A DNA stretch of 64,000 nucleotides from Gemmatimonadetes bacterium 2013_60CM_65_52 (GTDB lineage Bacteria; Gemmatimonadota; Gemmatimonadetes; Gemmatimonadales; Gemmatimonadaceae): contig NGFI01000005.1 in NCBI GenBank assembly GCA_002215645.1, positions 860,678-924,677 of the forward strand, given 5' to 3'. The notes beneath the pieces were generated by a model. That model worked only from the letters and a program-made list of their open reading frames with translations, made no database searches and was not told the DNA's origin. This document shows, one piece after another, positions 1 to 64,000 of the stretch. Each line of letters opens with the position of its first letter. Positions within the stretch are counted from its first letter, which is position 1. Both the position numbers and the translations under genes were made by a program.

Positions 1-404
1 TCGATGAGGCGCCGGAGCAGCGCCTTTTCCTTCACGATCTTTGCGTGGTACTCGACGTTGGCGGCGGTGGGCACGGCGTCCACGAGGAAGCCGATGTAGT
101 CCTTGCCGCCCGCTCCCTCGAGATCGCCGCGCCGCTGCAGCTCGTCCGAGAGCGTCAACGGGTCGATGACGCTGCCGCGCTCGGTGATCCCCACCATGGC
201 GCGGAACAGGCGCCGGTGACGCTCGGCATAGAACATCGAGTCGTCAACGACCTCCACGGCGCGCATCACCGCATCCTGATCCATCAGCATGGCGGCGAGC
301 ACGGCTTGCTCGGCGTCCTCCGAGTAGGGAGGACGCCGGTCGCGGTAGGGATCACGCCCCGGGGGCGACGGCGCTATCGAGTATTCGGCGGGCGAGCTGG
401 ACAT
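1..404 (-). CDS. dnaB: replicative DNA helicase DnaB, N-terminal part (truncated by window edge)
   Basis: Only the first 134 or so residues lie in the window. The visible part contains the DnaB N-terminal signature: a PPYSEDAEQAVLAAML segment near residue 28, then a helical region with DELQRRG and YHAKIVKEKALLRRLI. This domain mediates hexamer formation and primase contact; the RecA-like ATPase domain lies beyond position 1. The ATG at 402-404 is the only good start in this frame and overlaps the end of the uracil-DNA glycosylase gene by about 50 nt, with GGGAAG directly before it. It is the last visible gene of a long minus-strand housekeeping run. Confidence 0.88.
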   Translation of the reverse strand, partial: MSSSPAEYSIAPSPPGRDPYRDRRPPYSEDAEQAVLAAMLMDQDAVMRAVEVVDDSMFYAERHRRLFRAMVGITERGSVIDPLTLSDELQRRGDLEGAGGKDYIGFLVDAVPTAANVEYHAKIVKEKALLRRLI

Positions 405-1260
405 CTTCCCACGCGGGACGTTTCCAGGAGGGGTTCCGCAGCAGCGCCGCGGGATGATAGGTCACGACGAGCGGAACACCGTAATAGCGATGTACCTGCC
501 CGCGCAACCGGCCAATTGTAAGCTTCGTCTCGAGCAGCGTTTGAGCGGCGAACGTGCCAAGGGCCAGAATGACCTTCGGCTTCACCAGCTCGATCTGACG
601 CACCAGGTATGGCGAGCAAGCGGTCACTTCGTCCGGAAGCGGGTTCCGGTTTCCCGGCGGACGGTGCTTCAGCACGTTCGCGATGAAGACGTCCTCCCGC
701 TTCAGGTGAATGGCCTCGAGAATCTTTGTGAGGAGCTGTCCCGCCTGACCCACGAACGGGACACCCTGCGCGTCCTCGCTGGCACCAGGCGCCTCGCCCA
801 CGCACATGAAATCCGCATTCGGATTCCCGGTGCCCGGCACCGGATTCGTCGCAGTCGCATACAGCTGACATTTCGTGCACGTCGCCACGGCGCGCGCGAT
901 CACCTCGAGCGTGTCGAGCTTCGCGACGGAGTCATCGAATGGCACGCGTGCCGATGCACCGACCACCAGTCCCTGAGGCGCGGCGATGGGCACTACGGTC
1001 TCCGGCGGGCTCGTGACATTTGCAACATTCTCCGAAACAGCCGGCGTGCCCAGCGATGGCCGAGCCGGCGGGGCTCCGCCGGCGGCGCGTATTGCCGAGC
1101 GCCAGTCCGCTGACGGTTCGGCTTCTCGCGAGGACGACGTCATGGCCGCTCCGAGAATCCGCATGGCCTCCTCGACCGACAGTGTGTCGAGCACGAGCTC
1201 GGTTTCACCGAGCTCTTTTCGCTGCTCGAGATATCGTCGCAGGGCTTCCCTACCGTCCAT
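352..1260 (-). CDS. uracil-DNA glycosylase, family 4-like (Fe-S type)
   Basis: Excises uracil from DNA in base-excision repair. The 302-residue protein has a poorly conserved N-terminal 120 residues, then the glycosylase domain: CTKC at 128-131, motif GEAPG at 155-159, PFVGQAG at 168-174, [10 protein letters not shown] at 198-207, C215, and the C-terminal YHPAALLR. Family-4 enzymes bind a 4Fe-4S cluster through four cysteines. Here C128, C131 and C215 are present, but the third ligand position (normally KCRPP) is H199. The spacing of 16 residues to C215 matches the family, so this is a true substitution and not a misalignment. The gene overlaps coaBC upstream by 11 nt. Confidence 0.9.
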
Positions 1261-2473
1261 CGAGCAGCTCCGCCACGCGATCGAGGATGAGATCTGCCAC
1301 GGCCCTCTTGGAGAGCAAGGGCAACTCGTCGGGTGACGCGGAGCCCCTCCGCAGAATCGTCACGCGGTTCGTCTCGGCGCCGAATCCGGCGTCCGGCTCG
1401 CGGGCCGAGTTCAGCACCACCATGTCGACGTCCTTGGTCTCCAGCTTCCGCCGTGCGTTGGCCAGCTCGTCGTCGGTCTCGAGCGCAAAGCCGACGATGA
1501 CGCTACCGGCCCGCCGCGCGCTCTTCGTGGACAGTAAAATGTCCGGCGTCTCCACCAGCTGCACGTTACGACTCGCGCCGGTCTTCTTCATCTTTCTTTC
1601 CGCCGGCTCGGCAGCGCGGTAGTCAGAGGGAGCAGCGCACATCACCAGCACGTCCGCGGCCGCGATGTGCCTCTCCACCGCGTCGCGCATTTCCTGCGTG
1701 GTTTCGACATGCTCTTGATCGACACCGACGGGCACCGCGACGGCGAGCGGACCCGCGACGAGCGTGACGTCCGCTCCGCGACGCCAGGCGGATGCCGCAA
1801 GTGCGACACCCATCTTGCCCGTACTGCGATTCGAGAGGAAACGAACGGGATCGATCGATTCGCGCGTTGGACCGGCCGTGACGAGTACGCGGCGTCCCGC
1901 GAGCCGGCGATCGGTCTCGAGCAGGCGGCCGACGTAGGCAAAGATCGTCTCGGGCTCGGGCATGCGTCCCGGACCCGCTCCCTCGCCGGCCGCGAGCATG
2001 CCGGCATCGGGTTGCAGCACCGTGTAACCCAGCGAGCGAAGATGCGTCACATTGTGCTGCGTTTGCGCGTGGGACCACATGCGGTCATTCATCGCAGGCA
2101 CCATCAACACCGGCGCCTCGGCGGCGAGCAGACAGGCCGTGAGAAGGTCATTCGCCTGGCCAGTGGCCGCGCGCGCCATCAAGTCGGCGGTCGCAGGAGC
2201 GATGACAATCGCATCTGCTGCGCGCGCGAGCTTCACATGATCGAGCGCGCGTCCGGCGTCGAACAGGCCGGTATGCACCTCACGGCCCGTCAGCGCCTCG
2301 AAGGTCACGGCACCGACGAACTCGAGCGCCGACCGCGTCATCACGACGTCGACGTCCGCGCCGGCCTTCGTGAGCAGGCGTGCAAGCCACGCGGACTTGT
2401 AGCTCGCGATGCCGCCCGAGATGCCCAGCAGCACCCGGCGGCCAGCATAGGGGCGAACGGCGCTGTTGCTCAC
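1250..2473 (-). CDS. coaBC: bifunctional phosphopantothenoylcysteine decarboxylase / phosphopantothenate-cysteine ligase
   Basis: Catalyses two steps of coenzyme A synthesis: ligation of cysteine to 4'-phosphopantothenate and FMN-dependent decarboxylation. The 407-residue length is normal. CoaC half: GISGGIASYK (17-26), probable catalytic H79, APATAD (92-97) and PAMNDRMW (126-133). CoaB half: TAGPTRESIDPVRFLSNRSTGKMG and the MKKTG segment. The CoaC substrate-recognition loop normally carries a cysteine in a form like ACGDxGPGRM; here it reads AAGEGAGPGRM (161-171) with no cysteine. The gene is followed by the glycosylase with overlap and preceded by rpoZ, a common neighbourhood (gmk-rpoZ-coaBC). 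Confidence 0.95.
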   Translation of the reverse strand: MSNSAVRPYAGRRVLLGISGGIASYKSAWLARLLTKAGADVDVVMTRSALEFVGAVTFEALTGREVHTGLFDAGRALDHVKLARAADAIVIAPATADLMARAATGQANDLLTACLLAAEAPVLMVPAMNDRMWSHAQTQHNVTHLRSLGYTVLQPDAGMLAAGEGAGPGRMPEPETIFAYVGRLLETDRRLAGRRVLVTAGPTRESIDPVRFLSNRSTGKMGVALAASAWRRGADVTLVAGPLAVAVPVGVDQEHVETTQEMRDAVERHIAAADVLVMCAAPSDYRAAEPAERKMKKTGASRNVQLVETPDILLSTKSARRAGSVIVGFALETDDELANARRKLETKDVDMVVLNSAREPDAGFGAETNRVTILRRGSASPDELPLLSKRAVADLILDRVAELLDGR

Positions 2474-2517
2474 TGGGTGATGGATGAGCCGGGCGTGGCG
2501 CGCCCGGCCTTCTGGCG

Positions 2518-2727
2518 TTACTCGGAGGTACGGCGACGCGGAATGACGCGATAGTCGATGTCGCCGCGCGACAGCTCCTCGAGCGCGCGCGTGGTCAGCT
2601 TCTTGTCGCGTCCGGCGGACCCGCCGGGGAACTCGTTGAGTGCACGGGCATACTTGGCCGCGACGAGGACGCCGAGATACTTGTTGGCGGCGTGATTGGC
2701 GATTTCGCCGGGTGTGAAGACTCGCAT
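2518..2727 (-). CDS. rpoZ: DNA-directed RNA polymerase omega subunit
   Basis: Small RNA polymerase assembly subunit of 69 residues. The omega signature is visible as LVAAKYARALNE followed by KKLTTRALEELSRGDIDYRVI, matching the usual AAKRARQ...KPL..ALEEI..G.I pattern. It lies between gmk (9 nt gap) and coaBC, the standard gmk-rpoZ-coaBC arrangement, which supports the call despite the short length. The start is the ATG at 2725-2727. Confidence 0.9.
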   Translation of the reverse strand: MRVFTPGEIANHAANKYLGVLVAAKYARALNEFPGGSAGRDKKLTTRALEELSRGDIDYRVIPRRRTSE

Positions 2728-2736
2728 GTCTATGAT

Positions 2737-3378
2737 TCAGGGTGTGTGGTTTTCGATCTCACGTTCCAACTGCGCGATCAGCTCCGCCACCTGCTGACGC
2801 AGGTTCTTGACTCGTTCGCGACTGACGATCTCCGCGTCGATGATGGCATTCACGCTCGCCACCGCCCGCTCGAGATCGTCATTGACGACGACGTATTCGT
2901 ATTCCCCCACCTGTTGCAGCTCCTGGAGCGCCGACTGGAGCCGCGCGGCGAGCTGCGACGGCGTTTCGGTCTTGCGTGACCGAAGTCGCTCGAGCAGAAC
3001 GTCCGCCGAGGGGGGAAGAATGAAGATAGTCACCGATTCGGGAAAGGCGCGCATGAATTGCGAGGCGCCCTGGACGTCGATGTCCATCACGACGTGGCGC
3101 CCCGACGCCAGGACGCGCTCCACCTCGCTGCGGAGGGTGCCGTAGAGGTTCCCATGCACCATCGCCGACTCGGCGAATGCTCCCCGTTCCCGCTGCGCGA
3201 TGAACGCCGGCCGCGTCATGAAGTAGTAGTCGCGCCCTTCCACCTCGCCTTCGCGAGGGGGCCGTGTGGTGCACGAAACCGAGTACCCGATGTCCGACCG
3301 GCGCGCGAGCAAGGTCTTGGCAATGGTCGTCTTGCCACCACCGCTCGGCGCGCTGAGGATGACGGGAAACGCGTTCAC
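2737..3378 (-). CDS. gmk: guanylate kinase
   Basis: Phosphorylates GMP to GDP with ATP. The 213-residue protein starts with the P-loop APSGGGKTT at about residues 9-17, followed by SVSCTTRPPREGEVEGRDYYF, which binds GMP, and VMDIDVQGA. The reading frame stays open far upstream, but the GTG at 3376-3378 is preferred: it places the P-loop right at the N terminus as usual and gives a GTGA overlap with the yicC stop codon. It is co-transcribed with yicC and rpoZ. Confidence 0.95.
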   Translation of the reverse strand: MNAFPVILSAPSGGGKTTIAKTLLARRSDIGYSVSCTTRPPREGEVEGRDYYFMTRPAFIAQRERGAFAESAMVHGNLYGTLRSEVERVLASGRHVVMDIDVQGASQFMRAFPESVTIFILPPSADVLLERLRSRKTETPSQLAARLQSALQELQQVGEYEYVVVNDDLERAVASVNAIIDAEIVSRERVKNLRQQVAELIAQLEREIENHTP

Positions 3379-4259
3379 TCGAGGTTCTCGACTTGTTCGC
3401 GCATGCGCTCGAGCTCTTCCTTGACGAGCAGCACCTCGCGCACGATTGCCGCGTCGTTGCCCTTGCTGCCCGTCGTGTTGGCCTCGCGAAGCATCTCCTG
3501 GAGCAGGAAGCCAAGCCGCTTGCCGACACCGTCCGGCTGCGGCGACGCGAGCGCGCCCCGGAAAGCATCGATGTGCGCGTGAAATCGGGAGAGCTCTTCC
3601 TTCACGTCCAGCCGGTCGGCGAGGAGCGCGATTTCCTGGGCGAGACGGGACTCGTCGACGGATACGCCCTCCGACAGCTCGCGCACCGCGGTCCGCAGGC
3701 GGTCGCGCTGCTCGATGACACGGGATGGTGCGCGTTCGGCAATGCGGTCCAGGGCGACCTCGATGATCGCGAGGCGCTCGACGAGAAACGCCACGAGACG
3801 CGTGCCCTCGGCTGCCCGCATCTGGAGCAGTGCTTCCACCGCCTTGTCCACCACCGCAATGACCTGAGGAAGAGCCTCCGCCGTAAGCTCTTCGCGCGCG
3901 TTGGACACCATGAGGTCGGGCAGACGGAGCATCGTCGCCAGATCGAGGGACTGGCCGAGCTCGTACTTGGCTTCGAGCGCCCGTAACTGGGTCACATACG
4001 CCGCGAAGCGCGCCTCGTCGAGCGGCAGGGCGCCGTTTGATTCGACGTCGCGCTCGAACCGGGCAAACAGCGTGACGTGGCCGCGGGAAACACCTCGCCG
4101 CATGGCCTCGCGCACGTCGCCCTCCCACCGCGCAAGCACGCCCGGGAGCTTGATGGACGGACTGAAAAACCGGTGGTTGACGGAGCGAACCTCGACGCTC
4201 ACGCGACCACTGCCGACCTCGCCTTCCGCGGCGCCAAAACCAGTCATGCTCCGTATCAT
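3375..4259 (-). CDS. yicC: YicC/YloC family endoribonuclease
   Basis: A 294-residue member of the YicC family, implicated in RNA turnover in enterics and Bacillus. It opens with the diagnostic MIRSMTGFG and continues with VEVRSVNHRF and KLPG; the C-terminal half carries GKRLGFLLQEMLREANTTGSK (residues about 248-268), typical of the DUF1732 domain. It overlaps gmk by a GTGA junction, the conserved yicC-gmk pairing. The function is assigned from family knowledge only. Confidence 0.92.
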   Translation of the reverse strand: MIRSMTGFGAAEGEVGSGRVSVEVRSVNHRFFSPSIKLPGVLARWEGDVREAMRRGVSRGHVTLFARFERDVESNGALPLDEARFAAYVTQLRALEAKYELGQSLDLATMLRLPDLMVSNAREELTAEALPQVIAVVDKAVEALLQMRAAEGTRLVAFLVERLAIIEVALDRIAERAPSRVIEQRDRLRTAVRELSEGVSVDESRLAQEIALLADRLDVKEELSRFHAHIDAFRGALASPQPDGVGKRLGFLLQEMLREANTTGSKGNDAAIVREVLLVKEELERMREQVENLE

Positions 4260-4296
4260 ATCAAGCCGCGTAAGTTATGACGCTGCAACGATATTG

Positions 4297-6378
4297 TCAA
4301 TTCCAGAAATCCCATCTCACGCCGTAGAACTGCGTCTGGCGCGGAAGGTTGTAACCGGGAATCTGCGCGTATCGCTCCTGAAGCAGGTTCCGGAACTGGT
4401 AGGAGACGACCGCCGTCTGCACGCGGATTTCCAGCTTGAGCGTGATGAGCCGATATCCGGGCGCGGTGCGAACGGTATCGGAGGAGATCGGAAACCGCGA
4501 CGCCGACCGGTACTCGTGGGCCAGCGAAGCGAGCAGCCCGAAGTTCCCTCGGGGAAAGCGGTCGAGCAGGTTCGTCTGGATATACAGCTCGCCCCGCGTT
4601 TGATACCGTGGGCGATAGAAGCCGAGCGAGTCGTTCCACGCCAAAGCCCACGCGTCGACGTTCACCGCCTTCCAGAGACGCCCGCGCGCGGCGAGCGTGC
4701 GCGCCGTGGCCTCGCCCTCGGTGACGACCGCCTTGCGCGCCGCATACCGTGAGTCGATTTCCGCCGGTGGAAGCAACGTGGTTGGACCGCGCTTCAGAAC
4801 GCCGCCGGCCAACCACAGGTCCCGCAGCCGGACACCAACCTCCACGCGCAGATTGCTCCTCGCCGGCAAGCTGTACCGCGTCACCTCGGCCGTGTCCCGT
4901 GCGAGAATGGCGTTCTGCCCCGTCGGAACGAACTGTCCACTCTCATCGAGCACCACACCGGATCGCGGCTCCGTGAAGAGTCGATCGAAGTCTCCCGCGG
5001 ACGTACGGGACGCCGAAGCCACAACAGCGACTCGATCCAGCGGTGCTGCTCGAACCGTCGCCTCCGCCCGCCCAGGGCTCAGGTACGTCGACCCCTCCGC
5101 GAAGAGCGCGCCGGAAAGTCGCCCCATCTGTGCGGCGGCTCGCGCAGACATGGCGTGCGAGGTCCGGTGGCCACCAGCGCGAATCCGCTCGGTCGCGGAG
5201 ACCTGCGCTGTGCGAGTCGCAACGCCTCCGGTGAACACGTACTGACTCTCGTATTCCGAGGAGTCGGACAACGCCACCAGAGAATCCGACGATGCCGCTG
5301 GCGTCAGCAAGACGCTCGTGGACTTTCGCAGACGTCCGTGATACGAATGCGACGACGCGATGGCTTGAAACCATTTGCCCAGCTCCGGGTCGCCGTTTGC
5401 GAGGCGCAAGTACGCAGTGGTGCGGTCCGCCGCCAGCTGAGGCACCGTGTCGCGCGTTTCGAACGAATCGCCCGTGCCGACCCAGGGCGCGCGATTGGTG
5501 CTGGTCCGAAACGCGGTCGCGTCCGCATTCCACGGCCCGCGAGTGAGTCCAAGGCGTCCCATCAAGCTGAGGCCATCCGACGACGCAAGGCGCGAATCCG
5601 GCTGCGTGTTGAACTGTTCTGCCGAAAACTGCATCGTTTCGCCGTGCTCATATCGGCGGCCGAAGAACGCGCGATAGAGATTGGAGCTCTGATCGCCCGT
5701 GAAGATGTCGGCTCGCGTAAAGGGCACCGTACGGTCCACACGCCAGCTTCGCGCGTGAACGCGGACTTCGTCGGAACCCCGCTCGATGCGGACTTCCTCG
5801 AGCGTCTGGAGCGGCAGATCGTTGATGGGCGCCACTCCGCGCGCGCGGCGATCCATCGGGTCGAGCTCCACACCGTCGAGGAAGATCCGCACGCGGCGAA
5901 AGTCTCCCGCTGACGCGATCAGCGCGGGCGCGGCGAGAAAGCCCGTCGTGTATTCGGTGAGTCCGGGCACGCGAGCCAGCATGTCGCTCAACGTGAGAGC
6001 TCCCGTCGCAAACAACGACGCACGGTCATAGATGCGCTGCGGACCGATGTCGATGATCACCGGTAGCTCCGCTCTCGACCATGGCGCTTTGATCGTGTCC
6101 GCCTTCACGACCGGCAGCGGAACGATGCCCTTGATGATCGAGTCATTGCGGATCATCGAGTCTGCGCGCGGCGGCGTCGGAACCTTGATGGTATCCGGGC
6201 CGGCGGGAATCGAGATCCGTTTTCCGCCGGCCGTGTCAACGCGCGTCTTGGCCGTGTCGCGCCGCGCCAGCGTGTCGCGCTTCACCGGAACCTGCGCCCG
6301 CGCCGCGTCAGGCAAAACGGCCCCGGCAATCGCGCCGAGGCCGAGGACAAGAAGCAGGCGTGCGCGGCGCAGGGTCAC
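4297..6378 (-). CDS. TonB-dependent receptor plug-domain outer-membrane protein
   Basis: Secreted protein of 693 residues with an N-terminal signal peptide (RRARLLLVLGLGAIAG...ARAQ). A threonine/proline-rich stretch of about 80 residues follows, then a plug-like domain (ASLFATGALTLSDMLARVPGL...RVRIFLDGVELDP...IERG) and a long beta-rich region ending in an aromatic residue set (FYGVRWDFWN), as in outer-membrane barrels. The GTG at 6376-6378 is chosen because it begins the signal peptide and forms a GTGA overlap with the pepA stop; an open frame extends further upstream. The ligand is unknown. It is small for a TonB-dependent receptor, and no TonB or ExbBD gene is nearby. Confidence 0.75.
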   Translation of the reverse strand: MTLRRARLLLVLGLGAIAGAVLPDAARAQVPVKRDTLARRDTAKTRVDTAGGKRISIPAGPDTIKVPTPPRADSMIRNDSIIKGIVPLPVVKADTIKAPWSRAELPVIIDIGPQRIYDRASLFATGALTLSDMLARVPGLTEYTTGFLAAPALIASAGDFRRVRIFLDGVELDPMDRRARGVAPINDLPLQTLEEVRIERGSDEVRVHARSWRVDRTVPFTRADIFTGDQSSNLYRAFFGRRYEHGETMQFSAEQFNTQPDSRLASSDGLSLMGRLGLTRGPWNADATAFRTSTNRAPWVGTGDSFETRDTVPQLAADRTTAYLRLANGDPELGKWFQAIASSHSYHGRLRKSTSVLLTPAASSDSLVALSDSSEYESQYVFTGGVATRTAQVSATERIRAGGHRTSHAMSARAAAQMGRLSGALFAEGSTYLSPGRAEATVRAAPLDRVAVVASASRTSAGDFDRLFTEPRSGVVLDESGQFVPTGQNAILARDTAEVTRYSLPARSNLRVEVGVRLRDLWLAGGVLKRGPTTLLPPAEIDSRYAARKAVVTEGEATARTLAARGRLWKAVNVDAWALAWNDSLGFYRPRYQTRGELYIQTNLLDRFPRGNFGLLASLAHEYRSASRFPISSDTVRTAPGYRLITLKLEIRVQTAVVSYQFRNLLQERYAQIPGYNLPRQTQFYGVRWDFWN

Positions 6379-7853
6379 CCCGCTCGTCCTCGAACGAACT
6401 CGACGAACGTTCCGACCGGTACCCCGGTGGGTCCACGTCCGACCGTACCGATGTCCGACTCGGTGTATGCGGTGCCTGCAATGTCGAGGTGCGCCCACGG
6501 GTAGTCGCCCGCGAATTCCGCGAGAAAGAGTGCCGCGCTGATCGTGCCGGCCGGGCGTCCTCCCGAGTTGCGGATGTCCGCGACGTCGGACTTGATGAGC
6601 TCCTTGTAGTCATCCCACATGGGAAGCTCCCACCCCGGTTCCCCCGATCTTGTTCCCGCGCTGAGCACTTCCTTTACGAGATCGGCATTGTTTCCGAGGA
6701 CACCGGTCGCTGTGTGGCCGAGCGCGATGACGCACGCGCCGGTAAGTGTCGCCGCGTCCACTACGGCCGCCGGCTTGTAGCGCGCCGCATAGGAGAGCAC
6801 GTCGGCGAGCACCAATCGCCCTTCGGCGTCGGTATTGATGATCTCGATGTATTTGCCCGACATGCTGCGGACCACGTCGCCCGGTTTCACCGCCGTGCCG
6901 GAGGGCATGTTCGTGGTGGAGCCGATGAGTCCCACGACGTTGACGGGGATCTTCAGGCGCGCGATCGCTTCGACCGCACCGAGCACGCCGGCGGCGCCGC
7001 ACATGTCGAACTTCATCCACTCCATGCCCTGCGCCGGCTTGATGGAAATCCCGCCGGAATCGAAGCAGAGGCCCTTCCCCACGAGCGCGACGGGTGCGTC
7101 GCCCTTCTTGCCGCCGTTGTACTCGAGGACGATGAGCTTCGGATCCTGCGGCGTGCCCTGCGCGACGCAGAGCAAGCTGCCCATGCCCAGCTTTTCCATC
7201 TCGTTGCGTCCCAGCACCGTGACGCCGAGTCCATGACGCTTCCCGATGTCGCGCGCCGTGTCGGCGAGGTATTCCGGCGTGCAGAGATTTCCCGGCATCA
7301 TCGAAAGACGCCGCGCAAGCGCATGACCCTCGGCAATCGCACTTCCTGATCCAACGCCGCGCTCGAGCGCCGCGGCGTCCGCGGCGAGAATCCGCGCGCT
7401 GGTGAGCGGAGCGCGACGCTCCTCTTCCGGCGGCGGCGACTTCGTCTCCGTGAACTCCCATGCGCCCGCCGCGAGCCCGACCGCCAAAGCTTCGACTTCG
7501 CCCGCCGTCACAGCCCCCGCGTACATCGCCAGCGAGCCCGTGCCCATTCGCGCAGCCTGTCGCGCCGCTATGGCGCCGGCTCGTCTGAGTGCGGCGACAC
7601 GGTCCGACGGAGTGCCGATGCCAAGCAACAGCACACGCGCGGGACCGCTCGTGCCGCCCACAATGTGCAGGGTTTCGTCGCGCCCGCCGCGGAAGTCGCG
7701 GCGACCGACGCTCCGTGCGATGGCGCCGCCGAGCCCTGCATCCACGAGCGAGACCGACTCGTCGACGCCACCGCCACTCGGCAGCGCGATGACGAGAAGC
7801 GGTGTGTCGAGCGCGCCAAGGTCAGCGGGCCCGGCGGAAAGCGAGAGGGTCAT
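6375..7853 (-). CDS. pepA: leucyl aminopeptidase (M17 family)
   Basis: Cytosolic di-metal aminopeptidase of 492 residues, normal for M17. The C-terminal catalytic domain shows VGKGLCFDSGGISIKP (metal and substrate binding), KFDMCGAAGVLG, and the family signature NTDAEGRLVLADVL, followed by DAATLTGACVIALG. The N-terminal third is the divergent regulatory domain. It overlaps the downstream outer-membrane gene by GTGA and lies 29 nt below icd. Confidence 0.95.
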   Translation of the reverse strand: MTLSLSAGPADLGALDTPLLVIALPSGGGVDESVSLVDAGLGGAIARSVGRRDFRGGRDETLHIVGGTSGPARVLLLGIGTPSDRVAALRRAGAIAARQAARMGTGSLAMYAGAVTAGEVEALAVGLAAGAWEFTETKSPPPEEERRAPLTSARILAADAAALERGVGSGSAIAEGHALARRLSMMPGNLCTPEYLADTARDIGKRHGLGVTVLGRNEMEKLGMGSLLCVAQGTPQDPKLIVLEYNGGKKGDAPVALVGKGLCFDSGGISIKPAQGMEWMKFDMCGAAGVLGAVEAIARLKIPVNVVGLIGSTTNMPSGTAVKPGDVVRSMSGKYIEIINTDAEGRLVLADVLSYAARYKPAAVVDAATLTGACVIALGHTATGVLGNNADLVKEVLSAGTRSGEPGWELPMWDDYKELIKSDVADIRNSGGRPAGTISAALFLAEFAGDYPWAHLDIAGTAYTESDIGTVGRGPTGVPVGTFVEFVRGRAG

Positions 7854-7882
7854 GAGTCCCTAAGAATGAGGTCGAGCGCGTG

Positions 7883-9130
<1,248 letters not shown>

Positions 9131-9254
9131 GCCTGAACCGTGCTCTCCTGAAGGTTAGTCCGTAGCCGGAGAAAGGTACGCGGCACCGGGAGTCACAGCA
9201 ACCGTGGCCTTGTACGCGCGTAAAGCACCGCCAGCTTTGAGCACCCTCTCCGGT

Positions 9255-10142
9255 TTACGGAACCGGGCGGAATCTCCCGAGATTCGTCACGAATCCGGCG
9301 TACAGGCCTCGCGGCGGCGAGCCGATCACCGGAATGATGACGCCAAGGTCGAGCTCGAGCTCCGGACGCATCACGAAGGTCGGTCCGGTCAGGACAGCGA
9401 CGATTGGCGGAGCGCCCGCCGGACCTCCCGTGCCCGGAAACCCATAGGTTTCGAGCTGCCAGCCGAGCCCACCGCCCAAGGGAATGCCTGCGGCGACTGT
9501 CCACAGTGTGGCTGTCCGCGGGGCTTGCGAGCCATCGCCGCTACGACGGGTCACGCCCGCATTGAGATCGACGCTGACTGGTCCCATCGTCCGGCTATTG
9601 ATCAGGAGCAGACTGACGTCGGTGGTTCCCGTGCCCCGCACTCCCCCCGAGGCGAATTTGATCTGTGGCAACACGGCGATGTTCTGAAAGAGCGGATCGC
9701 CCTCCGCAAGCCGCCATTTCAGTCCGACGGCAACGTCGCCGAGCCCCGCAGGCGTATCCGTGCCACCGAGGACTGGAAGCTGGACCGAGAGCTGGAGGCG
9801 ACGCGCGAGCCCGAGCTTGAGCAATGTCGGCACGCTTCCAAGCGTGGTGCCATCGGAGCTTCGGTCGCGCTCGAAGCCGGATTCCACCTCGACATAGCCC
9901 GGTGCGACCGTCCCGGCGTGCGTCGCGACGCTCGGCCGCTCAGGCTGGACGGTCCGCGGCTGAACGCTTCCCCCGCCTGCACCTATGGTGTCGATCTGGG
10001 TGGACTTGCTGACGTCTACCCACTCGCCTGCCACCGCGTCGACAGGCGCATCGTTCCGCGCGAGCGATGCGCAGGCCGCGAGGAGGAGGGACAGCGCGGG
10101 CGCAAGACACCGTCGCGTCCTCCGCAAGTCGCTGTGCAACAC
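9255..10142 (-). CDS. putative outer-membrane beta-barrel/transporter-like lipoprotein
   Basis: About 295 residues if read from the GTG at 10140-10142. A lipoprotein signal (LAPALSLLLAAC) lies near residue 25. The mature part has many short amphipathic strands (LQLSVQLPVLGG, AVGLKWRLAEG, LPQIKFASGG, SVDLNAGVT) and ends in FVTNLGRFRPVP, resembling the transporter/phenol-degradation MetA-like barrel family. The function is unknown. The start is uncertain: the frame is open further upstream, no good ribosome-binding site is visible, and the chosen GTG lies exactly at the 3' end of a tRNA-Leu fragment (10142-10192), as though recombination there had given the gene its present 5' end. Confidence 0.55.
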   Translation of the reverse strand: MLHSDLRRTRRCLAPALSLLLAACASLARNDAPVDAVAGEWVDVSKSTQIDTIGAGGGSVQPRTVQPERPSVATHAGTVAPGYVEVESGFERDRSSDGTTLGSVPTLLKLGLARRLQLSVQLPVLGGTDTPAGLGDVAVGLKWRLAEGDPLFQNIAVLPQIKFASGGVRGTGTTDVSLLLINSRTMGPVSVDLNAGVTRRSGDGSQAPRTATLWTVAAGIPLGGGLGWQLETYGFPGTGGPAGAPPIVAVLTGPTFVMRPELELDLGVIIPVIGSPPRGLYAGFVTNLGRFRPVP

Positions 10143-10192
10143 GCGGGACGGGACTCGAACTCGTAAGGCCAATGGCCGCTGCGGATTTTGAG
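10142..10192 (-). pseudogene. tRNA-Leu 3' half fragment (possible attachment-site remnant)
   Basis: On the minus strand this 51-nt stretch reads as the anticodon loop CTCAAAA, a variable arm, T-arm and acceptor 3' strand of a tRNA-Leu(CAA). It shares a 21-nt identical block and most other bases with the intact tRNA at 13348-13430, in the same orientation. The 5' half is missing: the bases before the anticodon loop cannot form the anticodon stem, and no matching 5' acceptor strand is present. One T-stem pair is also mismatched. It is therefore not a functional tRNA. Confidence 0.7.
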
Positions 10193-10338
10193 GGCGAACC
10201 GGGCGTCCCGACCCGAGCAAATATGGGCGCCAATGACGCGCAATTCCAGCAGCCGCTCGATCAGTCCGCGGCGGCGAAAGCCCGATGCAAGGCTCGCCGC
10301 GGTGTATTTCATGCACCGCGCAGACGAGAGGACCTGAC

Positions 10339-11667
10339 ATGCGACTCGCGAAGCAGGCAACGATCAAGCTTCTGTTCGTGGCGGGAACCGCCATATACGT
10401 CGTCGCGTGCGGTCAAGAAGGGGACGCGTCGCACTCGGACTCGACGACAACGGGTGCGTTCGCCGTGAGTTCCCATCCGCTGGGGCCGATTCCACCGGAC
10501 GACTCACTCGCGCGCCCGAAGGCGATGAATCAGGTCGGCGTGCCGACGGCGCTCACTCGCTCGCTACTGCCGAAAGACAATCCGCAGTCGCCGGAGAAGG
10601 TCGCGCTGGGTGAGAGGCTCTTCTTCGACGGCCGGCTCTCGGCGAACGGCACCGTGGCGTGCGCCAGCTGCCACGATCCGCGACTCGCGTTCACCGATGG
10701 CCGGCCGGTGTCGGTCGGTTTCGCCAACCGCATCGGGCAGCGAAACGCGCCGACGGTGCTGAACGCGCTTTACAACAAGACGCAGTTCTGGGACGGCCGC
10801 GCGCCCACGCTCGAGCAACAGGCCGGACTGCCGATCGTCAATCCCGTCGAGATGGGGCAACCGACGCTGGATGCCGCCGTGGCGCACGTCGCGGCGATCA
10901 CGGAATATCGCGCAATGTTTCGTCGCGTCTTCGATCGCCCGCCCAACGGTCCCGACCTGTTGCGCGCCCTCGCGTCGTACGAGCGGTCGCAGCTCAGCTT
11001 CGATTCGCCGTTCGATCGCTACATGGCAGGAGACTCGAGCGCGATCGACGCATCAGCCAAGCGCGGCTGGGTGCTGTTCAACACGCGAGGCCGCTGCAAC
11101 CTGTGCCACGCGGTAAGCGACACGACCAAATGGCCCACGACCTTCACGGACGACACGTTTCACAACATTGGCGTCGGTATCGTGCGCCATAGGGTCGTCG
11201 CACTCGCCCGTCAGGCCGAGCGACTCGTCAAGCGGGGCGACACCATTGCAGTGGACCGGGCCGCGATCCTGTCGCCCATGTCCGCCCTCGGGCGCTACCT
11301 GGTTACGAGGAAGGATTCCGACATGGCGTCGTTCAAGACGCCGGATCTGCGCAACGTCCTGGTGACCGCTCCCTACTTCCACGACGGCTCCCATGCGACG
11401 CTCTGGGACGTCATGGATCATTACAACAAGGGTGCTGGAACACAGAACCCGTTTCTCGATGCCGACATTCAGCCGCTGGCGCTCGGCGAAACGGAGATCG
11501 ACGACCTCGTCGCGATGATGGCGTCGCTGACGAGTCCCGCGTACAAGGCGCTGGGCATCAGGGAATTGGCACGTCAGCGCCAGCTCTCGCGGACATCGCG
11601 TCCACAGCGAGACTCGGCGCGAGCGTTTGGTCCGAAGCCTGTGCAGCCCAAACCGCCCGCACCCTAG
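10339..11667 (+). CDS. di-heme cytochrome c peroxidase-family lipoprotein
   Basis: Periplasmic di-heme enzyme of the CcpA/MauG superfamily, 442 residues. The lipoprotein signal IYVVAC puts the modified cysteine at residue 24. Heme motifs: CASCH at 108-112 and CNLCH at 253-257, with RNAPTVLNALYNKTQFWDGRA between them and the family tail DLRNVLVTAPYFHDGSHATLWDVMDHYNKG. The ATG at 10339 has GAGAGGA just upstream. Classical members reduce hydrogen peroxide; MauG-like members oxidise proteins or other substrates, and the sequence alone does not separate these. It stands alone on the plus strand, between the tRNA fragment and fetB. Confidence 0.88.
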   Translation: MRLAKQATIKLLFVAGTAIYVVACGQEGDASHSDSTTTGAFAVSSHPLGPIPPDDSLARPKAMNQVGVPTALTRSLLPKDNPQSPEKVALGERLFFDGRLSANGTVACASCHDPRLAFTDGRPVSVGFANRIGQRNAPTVLNALYNKTQFWDGRAPTLEQQAGLPIVNPVEMGQPTLDAAVAHVAAITEYRAMFRRVFDRPPNGPDLLRALASYERSQLSFDSPFDRYMAGDSSAIDASAKRGWVLFNTRGRCNLCHAVSDTTKWPTTFTDDTFHNIGVGIVRHRVVALARQAERLVKRGDTIAVDRAAILSPMSALGRYLVTRKDSDMASFKTPDLRNVLVTAPYFHDGSHATLWDVMDHYNKGAGTQNPFLDADIQPLALGETEIDDLVAMMASLTSPAYKALGIRELARQRQLSRTSRPQRDSARAFGPKPVQPKPPAP

Positions 11668-11726
11668 GCACCGTGGCAACCCGGATCGATACGGACACGA
11701 GCGAGAGATGAGTGTCCTCCTGCGCG

Positions 11727-12572
11727 CTACCTCGCAGCGATCGTGCTTCGCGGAGAGGGAATCGATCGCACGACAAGCTGTTCCGCCGACGTGAAGAACG
11801 AGCGCTGATACCACAGGGCAACGACGACCGACGTCACCGCAACCGCGCCCGCGAGCATGAACACCACGACGATCTGGTAGCGCACCGCCGTGATCGGCGA
11901 CTGCCCGGCGATGACCTGGCCGGTCATCATGCCTGGAAGTGAGACGAGCCCCACGACCATGAGCATGTTGACGGTCGGGATCATGGCCGCCACGAGCGCG
12001 CGGCGCACCGCTTCGGCCGACGCGCGCTTTGGAGATGCGCCGAGCGCCAGATAGGACTCCACCTCGGCCCGGCGGAGCTCCATCTCGCTGCTCAGCCGCT
12101 CGGCGGCCAGTGCCGCCCCATTCATTGCATTGCCGATGATCATGCCGAATAGCGGAATCAGGTACTGCGGGTCGTACCATGGATGCAGCCGCATGACGAC
12201 TGCATCGACGTATGCGAGCGTGAGACCGGCGCCGACGAGCATCGCCGTTCCGCTGATGACGAACAGCGTGGCACGTCGACCCTTCTGCCGGTCCGTTGCC
12301 GTGAGGGTTGCCGCGATCAACATCACGAGCAGCGCCAACAGCACGAGATACCACCGCTGGATCGAGATGAGAAACGCAAGCACGTAGCCCACAGCGACGA
12401 GCTGCACGACGGCGCGGATGGCACCCACGGCGAACCCTCGCGCGAGACCGAGACGCTGCCACACGGAGATCGCCATTGCGACGAGCACGAGGGCGGAGGC
12501 AAGCGCGAGATCGTACCATCTCAGCGTGAGCACGGCGTTGGAGACCGCCGCCGAGGTGATCGCCGCGCTCAT
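11727..12572 (-). CDS. fetB: FetB-like ABC transporter permease (UPF0014 family)
   Basis: Integral membrane protein of 281 residues with about seven hydrophobic segments. Family features: a polar loop after the second TM, LIAATLTATDRQKGRR, GMIIGNAMNGAALAAERL and VNMLMVVGLVSLPGMMTGQVIAG, all typical of the YbbM/FetB family. In E. coli FetAB exports iron and helps under peroxide stress, so the neighbouring peroxidase fits, although that link is inferred. It overlaps the ATPase gene by ATGA. Confidence 0.88.
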   Translation of the reverse strand: MSAAITSAAVSNAVLTLRWYDLALASALVLVAMAISVWQRLGLARGFAVGAIRAVVQLVAVGYVLAFLISIQRWYLVLLALLVMLIAATLTATDRQKGRRATLFVISGTAMLVGAGLTLAYVDAVVMRLHPWYDPQYLIPLFGMIIGNAMNGAALAAERLSSEMELRRAEVESYLALGASPKRASAEAVRRALVAAMIPTVNMLMVVGLVSLPGMMTGQVIAGQSPITAVRYQIVVVFMLAGAVAVTSVVVALWYQRSFFTSAEQLVVRSIPSPRSTIAAR

Positions 12573-13309
12573 TTCCCCCGCACCAGGTAGTCGCGCGTCC
12601 GTGCTGCGTTCGGCGCGGTGAACATCGCCTCGGTCGGACCCGATTCGATCACGCTCCCGGCTTCCATGAAGACGGTATGGCTGCTCACTGCTCGCGCCTC
12701 CTCGAGGCGATGCGTGACCATGACCACCGTGAGATGCATCCGCTCGGCGAGTGTTCGAATGGTCGCCATGATGTGATCGGCCACGTCGGGGTCCAGCGCG
12801 GAGGTCGGCTCGTCGAGCAAGAGGGCGTCGGGACTCGTCATCAACGCGCGCGCAATGCTCACGCGCTGACGTTCACCACCAGAGAGTGATTGCGCGTCGC
12901 GCGAGGCGAACTCGGGGTCCACGCCGGCGAGGCGTAACATTTCCCCGGCATCCGGCATCGCGGTCGCCCGCGCATCTTCCGCCGGCGGCGCGAGATCTCG
13001 CGCGAGTGCGAGATTGTCCGCCACCGTGCCCGCGAACATCACAGGCGTCTGAAACACGAACGCGACTCGGCGGCGAAGCTGCCGAACGTGAATGGACTCG
13101 ATGGGCGACCCGAGGTACATCACCGTGCCTTGGGACGGATCGTCGAGTCGGTTGAGCAGCCGAATGAGTGAGGTCTTGCCAGCGCCAGACGGACCCACGA
13201 TGGCGACGACTTCGCCCATAGGGATGTCCAGATTGATCGCGCGCAACGTGCGAACGTCCCCGCGACTCTGCTCTACTTGGCGCAGGCAGAATGCGGGGAC
13301 ATCATTCAT
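12569..13309 (-). CDS. fetA: FetA-like ABC transporter ATP-binding protein
   Basis: ABC ATPase of 246 residues with Walker A GPSGAGKT (about residue 38), Q-loop FVFQTPVMF, signature LSGGERQR, Walker B ALLLDEPTSALD and switch histidine VTHR. It pairs with the permease through an ATGA overlap. Only 38 nt separate its start from the mature 3' end of the upstream tRNA-Leu on the same strand, so read-through transcription from the tRNA promoter is plausible. Confidence 0.88.
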   Translation of the reverse strand: MNDVPAFCLRQVEQSRGDVRTLRAINLDIPMGEVVAIVGPSGAGKTSLIRLLNRLDDPSQGTVMYLGSPIESIHVRQLRRRVAFVFQTPVMFAGTVADNLALARDLAPPAEDARATAMPDAGEMLRLAGVDPEFASRDAQSLSGGERQRVSIARALMTSPDALLLDEPTSALDPDVADHIMATIRTLAERMHLTVVMVTHRLEEARAVSSHTVFMEAGSVIESGPTEAMFTAPNAARTRDYLVRGK

Positions 13310-13347
13310 GGGGTCGCGATTCCCTTTTCGCGCAACGATACCGCCAA

Positions 13348-13430
13348 TACCCGGGACGAGACTCGAACTCGTAAGGCCAAGGGCCGGGGGATTTTGAGTC
13401 CCCTGCGTCTACCGGTTCCGCCACCCGGGC
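13348..13430 (-). tRNA. tRNA-Leu (anticodon CAA)
   Basis: Folds on the minus strand as a class II tRNA: 7-bp acceptor (GCCCGGG with CCCGGGT, first pair G-U), D-arm with CCGGTAGA, 5-bp anticodon stem around CTCAAAA (anticodon CAA), a long variable arm with a GGCC/GGCC stem, and T-arm ACGAG-TTCGAGT-CTCGT. The long variable arm and anticodon identify leucine. CCA is not encoded after the discriminator A. Confidence 0.92.
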
Positions 13431-13476
13431 GCGTGGACGATCAACATAACACCGCGCACGGGAGCAGACCAACCTG

Positions 13477-14046
13477 CTATAGCGGCGGCTGAACTGCCAA
13501 TGAGTCGGCTCGCGCCTTGAGGAGCTCCTGGAGACGACGCCGCAACTGTTCCTGAAGCGCCATGTACTTGGCGCGCTGGAGCGGCGTCATGAACGCCCCC
13601 CACTCCCTCTGCTCCTCTGCCAGCATCTCCACGCGCTGCCGCTGGATCTGGTGAATCTGATCGAGCGCGGCCGCGATGGTCGCCTGATTGGCCGCCGAAT
13701 CCGCGACAATTTCACCGCGCAACGTCTCGCGCTGCGCCCGCTCCTGCTGATTCAGCGCCCGACGACGAACGTCGTATCGCTGGCTCACCTGCTCGAGGCG
13801 CGTCATCTGCTCGTCGGTGAAACCGATGCGGGTCTTCGCGACCTGCCAGAGCTGCTGCCTGATGCGCTGTTCCACCATCTGACGCTGCGCACCCCCGCCC
13901 AATCCGGCTGGTTGGCGAGGTAACGGCTGGCGTGGAAAGCCCGGCCGCGCAGCACGTGGACGCGCCTCGTCCTGCGCGCGGAGCGAGGAGACCCCCGACA
14001 TGGCAAGCGCCGCTGAGAGTCCGGCGACAAGCAATGCCCGCGTCAT
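13477..14046 (-). CDS. small secreted helical protein, possibly Spy/CpxP-like
   Basis: 189 residues with a signal peptide (ALLVAGLSAALAMSGVSSLRAQ), a proline/arginine-rich linker and a long, charged, glutamine-rich helical region. Segments such as FTDEQMTRLEQVSQRYDVRRRAL and FMTPLQRAKYMALQEQLRRRLQEL recall the paired LTxxQ-type helices of Spy/CpxP periplasmic proteins, but the exact motif is absent, so the family is uncertain. It overlaps the anti-sigma gene by ATGA, placing it in a sigma/anti-sigma operon. A periplasmic sensor or folding role is an inference from that context. Confidence 0.7.
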   Translation of the reverse strand: MTRALLVAGLSAALAMSGVSSLRAQDEARPRAARPGFPRQPLPRQPAGLGGGAQRQMVEQRIRQQLWQVAKTRIGFTDEQMTRLEQVSQRYDVRRRALNQQERAQRETLRGEIVADSAANQATIAAALDQIHQIQRQRVEMLAEEQREWGAFMTPLQRAKYMALQEQLRRRLQELLKARADSLAVQPPL

Positions 14047-14573
14047 CGGACGCTCCGCGGCGACATCGGCGACATCGACGAGGGCTCCAGGTCGGCGGCG
14101 GGCAGAACGTCCATTGACTGAATGTCCTCGAGCAGTTTCGCGAGATCCCGGTCGCTGAGCTCATTCAGCGATCCGCCTCCCACGGCCAGCTCGCGCGTCG
14201 GCGTAGAAGATGGGACGACCACCTGCTGCGCCACTTCGGCGGAATCTTCCAGCGACGACGCGCCGCGGCGCGCGACGATGAGCGAGCTGCTGCCCGCGAC
14301 GATCAGCGTCACCGCGGCCGCCGTGCGCCAACCCACCCAGCTCCGTCGCGTTGCCGGCTGGTACCGCGGAATGGCCGCGCTCACGGCATGAAGATCGATG
14401 TGCGGGGTCACCTGCATGGTCGCACGAAGATCGCGCAACAGGTCGAGCTCCACGCGGCACTCATCGCAGTGCAGCAGGTGCGCTTCCACCCGCGCGCGCG
14501 TCACGGCATCGAGCCGCCCGTGCAGCAGGTCGGGAAGCAGATCACGAACGTCGCCGTTCGGACAGTCATTCAT
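14043..14573 (-). CDS. zinc-finger anti-sigma factor
   Basis: 176 residues. The N-terminal cytoplasmic domain has the zf-HC2 pattern HLLHCDEC (H-x3-C-x2-C, about residues 32-39). A single TM follows (AAAVTLIVAGSSSLIVA, about 85-101), then a serine/acid-rich periplasmic tail. This is the standard architecture of ZAS-type anti-sigma factors. It overlaps the sigma gene by 8 nt and the following secreted-protein gene by ATGA, so all three are probably made together and the sigma factor is held at the membrane. Confidence 0.85.
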   Translation of the reverse strand: MNDCPNGDVRDLLPDLLHGRLDAVTRARVEAHLLHCDECRVELDLLRDLRATMQVTPHIDLHAVSAAIPRYQPATRRSWVGWRTAAAVTLIVAGSSSLIVARRGASSLEDSAEVAQQVVVPSSTPTRELAVGGGSLNELSDRDLAKLLEDIQSMDVLPAADLEPSSMSPMSPRSVR

Positions 14574-15120
14574 CGAGAAACTCCTTGATGGCCCTCATCG
14601 CGTTGTGATAATGAACGCGCGCGGCGCCCTCCGTCGTGCCGGCCGCGTCGGCAATTTCCTTGTACGACAACCCTTCACCCACCCGAAGCATGAACACCTC
14701 GCGCTGTGTCTTCGAGAGCCGTTCGAGCGCCTGGTTCATCCGCCGCCGAGTCTCATTGGCCACCAGCGAGTCCAACGCGTCATACTCCGTCGAAGCATCG
14801 TGCTCCTGCACTTCCACCTGCTCTCCGCGCCGGCGCTCGGACCGCCTGCGGTCGAGCAACAACCGCTTCGCGATGGTGAACAGCCACGTCCTGAGCGAAC
14901 TGTCACCCCGGTACGTGTCGAGCGACGCGAAGGCCCGCACGAACGTATCCTGCACCAACTCCTGCACGTCGCCTTTCGCGCCCAGACTGGCCGCGAACCG
15001 CGCAACCGCAGGCGCGTGTCGGTCCACGAGCAGCGTTGCCGACCGCTGATCACCCCCTTTCCACCGGGCGATGAGGTCGAGGTCGGTACGTTCATCAGCA
15101 TCGAGAGCCGGATCGGTCAT
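14566..15120 (-). CDS. ECF-family RNA polymerase sigma factor
   Basis: About 184 residues from the ATG at 15118-15120. Region 2 is seen as DVQELVQDTFVRAFASLDTYRGDSSLRTWLFTIAKRLLLDRRR, and region 4 as LSKTQREVFMLRVGEGLSYKEIADAAGTTEGAARVHYHNAMRAIKEFL. An in-frame start 24 codons upstream is possible but adds residues outside the conserved domain. The cognate anti-sigma is directly downstream. I could not assign an autoregulatory promoter with convincing spacing. Confidence 0.88.
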   Translation of the reverse strand: MTDPALDADERTDLDLIARWKGGDQRSATLLVDRHAPAVARFAASLGAKGDVQELVQDTFVRAFASLDTYRGDSSLRTWLFTIAKRLLLDRRRSERRRGEQVEVQEHDASTEYDALDSLVANETRRRMNQALERLSKTQREVFMLRVGEGLSYKEIADAAGTTEGAARVHYHNAMRAIKEFLDE

Positions 15121-15219
15121 CCGGTCCGCAGAGTTGGACGTGATGGAAGGGCCACTGTTAAGGGTGTTCACAGGGCGAATGGCGAATAACATACAGACGC
15201 GCCTGCACAGCTATCCCCC

Positions 15220-15903
15220 ATGACGACCGACCAGTCCGCTCCGATGCGAATTGCCCACAGGGGCATGCCGCGCCGAGAGCCCGAAAACACGATTCCCGGC
15301 TTTGCGCTCGCGCTCGCTTCGGGAGCGCAGGGCATCGAGCTCGACGTCCACGCTACGCGCGACGACGTCATCGTGGTGCACCACGACGAGGATCTCGCCG
15401 ACGGACGCTCCATTCGACGCGCCGCCCTGGCGGACCTTCGTCCGAACCCTCCGGCCGCGCACGACCTCCCAACGCTGGCAGAGGTGCTGGATGCGGTGGA
15501 TGGGAAGGCCGAGCTGTTCGTGGAGATCAAGGGCGCGGGCATCGAGCAGCTCGTTGCACGATTGCTGGAGGGCTACGCGGGGGCGGCGGCGATTCACAGC
15601 TTCGACCATGCGATGATCGGCCGACTGGCGGCGAGTGGGTGCAAGCAGCGACTCGGACTTCTCGTCGAGACGGACGTTCCCGACGCGGCAGCCCTGCTCC
15701 GCTTTCACGGCGCACGAGATCTATGGCCACGGCACTCCGTCGTCACCGAGCGCATGGTGCGCGAAGCACAGGCGATCGGCGCGCGCGTCATCCCCTGGAC
15801 CGTGAACGACGCCTCGGACGCGAGACGTCTGGCCTCACTCGGCGTCGATGGCATCTGCACGGATGACGTGGCGGCTCTGGCCGCCGCGCTGCGCGAGGCC
15901 TAG
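15220..15903 (+). CDS. glycerophosphodiester phosphodiesterase family protein
   Basis: Hydrolyses glycerophosphodiesters to glycerol-3-phosphate and an alcohol. 227 residues, short for the family and without a signal peptide, so probably cytoplasmic (UgpQ-like). Motifs: IAHRGMPRREPENTIPGF (catalytic His and Glu), GIELDVHATRDDVIVVHHDEDL (metal-binding E-x-D and HHD), EIKG and the C-terminal PWTVND...LGVDGICTDD. It stands alone, upstream of the secreted amidohydrolase pair. Confidence 0.9.
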   Translation: MTTDQSAPMRIAHRGMPRREPENTIPGFALALASGAQGIELDVHATRDDVIVVHHDEDLADGRSIRRAALADLRPNPPAAHDLPTLAEVLDAVDGKAELFVEIKGAGIEQLVARLLEGYAGAAAIHSFDHAMIGRLAASGCKQRLGLLVETDVPDAAALLRFHGARDLWPRHSVVTERMVREAQAIGARVIPWTVNDASDARRLASLGVDGICTDDVAALAAALREA

Positions 15904-15948
15904 GTTCGGCGTTCCCATGTGGTCCCTCCTTACAGAATTGCACCCCAA

Positions 15949-17376
15949 ATGCGTCACCATATCGTCTCGCTGACAGTCGGATTGGCTCTCGTCCCGCTCG
16001 TGCAAGGCGCCGCGCAGGCGCCGGCAGCCCGCGACACTGCGAAGCAACTACCGATGCCGGGCGGCACGTCGGTTCCCAACGCGGATCCATTCCCGAGCAC
16101 GTACCGTCCCTACGGCTCGCGCCCAACCGTCATCCGCAACGTGACGATCCTGACCGCAGCGGGACCCACCATCAGAAACGGCAGTGTCGTCCTTCGCGAC
16201 GGCAAGATCGAGGCGGCCGGACGTGACGTGACGGCGCCGCCCGATGCGGTCGTGATCGACGGTACCGGCAAATACGTCACGCCCGGCATCATCGACACGC
16301 ATTCGCACATTGGCGGAGGCGGAGTGCCAGGGGATCAGGGCGCCCAGTTGAATGACATCAACGAGGCGACGAGTCCGGTCACCGCGCATGTCTGGGTGGA
16401 GCACTCGGTGTGGCCGCAGGATCCACAGTTCCCCCGCACGCTCGCGGGCGGGGTCACCACCATCCAGGTTCTTCCCGGCTCGGCCAACCTCATCGGAGGC
16501 CGCAGCGTGGTGCTCAAGGTTGTGCCGTCGCGAACCGCGCAGGGGATGAAGTTTCCCGGGGCGAAATACGGCTTGAAGATGGCGTGCGGCGAAAATCCAA
16601 AGCGCGTGTACGCCCAGCGAGGCCCCTCGACCCGAATGGGAAACATCGCAGGCTATCGTGCGGCGTGGATCCAGGCCGAGGCCTATCGGCGGCGGTGGGA
16701 CAAGTGGAACGCCAATCACCAGGGCGACCCACCGACGCGGGACCTTGGACTCGAGACTCTGGCCGAGGTGCTGCGGGGCAACATTCTCGTGCACAATCAC
16801 TGTTATCGTGCCGACGAGATGGTGCAGATGATGGACGTGGCTCGCGAGTTCGGTTATCGGATCCGCTCCTTTCACCATGGTGTAGAGGCGTACAAGATCG
16901 CGGATCTGCTGGCGCGTGATTCGATCAGCGCGTCGGTGTGGGCCGATTGGGGCGCATTCAAGCTCGAGGCAGCGGACGGCGTTCGCGGCAACATGGCGCT
17001 GCTGAATCGAGCGGGTGTTCGGGCCGTCATGCATTCAGACGATGCGTCGGGAGAGCAGCGTCTCAACCAGGAAGCGGCCAAGGCCATGGCGGAAGGCAAT
17101 CGCATCGGCGTTCCCGTCACCGAGGACGAGGCCATCAAGTGGATGACCATCCACGCCGCATGGGCGCTCGGTCTCGATGACAAGATCGGTTCGATCGAGG
17201 TCGGCAAGAATGCGGACGTCGTCCTCTGGTCGGGCAATCCGTTCAGCGTCTACAGCCGCGCCGAGAAGGTGTGGGTGGATGGTGCCATGCTGTTCGACCG
17301 GCTCGACCCCGCGTCGCAATGGCGCACCGACTTCGAGCTGGGTTTCGTGCCGGCCAACCGTGGAGGCGTCCGCTGA
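15949..17376 (+). CDS. secreted amidohydrolase-family protein (metal ligands intact)
   Basis: 475 residues with a signal peptide (HHIVSLTVGLALVPLVQGAAQ). The amidohydrolase core shows GKYVTPGIIDTHSHIGG with metal-binding H118 and H120, further ligand candidates H282/H284 (VHNH) and H309/H310 (FHH), and the catalytic HSDD at 362-365. The C-terminal imidazolonepropionase-like segment reads AWALGLDDKIGSIEVGKNADVVLWSGNPF. The substrate is unknown; periplasmic peptidase or lactamase-like roles are possible. A GTG 30 nt upstream is in frame, but the ATG at 15949 starts the signal peptide. It overlaps the next paralogue by 1 nt (TGATG). Confidence 0.85.
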   Translation: MRHHIVSLTVGLALVPLVQGAAQAPAARDTAKQLPMPGGTSVPNADPFPSTYRPYGSRPTVIRNVTILTAAGPTIRNGSVVLRDGKIEAAGRDVTAPPDAVVIDGTGKYVTPGIIDTHSHIGGGGVPGDQGAQLNDINEATSPVTAHVWVEHSVWPQDPQFPRTLAGGVTTIQVLPGSANLIGGRSVVLKVVPSRTAQGMKFPGAKYGLKMACGENPKRVYAQRGPSTRMGNIAGYRAAWIQAEAYRRRWDKWNANHQGDPPTRDLGLETLAEVLRGNILVHNHCYRADEMVQMMDVAREFGYRIRSFHHGVEAYKIADLLARDSISASVWADWGAFKLEAADGVRGNMALLNRAGVRAVMHSDDASGEQRLNQEAAKAMAEGNRIGVPVTEDEAIKWMTIHAAWALGLDDKIGSIEVGKNADVVLWSGNPFSVYSRAEKVWVDGAMLFDRLDPASQWRTDFELGFVPANRGGVR

Positions 17377-18656
17377 TGCGCCGCGCACTCACACTCACAG
17401 TTGCGCTGTTCGCGACCACCGCGTCCGCTGCCTCGGCGCAGACTATCGCGATCACGGGCGCGAAGATCTATCCCGTGAGCGGGCCACCGATCGAGCACGG
17501 CACGCTCGTCATGCGCGATGGGAAGATCGTCGCCGTAGGCGCAGATGTCGCCGTCCCCACCGGCGCCCAGCGCATCGACGCGGCCGGCAAAGTGCTCACT
17601 CCGGGACTCGTCAACGCCGCAACGGTACTTGGCCTCGTTGAAATCGGCGCCGTCCGGAGCACACGTGATGCATCCGCGCGCGGCCATGAGGGAATTGCGG
17701 CTGCATTCAGGCCGTGGGAAGGCCTGAATCCGGCGTCGGCGCTCATCGGTCCCGCGCGCGATGCGGGAATCACCAGCGCGGTGATCGTCCCGCAGGGAGG
17801 ACTCATCGCCGGTCAGGTGGGCGTCATTCATCTCGTGCCCGGCACGGCAAGCGACATGGTGCTCAGGGCGCCGGTGGCCATGTTCGCCGCGCTCGGGCCG
17901 GCGGGTTCCGTGAACGGTGCGTCTCGCGCCGAGACCATCATGCGGCTGCGGGAGGTGTTGAGCGACGCCCGCGTATACAAGGCGCGGCGCGCGGACTACG
18001 AGCGCGCGCAGAGCCGTGCGCTTGCGGCGAGCCGGCTCGATCTCGAGGCGTTGCTGCCCGTGCTCGACGGCCGGATCCCGATGATCCTCGATGCTGACCA
18101 GGCGAGCGACATCGAGTCGGCAGTTGCGCTGTCCAGGGAGTTCGGTTTCCGGCTGATCATCAGCGGAGGTTCCGAGGCATGGGAGGTCGCCGATCGTTTG
18201 GCGGCTGCCAAGGTGCCCGTTCTGACGGGTGCGATGAACAACATTCCCCAGAGCTTCGCTCAGCTCGGACAGCGCCAGGAGAACGCAGGTCTTCTCGCGA
18301 AGGCCGGCGTGACGGTGGCGCTGACCGGCAACGCAGGCGGCGGTGACGAGGAGGCCTTCAACGTCCGCAACATCCGATTCGAGGCCGGCAATGCCGTCGC
18401 CTATGGGATGGACTGGAACGCTGCGTTGCGGGCCATCACGCTTGCTCCGGCCGAGATCTTCGGCGTGGCGGATCGAGTGGGATCCCTGCAGCCGGGCAAG
18501 ATCGCCGACGTCGTGATCTGGAGTGGCGATCCGTTCGAGTTTGCGTCGCAGCCCGAGCGCGTCTTCGTGCGTGGGACGCAGATTTCGACGCCGTCGCGAC
18601 AGGACCTACTGGAGCAGCGTTACAAGACGCTTCCTCCATCGTACCGCGCGCCCTGA
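17376..18656 (+). CDS. secreted amidohydrolase-like protein lacking the metal-binding residues
   Basis: 426 residues, signal peptide ALTLTVALFATTASAASAQ. Clearly a paralogue of the upstream gene: TPGLV, AGGVTT-like and LGVA-type segments and the tail GSLQPGKIADVVIWSGDPFEF align throughout. However, the THSH position reads NAAT (80-83), the VHNH position reads LDAD (237-240), the FHHG position reads ISGG and the HSDD position reads TGNA (316-319). All expected metal ligands are therefore gone. It may be a non-catalytic partner of the active paralogue, with which it is translationally coupled, or use unrelated chemistry. Confidence 0.85.
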   Translation: MRRALTLTVALFATTASAASAQTIAITGAKIYPVSGPPIEHGTLVMRDGKIVAVGADVAVPTGAQRIDAAGKVLTPGLVNAATVLGLVEIGAVRSTRDASARGHEGIAAAFRPWEGLNPASALIGPARDAGITSAVIVPQGGLIAGQVGVIHLVPGTASDMVLRAPVAMFAALGPAGSVNGASRAETIMRLREVLSDARVYKARRADYERAQSRALAASRLDLEALLPVLDGRIPMILDADQASDIESAVALSREFGFRLIISGGSEAWEVADRLAAAKVPVLTGAMNNIPQSFAQLGQRQENAGLLAKAGVTVALTGNAGGGDEEAFNVRNIRFEAGNAVAYGMDWNAALRAITLAPAEIFGVADRVGSLQPGKIADVVIWSGDPFEFASQPERVFVRGTQISTPSRQDLLEQRYKTLPPSYRAP

Positions 18657-18666
18657 CGGCGCGCGG
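18644..18666. terminator. GC-rich hairpin between convergent genes
   Basis: A perfect 9-bp inverted repeat (CCGCGCGCC / GGCGCGCGG) with loop CTGAC that contains the stop codon of the plus-strand amidohydrolase-like gene. It lies at the convergent junction with the small coiled-coil gene. No U-tract follows on either strand, so termination activity is only presumed. Confidence 0.4.
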
Positions 18667-18674
18667 CATGGGAC

Positions 18675-18962
18675 TCAGGTGGTCGGCCCTTTTGTGGCGA
18701 GCGCGGCGATCTCTCGCTCGAGGCGTCCGACTTCAGCCTCCGCGCTCGCGAGGTAGGCGGCCAGCGCAGCGTACCTGTCCGCCTCGAGGTCGCCGCCGGC
18801 CGCGCGGGCGCGATACACCGCATAGCCAAGTGACGCAGCCGCGGATTCGGCGCGCTGCTTGGCGCGGTGCGATTCGAGCCGCAGGCGGCCTTCGTCGAGC
18901 GCGCCCTGCGCCGCCTGCCCCGCGCGATCCAGCTCGCGTTTGAGTGTATTCCAGATTGCCAT
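18675..18962 (-). CDS. small coiled-coil protein of unknown function
   Basis: 95 residues, alanine-, arginine- and glutamate-rich, with predicted continuous helix (LKRELDRAGQAAQGALDEGRL and later ASAEAEVGRLEREIAALAT). No signal peptide, TM or known domain. The composition resembles small helical bundle or cytoskeletal-associated proteins found near housekeeping genes. It is convergent with the amidohydrolase-like gene and lies downstream of the rpmA terminator, so it is likely expressed from its own promoter in the 130-nt gap. Confidence 0.6.
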   Translation of the reverse strand: MAIWNTLKRELDRAGQAAQGALDEGRLRLESHRAKQRAESAAASLGYAVYRARAAGGDLEADRYAALAAYLASAEAEVGRLEREIAALATKGPTT

Positions 18963-19040
18963 TGAGACGATCCTGCTCGTGAGGTCCTGGATCCACTACG
19001 TCGTCAGCCGCAAGAAGGTTACCGGCGGTTGGCGCAACGC

Positions 19041-19066
19041 AAAAGTGCCCTCCGTGAGGAGGGCAC
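19041..19066 (-). terminator. Rho-independent terminator of rplU-rpmA
   Basis: On the minus strand a perfect 9-bp stem GTGCCCTCC / GGAGGGCAC with loop TCAC is followed directly by TTTT. It lies 27 nt beyond the rpmA stop codon. Confidence 0.85.
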
Positions 19067-19092
19067 CTTGATCAGCGGAAGGCGTGCAGCAG

Positions 19093-19362
19093 TCAGGCCG
19101 CCGTCGTCTCCTGCGGGTACACGCTGATCTTCTGGCGGGTCTTGCTCTTGTGCTCGAACTTCACCACGCCATCGATGAGGGCGTAAATGGTGAAGTCGGT
19201 GCCGAGGCCGACGTTGCGGCCGGGGTGCCACTTGGTGCCGCACTGGCGGACGATGATGTTGCCGGCGACGACCTTTTCACCGCCGAACTTCTTCACGCCG
19301 CGGTACTTGGGGTTGCTGTCGCGGCCGTTGCGCGACGAGCCGACGCCTTTCTTGTGAGCCAT
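19093..19362 (-). CDS. rpmA: 50S ribosomal protein L27
   Basis: 89 residues with the L27 hallmark N terminus [19 protein letters not shown] and the conserved [34 protein letters not shown]. The protein starts directly with MAHKKG, so there is no cleavable N-terminal extension of the type seen in Firmicutes. It follows rplU by 12 nt, the universal order, and is followed by a clear terminator. Confidence 0.98.
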
Positions 19363-19374
19363 GGTATCCTCGCG

Positions 19375-19692
19375 TCAGCCGAGTGTGATGTCGTTGATCT
19401 TCACTTCCGTGAAGCCCTGGCGATGCCCCTGCTTTTTCGCGTAGTTCTTCCGGCGCTTCATCTTGAAGACGATGATCTTGTCGCCGAGCCCGTGCTTGAC
19501 GATTTCACCGGTGACTTTGGCGCCCGACAACGAGGGGATGCCGGTTCGGACGTTCTGGCCGTCGCTGCCGAGGAGGACATCGTTGAACTCGATGGACCCG
19601 CCGGCGTCACCGACGATGGTCGGGATCCTATATTTCTTGCCCGGCTCGACACGGAACTGCTTGCCGCCGGTGCGAATGATGGCGTAGGACAT
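19375..19692 (-). CDS. rplU: 50S ribosomal protein L21
   Basis: 105 residues; the start MSYAIIRTGGKQFRVEPGKKYRIP and the C-terminal FKMKRRKNYAKKQGHRQGFTEVKINDI are characteristic of L21, which binds 23S rRNA. First gene of the rplU-rpmA operon, with a consensus-like promoter immediately upstream. Confidence 0.98.
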   Translation of the reverse strand: MSYAIIRTGGKQFRVEPGKKYRIPTIVGDAGGSIEFNDVLLGSDGQNVRTGIPSLSGAKVTGEIVKHGLGDKIIVFKMKRRKNYAKKQGHRQGFTEVKINDITLG

Positions 19693-19727
19693 GGAAATGC
19701 TCGTGGGCGTGTGACGTAGAGCCTAAG

Positions 19728-19756
19728 AAGTTAAGCCACGCGAGGTTAGCTGTCAA
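19728..19756 (-). promoter_or_regulatory. sigma-70-type promoter for rplU-rpmA
   Basis: On the minus strand: -35 TTGACA (perfect, 19751-19756), exactly 17 nt spacer, -10 TAACTT (19728-19733). Transcription would start near 19721, giving a leader of about 29 nt before the rplU ATG. Confidence 0.7.
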
Positions 19757-19812
19757 CGCCGTGCCTCGGAGGTCAGATGTTCCCACTCAGGGACTCTCCG
19801 CAGCCGACGACT

Positions 19813-19967
19813 CCATGGCGATGGGACGTCTGAAGCAGATTGCGGACGGCTGACGGCGGACTCTGAAACGTCGTTTCCCCTACCGGATACGTTTTACCAA
19901 GTGCCGGATACCGGGTACTGGTCTTCACTACTGATCTATCCCCGTCCGACGTCCCATCGCCGCATGG
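19813..19967. repeat. 155-nt segment bounded by an 18-20-nt inverted repeat; rest of the 19693-20055 gap
   Basis: The gene-free stretch 19693-20055 holds the rplU promoter and this structure. The left arm 19813-19830 and right arm 19948-19967 match as inverted copies: 14 bp perfect (GGCGATGGGACGTC), then CCAT/ATGG after a 2-nt bulge. The 117-nt interior has further short repeats, including ACCGGATAC and GCCGGATAC and a small dyad around CCGGATACCGG. It could be a structured leader or small RNA for the ECF operon, or a miniature mobile element; no clear target-site duplication is visible. No coding potential was seen. Confidence 0.5.
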
Positions 19968-19996
19968 GCCGGAACGAGCGATCGAGTCTCAGCGTG

Positions 19997-20023
19997 GGAA
20001 CACCGTCCGTTAGTGTGACGTCC
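19997..20023 (+). promoter_or_regulatory. possible ECF-type autoregulatory promoter
   Basis: GGAAC at 19997-20001 and CGTCC at 20019-20023 separated by 17 nt match the usual ECF promoter pattern (GGAAC, 16-17 nt, CGTC). It lies 33 nt before the ATG of an ECF sigma gene, where such sigma factors often control themselves. Based on short motifs only. Confidence 0.35.
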
Positions 20024-20055
20024 ATCTGTCGCCCCGGGTTGAGCCTTGAGATCCA

Positions 20056-20649
20056 ATGACGCGATCCCTCCGCCTCCTGACTGACCACGACGGTCCGCCT
20101 ATTCGCGGAGAATCGGCCGCGTCCGCCCGTAACCTCCTCGTCCGCGAAGCGCGCAACGGGGACGTCCGCGCGTTCGCCGCCCTGGTGGACGGATACTACG
20201 CCCGCTGCCTCCGGTTTGCCCTCCACATGCTGGCCAACCGCTCCGACGCCGAGGAAGCCGTTCAGGATACGTTCATCCGAGTGTACCGTGCCCTGCCCAA
20301 GTACGAGGAGCGCGAAGCGTTCGAGCCATGGCTCTTTCGCATTCTCGCCAATCGGTGCCGAAGCGCGGGCGCTCGTGAAAAGCGGCGGTCGCAGTTCGTC
20401 GAATATGGCGACGTGCCCGAGCGCGGAGTGCACCCAGGACTGGACGAGGCGATCGTCTGGCGCGAAGAGATCGGTCGCGCGCTCGCCGCGCTGCCGGTGG
20501 AACAACGTGAGGCCTTCCTGATGCGGCACGTGGAGGATCTCAGCTACGAGGACATGTCCGTCGCCACCGGAGCCGGCGTGTCCGCGCTGAAAATGCGGGT
20601 GAAGCGGGCGTGCGACTTTCTGCGCGTTCGACTCGAGGAGACGGAGTGA
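20056..20649 (+). CDS. ECF-family RNA polymerase sigma factor (head of the CBM48 operon)
   Basis: 197 residues. Region 2: LVDGYYARCLRFALHMLANRSDAEEAVQDTFIRVYRALPKYEEREAFEPWLFRILANRCRS; region 4: ALPVEQREAFLMRHVEDLSYEDMSVATGAGVSALKMRVKRACDFLRVRL. It is the first of four genes with 1-nt spacing or overlapping junctions. The second gene has the topology of an anti-sigma factor but lacks a zinc motif. A possible ECF promoter lies 33 nt upstream. Confidence 0.88.
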   Translation: MTRSLRLLTDHDGPPIRGESAASARNLLVREARNGDVRAFAALVDGYYARCLRFALHMLANRSDAEEAVQDTFIRVYRALPKYEEREAFEPWLFRILANRCRSAGAREKRRSQFVEYGDVPERGVHPGLDEAIVWREEIGRALAALPVEQREAFLMRHVEDLSYEDMSVATGAGVSALKMRVKRACDFLRVRLEETE

Positions 20650-20650
20650 G

Positions 20651-21238
20651 ATGAGCGAGGATGACGTGTTGATGGACCGAATCGCGGACGAGCTGCGCGT
20701 ATTTCCGCACGTGGACGGCGAAGCGAAAGCCCGTTTGCTTGTCGCGGTGGCAGCCGAACGCGAGCGCACCCGCACGCTACGTGAACGAGGTTGGCGCTGG
20801 TTCACTCCGCGAATTGCCGTCGTCGGCCTGGCCGCCGCCGCTGTGCTGGCCGTGTATCTTCGCACGGCACCGCCGGCCTCGTCCCCGGTGGAGCGTGCTC
20901 CGGTGGCGGAGGCTCGACGCCCAGCCGCGACAGTCGCAGCGTATGACGCCTCCACTGCGGACATGGCACCTCGGCCCATACAGCTCGTGTTTCGCGCTCC
21001 GTCCGCCTCGCAGGTTCGCGTGGTTGGTGATTTCAACGGGTGGGACAAGAATCAGGTGCCCATGGCGCGCGACTCGGCGAGCGGCCTCTGGAGCGCGACG
21101 CTGATGCTGCGGCCTGGCCGACACGTCTACGCGTTCGTGGTGGACGACACGCTGTGGATGCGCGACCCGCGCGCCGAGCGTGCACCGGATGCCGACTTCG
21201 GGCGCCCTGGTTCCGTGCTCCTCGTCGGCAAGCCGTGA
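20651..21238 (+). CDS. membrane-anchored protein with periplasmic CBM48/AMPK-type glycogen-binding domain, possible anti-sigma
   Basis: 195 residues. Residues 1-50 are charged and cytoplasmic (VLMDRIADELRVFPHVDGEAK), 54-70 form one TM, 71-105 are a proline/alanine linker, and 108-193 match the early-set glycogen-binding fold: VFRAPSASQVRVVGDFNGWD, SGLWSATLMLRPGRHVYAFVVDDTLWMRDP and ADFGRPGSVLLV. Position and topology resemble an anti-sigma factor, but the HxxxCxxC zinc motif is missing. The binding domain would be outside the cytoplasm, which is unusual for a glycogen-type module. It starts 1 nt after the sigma stop and overlaps the next gene by GTGA. Confidence 0.75.
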   Translation: MSEDDVLMDRIADELRVFPHVDGEAKARLLVAVAAERERTRTLRERGWRWFTPRIAVVGLAAAAVLAVYLRTAPPASSPVERAPVAEARRPAATVAAYDASTADMAPRPIQLVFRAPSASQVRVVGDFNGWDKNQVPMARDSASGLWSATLMLRPGRHVYAFVVDDTLWMRDPRAERAPDADFGRPGSVLLVGKP

Positions 21239-21933
21239 ACATCGTTCGGGTATCAAGATTGTTGGCGCTCGCGACGTTGCTCGTCGTCGCACGCCGCACG
21301 GAAGCGCAACAGATCGCCTACGCCGCCGACCTCGGCGCCGAGATGGACAGTGTGTCGCGTGCGTCCATCACGCGCGAGATCACGCTCGCGCGCGATCGCG
21401 GACTTCCGGTGGAGGCGCTCGTGGCCAAGGTGCGCGAGGGACGGCTCAAGCGCGCGAATGGCCTGCGAATCCATGTGGCGGTGGTAGCGCTCGCGCGGCG
21501 ACTCGACAGTGCTCGAGCCGGACTTGGCCCCAACTCCACCCCGGAGGAGCTGGCCGCCGGGGCGGATGCGATTGCGGTGGGCGGTGACGTCTCGTCGCTG
21601 CGCACGTTGCGCGCGGCCACCACACGCTCTGTGGCGGCGCCGGTCGGCACGTTCGCGCAACTGTTGGCGAGCGGCGTGGAAAGAGCACGCGCGTTGACGA
21701 TGGTCGTCAATCTGCTGCACCGAAACGCGACGCCGGCACAACTGCTGGCACTCGGCAATCTCGTCGAGTCCGATGTCGTGGCGGGCATCCGGCCGGACGA
21801 AGCCGCGGCGTTCCGACTGCGCGCCATCGAGGGCATGTCCATTCTGTCCGGTGACAAGGTGGAGGTAGCCGCGCCAGCACCCGTGACGCAGCCGCCAGCC
21901 ACACAGTCGCAGCCGCCCAAGCGGCGACCATGA
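21235..21933 (+). CDS. secreted helical protein of unknown function (CBM48 operon)
   Basis: 232 residues from the GTG at 21235-21237, which begins a signal peptide (RLLALATLLVVARRTEAQQ) and overlaps the preceding stop as GTGA. The mature protein is helical, with two related stretches: ITLARDRGLPVEALVAKVREG and VERARALTMVVNLLHRNATPAQLLALGNLVESDV, the latter followed by GIRPDEAAAFRLRAIEGM. The C-terminal tail is proline/alanine-rich. I recognise no family. It sits between two genes encoding CBM48-like domains and overlaps the next by ATGA, so a common extracytoplasmic role is inferred. Confidence 0.65.
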   Translation: MNIVRVSRLLALATLLVVARRTEAQQIAYAADLGAEMDSVSRASITREITLARDRGLPVEALVAKVREGRLKRANGLRIHVAVVALARRLDSARAGLGPNSTPEELAAGADAIAVGGDVSSLRTLRAATTRSVAAPVGTFAQLLASGVERARALTMVVNLLHRNATPAQLLALGNLVESDVVAGIRPDEAAAFRLRAIEGMSILSGDKVEVAAPAPVTQPPATQSQPPKRRP

Positions 21934-23069
21934 CGGCGGGAAAACTCGCCGGCCACGTGCGGAGCGGCCTGCTCATCCTCGCGATGGGCAGGCCGCTCGC
22001 CGCACAACAGCGCGTTGTGGTTGATGCCGCCGTCACCGCAGCGCATTTCCCCGATGACAATGCAACGGCAGTCGGGCCGTCGGTTCGCTTGTCGGCCATT
22101 GCGGTGACAAACCGTTTCAGTGCGGCGGCTGACGGCGGCGCCATTGCGGCGTTGGGAGCAACGAGTGGCTTTGCGAGCTTGCGCGGCGCAGTGCGCGCTG
22201 GCGGTGTCATGGGGTGGTCGTCGTCGGTGGACGCGGAGTTCTCCACCGTCGCGGGATCGAGCCACTCCGGCGCCGCCAGCACCGGGCTCGCTGGACTGCG
22301 GGCCATGTGGAACGGCGCGACGTCCGGCGCGTGGCTGCGGGGCGTGACGCACACGTCCTCACGGGAGAATACGTCGCTGAACGGAGCCGGAACGGACGCC
22401 GGGGCCTGGTACGCGTGGGAGAGCGGAACGATCACAGCGAGCGCCACGCAAGAATGGACGCGAGCCGAACTCTACACGGGGCGGTTCAGAACGGGATTCG
22501 TCGGCACTGTGCCCGTGAAATACAGTGAGGCGAACCTCTCGCTTCATTTGACGGACGATCTCGCAAGCCTGGATGCGACGTCGACGGTGAGACGAGATCG
22601 CGACGCGCCGCGTGAAATCGACGCCGCGTACTCTGCAACGGCCGCATTCTGGACGAGCGATCGAGTCGCGCTCGTGCTCAGCGCGGCGCATCAACTTCCG
22701 GACTGGATCCGCGGGGCGGACGCTGCCGACGTGGTGAGTGTCGGCGTGAGGATCCGCCAGTGGGCGCCCATCCGGGAGCGCGCCGCGAGAATGCTGCCGA
22801 TCGTGCAGCTGACTGATTCGGCGGCGGGCGCTGGGCTGCGCGTTCGCGCGGCCGGTGCACGAACGGTTGATGTCATGGGCGACTTCACGGGCTGGGAGGT
22901 TCAGCCACTCGTCCGTAACGGCGACGTCTTCGAGCGCGCCATCCGCCTCGCGAGCGGATCACATCGCGTCCTGCTGCGCATCGACGGCGGCGCCTGGCGG
23001 GCGGCAGCAAACACGCCGCTCGTCGATGACGATTTCGGCGGCAAGACGGGCTTGCTGGTCGTGCCCTGA
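21930..23069 (+). CDS. outer-membrane-like protein with C-terminal CBM48/AMPK-type domain
   Basis: 379 residues. Signal peptide to about residue 25 (LLILAMGRPLAAQQ). Residues 30-285 contain many alternating short strands (SVRLSAIAVTNRFSAAADGG, SVDAEFSTVAGSSHSG, WYAWESGTITASATQEWTRAELYTGRF), as in a small beta-barrel. Residues about 290-379 carry a second glycogen-binding-type domain (ARTVDVMGDFTGWEVQPL, ASGSHRVLLRIDGG, VDDDFGGKTGLLVVP), clearly related to that of the second gene in the operon. Combining a barrel-like region with this module suggests surface glucan sensing or binding. Convergent with rng. Confidence 0.65.
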   Translation: MTAGKLAGHVRSGLLILAMGRPLAAQQRVVVDAAVTAAHFPDDNATAVGPSVRLSAIAVTNRFSAAADGGAIAALGATSGFASLRGAVRAGGVMGWSSSVDAEFSTVAGSSHSGAASTGLAGLRAMWNGATSGAWLRGVTHTSSRENTSLNGAGTDAGAWYAWESGTITASATQEWTRAELYTGRFRTGFVGTVPVKYSEANLSLHLTDDLASLDATSTVRRDRDAPREIDAAYSATAAFWTSDRVALVLSAAHQLPDWIRGADAADVVSVGVRIRQWAPIRERAARMLPIVQLTDSAAGAGLRVRAAGARTVDVMGDFTGWEVQPLVRNGDVFERAIRLASGSHRVLLRIDGGAWRAAANTPLVDDDFGGKTGLLVVP

Positions 23070-23073
23070 CGGC

Positions 23074-23098
23074 CGCCTGACGAGATCCCTGTCAGGCG
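23074..23098. terminator. hairpin between convergent genes (outer-membrane-like gene and rng)
   Basis: Perfect 8-bp inverted repeat CGCCTGAC / GTCAGGCG with a 9-nt loop, spanning the junction and including the rng stop codon. No U-tract on either strand; a terminating or mRNA-stabilising role is presumed. Confidence 0.4.
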
Positions 23099-24636
23099 AC
23101 CGCGTACTGCTGCGTGACGTCCCTGCCCGCGCTCTTCACCACGAGCTTGAACTCGTCGGGACGCAGCAACGGATCATCGCGAAACTCCAGTGAGAAGCCA
23201 ACGGCTTTCTCCAGCTTCCGCATGAGATCCGACTCGTTCTCCATCGCGTGCATTGCCACGTCGGGATGCAGCTTCACGAGCAGCGGATCGCGGCGGCCCT
23301 CGATGCCGATGCGCTTCACCGACCGCTCCATGCGTCGGAGGATCGCCTCCGCCGTGAACACGCGCCCCGTGCCGTGGCACGTGGGGCATGCCTCGGTCAT
23401 GCTTTGAAGATGACTCTGGCGGACGCGCTGGCGCGTCATCTCGATGAGGCCGAGGTCGGATACCGCGAACGCCTTGGTGCGGGCGCGGTCGCGGCTGAGG
23501 TGCTGACGCAGCTCCTGGAGCACACGGTCGCGATTGGCCCGCGTGTCCATGTCGATGAAGTCGGCGACGATGATGCCGCCGACGTCACGGAGACGCAATT
23601 GACGCGCGATTTCCCGCGCCGCCTCGAGATTCGTGCGCAGGCTCGTCTTCTCCGGGTCCTTCTTGCCCACGAACCGTCCGGAGTTGACGTCGATGGAGAT
23701 GAGCGCTTCGGTCGGCTCGACGATGAGGTAGCCGCCCGACGGCAGATCGCAGCGGCGCTTGAAGAGGTCGCGGATTTCCGGCTCGATCTCCGCCTTGTCG
23801 AAGATCGGCGTCGTGTCCTCGTAGAGCACGATGCGCTCGAGCAGCTCAGGGGCGATGCCCTTGAGGTACTCGACGATCTCGTTGTAGACCTGCTTCGCGT
23901 CGACGGTGACGCGCTCCACCTTGTCGCTGAAGATGTCGCGGATGAGACCGCGCGTGAGCGAGGTCTCGCGATGCACGAGTGAGGGCGGCCGCACGAAGTG
24001 CGTCTTTTTCTTGACGCGCTTCCAGGCGTTCATCAGCGTCTGTAACTCGCGCTCGATCGTGTCCGGCGTGACGTCTTCGCCGACCGTCCGAACGATGACG
24101 CCGCCGGAATCCTCCGGCAGCATGCCCTCGACCAGCGCACGAAGCCGCTTCCGCTCTTCGCGGTCGCCGATCTTGCGGCTGACGCCGACGCGCGAGGCAA
24201 AGGGCATGTAGACGAGGAAGCGGCCGGCCATGGACACCTGCGCCGTGACCCGCGGCCCTTTCGTCGAGATCGGCTCCTTGCTCACCTGCACGAGGAGCTC
24301 CTGTCCCTTCTTCAGGACGTCCTCTATGGGCGGCGCATCGCGCTCGTCGCGATCCAGCTCGCGAAAGGTCTCTTCCGCGTCATCGTCGTCGTCGTCCTGC
24401 GCGGCATCCGGGTACACGAGATCGGAGGCGTGGAGGAACGCGCTCTTGTCGGTGCCGATGTCCACGAACGCGGCCTGAAGGCCGGGAAGTACCGCGTCCA
24501 CACGTCCGAGGTAGATGTCGCCGACCATACGCCGCGCGTCTGGCCGGTCGACCAGCAGCTCAACGAGCTCGTCGTCCTCGAGGATGGCGACCCGCGTTTC
24601 GCGCTGGGTCGCATTGATCAGAATCTCTCGTTTCAT
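23092..24636 (-). CDS. rng: ribonuclease E/G family endoribonuclease
   Basis: 514 residues, starting MKREILINATQRETRVAI. The S1-like RNA-binding domain begins at VGDIYLGRVDAVLPGLQAAFVDIG and is interrupted by an acidic insert (DDDDDDAEETFRELDRDERD). The catalytic DNase I-like domain shows SIDVNSGRFVGKKDPEKTSLRTNLEAAREIARQLRLRDVGGIIVADFIDM, and the zinc-link reads TCHGTG. It lacks the long C-terminal degradosome scaffold of RNase E, so it resembles RNase G. The frame is open upstream, but ATG 24634-24636 gives the expected N terminus. Confidence 0.93.
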   Translation of the reverse strand: MKREILINATQRETRVAILEDDELVELLVDRPDARRMVGDIYLGRVDAVLPGLQAAFVDIGTDKSAFLHASDLVYPDAAQDDDDDDAEETFRELDRDERDAPPIEDVLKKGQELLVQVSKEPISTKGPRVTAQVSMAGRFLVYMPFASRVGVSRKIGDREERKRLRALVEGMLPEDSGGVIVRTVGEDVTPDTIERELQTLMNAWKRVKKKTHFVRPPSLVHRETSLTRGLIRDIFSDKVERVTVDAKQVYNEIVEYLKGIAPELLERIVLYEDTTPIFDKAEIEPEIRDLFKRRCDLPSGGYLIVEPTEALISIDVNSGRFVGKKDPEKTSLRTNLEAAREIARQLRLRDVGGIIVADFIDMDTRANRDRVLQELRQHLSRDRARTKAFAVSDLGLIEMTRQRVRQSHLQSMTEACPTCHGTGRVFTAEAILRRMERSVKRIGIEGRRDPLLVKLHPDVAMHAMENESDLMRKLEKAVGFSLEFRDDPLLRPDEFKLVVKSAGRDVTQQYAVA

Positions 24637-25033
24637 CGATGGCCGCGCGCGCGAATGCCGCCGGCGACTCGGCGGCCGCGGCGCGGTGTGGTAGAGGATG
24701 GTCGGCTGACACCCGCATGAGCAGCGAGCCTGCCGGATAGCGATGGGCTGTCGCGAGCTGTCGCGTGATCGTCCACGCAGGCTCCGGGCGCTCCAGGCCG
24801 GCCAGCCTGCTCCACGCGTGACGCGCGGCCGCAAACATGGTGGCAAGGAATGACGCCAAAGACCGGAGTCGCGTGCGATCTCCCGGTTCGAGCCGGGACC
24901 GCGCAACAGAAGCGACAAGCGCGCCTGCGCGGCCGACGACTGCCTCGGCCCCGCCTGCGCGCAGTTCGATCCGGTTCCAGCGCGAGTCGCCGCGCCGCAC
25001 CGGATGCGGAAGAACAAAAGAAAGAGTCACCAC
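24560..25033 (-). CDS. doubtful hypothetical protein upstream of rng
   Basis: The 465-nt gap between rng and the acyl-CoA dehydrogenase contains a 157-codon frame with roughly 70% GC at third positions, which is lower than in the neighbouring certain genes. It would overlap the start of rng by 77 nt. rng has no obvious ribosome-binding site, which could fit coupling to this frame. I recognise no domain; it is moderately arginine- and alanine-rich with a segment SLASFLATMFAAARHAWSRLAG. It may simply be an untranslated leader. Confidence 0.3.
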   Translation of the reverse strand: MVTLSFVLPHPVRRGDSRWNRIELRAGGAEAVVGRAGALVASVARSRLEPGDRTRLRSLASFLATMFAAARHAWSRLAGLERPEPAWTITRQLATAHRYPAGSLLMRVSADHPLPHRAAAAESPAAFARAAIDETRDSDQCDPARNAGRHPRGRRAR

Positions 25034-25101
25034 TGGATACCTAACGCCCGCCAGCGGGAAAGGCAACACGCAAGCCACTGTAATGAAATACGTTAGGCGA
25101 T

Positions 25102-26319
25102 TTACTTGCCGATTTCCTTTAGGATGTGCCGGGCGATGACGAGCCGTTGAATCTCGGACGTGCCCTCCCCGATCTCACAGATCTTGGCATCGCGCATCAT
25201 TCGCTCCACGGGGTAGTCCTTCGTGTATCCATACCCCCCGAAGACCTGCACCGCCTTGGTAGTGGCCCGCATGGCCAACTCGGAGCAGAACAGCTTTGCC
25301 ATTGCGGCCTCCTTGCTGAACGGCTTTCCGTGCTGCGCCAGCCACGCCGCGTGAAACATGAGGTGCTTGCCCGCTTCGATCTCCGTGGCCATGTCGGAGA
25401 GCTGGAAGGAGATCCCCTGAAACTCGGCGATGGGCTTGCCGAACTGGCGGCGGGTGGCGGCGTAGTTGGCCGCCTGCTCGAAGGCGCCTTCGGCAATGCC
25501 GAGGGACAACGCGGCAATCCCGATTCGGCCGGAATCCAGGGCGCGCATGAAGTTCGAGAACCCGTGCCCTTCCTTGCCGAGCAGGTTCTCTTCCGGGACC
25601 TCGACGTCCTCGAGGATGAGTTCCGCGGTGTCGGAAGCGCGCCAGCCGAGCTTGTCCTCCTTCTTACCGGCGCGGAATCCCTTCATGGCCGGAAGTGAGG
25701 GCTCGTGTCCGATGCCCAGCTCGCGCACCTTCTCGAGATCGGACGTCGGCTTTGTCATGATGAAGGAGCTGATCCCCTTCGTCCCTTGCGTGGCGTCGGT
25801 GACCGCGGTGACGACGAAGATCTCGCCGACGCTGCCATGCGTGATGAACCGCTTGGTCCCGTTCAGCACGTAGCGGCCGTCTTTCTTCACAGCTCTCGTG
25901 CGCATGCCGGCGGCATCCGATCCGGCATCCGGCTCGGTGAGACCGAAGCCGCCGAGCACCTTGCCGCTGGCGAGCAGCGGCACGTATCGCTCGCGCTGTG
26001 CCTGCGTGCCGAAGCGCACGATCGGAGACGTCCCCAGCGTGGTGTGCGCGGAGACCGTGAGCCCCGTGGAGGCGTCGACTTTCGCGAGCTCCTCGATGGT
26101 GATCATGTAGCTGAGAAGGTCGAAACCGGCTCCGCCCATTTCTTCGGGCCACGGAACGCCAAGGAGGCCGAGCTCACCCATGCGCTTCACGTTCTCCCAC
26201 GGGAAGATCGAGTCGGCGTCGAAGCGGGCAGCGACGGGCGCGACGGCATCGCGAGCGAACTCGCGGACCATCTCGCGAACTGCGAGGTGCTGTTCAGCGA
26301 AGTAGAGTGCGTCGTCCAT
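25102..26319 (-). CDS. acyl-CoA dehydrogenase
   Basis: FAD enzyme introducing the alpha-beta double bond into acyl-CoA; 405 residues. Visible: FGLTEPDAGSDAAGMRTRA (FAD/substrate loop), GTKRFITHGSVGEIFVV, DSGRIGIAALSLGIAEGAFEQAANYAATRRQFG, QVFGGYGYTKDYPVERMMRDAKICEIGEGTSEIQR, with the catalytic glutamate in GEGTSE as in short/branched-chain enzymes. The start is ATG 26317-26319; the frame is open further upstream inside recQ. It overlaps the end of recQ by 26 nt. Confidence 0.93.
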   Translation of the reverse strand: MDDALYFAEQHLAVREMVREFARDAVAPVAARFDADSIFPWENVKRMGELGLLGVPWPEEMGGAGFDLLSYMITIEELAKVDASTGLTVSAHTTLGTSPIVRFGTQAQRERYVPLLASGKVLGGFGLTEPDAGSDAAGMRTRAVKKDGRYVLNGTKRFITHGSVGEIFVVTAVTDATQGTKGISSFIMTKPTSDLEKVRELGIGHEPSLPAMKGFRAGKKEDKLGWRASDTAELILEDVEVPEENLLGKEGHGFSNFMRALDSGRIGIAALSLGIAEGAFEQAANYAATRRQFGKPIAEFQGISFQLSDMATEIEAGKHLMFHAAWLAQHGKPFSKEAAMAKLFCSELAMRATTKAVQVFGGYGYTKDYPVERMMRDAKICEIGEGTSEIQRLVIARHILKEIGK

Positions 26320-28054
26320 GCGCGAGCTCTCGGGGGGATTTGCCTGGCGTCGCGACACAGTTGTCGCATCCGCCGCACGCCTTTCTCGCGGCGGGGTCGC
26401 CGAAATATCGAAGAACGAAACCACGCCGACAACTGCGCGTGTACGCGTACGACTGCACCGAATCGAGCTTCGCCAGGTCCGCGCGACGCCGGCGATCGAG
26501 TACATCCCAGTCGATCGGAAATGCAGAGAGTGGGCGGCGACGATCGCGAACCCGATCGCCCGCGCCAAGTCGGCGCCATGCCACGAATTGGTCACGCTGC
26601 AGAGCGTCGAGCAGCGATCCCGCTGCGCGCGCGCCGCCGAACGCGGCCGGAATCGCGGCAAGATCGAGCGTGACGCCGTCGTTCAGTCGGTCGCCGCCGA
26701 CGATTCGCCACAACGCTCGCAGGAGCTCGCGTTCGGTCGAACGGTCGCCGCTCAGCTCGCGTTTGATTCGCTCGGGTGTAGCAAGCAGACGGATCTCGAT
26801 GTGACTCTCGGACCGCTGGTCCGGCTGCAAGGCGCCCGCGACCGTCAGAATTCGCAGCGCCGACTCGACTTCCCGATCGTTGACCTTGCCCGGGAGACTT
26901 TCGGCGATGGCTGCGGCATCGAGATCTCCGTTCGCATCGACCTCGAGAGCGCGTTTGAAGACGCGCTCGACCAGCGTGCGCGTGGGATACGCGCCCTTGA
27001 TGAAGAACTCGTGCGTGAACCGGTCCTGGAACGCATGAAGAAGAAAGACGTCCGAGGGCTCTCCGTCGCGTCCCGCGCGCCCGGCCTCCTGATAGTAGCT
27101 CTCAAGCGTCCCCGGCATGGCGTGGTGAACGACGATTCTGACGTTCGGCTTGTCGATACCCATACCGAACGCGTTCGTCGCCACGATGACACGCACCTGT
27201 TCGTTCATGAACGCGTTCTGGACCTCGTGACGTCGCCCGTCATCGAGACCGGCGTGGTACGCGGCGACCGTGATGCGCGAGCGCTCCAGCGTCTGCGTGA
27301 CGCGCTCCACGTTGCGCCGCGTGGACGCATAGACGATCGCCACGCCCGCCCTGCTCTTCAGGATGTCGATGAGCGCCGCGTCCTTGGCCTCGTCGTTCTT
27401 CGTGGGCACGACGTGATAGTGCAGATTGCGGCGATCGAAGCCCGTGATGATCGTCTCCGGGTTCTCCAGGCGGAGCTGCCGCGTGATGTCGGTGCGAACA
27501 TGCTGGGTCGCCGTAGCCGTCAGGGCGACGACCGGCGGCCACCCAAGTTTTTCGCGCACGTCCGCGATGCGCAGGTAGCTCGGCCGAAAGTCATGTCCCC
27601 ATTCACTGATGCAGTGCGCCTCGTCCACCGCCAACAGCGACACCCCGATGGCGCGCAAACGCTCGGCCGTGGCTCCCGCATCGAATCGTTCGGGCGCCAC
27701 GTACAGCAGCCGGACTTCACCGCGCGCCACACGCGCCAGCCGAACGGCAATTTCCGCGGAAGTGAGGGTGCTGTTCACGAACGTGGCGGGAATGCCGCGC
27801 GTTGCCAGCGCGTCGACCTGATCCTTCATGAGCGAGATCAGCGGGCTGACGACGACCGTCAACCCTGGGAGAACCAACGCCGGCACCTGGTAGCACAGCG
27901 ATTTTCCGCCGCCGGTGGGAAGCACCACGAGCGTATCTCGTCCGGACAGGACCGATGCGACGGCGCTCTCCTGGCCAGCCCGGAATGCGGGATAGCCGAA
28001 TCGCGAGCTCAGCACAGCCCTGGCCTCAGCGAGGGTCGGTCGCCGATCGGTCAT
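26294..28054 (-). CDS. recQ: ATP-dependent DNA helicase RecQ
   Basis: 3'-5' DNA helicase for recombination repair; 586 residues. Helicase motifs: Q-motif FRAGQESAV, Walker A LPTGGGKSLCYQVPA, LISLMKDQV, Walker B DEAHCISEWGHDFRPSY, and motif VI AGRAGRDG. The RQC zinc cluster reads CRRGFVLRYFGD...CGGCDNC close to the C terminus. It stops shortly after the zinc cluster, so the winged-helix segment is rearranged or reduced and the HRDC domain is absent, compared with about 610 residues in E. coli. Confidence 0.92.
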   Translation of the reverse strand: MTDRRPTLAEARAVLSSRFGYPAFRAGQESAVASVLSGRDTLVVLPTGGGKSLCYQVPALVLPGLTVVVSPLISLMKDQVDALATRGIPATFVNSTLTSAEIAVRLARVARGEVRLLYVAPERFDAGATAERLRAIGVSLLAVDEAHCISEWGHDFRPSYLRIADVREKLGWPPVVALTATATQHVRTDITRQLRLENPETIITGFDRRNLHYHVVPTKNDEAKDAALIDILKSRAGVAIVYASTRRNVERVTQTLERSRITVAAYHAGLDDGRRHEVQNAFMNEQVRVIVATNAFGMGIDKPNVRIVVHHAMPGTLESYYQEAGRAGRDGEPSDVFLLHAFQDRFTHEFFIKGAYPTRTLVERVFKRALEVDANGDLDAAAIAESLPGKVNDREVESALRILTVAGALQPDQRSESHIEIRLLATPERIKRELSGDRSTERELLRALWRIVGGDRLNDGVTLDLAAIPAAFGGARAAGSLLDALQRDQFVAWRRLGAGDRVRDRRRPLSAFPIDWDVLDRRRRADLAKLDSVQSYAYTRSCRRGFVLRYFGDPAARKACGGCDNCVATPGKSPRELAHGRRTLLR

Positions 28055-28114
28055 GCGTGAAAGATGTCGCTGATCGCGCGACGCGCCGTCATCACGCGGA
28101 TTCGCGGCGCACCA

Positions 28115-30616
28115 TCACACCGCGCGGGCGAAGTGGCCCCGTGTGAATTCGCCGCCGAGTATCGTTCGAACGCCGTTGGATGGTGCGTTGGTGCCTGCGA
28201 CGAGCTGCTCCAGCATGGCACGGTATCCGGACACCACCTGCGCGACCGGGTCGCCCGCCACGTTGAAGATGACCTGGAAGTTTCTCACGCCGCCGCGCCA
28301 GAGTCGTGGGAGATACTCGCCGCCCTCCAGCGGACGAGAATGCAGCAGCCGATTGCGGCATGCAGAATCCGTGGCGACGGCAAAGCTGTAGCCAGCGGGA
28401 TCCGTGAGCTGCACGTTCACGTGCTTCTGCACACAGAGGTCGCGACACGTGGTCGGCACGCGATCGAAGGCGGCAGAGAGGACACAGTGTTCGATGGTCA
28501 TGCCCTCAGGGCGTCCGTACAGGAGGACATCGAAGCCTGCGCCGCCCCACGGCTCGCACGTGGCAAGCAACTCATCCACCGTGAGCTCGATGGACAGCGT
28601 TATCCGCCGTGCGCCCAGTCGGAAGAGCTCCGCGGCGGTGTGCTGATTGAAGCAGTTGACGGCATAGTCGGCGATGACGTCGCGCCCTTCGCGGCCGAGC
28701 TCCGCCAGAAGACCAAGATGCCCCGTCAGCAATGGCAGCCCCAGGTCGAGCCACTTGGCCATGTCGCCGCGCTCCTCGGGACGCACGATGGTTGGCGTGC
28801 GCAGGCGAAGCGTGACGCCGCGCGCCGCGAGCTCGCGGTCGAGGGTGCGCACCCGACTCACCGGCGGAGACGGATGACGTAGAAATGGGTCGAGGACGAC
28901 CGTGGTGGCGCCGGCATCCGCCGCCGCTCTGGCGTCATCGAGCGTGAACACGGACGCCACGAGGTCGAAGTCCGGATGCGCCGGCTCGATGCGCTGCACG
29001 GCGAGTCGATCAGCGACAGCGAGAACGCCGGTGACGACCGCGCGCCGCTCGGCGACTCGCGCGTGATGCGCCCAGTCGCGCTGCTGAAGCAGCTCGTCAA
29101 CGGCCCGCTGCCGGACGTGATTCAGCTCGCTGATCGGCAAGAAGAGGTCTGAAGCCAGTGCTGCGTCGTCGAGCGCACCGAGGACGAACGGTGTATCGCC
29201 GAGGCGGCCGAGCTGTTCTCGCAGCACTGAACGGTCGAGCGCGCGCTTTGACGCAGGCGCGAGCGTGATTTCACTGCGAATCGCGACGGACGCGCCGTCC
29301 ACCGTGAACATCGCCGAAAGTGGCGAGCCCGCGGAGCCGAACACGCGCGCATCGAGACGCGCTTTGCGCGAGCGAATCTCTCCGGGAACTGCGGCATAGC
29401 TCGCACGAGCGCGTTCGAGCAGCGATGCATGAGAGCTGCGCACGACGACCGAGTCGTCGGCAACCGACATCCGCGACGGCACCGTGATGACCTGACGAAG
29501 CGGCGCATGTCCCGAAAGCGTGCGCACCGCGGCAATCGTGAATCCGACCGATGCGCCGCCGTGCGATTCCGGAGCCTCGAAGCCAATGCCGTCGCCGGCC
29601 TCCAGGGGCGTGGACACTTCGACCACCACATCCCGCCCTTCGCGTCCGACGACCCGCCCGAGCATCAGCCCGCGATTGTCGGGGTGCGAACGCGTGACAT
29701 ACTCACGACCCTGCCGACCACCGTACATACCGCCCGTGAAGCCCCGGCTGAAGATCTGCGCGAGGGGCTCGACGTCGGCCGGCAGAGGAGCAGAGCGATC
29801 GCCCTCCGCGAGGCGATCGAGAAATGTGCGATAGCCATGCGTCACGGTAGCGACGTACTCCGGCCGCTTCTTGCGGCCCTCGACCTTGAGACAGCCGACG
29901 CCGGCATCGGCGATGTCAGCCAGATGCTCCGCCGCGGCCAGGTCCTTCGCCGAAATGAGAAAACCGCGGTCGAGCTCCTCCCCCGTCCCGACATCGGTGA
30001 GCACGTAATCCTTTCGGCAGGACTGCGCGCACGACCCGCGATTCGCGCTGCGCTCGGAGATCATGCCGGACATGAAACACTGTCCGCTGTAGGCGATGCA
30101 GAGCGCGCCATGAATGAACGTCTCGAGGCCCAGCTCCGGCGCGGCGGCGCGAATGGCGCGGATGTCGTCGAGCGTGTTCTCGCGCGCGAGCACCACGCGG
30201 TCCACGCCGAGCTCTCGCATGACGCGCGCGCCACTCTCATCGTGCACGGTCATCTGCGTGGACCCATGCAGCTCGAAGCCGGGGTACACCTGCTGGATGA
30301 GGCGCACGAGCCCGAGGTCCTGCACGATGGCCGCGTCCACGCCGCGATCGATGGCCTCGCCGAGAAACATCAGCGCATCGGCGAGCTCGGCCGGCTTGAG
30401 CAGGATGTTGAGCGTGAGATAGATCCGGCGTCCCCGCTCGTGCGCGAGACGGCATGCCTCCTCGAGCTCGTCGAGCGTGAGCTGCGCGCCCTCGTCGCGG
30501 GCATTGAAGCGCTCGGCGCCGAGGTAGACGGCGTCGGCTCCGTTGGCGATGGCGGCACGCACGGCATCGAGGGAGCCGGCAGGCGAGAGCAACTCGGGAA
30601 CAGCAAGGCGCGACAT
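28115..30616 (-). CDS. U32-family peptidase / RlhA-like tRNA-rRNA hydroxylation protein
   Basis: 833 residues. The N-terminal U32 domain is clear: ELLSPAGSLDAVRAAIANGADAVYLG, HGSTQMTVHD, FIHGALCIAYSGQCFMSGMISERSANRGSCAQSCRKDY (the conserved cysteines), and KVEGRKKRPEYVATVTHGYR. A DUF3656-type middle region and a C-terminal repeat of the barrel with CRDLCVQKH follow. Family members such as RlhA hydroxylate 23S rRNA rather than cleave peptides, and the Cys set supports that role, but which substrate is used here is unknown. Confidence 0.88.
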   Translation of the reverse strand: MSRLAVPELLSPAGSLDAVRAAIANGADAVYLGAERFNARDEGAQLTLDELEEACRLAHERGRRIYLTLNILLKPAELADALMFLGEAIDRGVDAAIVQDLGLVRLIQQVYPGFELHGSTQMTVHDESGARVMRELGVDRVVLARENTLDDIRAIRAAAPELGLETFIHGALCIAYSGQCFMSGMISERSANRGSCAQSCRKDYVLTDVGTGEELDRGFLISAKDLAAAEHLADIADAGVGCLKVEGRKKRPEYVATVTHGYRTFLDRLAEGDRSAPLPADVEPLAQIFSRGFTGGMYGGRQGREYVTRSHPDNRGLMLGRVVGREGRDVVVEVSTPLEAGDGIGFEAPESHGGASVGFTIAAVRTLSGHAPLRQVITVPSRMSVADDSVVVRSSHASLLERARASYAAVPGEIRSRKARLDARVFGSAGSPLSAMFTVDGASVAIRSEITLAPASKRALDRSVLREQLGRLGDTPFVLGALDDAALASDLFLPISELNHVRQRAVDELLQQRDWAHHARVAERRAVVTGVLAVADRLAVQRIEPAHPDFDLVASVFTLDDARAAADAGATTVVLDPFLRHPSPPVSRVRTLDRELAARGVTLRLRTPTIVRPEERGDMAKWLDLGLPLLTGHLGLLAELGREGRDVIADYAVNCFNQHTAAELFRLGARRITLSIELTVDELLATCEPWGGAGFDVLLYGRPEGMTIEHCVLSAAFDRVPTTCRDLCVQKHVNVQLTDPAGYSFAVATDSACRNRLLHSRPLEGGEYLPRLWRGGVRNFQVIFNVAGDPVAQVVSGYRAMLEQLVAGTNAPSNGVRTILGGEFTRGHFARAV

Positions 30617-30628
30617 GAACCTTGGAAT

Positions 30629-30796
30629 CTAGTCGCCCCCGAGCCAGCGTGCGGGCACGAATCGCAGCAGGAGGGCCACCACGAGGATGGCCATGCCCGC
30701 AACTCGGGTGGCGGAAACGTCGCTCACCTTGCCGTACGCCCAAACCGCGACCCCGATGAGGGCAAGCGCCAGGCGCGCGGTCAGAAGGCGCCTCAT
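30629..30796 (-). CDS. tiny two-helix membrane protein
   Basis: 55 residues: LLTARLALALIGVAVWAYG and GMAILVVALLLRFVPARWLG form two hydrophobic helices joined by a short loop (KVSDVSATRV). The start codon overlaps the enoyl-CoA hydratase stop as ATGA, which supports real translation. No family recognised. It ends 12 nt before the start of the U32 gene. Confidence 0.6.
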   Translation of the reverse strand: MRRLLTARLALALIGVAVWAYGKVSDVSATRVAGMAILVVALLLRFVPARWLGGD

Positions 30797-31560
30797 TCGC
30801 GGTTCTTGCGCTGCGTGAAGCGCCGCACGCCGGCCTTGAAGGCGTCGGTGGCACGCGACTCCACATTGGTGACGACCCCCGCCGCGATGCCATCCTCGAA
30901 CGAGAGGGCGTCGAGCTTGTGGAACAGCCATTTCGTGAGCGCGAGCGACGTCGGCGGCGCGAGGCTGATCTGTTCGAGCGTAGCGTTGATGTCGTCGTCG
31001 AACGTAGCCGCCGGCACCACACGGCTCACGAGCCCTATCCGCTCGGCTTCTTCGGCGCTGATGATCCGCCCCGTGAGGACGAGATCCGCCGCATGCTTTT
31101 CGCCCACGGCGCGGCGTAGCATGGTCATCACCATCGCGGGCACGAAGCCGACACGGACCTCCGGGTAGCCGAACTCAGCGCCCTCGTGCGCCAGCACGAT
31201 GTCGCATGCCGTGGCCAGTCCAGCGCCGCCGGCCAGGGCGCGTCCCCGTACGGTGCACACGACGGGCTTCATCAGCGCCCGGATAGCAAGGAATACCCGC
31301 CCCAGCGCCTCGGCGTCGGCGCGCTGCGCGTCGCTGCCGGCCTCGAGCATCCGTTCGAGCGCCTCGAGATCCACGCCCGCGCAGAAGTCCTCGCCTTCGG
31401 CGCCAAGGTGGATGACGCGGCACGCGGCGTCGGACTCGAATTGGGCGAGCGCGGCAAACAGGTCGTCCGCCATCCGGCGATCGAGCGCGTTCCGCTTTTC
31501 GGGGCGCGCCAGAATGATGCGGCCGACTGCCCCATCGCGGAGAAGGCGGACGCGAGTCAT
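30793..31560 (-). CDS. enoyl-CoA hydratase/isomerase family protein
   Basis: 255-residue crotonase-fold enzyme. Oxyanion-hole segments EDFCAGVDLEALE and VCTVRGRALAGGAGLATACDIVLAHEGAEFGYPEVRVGFVPAM are clear; the glutamate in FGYPEV is in the usual catalytic region. Context with a carboxyltransferase and AtuA-type genes points to degradation of branched or terpenoid acyl-CoAs, where such enzymes hydrate glutaconyl-type intermediates. The start at ATG 31558-31560 overlaps the upstream stop by ATGA. Confidence 0.9.
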   Translation of the reverse strand: MTRVRLLRDGAVGRIILARPEKRNALDRRMADDLFAALAQFESDAACRVIHLGAEGEDFCAGVDLEALERMLEAGSDAQRADAEALGRVFLAIRALMKPVVCTVRGRALAGGAGLATACDIVLAHEGAEFGYPEVRVGFVPAMVMTMLRRAVGEKHAADLVLTGRIISAEEAERIGLVSRVVPAATFDDDINATLEQISLAPPTSLALTKWLFHKLDALSFEDGIAAGVVTNVESRATDAFKAGVRRFTQRKNRE

Positions 31561-31913
31561 GCGCGCATCTCCGGAAGGCCGAGCGTGGCGGCCTCGGCGG
31601 TGTCGACCTCGAGGATCATACGGAGCATCGCGGTGGAGAAGACCTTCCCCTGCGCGTCGGTCTTCAGCGACAGTGTGCCGCCCCCGTCCAGCGCGCCGTG
31701 CAGGAGAAAATTGAGCGCGCGGAGGTTGGGAAGCTCGTATCGCTCCACGTCCCCCGTGATCACGCCCTGGAAATGCCGTTTCACCCGCTCGCGCGTGAGC
31801 TGCGCCGCGATGACGGGATACCATTCTGGTCTCAACGCGATGACGCCGACGTTGGCCGTATCGCCCTTGTCGCCGGAGCGGGCGTGGGCGATGTCCACCA
31901 GCCGTACTCTCAC
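31557..31913 (-). CDS. AtuA C-terminal ferredoxin-fold-like domain protein (stand-alone)
   Basis: 118 residues from the GTG at 31911-31913 (GTGA overlap with the preceding gene). It contains [30 protein letters not shown], diagnostic of the C-terminal domain found in acyclic-terpene-utilisation protein AtuA, and [19 protein letters not shown]. In Pseudomonas this domain is fused to the AtuA N-terminal domain; here it is a separate gene next to it. Confidence 0.85.
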
Positions 31914-33277
31914 GAGAGCACCTCCACGCGTGTTTCGACGACACGCTTGTCCACGAGCGCGGGCCAATAGGCCACGATCTCCTCGACCTTCGGACGTCCG
32001 CCCGCGAATCCCGTGACGCTCGGAGGTCCATTGAGCACCAGCGGCGCGATCTCGCGAGTGAATCGCTCGACGGCGCGACGGTCGGGAGATCGGACGCCGA
32101 TGCGGAGCTGCACTTCCGGGGCCTCGCACGATGTCTCGGCAAGCGGACCGTGTGCGGCGCTCACGCCGACGAACTCGGTGAGCGTGTGCTCAAACGTGAG
32201 ACCCATCGCCGCCAGTCTCTCGCGCAACACCCTGTCGGCGAGGCGGGCCTTCTCGAGCGCGTCCGGCCATGCGTAGACGAGCGTGCCGACTGCCTTGCAG
32301 CCGGCGCGATACGCGATGGACACCTTCAGCTTGTCGGTCGCCGGACGTCCCTTGATGCCGAATACTCGCACGCGGTTCGGCCCATCGTCCGCCAGGTTGA
32401 TCGTCGTGAAGTCCGCGACGACGTCCGGCGTGATGTAGGTGCGCGGATCGCCCATCTCGTAGACACACTGCTCCGTCACCGAGGGCACGTTGATTCGCCC
32501 GCCCGTGCCAGGGTGCTTCGTGACGGTGAACGTGCCATCCGCGCGCGCCTCGACGATCGGGTAGCCGACGTTCGCGAGATCCGGGATGGTCCGCCAGTCG
32601 TACAGGCAGTTGCCGCCGGAGCACTGTGCCCCGCACTCGATGATGTGGCCCGCGATGATGCCCGCGGCGAGGCGGTCCCAGTCGTTCGCGTCCCAACCGA
32701 ATTCGTGTCGCAGCGGCGCCATCGTGAGCGCCGTGTCCGTGGAGCGTCCGGTGACGACCACGTTCGCTCCGCGGCGCAGCGCTTCGACGATGGGCGTCGA
32801 GCCGATGTACGCGTTGGCGGAGAGCACGCGATCACGCACGGTGCTGAGTGGCTCGCCTGTGTCCATGTGCGTCAACGGATGACCCGCCGCGAGCAGCTCG
32901 TCCAGGCGAGGGAGCAAGTCGTCTCCCGTGACGACGCCCACCCGAACCTTGCCAGCGGCTCCCTTCGCACGAGCGACCTCGAGCACCGCCTTCGCGCACG
33001 CTTCCGGATTCACGCCACCGGCGTTGGCAATCACGCGTACGCCGCGCTCGGCGACCGCGGGCAGCACGCTCTCCATGGCGCCGATGAAGTCGCGCGCGTA
33101 GCCCATCGCCGGGTCGCGTTCCTTCTGCTTCTGCAGAATGGACATCGTGACCTCGGCGAGATAGTCCAGCATGAGATAGTCGACTGGACCGCCTTCCACC
33201 TGACGGCGCGGTGCGTCGAGCCAGTCGCCCCAGAAGCCCTGCCCGGAGGCGACGCGAACGATTCGATCAGCGGTCAC
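31910..33277 (-). CDS. AtuA-like (DUF1446) protein
   Basis: 455 residues matching the AtuA N-terminal domain: [88 protein letters not shown], and [15 protein letters not shown]. AtuA takes part in acyclic terpene (citronellol/geranyl) degradation in Pseudomonas, but its reaction is not defined, and DUF1446 proteins also occur in leucine/isovalerate-type clusters. The GTG at 33275-33277 is the start giving the family N terminus. Confidence 0.85.
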
Positions 33278-33287
33278 AGAATCTTTC

Positions 33288-34889
33288 TCATTCCAGTGGC
33301 GGGAGGACGAATGGGCCGAGGTGCGGCCCGCTGTTGTGGAGCGAGGCGCGCAACGCAAGGGCGATCACGTCGCGCGTGTCCTCCGGATAGATCACGGCGT
33401 CCACGTAGCCACGTGCCGCTGCGTAGCGCGCGTCGAGCTGATGCTCGTAGTCCTCGCGCATGTCGTCGACGGCACGCTGTGTCTTTCCATCGAGCGGACG
33501 CTTCTCTTCGGCCGCTTTCGTGAGCGCTGGGCCGTGCACGGCCTGAACGGCCGCCTCGCCCTCCATGACAGCCATGCGCCCAGTGGGCCACGAGAAGATG
33601 AAGTCGGGATCGAAGCCCTGACCCGCCATGGCGTAATAGCCCGCGCCCGAGGCGTGATTCACCGTGAGGACGATCTTGGGCACGCGAGCCGTCGCCATGG
33701 CTTCGACGAAGCGCGCACCGGAGCGAATTACGCCCTCATGCTCGGACTCCGGGCCGACCATGAATCCGGAGACATCCTGCACGAAGAGCAGCGGAATCCG
33801 CTGCCGATCGCAGCGATCGATGAAGAACGCCACCTTCTCGGCGCTCTCCGCGTAGAGAATACCGCCGAATCGCGGCTTCTCACCCTGACGTCCCTTGATG
33901 AGTCCCCGCTGGTTCGCAATGATGCCCACGGACACTCCCTCGATGCGCGCATCCGCGCAGATCATCTCTCGCGCGAGCTCGCCCTGGAATTCGGCGAGAC
34001 TGCCACCGTCCACGATGACGCGAAGGATCTCGTGCATGTCGTACGACATGCGATGATCGGTGGGAAGCAGGCCGTACAACGTATGGGATGGCGCGCCGGG
34101 CTCGACGCTCGCGTCGACGTCGGGACCGTGCGCGGGAGGCAATTGCGCAACCAGCTCGCGCAGCTTGACCAGGCATGCGTCGTCGTCGTCCACGGCGTAG
34201 TGCGCCACGCCGCTGATCTGCGTATGCGTGACCGCGCCGCCGAGTGTCTCGCCGTCGACGTTCTGTCCCGTGGCGCCCTTCACGAGATTCGGCCCACCGA
34301 GGCCCATGAACGACGAGCCCTTCACCATGACGATGAGATCGGAGAGCGCGGGGAGATACGCTCCGCCTGCGATGCATGGGCCCATCACCGCGGCAAGCTG
34401 CGGAACGCGCAGGTAGCGCCGCATGATGGAGTTGTAATAGAAGATCCGACTCGCGCCGTATTGCCCGGGAAATACGCCGCCCTGGTACGGCAGGTTCACG
34501 CCTGCCGAGTCCACGAGATACACGATGGGGATGCGGCACCGCATCGCGACTTCCTGCGCACGAAGGATCTTGCGGATCGTCTCGGGCCACCACGAGCCCG
34601 CCTTTACAGTGGCATCATTTGCCACGACGACGACGGGACGGCCGTGAACCAGACCGACGCCCGTGATGACGCCGGCGCCAGGCGCCTGACCGTCGTATTG
34701 ATCGTAGGCGACGAGGAGGCCGATCTCGAGAAAGCGGGCGCCGGCGTCGCACAACTTCGCGACGCGTTCGCGCGCCGTGAGCTTTCCTTGCGAGTGCTGC
34801 TTATCGATCTTGTCGGTGCCGCCGCCGAGGCGCAGGCGCGCCTCCAGGGCGCGAAGCTCGGCGCTCAGTTCGCGAAGCCGGGTGGTCAC
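33288..34889 (-). CDS. acyl-CoA carboxylase, carboxyltransferase (beta) subunit
   Basis: 533 residues of the methylcrotonyl/propionyl-CoA carboxylase beta family. Landmarks: [27 protein letters not shown] at the N terminus, [43 protein letters not shown]-like and [35 protein letters not shown] and [19 protein letters not shown]. The VDSAGVNLP...Q motif set is closest to methylcrotonyl/geranyl-CoA types. No biotin carboxylase or BCCP subunit lies in the window. Start GTG 34887-34889, 7 nt after the B12-subunit stop. Confidence 0.9.
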
Positions 34890-34896
34890 GTGCGGC

Positions 34897-35307
34897 TCAG
34901 GCTTCCTGGCGCGACCGCTCAGCGAACCATTCCCGGATGTACTCGACCAGCTCGGACGTGGGCGTACCCGGTCCAAACAGTTTGCCGGTGCCCAGGGCCT
35001 TGAGAGCGTCCATGTCCTCTCTCGGAATGATGCCGCCGCCGGTGATGAGGATGTCCTCGCGGCCCTGCTCGCGTAGCAGGTCGAGGACGCGCGGGAAGAG
35101 GGTCATGTGCGCGCCGCTCAATATCGAGAGTCCGACGACGTCGACGTCCTCCTGGACGGCGGCCGTCGCGATCATTTCGGGGGTCTGGTGGAGGCCGGTG
35201 TAGATGACCTCCATCCCCGCGTCGCGGAGCGAGGCGGCGACCACTTTGGCGCCCCGATCGTGGCCGTCGAGGCCGGGCTTTGCGACGAGAACTCGTATCG
35301 GACGCAT
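34897..35307 (-). CDS. methylmalonyl-CoA mutase small (B12-binding) subunit
   Basis: 136-residue stand-alone cobalamin-binding domain: [33 protein letters not shown] contains the DxHxxG motif whose histidine ligates cobalt, followed by [10 protein letters not shown] and ITGGGIIP. It complements the large subunit encoded at 36105-37796, from which it is separated by a methyltransferase gene. Split mutases of this kind occur in archaea and some bacteria. Confidence 0.93.
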
Positions 35308-35343
35308 GCCATGAAGCTACTGGGCGCGCGGAGGCGGCGGCAA

Positions 35344-36108
35344 CTAATACGGTCTGCGCGCCACCAGAAGCATCTCACTCGACTGCCGGCGCAACGCACG
35401 CTCCTGAAAGCCCTCGTATGCCTGCTCCACAACGAGCCCGGCCTCGAGACACAGCTCGGCAAGTCGCGTCGCCGTATAGAGTCGAATGCGGTGCTGACGA
35501 GTGCCCCGTCCCGATCGGCCTTCCCACGCCGTATCGATCGTGAGGATTCCGGAGAGCGGATCGAAGGACCGCTCGTGCCCGATCATCGTGCCGTCCTCCG
35601 CCTTCCACCAGTCGCGCGACAGGAACTTCGCCATCACGCCGTCGCGGCTGCCGCCGTGCCAGACGAGAACGCCTCCGGGCTTCAGGACGCGTGAGAACTC
35701 GCGCATTACCCGCGCGTCGTCGCCCGGATCGGTGAAAAAGCCAAAGGACGTGAACAGGTTGAGCACCGCATCGAATCGACCGGTCCAGCGCGCCGGCAAC
35801 CGACGCATGTCGCCGCGCGTGTACTTCAAGAGCGGTCCGGTACCGCGCGCCCGCGCCTTCGCGATCAAATGCTCCGAATAGTCCAGTCCATCCACCGCAA
35901 AGCCCGCCTCGGCAAGTGGATGCGCATGTCGCCCTTGCCCGCACGGGCAGTCGAGGATGCGAGATCCCGCGGGCAGCGCCAGGACGTCGACGAGTCGCGC
36001 GACTTCACGACGGTCGCGCTCCTCAGTGAAGATGGGCTGGTACTCGAGGAGATAATGGGCGTCGAAGTACGACTCCCACCACTCGCCCTTCGACGTCCGC
36101 TTGGTCAG
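35344..36108 (-). CDS. class I SAM-dependent methyltransferase with non-canonical start
   Basis: Rossmann methyltransferase of about 254 residues: [18 protein letters not shown] at the N terminus, motif [21 protein letters not shown], acidic residue [21 protein letters not shown] (motif II region) and [11 protein letters not shown]. Between the upstream in-frame stop and motif I there is no ATG, GTG or TTG. The first plausible start is the CTG at 36106-36108, which overlaps the mutase stop codon (CTGA). The first canonical start (GTG, 35893-35895) would cut off motif I. The substrate is unknown. It lies between the two mutase subunit genes. Confidence 0.8.
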
Positions 36109-37796
36109 AAGAACACGGGCTCGCGGTACGCGCCGAACACGTCCTCCAGCGCGCGCCGGATCTCATAGAGCGTGCAATACGTGCGTGCGCACTCGAGGAT
36201 GTGCGGAAACACGTTCTCCGTTCCGCGGGCGGCCTCCTTCAACCGCGCGAGCAGCGCTTCGCACGCCGCGTTGTCGCGCTGCGCGCGCACGGCAGCGAGA
36301 CGCTCCGCCTGTTCGCGCGCCACGTCGCCGATACGTAGCGTCGGGATCTCGAGTGCGCGCTCCTGCGTCTCGAACTCGTTGACGCCGACGACGATGCGCC
36401 GGCGCTGTTCGATCTCCCACTGCTGCCGCGCCGCCGACTCGTGGATCTTTCGCTGGAACCAGCCCTGCTCCAGCCCGGCCACGACGCCCCCCACCGCTTC
36501 GATCTCGGCGAAGATCGCTTCCGCTTCGGCCTCGAGCTGGTCGGTGAGCGCTTCGACGTAGTACGATCCCCCCAACGGGTCCATCACGTTGGGAACGCCA
36601 GTCTCGAATGCGAGGAGCTGCTGCGTGCGGAGCGCCACCTGAACGGCTTCTTCGGTCGGCAGCGCCAGCGTCTCGTCCATGGAGTTGGTGTGCAGCGACT
36701 GCGTGCCGCCGAGCACCGCGGCCATGGCCTGGTACGCCACTCGCACGATGTTGTTCATCGGCTGCTGCGCCGTGAGGGTCACACCGGCGGTCTGCGAGTG
36801 AAACCGCATGAGCAGCGATTTGGCGCTCTTCGCTCCGTAGCGCTCCTTCATATGGCGCGCCCAGATGCGCCGCGCCGCGCGAAGCTTTGCGATCTCCTCG
36901 AAGAAATCGTTGTGGATGTCCCAGAAGAACGACAGTCTCGGCGCGAAGTCGTCGACACTCAGTCCGCGCGCGACGCCGTGCTCCACGTACTCGAAACCGT
37001 CGGCGAGCGTGAAGGCCAGCTCCTGCGCCGCCGTCGCGCCGGCTTCACGGATGTGGTAGCCGGAGATGGAGATGGTATTCCACAGTGGCGCGTGTGTTGC
37101 GCCCCACTCGAAGCAATCGACGATGAGACGCAGCGCGGGCTCGATGGGAAAACACCACGCGTGCTGCGCCATGTACTCTTTCAGGATGTCGTTCTGAATC
37201 GTGCCGCGGAGCTGCTCGCTCGCGACGCCCTGCTTTTCCGCAGCGGCGACGTAGAACGCCCAGATGATGATCGCCGGACCGTTGATCGTCATGGACGTCG
37301 AGACGTCGCCCATCGGGATGCCGCCGAACAACACCTCCATGTCGGCCAGGCTCGAGATGGCAACACCCGTCTTGCCGACCTCGCCTTCCGACCGCGGATG
37401 GTCGGAGTCGTAGCCCATCAGCGTGGGAAAGTCGAATGCGGTGGACAGTCCGGTCTGTCCGTGCGCCAGCAGGAACTTGAAGCGGGCATTCGTATCGGTT
37501 GCGCTGCCGAACCCCGCGAACTGGCGCATCGTCCATAGCTTCCCGCGATAACCCGTGGGATGAATGCCGCGCGTGTAGGGATATGTGCCGGGCACCTCGG
37601 TCCGCGCGGCCTCGGATTCGGTCTGGTCGAGCGCGGTGTAAAGCGGTTCGACTTCCTTTTCCGAGTTGGAGAAGGCGATGTCGCGCTTGCTGCCTCTCTC
37701 GTAGGCGCGCCGCCAACGCGCCACTTCCTCGCGCAGTCGCTCCAGCTCGGCCTGTTGGGCGCTGATCGTATCGGACAGATCCCGCATCGTTGTCAT
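36105..37796 (-). CDS. methylmalonyl-CoA mutase large subunit
   Basis: Catalytic TIM-barrel subunit, about 563 residues, isomerising methylmalonyl-CoA and succinyl-CoA. Features: [114 protein letters not shown]. It lacks a fused B12 domain, which is encoded separately at 34897-35307. Start at ATG 37794-37796 (TGATG with the meaB stop); a GTG one codon upstream would give a GTGA overlap. A related acyl-CoA mutase specificity cannot be excluded. Confidence 0.93.
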
Positions 37797-38845
37797 CACG
37801 ACGTCCGCGTCAAAAGGTCCGCACTGCGCGCGAGCAGGTCATCCGCGACCGTGAATGGCGTCGCGTGCCCGGCCTCGAGCTCCGGCAGACGCTCCTCGAG
37901 CCATTGACGTGTGCCGGCATCATTCCAGAGACGTCGCCGCGCCTTGTCCTCGACCACTTCGACGACACGCTCCCGAAGCCGCGTGCGTCTCCGGTCACGC
38001 AGCGTCCCGCTCGCCTCAAGATAACGAAAATGGCGGTCGAGCGCCTCGACGAGACCGGCAACCCCCTCGTCCTTCGAGGCGACGGTGCGGAGCACGGGAG
38101 GTATCCAGGCGTCGCCGTCCTTCGACGCCGCTTCGCGCGCCTGACGCGCGACGTTGCGTGACAGGTCTACTCCGTGGTGTGCGGGCACGTCGCGAAGGGT
38201 CGCCCCGCTGCGCATGCCCAGCATCACTTCGATTTCGTTGCGAAGCCGATCCGCACCGGGCCGGTCGGACTTGTTCACAATGAAGATGTCCGCGATCTCC
38301 ATCAGGCCCGCCTTGAGCGTCTGGATGGAGTCGCCCGACTCGGGAACGAGTACGACCACACTGGAGTCGGCCGTTCGTGCGATGTCCAGCTCGGTCTGAC
38401 CCACGCCGACCGTCTCGATCAGAATGCGATCGACGCCGAACGCATCCAGCACGTCGCAGATTTCACGTGTTGCCGACGAAAGCCCCCCGAGCGAGCCGCG
38501 CGTCGCGAGCGAGCGGATGTACACGCCCGGATCGAGGGCGACGTCCTCCATCCGGATGCGATCGCCGAGCAGTGCGCCACCCGTGAACGGCGATGTGGGA
38601 TCGACGGCAATGATGCCGACGGTCAGCCCCTCCGCACGATAGGCCCGACAGAGACCAGCGGTGAGCGTGCTCTTGCCCGCGCCCGGTGGGCCGGTAAGAC
38701 CGATGCGTTGCGCGCGTCCCGTGCGCGCGTGCGCCATCCCGAGCAGCGCCTCGAATCCCGCGCGATGATTCTCGACCACGCTGATGGCGCGAGCCAGCGC
38801 AGCCTTCTTTCCGGCGGCGAAATCGGCAAGCAGACGTTCGTGCAT
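37796..38845 (-). CDS. meaB: methylmalonyl-CoA mutase-associated GTPase MeaB
   Basis: 349-residue G3E-family GTPase protecting and reloading the B12 mutase. Walker [62 protein letters not shown] and the nucleotide specificity motif NKSD are all present. It directly precedes the mutase large-subunit gene and overlaps it, as in many mutase operons (also called ArgK). Confidence 0.94.
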
Positions 38846-38851
38846 GTCGCG

Positions 38852-39820
38852 TCAGGCGGCGGTGGGTGGAGCGGGCTCGTCGTGCTCGTCTCGAATGTCC
38901 CCCACCAGCTCCTCGAGAAGGTCTTCGAGCGTCACGAGGCCAAGCGTGCGACCATCCGGATCCTGCACGACGGCGAGATGCGTGCGCTCGCGCAGCATGC
39001 GGAACAGGAGCTCGCTGCACAGCGTCGACGGCGCCGTCATTGCCACGGGGCGCAGCGAGGGCGTCCGCTCGCCGCGCACCTTGAGCACGTCGAATGCGTG
39101 AATCATGCCGACCATCCGGTCGGGCGTGCCGTCGTAGATGGGCACGCGGCTGAACACCGAGCTTGCGAACTCCTCCGCGATCTCGCGCGGGCTGGCCGAG
39201 CGGCTGATGGCGAACATCTCGTCGCGCGGAATCATGATGTCTCCGACGGTCTTTTCGCCGAACTCCATGACGCCCGTGATGATCTCCATCTCGTCCCGTG
39301 CGCCGACGCCCTCGAGCTCACCTTCCCGGAGCAGCTCCTGGATCGTGTCGCGTCCCGGGTCGTGCTCCGCGGTGTGCGACTTCTCGAACGGACGGCTCGC
39401 GAAGCGTCCGACGGCCACGATGGGTGAACCGACCACCGCCGCCGCCTCGAGCACCGGCGAGAGGATCGCCGCGAGCGACGTCGCGAAGCGCCGCCCGAGC
39501 GCGCGCGGCAACAGCTGGCCGACGGTGATCATGGCGATGACGAACCACGCCATGGCGATCGCCAGGGACCGCATGTCCGTTCCGTGCTCGCTCGCCAACA
39601 GCTCGCCGCTGAGGACGACGATGACGGCCGTCGTTGCATTTGCGGCGATGATGAGGCGGTGCGGACGCTCGAGATACGCGAGCGCCGCACGCGCGCCGCG
39701 GAGCCGCTGTTCGACCCAGTGGCGCAGCCAGATGCGGCTCACCGACCGCATGGCCATACCCCCGGCGGTCAACGCGCTGACCGTGAGAAGCGCGAGGAAA
39801 AGGAGTAGGGCCTCGGACAT
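38852..39820 (-). CDS. CorC/HlyC-type CBS-domain membrane protein, short form
   Basis: 322 residues. An N-terminal DUF21-like membrane region (three hydrophobic segments, e.g. LLLFLALLTVSALTAGGMAM and MAWFVIAMITVGQLLP) is followed by a CBS pair: VGDIMIPRDEMFAISRSASPREI...SRVPIYDGTPDRMVGMIHAFDVLKV and LLFRMLRERTHLAVVQDPDGRTLGLVTLEDLLEELVGDIRDE. It stops right after the CBS pair, lacking the C-terminal CorC_HlyC domain found in its neighbour. Members act in magnesium/cobalt efflux. It overlaps the paralogous gene upstream by 1 nt (TGATG). Confidence 0.88.
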   Translation of the reverse strand: MSEALLLFLALLTVSALTAGGMAMRSVSRIWLRHWVEQRLRGARAALAYLERPHRLIIAANATTAVIVVLSGELLASEHGTDMRSLAIAMAWFVIAMITVGQLLPRALGRRFATSLAAILSPVLEAAAVVGSPIVAVGRFASRPFEKSHTAEHDPGRDTIQELLREGELEGVGARDEMEIITGVMEFGEKTVGDIMIPRDEMFAISRSASPREIAEEFASSVFSRVPIYDGTPDRMVGMIHAFDVLKVRGERTPSLRPVAMTAPSTLCSELLFRMLRERTHLAVVQDPDGRTLGLVTLEDLLEELVGDIRDEHDEPAPPTAA

Positions 39821-41061
39821 CAGTCCGTCACCTCGGCATTGTGCGGCGCAATGCGCTCGAAGTAGACGCGTGAGATTCGACGACCACGCACGCGCTCGAC
39901 GACCAGCTTGTAGGCACCGATGATGATCGATTCGCCTGCCCTTGGCACGTGCCCGAACGCCTCGTAGACGAGCCCACCCACGGTAGTGACGTCATCCTGT
40001 GCGAAGTCCTGGGCGAGCAGCTCGCTCAGCTCATCGAGAGCGAGCCCTCCGCTGACCCAGAATCGCGTGCCACCCTCTCTGACGACATCGGGCTCCTCGA
40101 CGTCGTACTCATCGTGAATCTCGCCGACGATCTCCTCCAGCACGTCCTCGATGGTCACCAGGCCGGCCGTGCCGCCGAATTCGTCGCTCACAATGGCGAT
40201 GTGCGTGTGCGTGGCCTTGAACTCCCGCAACTGTTCGTCGATGAGCTTCGAGGTCGGAATGAAGCTCGCCCCGCGAATCAACGCCTGCCAGCCCAGCATC
40301 GGCTCGTCCTCGTCGATCACGAACGGAAGCAGATCCTTGGCGTACAGGATGCCGATGACGTTATCGAGGGTGTCGTCGTAGACGGGAAAGCGCGCATGCT
40401 CGCTGCTCAGAACCCGGTCCACCACCTCACTCCACGGCGTTGCCCGATCGATGGCCACGATGTCGACGCGTGGCACCATGATGCTGCGCACGGCCGTGTC
40501 GCCAAGAGAGAACACGCGATGCAGAAGCACCCTTTCATCGCGCGACACATCCGCTTCGGCGGCGACGACCTGCCGGAATTGCTCTTCGGCCTCTTCGCGC
40601 TGTTCCTGACGTTCCTCGATCGACGGAGCCGGCACGACGAGCTCGAAGCCCGAATCCAGCATCTCGCCCGCGCGCAACACGGGAGCGAGCACGGTGGCGG
40701 TGACCCGCGTGAATCCGCGCAACGCTCTCGATATGGATTTGGAGCACGCGAAGCCGATCGCGCGCGCGATGCCTTCCACCACGAGCGCGACGGTGAGCGC
40801 GGCCGCCAACGCCAGCACTGCTCCGCGCGCGCCATCACTCCGCTCGATCTCGAGGGCCAGCGCTGCACCGGCGCCCCCCACCAACAGAGCCAAAGTGCGA
40901 GCCAACGCAAGCGCGCGGTGTGCGTGCTCTCGCCTCCGCACCGCGAGGGACTGGGATGGCTCGGGATCGGGATCCTCGCCGAGCAGCGCACCATCCGCTG
41001 CGGCGGCGGCTGTCGCCACGGCGACGGCGATCAATGTCACGACGAGCGCGATCATGTTCAT
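39820..41061 (-). CDS. CorC/HlyC-type CBS-domain membrane protein, full length
   Basis: 413 residues: four hydrophobic segments in the first 140 residues (LVVTLIAVAVATAAAAADGALL; ALALARTLALLVGGAGAALALEI; AVLALAAALTVALVVEGIARAIG), CBS pair with SIMVPRVDIVAIDRATPWSEV...ARFPVYDDTLDNVIGILYAKDLLPF and HTHIAIVSDEFGGTAGLVTIEDVLEEIVGEI, then a C-terminal CorC_HlyC domain (FWVSGGLALDELSELL...TVGGLVYEAFGHVPRAGE). Start ATG 41059-41061 overlaps the ybeY stop by ATGA. The phoH-ybeY-corC order is widely conserved. Confidence 0.9.
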   Translation of the reverse strand: MNMIALVVTLIAVAVATAAAAADGALLGEDPDPEPSQSLAVRRREHAHRALALARTLALLVGGAGAALALEIERSDGARGAVLALAAALTVALVVEGIARAIGFACSKSISRALRGFTRVTATVLAPVLRAGEMLDSGFELVVPAPSIEERQEQREEAEEQFRQVVAAEADVSRDERVLLHRVFSLGDTAVRSIMVPRVDIVAIDRATPWSEVVDRVLSSEHARFPVYDDTLDNVIGILYAKDLLPFVIDEDEPMLGWQALIRGASFIPTSKLIDEQLREFKATHTHIAIVSDEFGGTAGLVTIEDVLEEIVGEIHDEYDVEEPDVVREGGTRFWVSGGLALDELSELLAQDFAQDDVTTVGGLVYEAFGHVPRAGESIIIGAYKLVVERVRGRRISRVYFERIAPHNAEVTD

Positions 41062-41501
41062 GCGCGCACCAGCTCCCGTCGCAGGAGAGCCTCCTGCCGC
41101 TTCCACATGGGCGACGCGTATCTCTCCTCGCCATTGGGATGCTCGTGTCCAAGCACGTGCAGCACGCCGTGCACGACGAGGCGCAGCAGCTCCTCCCGCG
41201 AGGACGCCCCATGCGCTGCGGCATTGACCCGCGCCACTTCGGGCGCGATGTAGATGTCTCCGCCGAGTGAAGCCTTGGTCCCGGCGGCTGGCCAGCCGAA
41301 GGAGAGGACGTCGGTGGCGCCACGATGCCGCAGATGCCGGCGATTCATGGCAGCAATTCGACGCGCGGACACGAAGGTGATGGACACGACAGCGTCTCGC
41401 ACGCGTTCCGCGCGCAACACAGCGTCCGCTGCGCGCCGCACGCGCTCGCGAGACACCGGGAGCCGCACGTTCTCCGCCGCAACGTCCACCACGCGTGCCA
41501 C
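41058..41501 (-). CDS. ybeY: endoribonuclease YbeY (rRNA maturation)
   Basis: 147 residues. The catalytic zinc motif is HGVLHVLGHEHP (about residues 110-121), matching the H-G-x-L-H-x-x-G-x-x-H pattern; upstream MNRRHLRHRGATDVLSF is the usual substrate-side motif. It acts in 16S rRNA 3' maturation and ribosome quality control. It lies between phoH (3 nt gap) and the corC-like gene (ATGA). Confidence 0.93.
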   Translation of the reverse strand: MARVVDVAAENVRLPVSRERVRRAADAVLRAERVRDAVVSITFVSARRIAAMNRRHLRHRGATDVLSFGWPAAGTKASLGGDIYIAPEVARVNAAAHGASSREELLRLVVHGVLHVLGHEHPNGEERYASPMWKRQEALLRRELVRA

Positions 41502-41504
41502 GGC

Positions 41505-42464
41505 CTAGTCTCCGTCGCCCGCGTATGCCTTGATGATGTCCCGCACGAGACGATGTCGCACGACGTCGACATCGGTGAAGTAGTGGAACGCGATCCCGTC
41601 GATCCCTGGCAGAATGCGCTCGACCTGCATCAGCCCCGATTCCTCGCGCTTCGGCAGATCGATCTGCGTCTTGTCGCCCGTGATGACGATCTGCGAATTC
41701 ACGCCGAGGCGCGTGAGAAACATTTTCATCTGCATCGCCGTGGCGTTCTGCGCCTCGTCGAGAATGACGAACGCGTCGCTCAGCGTGCGGCCGCGCATGA
41801 ACGCCAGCGGCGCGATCTCGATGATGCGCGTCTCCAGCGCCTTCTGCACACGCTCCTGCGGCATCATGTCGTCGAGCGCGTCGTAGAGCGGCCGCAGATA
41901 CGGATCCACCTTGGCCTGCATGTCGCCCGGAAGAAAGCCGAGGCTCTCGCCGGCTTCGACGGCGGGGCGCGCGAGCACGATGCGACGCACCTTCTTCTTC
42001 GTGAGCGCATCGACGGCGGCCGCCACGGCCAGGAACGTCTTGCCAGTGCCAGCCGGCCCGATGCCCACGACGATGTCGTTCTCGCCAATCTTCTTCAGGT
42101 ACTCCGCCTGACCACTCGTCTTCGCCTGAATGAGCTTCCGCACGCCGGGCAGCGCGATGCGGCCGTCTCCGACGCCGTTCCCGCCCGCCTCTCCTCCTGC
42201 TCCGTCGTCCTCGCTCAGCCGAAGTACGTCGTCCGGCGTGAGCTCGAGACGCTGCCGCGCACGATCCACCATGCGCTTCGCCAGTTCGACACCACGCTCC
42301 ACCAGCTCGGGCGGGCCGCTGATCGTCATGGTGTCGCCACGCAGCGTGACCTTGACGCCCAACAACCGCGACAGCTCGACGAGGTTGCCGTCATTCACAC
42401 CCGCGAGGGTGAGCATGTCGGCGCCCTCCGTAGAGACGCGCTGCGTGATCGAACTGTCGCTCAC
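41505..42464 (-). CDS. PhoH family ATPase (YbeZ-like)
   Basis: 319 residues. An N-terminal KH-like segment (GVKVTLRGDTMTISGPPELV) is followed by the ATPase: IGPAGTGKTFLAVAAAVDAL (Walker A), RRIVLARPAVEAGESLGFLPGDMQAKVDPYLRPLYDAL, FVILDEAQNATAMQMKMFLTRLG (Walker B) and VITGDKTQIDLP. YbeZ proteins work with YbeY in RNA processing, which fits the direct adjacency. It overlaps the aspS stop by ATGA. Confidence 0.93.
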   Translation of the reverse strand: MSDSSITQRVSTEGADMLTLAGVNDGNLVELSRLLGVKVTLRGDTMTISGPPELVERGVELAKRMVDRARQRLELTPDDVLRLSEDDGAGGEAGGNGVGDGRIALPGVRKLIQAKTSGQAEYLKKIGENDIVVGIGPAGTGKTFLAVAAAVDALTKKKVRRIVLARPAVEAGESLGFLPGDMQAKVDPYLRPLYDALDDMMPQERVQKALETRIIEIAPLAFMRGRTLSDAFVILDEAQNATAMQMKMFLTRLGVNSQIVITGDKTQIDLPKREESGLMQVERILPGIDGIAFHYFTDVDVVRHRLVRDIIKAYAGDGD

Positions 42465-44251
42465 TCCGCCACCGACTCCAGCGTGATGTGCAGGTCCTCG
42501 AGGTCTCCATCGGCCACGGGCGACGGCGCACCCTCGAAGAGCGCGCGCGCCGCCGTCGTCTTCGGGAACGCGATTACATCTCTCAGCGACGTCGCGCCGG
42601 CCAGCACCATGGCAATCCGGTCGAACCCGAATGCAATGCCACCGTGCGGCGGCGCACCTGCCCGCAGACCCTCGAGCAGAAAGCCGAACCGCGACTGAGC
42701 CGTCTCCTCGTCGATGCCGAGGAGCGCAAAGATGGAGCGCTGCACCGTGGGATCGCTGATGCGAATGCTGCCGCCGCCCAACTCCGTGCCGTTCAGCACC
42801 AGGTCATACGCGAGCGCGCGCGCCGTCCATGGCTCGTTCTTCAAGCGCCCGACGTCGTCAGGATGCGGCGACGTGAACGGGTGGTGCATCGCCGACAGCG
42901 TGCCGCTCTCGAGATCGCGCTCGAACATCGGGAAGTCCACGACCCAGACGAACTCGTTCACGCCCTCGGGCGCGAGCTGCAAGCGCAGCGCGACGTCCTG
43001 CCTGATCCGGTCCAGCGCCGGATTCGTGATGCGATCCTCGCCGGCGACGAACAAGCCCAGCTCGCCATCCTGAAGACCGAGCCGCGACGCCGCGTCATCA
43101 CCCAGCGCCTTCCCGACCGCTCCTTCGACGACGCCATTGACGCTCTTCACACGCAGCACGCCGCGGACTCCGGCGCTCTTCCCCACCGCGTCGATCTCAT
43201 CGAGCTGCTTGCGCGACAGGGATGCGCCCCCGGGAATCCGGATGCCGCGCACGCGGCCACCGGCCGCGATCGCCGTCGCGGTGAACGGAAACTCCACCGC
43301 GCGAAAGGCCTCGGTGACGTCGGCGATCTCGAGGCCATATCGCAGGTCGGGACGGTCCACGCCGTAGCGCTCCATCGCGTCCGCATACGTCATGCGTCGC
43401 ACGCGGCCGGCGGGAAAAGGCGATCCGCCCTCCTGCCAGAGGGTGCGCATCATCTCCTCGGCGACGTCGATCACGTCGTCCTGCGTGACGAACGAGGCTT
43501 CGACGTCGATCTGCGTGAACTCGGGTTGGCGGTCGGCGCGAAGATCCTCGTCGCGAAAACACCGTGCGAGCTGGAAGTAGCGGTCGAAGCCGGAGACCAT
43601 GAGCAACTGCTTGTAGATCTGCGGCGACTGTGGCAGCGCGTAGAACTCGCCGGGATGCACGCGGCTCGGCACCAGGTAGTCGCGTGCACCTTCGGGCGTC
43701 GGTTTGGTCAGCACCGGCGTCTCGATCTCGAGGAATCCGGCGTCCGACAGAAAGCGGCGCGTCCGCTGGAGCAGGCGATGCCGGAGCATCAGGTTGCGTT
43801 GAAGCTCGTCGCGTCTGAGATCGAGATGGCGATGCTTCAGTCGCAGCTCCTCAGCCGCGAGCTGCTCGCTGCGTCCGCGAGCGACGGGAATGGCAGGCGT
43901 GTCCGCCGGCCCGACGACGCGAATGGACGTGGCGCGGATTTCGACGTCGCCCGTGCTCATCTCCTTGTTGCGCATCGCAGCAGGACGCTCGGCCACCACG
44001 CCCTCGACATCCACGACACTCTCGGCTCCGACAGATGCCGCGAGCGCGCAGGCGTCAGCGCCGGCCGTGGCCGGATCAAAGGAGACCTGTACCAGCCCGG
44101 CCCGATCGCGGAGGTCCAGAAACACCAAGCCGCCAAGATCGCGCGCGCGATGTACCCAGCCTCCGAGCCGCACCGTACGTCCCACGTGTTCCACGCGAAG
44201 GGCGCCGCACTGATGCGTGCGAAGGCTCGTCGCGAACGAGATATCCGTCAT
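42461..44251 (-). CDS. aspS: aspartyl-tRNA synthetase
   Basis: Class II synthetase of 596 residues, the length of the bacterial type with the inserted GAD domain. An N-terminal OB domain (GGWVHRARDLGGLVFLDLRDRAGLVQV) is followed by motif 1 near LLQRTRRFLSDAGFLEIETPVL, the flipping segment ARDYLVPSR...FYALPQSPQIYKQLLMVSG, motif 2 FQLARCFRDEDLRADRQPEFTQIDVE, a GAD insert, and motif 3 GIAFGFDRIAMVLAG. Whether it is discriminating or non-discriminating is not decided from the sequence; no gatCAB genes are in view. Confidence 0.96.
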   Translation of the reverse strand: MTDISFATSLRTHQCGALRVEHVGRTVRLGGWVHRARDLGGLVFLDLRDRAGLVQVSFDPATAGADACALAASVGAESVVDVEGVVAERPAAMRNKEMSTGDVEIRATSIRVVGPADTPAIPVARGRSEQLAAEELRLKHRHLDLRRDELQRNLMLRHRLLQRTRRFLSDAGFLEIETPVLTKPTPEGARDYLVPSRVHPGEFYALPQSPQIYKQLLMVSGFDRYFQLARCFRDEDLRADRQPEFTQIDVEASFVTQDDVIDVAEEMMRTLWQEGGSPFPAGRVRRMTYADAMERYGVDRPDLRYGLEIADVTEAFRAVEFPFTATAIAAGGRVRGIRIPGGASLSRKQLDEIDAVGKSAGVRGVLRVKSVNGVVEGAVGKALGDDAASRLGLQDGELGLFVAGEDRITNPALDRIRQDVALRLQLAPEGVNEFVWVVDFPMFERDLESGTLSAMHHPFTSPHPDDVGRLKNEPWTARALAYDLVLNGTELGGGSIRISDPTVQRSIFALLGIDEETAQSRFGFLLEGLRAGAPPHGGIAFGFDRIAMVLAGATSLRDVIAFPKTTAARALFEGAPSPVADGDLEDLHITLESVAE

Positions 44252-44495
44252 TCCGTGTTCGTTTGTGATTGGAGCTCCGCGTCAGTCGCGAACCGCGCAC
44301 CGGCCGAGGATGGGCTCGGACGCTCGCAAAGGCACGACGCGTGAGACGCCGCCCCGTGCGTTCAGGGGCAGTCGATGGTCGTCGATCATCAACGCGTGTG
44401 CAAGGTGCGCATTCCGCGTGAAATCTAGCGGGGTCGGTGCCCGCGGGCTAGCGGCGCCGTTGCGTGCCGCACGACGCGCCGATAAGCTCAACTTC

Positions 44496-45398
44496 ATGTG
44501 CCGCATGACGTTCGCCGCCATTGCGGCCGCCGCAGCGCTCAGACCGCTGGGGGCTCAACAGGTACCTGGACGCGACCTGTTTCACTTCCCCATCGGACTG
44601 TTGGCGGAGGCTCCGGCACTGGCCACGGCCGCCGGCGGGGGCTTCTGGAACCCGGCGACCCTCGCCCTCCCGAAAGGCGACGCATGGCTCTTTGCGGCCA
44701 CCGGGCTGGACTCGCCGATCGAGCAAGGTGTGACGGCGCAGCTTGGCACGGTCGCTTACCGGGTGCGGCCCGGCGTCACCGCCGGAGTGTCCCTCGCTCT
44801 GGCGACGGTCACGGACCTCCTGAGAACGGACACCGACCCCCAATCGATCGGCGACGAGATCCCATATCGGTCGACGATCGTCTCCGCGGTCGTCGCAACC
44901 GAGCGCGGCCCGGCGGTTCTTGGACTCGCCGTACGCCGGCGGAGCGGGAGCGTGGACCAACAGAACGGTCGTGCGACGTCCATCGACGTAGGGGCCACCG
45001 TCGACCGTCCGAGAGGACTCCCCTTTCGCGCCGGCCTTGCCACCTTCCTGCTGTCGCCGTCCCGCCGCATCGAGCGGGCGAGCGCCGTGAGCGCGCTGGA
45101 AGGGTATCTTCCCTTTCAGGAGAACGACGTCCGCGCCGGCGTCTCGTATCAACTCGACGAAGGCGGCGGGGACGAGACGTTCGTGTATGCATCGGGGAAG
45201 ACAGGGCTGATAGAGATGCGCGGCGGACTGGCACGTCATCAGGAGTTCGGCTACACCACCAACCGCATGCGGTTGGGAGTGGATCTGCGGTACTCGCGCT
45301 ACCGCGTCGGCATCGCGCGCGAGGACGGCACCGGAGGGCTCAGCGCGAGCTACCAGTTCCTTTTCTCGACCGCCCTTCCTGTGCGGGTAGCGCCATGA
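44496..45398 (+). CDS. secreted beta-rich protein of unknown function
   Basis: 300 residues, starting with a short signal peptide (MTFAAIAAAAALRPLGAQQ). The mature protein begins with LFHFPIGLLAEAPALATAAGGGFWNPATLALP and has many alternating strands (VTAGVSLALATVTDLL, PFRAGLATFLLSPSRR, RAGVSYQLDEGGGDETFVYA), ending in ARE-DGTGGLSASYQFLFST. The FWNPA segment resembles that of FadL/PorV-like outer-membrane proteins, so a small barrel is likely. It overlaps rlmN by ATGA. The 244-nt gap upstream (44252-44495) separates it from divergent aspS; I see no certain promoter there. Confidence 0.65.
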   Translation: MCRMTFAAIAAAAALRPLGAQQVPGRDLFHFPIGLLAEAPALATAAGGGFWNPATLALPKGDAWLFAATGLDSPIEQGVTAQLGTVAYRVRPGVTAGVSLALATVTDLLRTDTDPQSIGDEIPYRSTIVSAVVATERGPAVLGLAVRRRSGSVDQQNGRATSIDVGATVDRPRGLPFRAGLATFLLSPSRRIERASAVSALEGYLPFQENDVRAGVSYQLDEGGGDETFVYASGKTGLIEMRGGLARHQEFGYTTNRMRLGVDLRYSRYRVGIAREDGTGGLSASYQFLFSTALPVRVAP

Positions 45399-46477
45399 CA
45401 CAGCGCGAGAATCTGCTCGATCTCACGCCCGACGAGGCGGAGACCCGCCTGTCGACGTTCATGTCGGAGGTCGGCGAGCCGGAGTATCGCGTTCGCCAGG
45501 TCTTGCGTCGCCTCTGGCAGAATCCCGCGGCGTCATTTGACGCAATGACCGAGTTGCCGGCGGCGCTCCGCAGGGAGCTCGACTCCGCGTTCGCGTTGCC
45601 GCGACTGGAGTTGGTGGTCCGCCAGAAGTCCGTCGACGGAACGCAAAAGTTCCTCTTTCGCCTGAGCGACGGAGAGGCGATCGAAACCGTCGCGATTCCG
45701 GAAGGCAACCGCGTGACGCTCTGCATCTCGTCACAAGCGGGCTGCGCGCTGCGGTGCGCCTTCTGTGCGACCGGGGCGATGGGATTCTCGCGCAATCTCG
45801 AGGTGCACGAGATTGCCGGTCAGGTTCGCGAGATGCGCCTGATCGACGAGCCTGTGGACGTCACCAACATCGTCTTCATGGGGATGGGCGAGCCGCTCAT
45901 GAACTGGAAGGCGGTGGACCCCGTGCTCACGCTGCTCAACGATCCTCGCGCGCTCGGCATCGGTGCCCGACACATCACGATTTCCACCGTCGGCGTGCTG
46001 CCCGGCATCGTTGCATTGGGACAACGGCCGGAGCAGTTCCGCCTTGCCATCTCGATTCATGCGCCGACTGATGAGCTGCGACGGTCGCTCATGCCGATCA
46101 ACGTCAAGTATCCGCTCGCCGATGTGATCGAGGCGGCGCAGGTGTTCGATCGTCGCGTCACGTTCGAGTACGTCATGCTGGGCGGCGTGAACGACGGCGC
46201 CGAGCATGCGCGACAACTGGCGGAGCTGGCGCGTGAATGCCGTGCGTTCGTGAACCTCATCCCGCTGCATCCCGGCGGATCACAGGGGTTCGCCGCGACG
46301 CCGCCCGAAGGCATTGCGCGGTTTGCCCGCGCCGTGCGTGATCGAGGCGTGGAGGTGGCCATCCGAAAGAGCCGCGGCATGGACATCGCCGCGGCGTGCG
46401 GTCAGCTACGGGTCGAGCGGCTCGGCCGGCGGCCGCCACGCGCGGCCAAGCAACACGGTGATATCCAGGTAGCGTGA
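45395..46477 (+). CDS. rlmN: 23S rRNA (adenine-2503-C2)-methyltransferase
   Basis: Radical-SAM methyltransferase of 360 residues that methylates A2503 of 23S rRNA and A37 of some tRNAs. The 4Fe-4S motif CALRCAFC gives C117, C121 and C124; the SQAGC context, the MGMGEPLMNW loop and the C-terminal RKSRGMDIAAACGQL with the methyl-carrying cysteine identify RlmN. Its 3' end overlaps the convergent LytR_C gene by 72 nt. Confidence 0.95.
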   Translation: MTQRENLLDLTPDEAETRLSTFMSEVGEPEYRVRQVLRRLWQNPAASFDAMTELPAALRRELDSAFALPRLELVVRQKSVDGTQKFLFRLSDGEAIETVAIPEGNRVTLCISSQAGCALRCAFCATGAMGFSRNLEVHEIAGQVREMRLIDEPVDVTNIVFMGMGEPLMNWKAVDPVLTLLNDPRALGIGARHITISTVGVLPGIVALGQRPEQFRLAISIHAPTDELRRSLMPINVKYPLADVIEAAQVFDRRVTFEYVMLGGVNDGAEHARQLAELARECRAFVNLIPLHPGGSQGFAATPPEGIARFARAVRDRGVEVAIRKSRGMDIAAACGQLRVERLGRRPPRAAKQHGDIQVA

Positions 46478-46846
46478 GCTGTCGGGGCGCGATTCGACAT
46501 GCGTCCCCTGTCCGAGAACGGCGGCCACGCTGGCAGCCCAGGCCGGATGACTCGAGCGATCGAGTACCAAAGTGGAATCCCGCAATGGTCCACTCGCGCC
46601 GGTCTCCACCACGTCGAACCCGTGGTTCCGCAGCACTCGGGCAGCACGGCGAGCAAGTCCACGCACCTTCGTGGTGTTCACGACCGCCACCCGCACGCGC
46701 ACGCCGGCGGGCGGACGAAGTCCTTCGGGCAAGGTCGCCGCGGCAGCGGGAGACGCGGCGCCGCGGCGCGCATGAATGGCCCACGCCGCGCCGAGAAGCA
46801 CGAGAAACACCAGCAGCGCGAGCACGAGCCTGAGGCCGCGCGTCAT
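46406..46846 (-). CDS. LytR C-terminal domain membrane protein
   Basis: 146 residues. One N-terminal TM (LVLALLVFLVLLGAAWAIHA) and an extracytoplasmic LytR_C domain: VRVAVVNTTKVRGLARRAARVLRNHGFDVVETG, LVLDRSSHPAWAASVAAVLG and RYLDITVLLG. The domain occurs in cell-envelope proteins but has no proven activity. Start ATG 46844-46846 overlaps the yqeK stop by ATGA. It is the last gene of the long fol/trp transcription unit. Confidence 0.8.
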   Translation of the reverse strand: MTRGLRLVLALLVFLVLLGAAWAIHARRGAASPAAAATLPEGLRPPAGVRVRVAVVNTTKVRGLARRAARVLRNHGFDVVETGASGPLRDSTLVLDRSSHPAWAASVAAVLGQGTHVESRPDSSRYLDITVLLGRAWRPPAEPLDP

Positions 46847-47379
46847 CGCACCGCATTCCAGAGCTGTGTGGTCTCGGGATAGAGCTGCATTCCTTCGCGG
46901 AGGGACCACTCGAGCCGAGCTCGCACGACCTGTCGAAAGGCGGCATCGAAATCGTCGGGGACGCGCGCAGCGAGATATGCGCGATCGGCGCGCGAGAACT
47001 TGCGTCCGGGATCGAGATAGTCCGCCATATAGAGCGCGCGACCTACGCGGCCCCACTCGGGAGATCCGACCGTGTGATACCGAACCGCCTCGAGCAGATC
47101 GCGGCGCGACTCTCCGTCCCGCTCGAGGCGAACGGCGGCAGCGGGACCGTGAAGCATCTCGAGCGTGAAGCCGGGTATGTTGCCGGCCAGTTCACGCAGC
47201 ATGCGGTCCGGCGCGTCGCGCAGCGCATCGTGCAACCGTCCCGCATCGTGCCATGCGCGCGACTCGTCGTGGTCGAGCGCCATGCGCACCGCCCATTCGT
47301 CGAGCAACGCGGTGACGCGGGTGATGTGCGCCAGCCGCTTCTCGCTCACGAGCGCCCAGGCCGGGAGCTCGAGGTTCAT
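46843..47379 (-). CDS. HD-domain protein YqeK-like (Ap4A hydrolase family)
   Basis: 178 residues. HD-domain ligands: an early histidine near AHITRV, then HDAGRLHDALRD, LHGPAAA, YHTVGSPEWGRVGRALYMADYLDPGRKF. The YMADYLDPGR signature fits the YqeK family, whose members hydrolyse diadenosine tetraphosphate. Start ATG 47377-47379 gives an ATGA overlap with folK; a longer open frame upstream does not look coding. Unlike usual, no nadD neighbour is present. Confidence 0.85.
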   Translation of the reverse strand: MNLELPAWALVSEKRLAHITRVTALLDEWAVRMALDHDESRAWHDAGRLHDALRDAPDRMLRELAGNIPGFTLEMLHGPAAAVRLERDGESRRDLLEAVRYHTVGSPEWGRVGRALYMADYLDPGRKFSRADRAYLAARVPDDFDAAFRQVVRARLEWSLREGMQLYPETTQLWNAVR

Positions 47380-47798
47380 GCTGCAGCGCCTCCGTGGCGC
47401 TCGAGTGCGCGGACCTGCCGCTGCCAGAAACCGCGGTCCTTCAATCCAGGATGTGGAAGGGTCAGCCGCGGAGTCTTCATTCGAACGTCGCCAAACCGCA
47501 CGATGTCGAGATCGATTGTTCGCGGACTCCATCGAACGCCACGCACACGGCCGAGTGCCAGCTCGATCCGGTGCAGACGCGCCAACAGCACGACCGGCGC
47601 TTCGCGCGTCGCCAGAAGAACCATCTGATTCAGGTACGGCGCCTGCGGTGCTCCGCCGAGCGGCGCGGTCTCCTCGACGCGTGTCGCGCCCACGATCCTG
47701 ACGTTGGAGCACGCACCAAGGAGGGCTCGGGCGCTCGCGAGGAAGCCCTCGCGGTCACCGACATTCGAGCCGAGCGCGACGAGAACGCGTTCACCCAC
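47376..47798 (-). CDS. folK: 2-amino-4-hydroxy-6-hydroxymethyldihydropteridine pyrophosphokinase
   Basis: Folate-pathway kinase transferring pyrophosphate to hydroxymethyl-dihydropterin. About 140 residues from the GTG at 47796-47798, which puts VLVALGSNVGDREGFL right at the N terminus as usual and leaves an 8-nt overlap with folB; an ATG 27 nt upstream is an alternative. The conserved VRWSPRTIDLDIVRFG and LPHPGLKDRGF (PHP loop) are present. Paired with folB. Confidence 0.93.
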   Translation of the reverse strand: MGERVLVALGSNVGDREGFLASARALLGACSNVRIVGATRVEETAPLGGAPQAPYLNQMVLLATREAPVVLLARLHRIELALGRVRGVRWSPRTIDLDIVRFGDVRMKTPRLTLPHPGLKDRGFWQRQVRALERHGGAAA

Positions 47799-48156
47799 GA
47801 GAGCGCTCGACAGCAACGTGCGCATACGCGAGCGGCCCGGCAAGCGCGACGTTGGGCTTCCGGATCACGATCCGGCACCAGCACACCCCCTCGATGTCCA
47901 ATGCGCGCCGCGCGAGCGCCTCCGCGAGCGGCTCGAGATACGTTCGCTCGCCCGCGTCCAGTGTCTCACTCACCGCGCTGTAGAGCGATCGGTAGTCGAC
48001 GACCGGCTCTCGCGACGCGTGTCGCACGACGAGATCGATCTCCAGCGGCTGGGGAAGCTCGCGTTCGTGCGGCAGAACGCCGACGCGCACGTGAAAGCGC
48101 ATTCCCATGAGGGCGATCTCGGTCAAATCCGCTAGCGGTGACGGCACGTCGCGCAT
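47791..48156 (-). CDS. folB: dihydroneopterin aldolase
   Basis: 121 residues from the ATG at 48154-48156. MGMRFHVRVGVLPHERELPQPLEIDLVV holds the usual G-x-x-x-E/H-E-R segment and VVDYRSLYSAVSETL the substrate-binding YxxL region; the catalytic lysine lies in CRIVIRKPNVAL. It overlaps folK. The gene is 27 nt downstream of the chemoreceptor-like gene. Confidence 0.9.
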   Translation of the reverse strand: MRDVPSPLADLTEIALMGMRFHVRVGVLPHERELPQPLEIDLVVRHASREPVVDYRSLYSAVSETLDAGERTYLEPLAEALARRALDIEGVCWCRIVIRKPNVALAGPLAYAHVAVERSRG

Positions 48157-48183
48157 GCTATCCGGGCGCCTTCGCGGGGTCAA

Positions 48184-50262
48184 TCAGGCGGCGTTCGTGA
48201 TACGTCGCGTCAGCTCACCGAGGTAGGTGGCCACGTTGCGGAGCTCCTGTGTGGCACCCTCGAGCTCGCGGAGTGCGTCCGCCTGCTCCCGCGCGGTGGC
48301 GGTGACCTGCTCCGCGCCGTCGCGGTTGCGCCCCGAAATGCTCGCGATACGTCGCACCCGCTCGCTGAGCCGCGCGAAGGCAAGCTCCTGCTCGCGCGAC
48401 GTGAGGGCGATGCGCTGCGCTCCCGTCGCGGCGCTCTCCGTTGCCTCGACGATGAGATCGAGGGCGTGGCGCGCCTGCTCCGAGAGCGTGCCCACGTCCT
48501 GCACGATGGCTTCGCCGCGGGACATCTGAAACGCGACGCGGCGCATCTGCTCCTCGAAGGCGACGACGATGTCGCCGGCCTGGTCGGACGCGCGGCCGCT
48601 CTGCTCGGCCAGCTTGCGCACCTCTTCGGCCACGACGGCAAAGCCCTGTCCCTGCACACCCGCGCGCGCCGCTTCGATGGCCGCGTTGAGAGCCAGCAGG
48701 TTCGTCTGATCCGCGAGCTCGCGAATGACGGCAATGAACTCGGTGATGCGTCGCACGCTCGACGCGAGGGCCTCGATCTGCGCGCCACTCTCGCCAACGA
48801 ACGTCTTGGCGCCGATCAAGCGCTCGATGGCCGTGGCGATGGTGTGGCGGTGCTCGGTGGCGATCTCGGTGGCGCGCTGACTGGCTTCCGCCGCCGCGCC
48901 GCCGTCACGCACCACGTCCAGCGTGGCGGCATGGAGGCTGGTCGTCACCTCGATGGAGCGCCCCACCTGCTCTCCCTCCTCCGCGATGCCGCGACTGATT
49001 TCGGCGATGGTGCGCGCCACGGACTCGCCACCGCCGCGGAGGGCTCTGGCGGATGCCGTGAGCGTCTCGAGCTGGCTGCTCACTCGGGTCATCGCCTCGA
49101 GCAGCGGCCGCCGCAGATCGTAAATGTGCATCGTCGTCGCCAGCTGACTCGCGAAACGACGCATGAGCGACACTTCCTTGTCGCTGTACGCATCGGGCTT
49201 GTGATGCTCGAGCTCGAGCATGCCGACGAGTCGGTCACCGAAGCGGAGGGGGAGCACGAGGATGCTCCGCGTGTCCGATCGGCCAGGAAGGATGCGGTCA
49301 TCGCGGAGCACGTCGTTGACGCGAACGACGTCTCCCGTCCGGAGGCTTTCTCTACGGAGCTCGGCGAGCGTGGCGTCGGGCTCGCGCGGCGACGCGAAAT
49401 ATCCCTCGTTGCCGCGGAACACGTGCATCAGCTGCCCATCGTCCATGCGGCCGATCCGGAAATCGCTCCAATCCACGAGCCGGTGTGCCAGGGCCTCGAT
49501 GCGGCGGAAGGCGTCGGAGATGTCTCCCGTCGAGGAGACGATCTGCTCCATGGCGAGAATCTTGTTCGACTCCTCGGCGGAAATGGACTCCTCGAGAATC
49601 CGCTTGACGAGCAGCCCGATGCCGCCGAGCACCACGCCGACGATGACCCAGCCGACGGGATTGAGGTTGGCCACCGCCAGAATGATGATCGACACGGCGA
49701 TCGTCGACGCACCGAAGCCGATGACCTCGTAGCGGAGAATGAGCGACTTCTCTTCGTCCAGCAGCTTGTCGCGCAGCAGCAGCGTGAAGTACAGCAGGAG
49801 GCGACTGACCAGGAAATACGCGAAGAGCAGCAGCGCGAGCGCGGGAAGCGACTCCGCGCTGAATCGCGTCACGTCGGCGCCAACGGAGACAGAGGCCCAG
49901 GCGAACACACCGTACGCCGACAACAGCGCGATTACGTCGCGGCCAGCGTTGATCCAGGCGATCTCCGCGCCCTTGCGCAGCGGCACCGCGTCCGCGACGA
50001 ACACACCGATCCACACGCCCAGCGCGCTCGCGGACCCTCCGGCCAGAAGGGCGCCGGAAACGGCCGGAATGAGCATGAGGTTGAGCGCACCGTACTTCGT
50101 GAGCGGGATCTGGTGAATCCGCACGAAAAACGCCGCGACGGCGATGACGAGAATCGTCAGCGGTTGGGCGCGCCAGTGCGGATCGAGCAGGAGGGCCGCG
50201 ATGAGGATCGCAAGGCCGGTCGCCCCGACGGCACGAGCGTACGCCGTGAGGAACGTGCGCAT
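48184..50262 (-). CDS. multi-TM GAF methyl-accepting chemotaxis-type receptor
   Basis: 692 residues. Residues 5-235 form about eight hydrophobic helices (e.g. [67 protein letters not shown]). A GAF domain (about 255-400) follows, with [23 protein letters not shown]. The C-terminal signalling domain carries the receptor tip [45 protein letters not shown]. There is no periplasmic sensor loop of size and no HAMP motif seen. No che genes lie in the window. It starts 1 nt after trpA stops. Confidence 0.85.
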
Positions 50263-50263
50263 G

Positions 50264-51064
50264 TCAGGAGCCGTCGATGCCGAGGCGCAAAGACTTCGCG
50301 AGCGCGATCGCGTCCGCAACGCTTCGGTCCGCCGCGCGAACGATGGCGCTGCCGACGACGACCCCGTCCGCCAACTGCGCCGCCGCGCGGGCATGCTCCG
50401 GGCGGGAGATGCCGAAGCCGACGCACACGGGCAACGTCGTCGCCGCCCTCAGCCGCGCAGCGGTTCTCGGCAGCTCCGGCGACAGAGTGGCCTGCTCGCC
50501 GGTGACACCGAGGCGGCTGATGAGATAGACGAATCCGCGGCCAGTGCGCGCGATCTGCGCCATCCGCTCGGCAGGTGTCGTGGGCGCGACCAGACGAATG
50601 AACGCCAGCGGGCTCTCGGCAAACCACCGTTCGCGCTCGGGGTCGGCGCCGAGCGGCAGGTCGGTGACGAGCACTCCGTGAGCGCCTGCGGCCGCGGCGC
50701 GCTCGAGGACGTCGTCGCCGCCGCGAAGCAGTGGATTCAGATAGCTGAACAACACGACCGGCACCGTGAGCGCGGCGCGGGAGATGATTTCCAGGACGTC
50801 GTCCAGCCGAACCCCATGCTCCAGGGCGCGCTGGGAGCTGGCCTGAATCACCGCGCCGTCGGCCAGGGGGTCCGAGAATGGCACGCCGACCTCGATGACG
50901 TCGGCTCCCGCGTCCTCGAGCCCCTGTAGGAGCTCGACGCTGCGGTTGGGATCCGGATGTCCCGCGGTGACGTACGGAACGAAGGCCTTGCGCGACACCT
51001 CGCGTAACGAGGCGAAGCGGGCCGCGATGGGGTCAGACGAAATAGTCGCCAGTCCGGATGCCAT
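50264..51064 (-). CDS. trpA: tryptophan synthase alpha subunit
   Basis: 266 residues, TIM barrel cleaving indole-3-glycerol phosphate. [48 protein letters not shown] (with catalytic Glu and Asp), [21 protein letters not shown] and [11 protein letters not shown] are family signatures. It is separated from trpB by two unrelated genes encoding HD-GYP and HEAT proteins; its start overlaps the end of the HD-GYP gene by 32 nt. Confidence 0.95.
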
Positions 51065-52535
51065 ACCGCTCTGGATTCTCGGTCTTGATGATGGTGCGCA
51101 GATAGACGCCGTCGCGGTTCTGCTCCGCCAGGTCGAATAGGGTACCCGGATGTACGAGGTTGCCCTGCTCGTCGCTGATGATGCGGACCACCGGACGCGA
51201 GAGCATTTCGGGCACCGGATTCACCGCGTGGACGATGCCCAGCTCGAACGTGTCGAGGATGACGAGCGTGCCGACCGGATAGATGCCGGTAAGGTTGATG
51301 AACGCTTTCACCACCACGGGGTCCATGCCGCGGCGCGGGTTGTCGCGCATCTCCTGCATCACCTGTGCAGGCGTGAGCGGCACCGTCTGGTACGCGCGCC
51401 GCGATGTCGCGGCATCGAATCCGTCCGCCACCGCGACGACCTTGCTGAACATGCTCAGCGAGCGGTCGCGAATGGGGCGCGGATAGCCCGAGAGATCGAT
51501 CTTCATGTGATGCTCGTGCGCCACGATCATCGCGCGGTAGGGTAGGTCCTGCTGACCCTTGAGCTGGAAGAGCGACAGCGCGCCCATCCACGGATGCGCG
51601 GCGATGAGACGCCACTCGTCGTCGCTCAGCCCCGACGACTTGTTCAGGATGTCCGAGGGAACGCGCGACTTGCCAATGTCATGGAACAGCGCCGCCATGC
51701 CGAGGTCGTACAACTGCACCTTGCCGAGTCCGAGGCGCTTTCCGAGCGCCACGGCGAAGATGCAGACATTGACGCTGTGGGTGAACGTGTACTCGTCGTA
51801 ATCACGGATCGTGGTGAGGCCGATCAGCGACGTCTCCTCATTGAGGATCTGGTCCACGATCCCCTGTACCACGCGCTTGATCTTCTTGATGTTCGGGCTG
51901 CGCCCCATGCGGACGGACGTCATGAGGTCGCGGGTCACGGCCACCGACTGCGCGTACGTCTTTTTCGCGACCTCCTTGCTCTTCTCCCGCTCGTGCTCGT
52001 CGGCCGGCTGGGCCATCGGCTCGCCGATCTCGAACACGGTGAGCTCCTGCTGCGTGAGCTTGCCGGACAGCTGCTCGAACCGGGCAGCAGGCGGCTCGGT
52101 CGACGGTGAGCTCAGCAACGCGAGAAAGCGCTGCCATTCCTTTGCGCTGGGCGCGTGGTGCAGCTGTAGGGAGCCGATGCCCACGGCGCGGAAGACCGAA
52201 AGCAGGTGGCTGAAGCTTGCATAGTTGTCGAGATCGAGGCGCAGCCGTACGGTGTTGATGAACACGAACTCGCCCGAGACACGCATCTCGACCTCGTGCT
52301 CGTGGCCGATGAGATCGTCCGCGAGCTGTGTCAGCTCCGCGACCGCGTTCTGCACCGCCGCGTTCTCGAGCGGATACAGGCGAATCGCGCGCAACGCCGC
52401 GTAGACGGCCAGAATGAGCGTCTTGCCGGAGCGCCGGATGTACGCGTCTCCGCCGACTTCTACGGATGTGCCGGTACCCGGCGTCTGCCGTACGCCCGCG
52501 GGTGGTGTCGTGACATTGTGGCGCGGCGTCGTCAT
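51033..52535 (-). CDS. HD-GYP-type phosphohydrolase with unusual N-terminal domain, inside the trp cluster
   Basis: 500 residues. Residues 38-141 form a domain (LYPLENAAVQNAVAELTQL, VEMRVSGEFVFINTVRLRL, FSHLLSVFRAVGIGSLQLHH) that resembles the N terminus of the neighbouring HEAT protein. The HD-GYP region has H253, HDIGK at 285-289 and HHMKIDLSGYP at 342-352. The canonical motif is HHExxDGxGYP, so E is M344 and the G after D is L348. HD-GYP proteins hydrolyse cyclic-di-GMP, but the altered motif makes activity uncertain. Start ATG 52533-52535 overlaps the HEAT gene stop by ATGA. Confidence 0.85.
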   Translation of the reverse strand: MTTPRHNVTTPPAGVRQTPGTGTSVEVGGDAYIRRSGKTLILAVYAALRAIRLYPLENAAVQNAVAELTQLADDLIGHEHEVEMRVSGEFVFINTVRLRLDLDNYASFSHLLSVFRAVGIGSLQLHHAPSAKEWQRFLALLSSPSTEPPAARFEQLSGKLTQQELTVFEIGEPMAQPADEHEREKSKEVAKKTYAQSVAVTRDLMTSVRMGRSPNIKKIKRVVQGIVDQILNEETSLIGLTTIRDYDEYTFTHSVNVCIFAVALGKRLGLGKVQLYDLGMAALFHDIGKSRVPSDILNKSSGLSDDEWRLIAAHPWMGALSLFQLKGQQDLPYRAMIVAHEHHMKIDLSGYPRPIRDRSLSMFSKVVAVADGFDAATSRRAYQTVPLTPAQVMQEMRDNPRRGMDPVVVKAFINLTGIYPVGTLVILDTFELGIVHAVNPVPEMLSRPVVRIISDEQGNLVHPGTLFDLAEQNRDGVYLRTIIKTENPERYGIRTGDYFV

Positions 52536-54232
52536 ATGGTCGTCTGCCGGAGCGCCTTGGCCACCGCGTTGCGCACGACGACGTCCTTCTCGTTCGCGGA
52601 TTTGCGTAGCGAGTCCTGCGCATTGGCGCTCTTGATGCGTCCCAACGCCACCGCCGCGCAGGCGCGAAGCTCCGCATCCTCGCGGCGTCCGAACATCGAC
52701 TTGCCATTCAGCATGTTGTCGAGCGCGGGCACGCCCGCGTCTCCACACAGCGTGCCGTACGCCTCGAACACCGCCATCTTCTCCGTCAGGTCGGCGTCGC
52801 GAATGGCCTTGCCCTTCACGATCCCCTCGAGCCGCGACAGGACGGGGCGGTAGGCGCGATTCATGAGAACGCGAATGGTGGCGACGCGCACATCGCGCTC
52901 CGGATCATCGACGGAGCGCTCCAGCGCCTGGAGTGCGCCCGGCGAACCGATCTCGTTGAGCGCCTGTACGGCTGCCAGGCGCAGCTCCGACGTGCCATCG
53001 GCGAGCACCTTCGCAATCGGCGTCACGGCCGCTGGTGTCTGGAGCGCGCCGGCCCGACGAATGGCCTCGAGGACCACGTGCGGCGTCGACGAGGCCACCA
53101 GCTTCACCAGCTCCGCCGTGTTCTGCGAGGCAAGCCGCGACGCCGCCTGCTCCAGCATTGGCCGCAGCCGGGGGTTCTGCAGCCGGCCGAGCCAGTCGAG
53201 CACCGTCCCGAGTGCCGCGCCGCGAAGCTGCTCGAACAGCTCGAGCACCTCCTCCTGTGCGGGCATCTGCTCCGCCTCGTCGAGCGATTGCAGCAACTGC
53301 CCCAGTGGCTCCGGGGCGCTCAAGCGCGCCGGAATCTGCGAGAGTGTATCGCGATGCTCCACATGCAGCTCCGTGGCGCGCTGCGCGGCCACGAGCGATT
53401 CGCGCACGAGGTGGGCGACGTTGTGGAACTGCCCTGCCGACAGCATGTGGATCATCAGGTTGTCGAGGACCTCGCCGATCTCCGTGCGCACCTCGGCGGA
53501 CGTCTGCTGCTCGAAGATGTCCAGCAGAATGCTGATGACATTCTGGCGCAGGTCGATCTGGTACTCGCGCTTGATCTCGTTCTGGAGGTACTCGATCTCG
53601 CGCTCGTCGAGGAAATACAGCGTCCCGTCGAAGTCGGCCATGTTCACGACGCCGCGCGACGATTGCGACTCCTCCTCCATCTCCTCCCGCGGCTCCGGGT
53701 GCGATTCGGCAACCGCCTCGCCGCCTTCCGCCAGCGGCACCACGGCGTCGACGGTGACGTCCACGTACCGATAGCGGAGAAACGCGAAGTCCCCCTGCCA
53801 GAGCAACGTGAGCAGATCGTCTTCGTCCGGACTCGCCTTGCGCACGCGCTGAAGAATGCCGAGCAGGCGGTCGAGCTCCTCCGTCTCGAAGCCGCGCACC
53901 ATGCGGATCTCGCGCACCCCGTCCTTGTAGAAGAGCCACGGCAGGCTGTCGCTGCTTCGCGTGTTCTCCTCGAGGACGGTGTCGCCCTCCCACTTCACCT
54001 GATGCTCGGTGAACGCGAGGGGCAGCTCGTCATACGTCTCCCAGATCGGCACGAATGCCGCGCGCAATGCGTCGTGCGCGCTCTTGTAGATGGGGTTGTT
54101 CGGGAGATAGAGCTGATGCGCGCGCGCCGCCTTGCCGAACAACCGCAGCATCTCTTCGACGCGCTCGCGCTCGAGCGGCGCCGCTGCGCGCTCCATCTCT
54201 CTCGTCGCGAGTTGGGGCGGCGTATTCGTCAC
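52532..54232 (-). CDS. HEAT-repeat protein, inside the trp cluster
   Basis: 566 residues. Residues 25-130 ([71 protein letters not shown]) match the N-terminal domain of the HD-GYP protein. An acidic linker follows near 190-205, then helical repeats to the C terminus, clearest as HEAT/armadillo units at 390-560 ([69 protein letters not shown]). No catalytic motif is seen; a scaffold role is likely. The GTG start overlaps the trpB stop by GTGA. Confidence 0.82.
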
Positions 54233-55419
54233 GCGTCCAAGATACCCATTTCCATCACTTGCGCCACATCCTTGTCGCCGCGCCCACTAACGCACAGCAA
54301 CACCACGTCGGTGGCGCTCCACCGGCCACGTTCCCGCGTCATCCAGGCCACCGCGTGGGCGCTCTCGAGCGCGGGAATGATCCCCTCCAACCGGCTTAAC
54401 GTGCGAAAGCCCTCGAGTGCCTCCGCGTCGGTAACGGCGACATACGTCGCGCGCCCGCTCTCCTTAAGAAACGAATGCTCGGGCCCCACGCCGGGATAGT
54501 CGAGACCGGCGGAGATGGAATGCGCGGGATGCACCTGACCGGCGGCGTCCTGAAGGAGATAGCTCAGCGCGCCGTGCAGGACACCGGGCGTTCCCCGCAT
54601 AAGGGACGCCGAGTGGCGCTCCGAATCGAGCCCTTCGCCCGCGGCCTCGACGCCGACCAGCTCCACGTCCGCATCTTCGACGAACGCGTGAAAGATGCCC
54701 ATGGCATTCGAGCCTCCGCCCACGCACGCCACCACGGTCCGTGGCAGGCCATCCGTCCGCTCCACCACCTGCTGGCGCGCCTCGACGCCGATGACGGCCT
54801 GAAAGTCTCGCACCATTCTCGGATACGGCGCCGGTCCGACGACGGATCCAATGATGTAATGCGTGTCGGTGACGTTCGTCACCCAGTCCCGGATCGCTTC
54901 GCTCGTCGCATCCTTGAGCGTCCGAGTCCCGCCGGTCACGGGGACGACCGTTGCACCCATGAGACGCATCCGGAAGACGTTGAGGGACTGCCGCCGCATG
55001 TCCTCCTCGCCCATGTACACGACACAGTCGAGACCGTAGCGCGCGCAGACCGTTGCCGTGGCCACGCCGTGCTGGCCCGCGCCCGTCTCGGCGATGATGC
55101 GCCGCTTGCCCATTCGCCGCGCCAACAGCACCTGGCCGACCGTGTTGTTGATCTTGTGCGCGCCCGTGTGGTTGAGGTCCTCGCGTTTCAGCAGTACGCG
55201 AGCCCCGACGAGCTCGGAAAACCGGGGCGCTTCGCTCAGGGGCGACGGCCGGCCGACATACGTCGACAGCATCGACGAGAGATCGTTCCGGAACGAGGGG
55301 TCTGCCTGGGCTGCGGCATACGCCGCCTCCAACTCATCGAGGGCGGGAATGAGCGTCTCCGGCACGTACCGTCCGCCGAACGCACCGAACCGATCCGTCA
55401 TCTGCACCGTGGCGCTCAT
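54229..55419 (-). CDS. trpB: tryptophan synthase beta subunit
   Basis: 396 residues of the TrpB1 type. [21 protein letters not shown] opens the protein; the PLP lysine is in [38 protein letters not shown] (phosphate loop) and [15 protein letters not shown] follow. Start ATG 55417-55419 overlaps the trpF stop by ATGA. Confidence 0.97.
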
Positions 55420-56063
55420 GCGTCCGTCCCCGTCGCGCGCACCGCAGAGATGAACGCGCGCACCATTCGTGAGTCCTTGATTCCCGGCGCCGACTCGACG
55501 CCGGACGATACATCCACCACCATCGGCGAAACGTAGCCGATGGCCTCGGCCACATTGTCCGGCGTCAATCCGCCAGCCAGGACAATACGATGCCGCGCCT
55601 TCATTGCGGCAAGGGACTCCGCGAGCTGCTTCCATGGAATGACCGTGCCGGTGCCGCCCAGTCGTCCCGCAACGTGCGCATCCACGAGCAGCGCGTCCGC
55701 CGCATCGGAAAGCTCATCGATGCCGTCCGGCAATGCGCCCGAAGCCGTTCGCACCACGGCCCAGATCTCCAGGCCGGTCATCGCTCGCAGTCCGGCAATT
55801 CGCTCGGGGCTCCCGCCGTCGTGCAGTTGCAACACGTCGAGGCCGACCAGCTCCGCAACGGAGGCGATCTGCGCGTCATCTCGTCCAGCGAAGACGCCGA
55901 CCTTCCGTGCCCGCCGCCCCGAGAGGGTGGCGCGCGCGTCGAGGGGTGAACGCTCTCGCGGACCGCCGGCGAAGATGACCCCCAGGTACGACGCGCCTGC
56001 CGCGTCCGCGAGCTCCGCGTCCACGGACCGTGTGAGCCCGCAGATCTTCACCTCAGCGGCCAC
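55416..56063 (-). CDS. trpF: phosphoribosylanthranilate isomerase
   Basis: 215 residues from the GTG at 56061-56063, which has GGAGGG just upstream and overlaps the trpC end by 11 nt. [27 protein letters not shown] is the TrpF N-terminal signature with the catalytic cysteine; [15 protein letters not shown]...GGTGTVIPW and [15 protein letters not shown] follow; the C-terminal [14 protein letters not shown] is diagnostic. An in-frame start 18 nt upstream is possible. Confidence 0.94.
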
Positions 56064-56874
56064 GCTCCCTCCGTGTGACACCCGTCAGGGCGCGCGTTGC
56101 CTGCGCGACATCCACCGCCCCCGACAGTGATGAGCCGACCAGCACCGCATCCGCGCCAACCGCAGCATACCGCTCGACGTCCGGCCGCGAGACGATGCCA
56201 CTCTCCGCAACCGCAATCACGCCAGACGGTATTTGCGGAATCAACCGCTCCGCCGTGGACGGATCGATCACGAGCGACTCGAGGTTGCGGTTGTTGACGC
56301 CTATGATGGTCGCGCCGGCGTCGAGCGCCCGCGCAAGCTCTGCCTCGTCGCGTACTTCGACCAGCAGGTCGAGGCCCAGCTCTCCGCCCGCCTGCATCAT
56401 CGCAGGCAGGACTTCGGGAGACAGCGCGCGGACGATGAGCAGCGCCGCGGAAGCCCCCAGTGCACGGGCCTCGAGCAGCTGAATCGGTGCCACATGGAAG
56501 TCCTTCTTCAGGATCGGCAGCGGCACCGAGCGGCGGACGTCGAGCACGTCCTGGGGACTTCCGCCAAAGTGCGCCGGCTCTGTCAGCACACTCAGTGCAA
56601 CGGCGCCGCCCCGGAGGTACTCGGTCGCCTGGGCGAGTGCGTCGAGGCGCGGAGCGATGTCGCCGCGCGAGGGGGATCGGCGTTTGACCTCTGCGATCAG
56701 CCCGACCGCTTCTCGGCGCAACGCGTCGGCGAAGGATGGGCCAACGGTCGCATTCGCGGCGATTTGCTCGAGCTCGGCGTGACGTCCTTCGAGCTCGGCG
56801 GCGCGCGCGTGGGCCTCGCGCACGATGGTGCCGAGTGTTCCCTCTGGGCTGGTCCACTGCGAATATGCTTGCAC
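56053..56874 (-). CDS. trpC: indole-3-glycerol phosphate synthase
   Basis: 273 residues. LIAEVKRRSPSRGDIAP holds the catalytic lysine and the substrate-binding SPS; SVLTEPAHFGGS, PILKKDFHVAPIQLLEARALGASAALLIV, IGVNNRNLESLVID and AVAESGIVSRPDVERY are all typical. The start is a GTG at 56872-56874. It is the first gene of the trpC-F-B-HEAT-HDGYP-A unit and is divergent from lexA. Confidence 0.95.
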   Translation of the reverse strand: MQAYSQWTSPEGTLGTIVREAHARAAELEGRHAELEQIAANATVGPSFADALRREAVGLIAEVKRRSPSRGDIAPRLDALAQATEYLRGGAVALSVLTEPAHFGGSPQDVLDVRRSVPLPILKKDFHVAPIQLLEARALGASAALLIVRALSPEVLPAMMQAGGELGLDLLVEVRDEAELARALDAGATIIGVNNRNLESLVIDPSTAERLIPQIPSGVIAVAESGIVSRPDVERYAAVGADAVLVGSSLSGAVDVAQATRALTGVTRRERGR

Positions 56875-56897
56875 TTCGGGACTTATTCGGCTAAGCT
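56869..56897 (+). promoter_or_regulatory. possible lexA promoter
   Basis: TTGCAC (56869-56874), 17-nt spacer, TAAGCT (56892-56897). The -35 fits well and the -10 weakly. Transcription would start near 56904, just before the dyad at 56909-56922. Confidence 0.4.
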
Positions 56898-56908
56898 ATT
56901 CGGGGGAT

Positions 56909-56922
56909 GTTCGGGGCAGAAC
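56909..56922. promoter_or_regulatory. possible LexA operator (GTTC-N6-GAAC dyad)
   Basis: Perfect 4+4 dyad GTTC GGGGCA GAAC about 5 nt after the predicted start of lexA transcription and 54 nt before its start codon. LexA boxes in other phyla use GAAC/GTTC half-sites, but with different spacing. It also carries one of three TTCGG repeats in this region (ATTCGG at 56885 and 56899, GTTCGG at 56909). Confidence 0.35.
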
Positions 56923-56975
56923 CGCCTCCGCGCGCGCGGAGGGCTCGACGAACTCATAAAATGAAAGGGGCCGCA

Positions 56976-57584
56976 ATGCCGCTCACGAAGCGCCAGCGGG
57001 AGATTCTAAACTACCTGACGATCTACGCCGAGCAAAACGGCTACGCGCCGAGCTTCGAGGAGATCGCGGAGAATTTCAGCTACAGCTCGCTTGCCACGGT
57101 GCACGAGCACTTGAGCAACCTGGAGCGCAAGGGCTTTATCAAGCGCTCGTACAACGAGAGCCGGGCCATCGAGATTCTGCCCAGCGACCTGCTGCCAAAG
57201 GCCATCGAGCTCCCGCTGCTCGGCGCGGTCGCCGCGGGTATGCCCATCGAAGCCATGATGCACCAGGAGTCCATCGCGGTTCCGGACTCGCTCCTCGGCC
57301 GCAGCGGAAACCACTACGTGCTGCGCGTGCGCGGCAACTCGATGATCGAAGAGCAGATCCGCGACGGCGACTTCGTGGTGGTCAACGAGCGGCAGCGAGC
57401 CGACAACGGCGAGATGGTCATCGCCATGCTGCACGGCAACTCCGCCACGGTAAAGAAGTTCTATCGCGAGAAAGACGGGCGCATCCGGCTTCAGCCCGCC
57501 AACGAGACCATGGCGCCGATGTACGTCCACGAGAACGACATCACAATTCAGGGAATCGTGGTCGGGGTGATGCGGCGCTACTGA
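56976..57584 (+). CDS. lexA: LexA SOS repressor
   Basis: 202 residues from ATG 56976, with AAAGGGG 6 nt upstream; in-frame starts exist further upstream. The N-terminal winged helix reads LTKRQREILNYLTIYAEQNGYAPSFEEIAENF...ATVHEHLSNLERKGFI. Self-cleavage site A87-G88 in GAVAAGMP; catalytic S122 (RGNSM) and K160 (ATVK). It is convergent with trpD, with a 7-nt overlap of the coding ends. Controls the DNA-damage regulon; autoregulation is likely. Confidence 0.94.
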   Translation: MPLTKRQREILNYLTIYAEQNGYAPSFEEIAENFSYSSLATVHEHLSNLERKGFIKRSYNESRAIEILPSDLLPKAIELPLLGAVAAGMPIEAMMHQESIAVPDSLLGRSGNHYVLRVRGNSMIEEQIRDGDFVVVNERQRADNGEMVIAMLHGNSATVKKFYREKDGRIRLQPANETMAPMYVHENDITIQGIVVGVMRRY

Positions 57585-58624
57585 ACGGGCTTCATCGCCC
57601 CTTTGAGTCGCGCCAAGGCACGCAGCCCCGCCCCCTCCTCGAGCCCTCGTCTCGCCGTCGCAATCGCGTCGCCATAGTCCCCCGGACCGTTCGGCGCTAC
57701 CAGAATCGCCGCCGCGGCGTTGAGCAACACGGCCGCCGTCGCGGTGGGTGGCGCGGATCCATCCAGCACTGCGCGCACCGCCGCCGCATTGGCCGCGGGC
57801 GGGCCACCGTTCAGGTCGTCCGCATTGCCGCCGCCGAGCCCGAATTTGGCCGGATCGATCGTCCACTCCCGTACCGACCCGTCCTCGATCTCCACCACGT
57901 GCGTGGTGCCGAGCGGCGACACCTCGTCCATTCCGGGCTCGCCGTGAACGACCAGCGCGTGCACCGTGCCGAGTGTGCGGAGCGCGCCAGCGATGAGTGG
58001 AACTCGGCGCGCATCGGCTACTCCGACCACCTGCCGGCCTGCTCCCGCGGGGTTTGCGAGTGGGCCAACGATGTTCATCACCGTCGGGATCGATAGCTCG
58101 CGCCGTACAGGTCCCACGTGCTTCATGGCAGGGTGCATCAGCGGCGCGAACATGAACACGATACCGGCGTCGCGGAGCGCATGCTCCATGACCTCGGGGC
58201 TTACATCGATGGAGACGCCGAGCGCCTCGAGGACGTCGGCGCTGCCGCATTGCGAGGTGAACGAGCGGTTGCCATGCTTCGCGATTCGCACGCCGCAGCC
58301 GGCCGCGAGGAGCGCTGCCGCCGTCGAGATGTTGAACGTGCCCACGGCACCGCCACCGGTGCCACAGGTGTCCACGAGCTCGTCGGGACGTTCGGCCGAC
58401 AGGCGCACCATGGCACCGCGCATGGCATCGGCCGCTCCGGCAACCTCGTCGGCCGTCTCGCCCTTGACCCGAAGCCCCACGAGCAGCGCCGCCATCTGCG
58501 CCGGTGTCGCGTCGCCGGCCATGACCGCTCCGAATGCGGCGCGCGCCTCCAATTCGCTGAGCGACTGACCCATCGCGAGCTGCCTGATGGCGTGTTGCAG
58601 CGCCGGCGCCGGGTCAGCCGACAC
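57578..58624 (-). CDS. trpD: anthranilate phosphoribosyltransferase
   Basis: 348 residues. LVDTCGTGGGAVGTFNISTAAALLAAGCGVRIAKHGNRSFTSQCGSADVLEALG is unmistakable, followed by FMFAPLMHPAMKHVGPVRRELSIPTVMNIVGPLANPAGA and VVHGEPGMDEVSP. It is not in the main trp run: it lies beyond lexA, overlapping the upstream GAF-protein gene by 11 nt. trpE and trpG are not in the window. Confidence 0.96.
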   Translation of the reverse strand: MSADPAPALQHAIRQLAMGQSLSELEARAAFGAVMAGDATPAQMAALLVGLRVKGETADEVAGAADAMRGAMVRLSAERPDELVDTCGTGGGAVGTFNISTAAALLAAGCGVRIAKHGNRSFTSQCGSADVLEALGVSIDVSPEVMEHALRDAGIVFMFAPLMHPAMKHVGPVRRELSIPTVMNIVGPLANPAGAGRQVVGVADARRVPLIAGALRTLGTVHALVVHGEPGMDEVSPLGTTHVVEIEDGSVREWTIDPAKFGLGGGNADDLNGGPPAANAAAVRAVLDGSAPPTATAAVLLNAAAAILVAPNGPGDYGDAIATARRGLEEGAGLRALARLKGAMKPVQ

Positions 58625-59912
58625 TCAGCGTCTCCAGCATCCGGTCCGGCAGGCGCGCCTGCGTGGCGACGAGCGAAATGACGAGGCCGAGCAAGCGCAC
58701 GCGCTCGATGTCTTCCTCGACGAAGATGCCGTGCATCGCCCGGTTGGCGAGGTTCACGACGCCGACGAGCTGGCCGTGATACACGAGCGGAAAGCTGATG
58801 AAGGATCCGGTGGTAAAGAGCTCGTCGCGAATGAGCGGATGGTGCTTCGCCTCCGCCACGTCCTGCACCAGCAGCGGCTGGCGTGTGGCGGCAACCTTGC
58901 CGGCCACGCCCTCGCCGAACTTGACGCGATATCCGGGTGAGACGTTCGGCGTCACGCCGCGCGAGGCCGCGAGATAGAGCTCATGCTCGTCGGGGACGTG
59001 CAGCAGGAGTGAGCAGCGCTGCGCTCCCATGTCGTCGCCCACGAGGGTGAGCAGACCGTTCACCAGCTCGCGCGGATCATCCGCGGTGGCGTCCATGGTG
59101 AGAACGCGGTCGATCAGGTAGATGGTGCGCGTGCGCTGACGCAGGGCTTCTCCGCGCCGATGCAGCTCGATGTGCGCTTTCTCGAGCTGTTCCACCGCCG
59201 CGCCCACCTGTGCCTCGACCATCTGCGCGCGCTTGTTGGCACGCCGGCAGTCCTCCATGGCCCTGGCGATGTCGCGCTCGAGCGCCATGAGCCGTTCGGG
59301 CGCTGCGGGCTCCTGTGCGCCGGCCTGAAACAGCTTCTCCTCGAGCGTGGCGAGCTTACGCGTGTACTCGCCGTGCACCCGCTGTGTCATGTCCTCGAGC
59401 GTTCTGACTGCTTCCTCACGCGCCTCGCGTTCGGCGAAGCGCGCAAAGGCGAGCTCGAACAGCCCCGCCGACGGCGCAAGCCGCTCCGACGATCGCGTGC
59501 CGAAGAACTTTCTCGGCTCGTAGAGCACGAGAATGCCCATCAATTGTCCCTCAAAGCGGATGCCGCGGAGGGAGAGCCAGCCGACGTCCTCCAGCTTCTT
59601 CAATGCGAACAGCGGCGCGACCTCGTCGGAGTGGTCTCCGAACTCGACGAAGGAGCCGCCCGCGCTGATCGCGGTGCGCTCGCGCGCCGGAAGGTGGTCG
59701 AACGTGGTATCGAGACGCTGGCAGGTGACGACGTCGCCCTGCGGCGCGAGCCGATCGACGATCATGTCGCGCCGCGCATCGTAGCGGAGCAGCACCACCT
59801 GCGCGATGCGGTCGAACTCGGTCAGCGCCTCGGCGAGCGCAAGTAGCGACGCGTCGAGATCCGGTGCGACACTGAGCGCATGAGCGAGTGTAGCGAGCGT
59901 GCGAGGTGGCAT
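58614..59912 (-). CDS. GAF-coiled coil-GAF protein
   Basis: 432 residues, no TM. First GAF-like domain at about 20-160 (QVVLLRYDARRDMIVDRLAPQG, GWLSLRGIRFEGQLMGILVLYEP), a long coiled coil at about 165-270 (EEAVRTLEDMTQRVHGEYTRKLATLEEKL; MVEAQVGAAVEQLEKAHIELHRRGEALRQR), then a clear second GAF at 275-420 (MGAQRCSLLLHVPDEHELYLAASRG, GEGVAGKVAATRQPLLVQDV, SFPLVYHGQLVGVVNLAN). No output domain follows, so it may act by dimerising with a partner. Coupled to trpD by an 11-nt overlap, for no obvious metabolic reason. Confidence 0.82.
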   Translation of the reverse strand: MPPRTLATLAHALSVAPDLDASLLALAEALTEFDRIAQVVLLRYDARRDMIVDRLAPQGDVVTCQRLDTTFDHLPARERTAISAGGSFVEFGDHSDEVAPLFALKKLEDVGWLSLRGIRFEGQLMGILVLYEPRKFFGTRSSERLAPSAGLFELAFARFAEREAREEAVRTLEDMTQRVHGEYTRKLATLEEKLFQAGAQEPAAPERLMALERDIARAMEDCRRANKRAQMVEAQVGAAVEQLEKAHIELHRRGEALRQRTRTIYLIDRVLTMDATADDPRELVNGLLTLVGDDMGAQRCSLLLHVPDEHELYLAASRGVTPNVSPGYRVKFGEGVAGKVAATRQPLLVQDVAEAKHHPLIRDELFTTGSFISFPLVYHGQLVGVVNLANRAMHGIFVEEDIERVRLLGLVISLVATQARLPDRMLETLSVG

Positions 59913-60079
59913 CCGCGGGAAGTGGGCACCGTCCGCGGGACGCGGCGGAGATGCAAAATTGCTCGTTGCGCGTCGGCAAAGTCAATCGCGAACGTGCATT
60001 GGCGGAGCGTGCAGGAAACGTCGCGCACCGCAGGCGCAATTGCTTGACTCTGTCCGGGGCGTTGGTAGCTTTGAATGCG

Positions 60080-60859
60080 ATGCCGACTCGCACGCTGCAG
60101 CTCGTGTTGCACTATGACGGCACGGGTTTCAGCGGATGGCAGCGGCAGCCCGACAGGCGCACCGTGCAAGGGGTGCTCGAGGATGCGCTGGGCCGGCTCT
60201 GCGCCGGGCCAGTGGCAGCACTCGGATCGGGACGGACGGATGCCGGAGTACACGCGCGCGGGCAGGCGGTTGGCGTGCGGGTGCCGGAGCGATGGACGCC
60301 GTTTACGCTCCGCCGCGCGCTCAATGCGACGCTGCCGCACGACCTCTGGGTCGCGGCGGTTCACTCCATGCGAGACGACTTCCATGCGCGCTACAGCGCG
60401 ACATCGAGGCGGTACACATATCACGTCGGGACGGACGAGGCGGCCGCCTCGCCCTTCCGTCGTGGCACCGAATGGGCATTCCCGCATCCACTGGATACGG
60501 ATGCGCTGCAACGGGCGGCCATGCGCCTCGTCGGCGAGCACTGCTTCCGCGCGTTTGCGGTGCGCGGCACGGCGCCGGACAGCGACAACCACGCGTGCCG
60601 CGTGCTCCGCGCGAGCTGGCACGAGCGCGCGGGCGGCGTGGACTTCGAGATCGAAGCCAACCGGTTTCTGCATCACATGGTCCGCTTTCTCGTGGGCACG
60701 ATGACGGCAATCGCCGGCGGCAGACGTCCCGCCTCCGATCTGGATGCTCTTCTCGTCGCGACGTCCAACGACGAGGTGTCGAGCCCCGCGCCTGCACACG
60801 CGCTGTTTCTCGAGGAAGTGCGCTATCCGGAAGATCTCTACTGCCCAACCGCCGGATGA
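60080..60859 (+). CDS. truA: tRNA pseudouridine(38-40) synthase
   Basis: 259 residues from ATG 60080. LVLHYDGTGFSGWQRQPDRRTVQGVLEDAL, catalytic D54 in GSGRTDAGVHARGQ, FHARYSATSRRYTYHV and FLHHMVRFLVGTMTAIAGGR are all TruA signatures. The frame is open 174 nt upstream but without conserved residues. It overlaps the next gene by ATGA. The 167-nt gap to the divergent GAF gene should carry both promoters. Confidence 0.95.
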   Translation: MPTRTLQLVLHYDGTGFSGWQRQPDRRTVQGVLEDALGRLCAGPVAALGSGRTDAGVHARGQAVGVRVPERWTPFTLRRALNATLPHDLWVAAVHSMRDDFHARYSATSRRYTYHVGTDEAAASPFRRGTEWAFPHPLDTDALQRAAMRLVGEHCFRAFAVRGTAPDSDNHACRVLRASWHERAGGVDFEIEANRFLHHMVRFLVGTMTAIAGGRRPASDLDALLVATSNDEVSSPAPAHALFLEEVRYPEDLYCPTAG

Positions 60860-61518
60860 AGATCTATCTCGCGAGCGCCAACAGCGATGACATCGCCTGG
60901 GGCGCCACGCACGGCATGCTCGACGGTGTCCTGACGACGCCGCGCTTGCTTGCCGACGAAAACGCCGACGACACGCGCGCGCACCTGGTGGATCTCTGCC
61001 GGCTCGTACACGGCCCCATCTTCGCCTCCGTGCAGGCCATCGACGCGGCGGGCGTGTATCGCGACGGACGCGAGCTCGCAAAGCTCTCGGACCAGATCGT
61101 CGTTCAGGTTCCGCTCGTGGAAGACACGCTGGGCGCGGTGCGGCGCCTGTTCGCCGACGGCGTCCGCGTCGCGGCGACGCACATCTTCAACACCGCCCAG
61201 GCGTTGCTGGCCGCGCGGGCCGGCGCCTCCAGCGTACTCGCGCCCGTGGATCAGCTCGACGCAGCCGGCCACAACGGAGTCGGGGTGGTACACGATCTGC
61301 GCGCCGCCTTCGACGCCTCGAACGCCGAATGCGATGTCATCGCGGTGAACCCGTCCTCCTCGACGCAGTTCGGCGCGTGCGCCATCGCGGGCGCAGACGC
61401 CGCGGCACTCACCGCGGAGGTGTGTCGCGGACTGCTCGTTCACCCTCTCACGGATCGCGGCGTCGACCAGTTTCTGAGCGATGCGTCGCGGCTTCGGCGG
61501 TCATGGTCGGGTTCCTAG
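60856..61518 (+). CDS. transaldolase/fructose-6-phosphate aldolase-like protein with altered active site
   Basis: 220 residues, the length of the FSA/TalC subfamily, and alignable with E. coli FSA from end to end: IYLASANSDD, GVLTTPRLL, IFASVQAIDAAGV, QIVVQVPLVEDTLGAVRRLFADGVRVAATHIFNTAQALLAARAGASSVLAPVDQLDAAG. The three active-site positions are changed: Asp6 is A6, the Asn of TNPS is T28, and the Schiff-base lysine (VKVP) is Q84. Class I aldolase chemistry should therefore be impossible. The reading frame is intact and coupled to truA by ATGA, so it is probably not a decaying gene. Confidence 0.85.
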   Translation: MKIYLASANSDDIAWGATHGMLDGVLTTPRLLADENADDTRAHLVDLCRLVHGPIFASVQAIDAAGVYRDGRELAKLSDQIVVQVPLVEDTLGAVRRLFADGVRVAATHIFNTAQALLAARAGASSVLAPVDQLDAAGHNGVGVVHDLRAAFDASNAECDVIAVNPSSSTQFGACAIAGADAAALTAEVCRGLLVHPLTDRGVDQFLSDASRLRRSWSGS

Positions 61519-62918
61519 TGCGAGCGGCCGCCTCTGTCCTCGTGCTGGCCGAGTTGCTCGCCTGTAGCAGCTCCGCGTCGAAGTCGGATGCGCAGGTCAC
61601 CCGTGCCGCGGACGCCGTGCGGCCGGTGAGTGTCGCCGCATCGCGTCGCACCGCCATCACGGAGGCGGTGTCGAAGGTCGCGCCCGCCGTGGTCACGGTG
61701 CAGACGGAGGTGGTGCAGCGCGTCCCCGTGGATCCGTTCGAGGCATTCTTCGGCGGCGGCCGATCGGGCACGCAGACGTCGTCGGGGCTCGGCACCGGCT
61801 TCATCATGCGTCCCGAGGGTCTCATCGTGACGAACGCGCACGTCATTGCCGGCGCGTCGTCGATCTCGGTGATGCTCCGCGATGGCACCACCTATCCGGC
61901 GAAGCTCGTCGGAACGGACGAGACCAATGATCTCGCCGTCATCAAGGTGGACGCGAAGAATCTTCCCGTCGCCCCACTCGGCGATTCGGACAATCTGCTC
62001 GTCGGTGAATGGGCAGTGGCGATCGGCAATCCGTACGGGTTCATGCTCGGCAACTCGGAGCCGAGCGTCACGGCGGGTGTCATCAGCGGCGTGGGCCGGA
62101 ATCTCGTGGCACGCGGCGAGGGCGCGTCCGCCTACCTGGACATGATTCAGACCGACGCGTCCATCAATCCGGGCAACTCCGGCGGCCCGCTCATCAGCGC
62201 AGACGGCGACGTCATCGGCGTCAACTCGTCCATCTACTCCACGAACGGCGGCTCCATCGGCGTGGGCTTCGCCATTCCGATCAACCGCGCTCGGCGCGTG
62301 GCAGAGGATCTCGTGGTGCACGGCCGAGTACGGCGCCCGTGGATCGGCGTGCGGCTCGAGCAGCCGCGAAGCGAGAACCCGCGCGACTACATCGCGCGCG
62401 GTGCGCTCGTTGCCCTGGTGACGCCGGGCTCGCCGGCCCAACGCGCCGGCATCCGTGCCGGAGATGTGATCGTGCGGTCGCGTACACGTGCCATCCGAAA
62501 CCGCTTCGATTGGGACGCGGCACTTCTCGACCTCCGTGTCGGCGAACAGGTTCCGCTGGTCGTGCGCCGCGGAGGTGGCGAGGTGCCCGTCAACGTCGTC
62601 ATCGCCGACCTACCGGAGGTCTCGGCGCAAAAGGTCCAGGTGCTCCGGGAGCTGGAGCTGGTGACGCTGACGCCCGCCATTCGCGCGGACCGCGGTTTAC
62701 GCGCGGAACGCGGAGCCCTGGTGTATCGCGCCAGCGATCGCATCACGCAGGAGCTCGGGCTCCAGCCCGGCGACGTCGTTCTCCGCATCAACCGCACAGT
62801 CATCGGCTCGGCGGAGGAGGCATCGCGCGCGCTCGACTACTACGCGGGCCGCGGCGCCATTCAGATGGTCTGTGAGCGCAACGGGCAGTATTTCTCGACC
62901 GAGTTCCTCATTCAATGA
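61503..62918 (+). CDS. HtrA/Deg-type serine protease, predicted lipoprotein
   Basis: 471 residues. A lipoprotein signal ([10 protein letters not shown], modified C21) replaces the usual Deg signal peptide. Trypsin fold with catalytic H113 (TNAHV), D143 (TNDLAV) and S226 (GNSGGP). Two PDZ domains follow: about 285-375 ([10 protein letters not shown]...[19 protein letters not shown]) and about 390-471 ([48 protein letters not shown]). A periplasmic, membrane-tethered quality-control protease is likely. The start ATG 61503 overlaps the end of the aldolase-like gene by 16 nt. Confidence 0.9.
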
Positions 62919-64000
62919 CGGCACACGACCGCTACACCTCGCCGCTGTCCGAGCGCTACGCCTCGCGGGCCATGCTCGAGCTGTGGTCGCCGCAGATGCG
63001 TCACGGGCTGTGGCGTCGCCTCTGGTTGGCGCTTGCAGAGTCCGAACAGCGGCTCGGCGTGCCGATTCCGGACGAGGCGCTCGTACAGATGCGGGCGCGC
63101 CTGGACGACATCGACTTCGACAGCGTGGCCGCGTACGAGCGCCGCTTCCGACACGACGTGATGGCGCACGTGCACGCGTTCGGGGACGCCGCTCCCGCCG
63201 CGCACCGTTACATCCATCTGGGAGCCACGAGCGCGTTCGTCACCGACAACGCGGATCTCATCATGATGCGCCGCGGCCTGCAGCTCCTGCGCGGCCGCAT
63301 TCTCCGCGTTCTGCGCGTGCTCGGCGCGTTCGCGCGCGAGTGGCGCGCGGAGCCCACGCTTGGCTACACGCATTTGCAGCCAGCCCAGCCGACCACGGTC
63401 GGCAAACGCGCGACGCTCTGGATGCAGGATCTCGTGCTGGATCTCGCCGACGTGGACCATCGCGTTGCCACGATGCCCTTCCGCGGCGTAAAGGGCACGA
63501 CCGGAACGCAGGCAAGTTTTCTCGAGCTCTTCGAGGGCGATCACGCACGTGTTCGCGAGCTCGATCGCCTGGTGACGGCCACGATGGGCTTCTCGCATTC
63601 GATTCCCGTGAGTGGCCAGACGTATTCACGGAAGATCGACGCCCAGGTGCTTGCGGTCGTTGCCGGCATCGCCGCGAGTGCGGCGAAGTTCAGCTCGGAC
63701 ATCCGCGTTCTTCAGGCATTCGGTGAGATCGAGGAGCCATTCGAATCGGAGCAGATCGGCTCGTCCGCCATGGCCTACAAGCGGAATCCCATGCGCGCGG
63801 AGCGGATTGCGTCGCTCGCCCGCTTCGTCGGCTCGCTCGAGACGAACGCGAACCAGACCCACGCCGTGCAGTACTTCGAGCGGACGCTCGACGACAGCGC
63901 CAACCGGCGGCTATCCATTCCGGAATCGTTCCTGGCGACGGACGCCGTGCTCGGCTTGATGGAGAACATTGCCGCTGGGCTCGAGGTGCATCCGAGCCGG
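62915..64000 (+). CDS. purB: adenylosuccinate lyase, C terminus cut by window edge
   Basis: 362 residues visible, reading off the end. [24 protein letters not shown] opens the protein; [48 protein letters not shown] and the superfamily signature [17 protein letters not shown] confirm a PurB of the fumarase/aspartase superfamily. It acts twice in purine synthesis (AMP and AICAR branches). The start overlaps the HtrA stop by ATGA. Confidence 0.95.

Follow-up and report, generated by a model that had tools for sequence, protein, structure and literature searches.

The stretch of DNA that we analyzed (64,000 nucleotides, hereafter the window) contains a four-gene operon, S-T-H-B, that probably encodes a trans-envelope switch for an ECF sigma factor. 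In this switch the membrane protein T would hold the sigma factor S, and paired CBM48 domains, one on T and one on the predicted outer-membrane barrel B, would carry the signal. Gene content, domain identity, conservation of gene order, co-occurrence of T and B, the barrel fold of B and the anti-sigma homology of the longer forms of T were all computed. A first-pass annotation had described the locus as an ECF operon with two extracytoplasmic CBM48/AMPK-type domains, and Pfam matches together with topology upheld this description.

The four ORFs adjoin one another on the plus strand at the coordinates and with the junctions first assigned to them; ORF and Pfam analyses also agreed with the identification of a sigma factor, a single-TM protein, a helical exported protein and a beta-rich protein. 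S (20056..20649, +; 197 aa, ATG start) is an ECF sigma factor with regions 2 and 4, matching Sigma70_r2 at 3.8e-16 and Sigma70_r4_2 at 4.3e-13 in Pfam. A 1-nt gap separates it from the downstream T (20651..21238, +; 195 aa), a putative single-pass anti-sigma factor with a C-terminal CBM48. T comprises a putative short-form anti-sigma domain at its cytoplasmic N-terminus (residues 1-50; 20651..20800, +), assigned through a profile link to long forms, a transmembrane helix at about residues 55-70 (20813..20860, +) and an extracytoplasmic CBM48/AMPK1_CBM domain at about residues 110-192 (20978..21226, +), assigned by Pfam and residue conservation. The helix was read from the sequence, as were the N-in/C-out topology, indicated by an Arg-rich stretch ahead of the helix, and the signal peptide of H (21235..21933, +; 232 aa). 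H is an exported all-helical protein of no known family, and its GTG start lies inside the GTGA of the T/H junction. B (21930..23069, +; 379 aa), which starts at the ATG inside the ATGA of the H/B junction, is an exported protein with a predicted 14-strand outer-membrane barrel (22011..22757, +) and a C-terminal CBM48/AMPK1_CBM domain that is predicted to be periplasmic (residues 291-378; 22800..23063, +; Pfam, AF2 and residue conservation). An RNA search of the window returned a tRNA only. Some 5 kb from the operon, at 14043-15192, the window contains a second ECF sigma factor, this one accompanied by a canonical zf-HC2 anti-sigma, a contrast to the S–T pair.

HMM searches confirmed that the C-terminal GDFNGW- and GDFTGW-type domains singled out in the first-pass annotation belong to the CBM48/AMPK1_CBM family. 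T matched CBM_48 (6.3e-9) and AMPK1_CBM (8.6e-9), both over the curated Pfam cut-offs; B matched AMPK1_CBM over the cut-off (8e-8) and CBM_48 below it, and 48 of 54 B members had an AMPK1_CBM match at E≤1. Within the window, the CBM of T is related to that of B, with 31% identity (E 4e-7), and each has both glucan-stacking tryptophans. Across the families, the first tryptophan (GDFxxW) is conserved at 100% in T and 96% in B, and the second (after VDG) at 72% in T and 93% in B. Most members have other residues in place of the AMPK lysine (column 103) and asparagine (column 133), the asparagine being kept least in B. Judged by these residues, alpha-glucan binding by the T and B domains is plausible. 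Fusions of CBM48 with ParA-type ATPases and with a subtilase exist elsewhere, so the domain may also act as a docking module. In the 4.2-Mb source genome, AMPK1_CBM has four matches above the cut-off, all of them within this operon and two further copies of it, a three-gene S-T-H at C3:139.6 kb and a two-gene B-H lacking a sigma gene at C3:50.5 kb. A fifth match, below the cut-off, falls in a 678-aa frame that looks like a branching enzyme.

Of 60 relatives, 50 have a homolog of T; phylum-wide, T is present at E≤1e-8 in 197 of 298 genomes. With an HMM for each of the window's four proteins, we compared 79 loci, made up of 76 neighborhoods from relatives, the window and two loci of the source genome itself, nearly all picked by T similarity alone. 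These HMMs found S in 75 of the 79 loci and H likewise in 75, and a scripted count of gene orders gave S-T-H-B in 41, S-T-H in 14 (none with an adjacent B), B-S-T-H in six, B-H in four and S-T-H-B-H in two, the order being rearranged, fused or cut in the remainder. The first-pass annotation had made its reading depend on conservation of the gene order in relatives, and S-T-H-B or variants of it is what the neighborhoods contain. S lies immediately upstream of 69 T-type ORFs in these loci. Inspection by eye of the 11 T-type ORFs with no S upstream identified eight as truncated B ORFs or frame artefacts; the other three are two T genes at contig ends and one T gene in a rearranged locus (L114) that has S two genes downstream. 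Complete T genes in the loci surveyed thus have S directly upstream in all cases but one. The source genome carries 32 Sigma70_r2 genes, so the chance of a gene having one just upstream is about 1% or less; the S-T-H-B arrangement is more than chance.

T and B also co-occur. Among 60 related genomes, in raw counts that ignore relatedness, T is present in all 47 that have B, and B is absent from all 10 that lack T; the three mismatch genomes, with T and without B, are assemblies at 71-89% completeness. The flanks of the surveyed loci consist of clade-specific housekeeping genes, and in them we found no fifth conserved gene beside the operon and no carbohydrate, glucan-degrading or transport genes conserved next to it. 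The motif GGAAC-N15-18-CGT was not enriched upstream of S (4 of 76, against a shuffled mean of 2.1 and maximum of 6), and we therefore make no claim of autoregulation or of a regulon.

The window's T is most likely a reduced class I anti-sigma factor, as judged through its long-form homologs. T in Gemmatimonadota is mostly short-form, with ~50 residues N-terminal of the membrane helix, and this N-terminus alone had no anti-sigma match in the PDB. Long-form T occurs in Nitrospira, Eisenbacteria and deeper Gemmatimonadota. A profile of its N-terminus returned RsiW (1.7e-4), MucA and RseA as the best three of 177,635 distinct PDB sequences; with the TM segment removed the order was the same, with RsiW at 2.4e-3 and E. 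coli RseA sixth. The short-form profile (A9) matched the long-form profile (A8) by hhalign at 1.6e-8, a score that comes partly from the membrane segment. Pfam matches of long-form T to zf-HC2 were weak, and comparison of the long-form profile with four local zinc anti-sigmas, a set of too few sequences, was not significant. The zinc signature of class I anti-sigmas, Hx3Cx2C, is absent from the window's T and is kept in outgroup T proteins from Chitinispirillaceae (L184, intact) and Deltaproteobacteria (L174, with an upstream stop codon). About 44% of class I anti-sigma domains lack zinc, and zinc loss within anti-sigma groups is usual (PMC7406223). The earlier proposal that T replaces the anti-sigma therefore holds for the negative-regulator role of a single-pass T, and fails as to replacement, since T is itself most likely the anti-sigma.

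The AF2 model of B, computed from a 54-sequence alignment (mean pLDDT 89.9), places 14 strands in residues 28-276, followed by a short helix and then the C-terminal domain. The best fold match is CymA from Klebsiella (Z 21.2, rmsd 4.0 over 249), with OmpG at Z 19.9. These 14-strand porins have the same strand number as B and superpose on it, but sequence identity is 5-12% and B adds the C-terminal CBM48; the CymA match is no proof of cyclodextrin transport. Pfam gave no STN match in B, which has CBM48 instead, and the AF2 model contains no plug domain and 14 strands as against the 22 of a TonB-dependent receptor. A barrel with an even strand number and an N-terminal signal peptide has both ends in the periplasm, so the CBM of B is predicted to face that of T. 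The last gene had been called the surface partner: the outer-membrane location agrees with the predicted barrel, but the CBM follows the last strand and is expected in the periplasm, not at the cell surface. H was modeled as all-helical with ten helices (pLDDT 88.9). It belonged to no Pfam family; searches of the PDB gave no match by sequence and, with Foldseek at E≤0.001, none by fold. Nearly half of the H members (35 of 74) end in (K/R)P.

A wider scan of one genome per species, with loci annotated by the window-derived HMMs, identified related loci beyond the phylum. One Eisenbacteria genome (L162) and one Myxococcales genome (L172) have S-T-B-H, one deltaproteobacterium (L174) has S-T-H, a Chitinispirillaceae genome (L184) has S-T and, in an overlapping frame, a match to H, and a Bipolaricaulota genome (L161) has S-T. 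Four Nitrospira-type loci (L153, L154, L155 and L158) have, between S-T and H, a short CBM48 protein with a lipobox-like signal; this small protein, a putative lipoprotein, appears to stand in for B as the second anchored CBM48. These loci point to a usual core of the sigma factor, T, H and a second CBM48 protein, either barrel or lipoprotein.

From these results we infer the binding of S by T in the window, the T–B contact, the ligand, the proteolysis, the direction of the signal and the role of H as follows. At rest, inner-membrane T would bind S through its short cytoplasmic anti-sigma domain. The CBM48s of T and B, sharing the periplasmic compartment, would form a signaling pair that works either by direct contact or through an alpha-glucan-type ligand, for which the two domains would compete or which they would share, and which B would let in or retain. 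H may be a periplasmic accessory of this pair. A change in B (ligand, loss or misassembly) would open T to regulated proteolysis, freeing S for transcription of its targets. Site-2-type protease genes occur in the source genome. We favor such a switch, with T reading the state of B and alpha-glucan probably modulating it, on the precedents of Fox/Fec signaling and RsgI.

Two alternatives bear on what T senses. T could act alone, in an RsgI-like manner, its CBM48 binding periplasmic alpha-glucan while B serves as a co-regulated porin for maltodextrin-like sugars, with its CBM retaining them. The stacking tryptophans kept in both CBMs, the cyclodextrin porin CymA as best fold match of B, the S-T-H loci with no adjacent B and the polysaccharide-binding outside CBMs of RsgI anti-sigmas (PMC4711584) all fit this reading. 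We consider it unlikely, however: B almost never parts from T across genomes, the operon's neighbors include no glucan-degrading or transport genes, and likeness of a barrel fold shows no function. Slightly less likely again is an RpoE-like sensor of envelope stress or outer-membrane assembly, in which CBM48 would be a protein-protein module only, reporting whether B is folded, missing or mislocalised. The lack of conserved sugar genes beside the operon and the partial loss of the AMPK ligand residues are in keeping with such a sensor, as are the wide use of CBM48, including the ATPase and subtilase fusions, and the ranking of MucA and RseA, the anti-sigmas of envelope-stress sigma factors, next after RsiW. 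Against it, both tryptophans stay strongly conserved, and the outer-membrane partner in Nitrospira is a putative lipoprotein, not a barrel. That T is a membrane structural protein merely co-transcribed with S, which would be controlled otherwise, is very improbable, for although its short N-terminus of about 50 residues gave no direct anti-sigma match, S–T adjacency is near-invariant, the long forms match anti-sigmas and are tied to the short forms by hhalign, and outgroup T has the zinc motif.

The trans-envelope switch may have a wider reach. The arrangement occurs in about two thirds of the sampled genomes of Gemmatimonadota, an abundant and little-studied soil phylum, and related loci occur in at least five further lineages; this recurrence across the whole phylum and further suggests a probably widespread route for reporting cell-surface events to genes. 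More tentatively, and with less than even confidence, we propose a phylum-spanning signaling class in which a homotypic CBM48 pair, on the anti-sigma and on a porin-like barrel or lipoprotein, relays an alpha-glucan signal to an ECF sigma factor, with H as a new helical periplasmic component. Families such as these are usually annotated as 'glycogen-binding domain protein' or 'hypothetical'; the switch offers a testable function for four of them, and a way to test whether extracytoplasmic CBM48 acts in sensing or in protein docking. Trans-envelope sigma signaling is known mainly from TonB receptors with STN domains. If the switch is real, it would be a second, independent trans-envelope design, in which the barrel is of porin type and carbohydrate-binding modules work as a pair.

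In the literature searched, CBM48/AMPK-type domains were nowhere combined with an anti-sigma or an ECF system, although the main ECF reclassification may mention such a combination. The earlier statement that no described system has this plan nevertheless went too far, since FecIRA-type signaling (PMC9249621) and RsgI (PMC4711584) precede it. At the level of sigma and anti-sigma, S–T resembles SigW-RsiW, AlgU-MucA and RpoE-RseA, each an ECF sigma factor with a single-pass class I anti-sigma that long-form T matches; unlike RsiW, MucA and RseA, T has an outside CBM48 and pairs with B and H, and the window form is shortened and without zinc ligands. RsgI proteins are anti-sigmas whose carbohydrate-binding module is extracytoplasmic (PMC4711584), and in the SigI-RsgI biomass sensing of Clostridium thermocellum the anti-sigma, like T, joins this module to a TM helix. 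That system differs in being Gram-positive, with a SigI-type sigma, an RsgI_N domain, CBM3, CBM42, PA14 or GH10 modules and no outer-membrane partner. Pfam gave no match to the RsgI N-terminal domain in T; with RsgI_N absent, the operon is not an RsgI system. The plan of FecIRA-type cell-surface signaling is an ECF sigma factor, a single-pass anti-sigma and an outer-membrane barrel (PMC9249621), and in the Fox system the signaling domain of FoxA binds the STN domain of FoxR, shielding FoxR from proteolysis until the signal arrives (PMC11637429). FecI-FecR-FecA and FoxI-FoxR-FoxA share with the operon the ECF sigma, the adjacent single-pass anti-sigma and the barrel partner, as well as like periplasmic domains on anti-sigma and barrel, STN in Fec/Fox and CBM48 in T and B. 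In contrast to Fec/Fox, B is a predicted 14-strand porin-type barrel rather than a TonB plug receptor and has its signaling domain at the C-terminus, the helical H is additional, and the anti-sigma domain of T is short and class-I-type. With no STN and no TonB receptor the operon stands outside FecIRA signaling; by analogy, it would work like FecIRA signaling while having one idea in common with RsgI.

Besides the sigma factor of the four-gene operon, the window encodes a second, ordinary ECF sigma factor on the reverse strand (14566-15192). Adjacent to it is a canonical zf-HC2 anti-sigma factor (14043-14573, reverse strand; Pfam, 1.1e-9), and together with a small secreted protein the two genes span 13477-15192 on the same strand. 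This second sigma factor is also present in three close relatives (L040, L041 and L044), where roughly 2 kb lies between it and the four-gene operon. At L006 (9635-15872), an orphan pair of the predicted barrel gene B and the exported helical gene H is divergent from an adjoining, different ECF sigma factor, which is followed by a zinc-type (HxxxCxxC) anti-sigma factor and exported proteins. In the deltaproteobacterial locus L174, the zinc-type domain of the putative anti-sigma T is interrupted by an in-frame stop (about 4060-4140), reflecting either a sequencing error or a decayed gene.

Gene arrangement varies among the loci. L063 and L107 carry a second H-like gene immediately 3' of B, giving the order S-T-H-B-H, while H and B form a single 713-aa reading frame in L075 (4043-6184, reverse strand). 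The sigma factor S and T likewise share one reading frame in L057 (5986-7290, reverse strand), probably due to a frameshift close to the end of S. H terminates in (K/R)P in 35 of its 74 homologues, preceded by a variable tail; the window protein ends in KRRP (21925-21933).

CBM48 was also identified at the C-terminus of other proteins. One is a subtilase (Peptidase_S8) of Acidobacteriota (L202, 3283-4746), with a probable counterpart in L175 of the same phylum. ParA-type ATPases of Phycisphaerae bear a C-terminal CBM48/AMPK1_CBM (L178, 967-2157, 4e-10; L180, 2336-3622, 3e-11), as probably do ParA-type ATPases at L203 and L211, and the fusion is probably present in a Nitrospirota genome. Such a cytoplasmic fusion of CBM48 to a ParA-type ATPase is, to our knowledge, without precedent.
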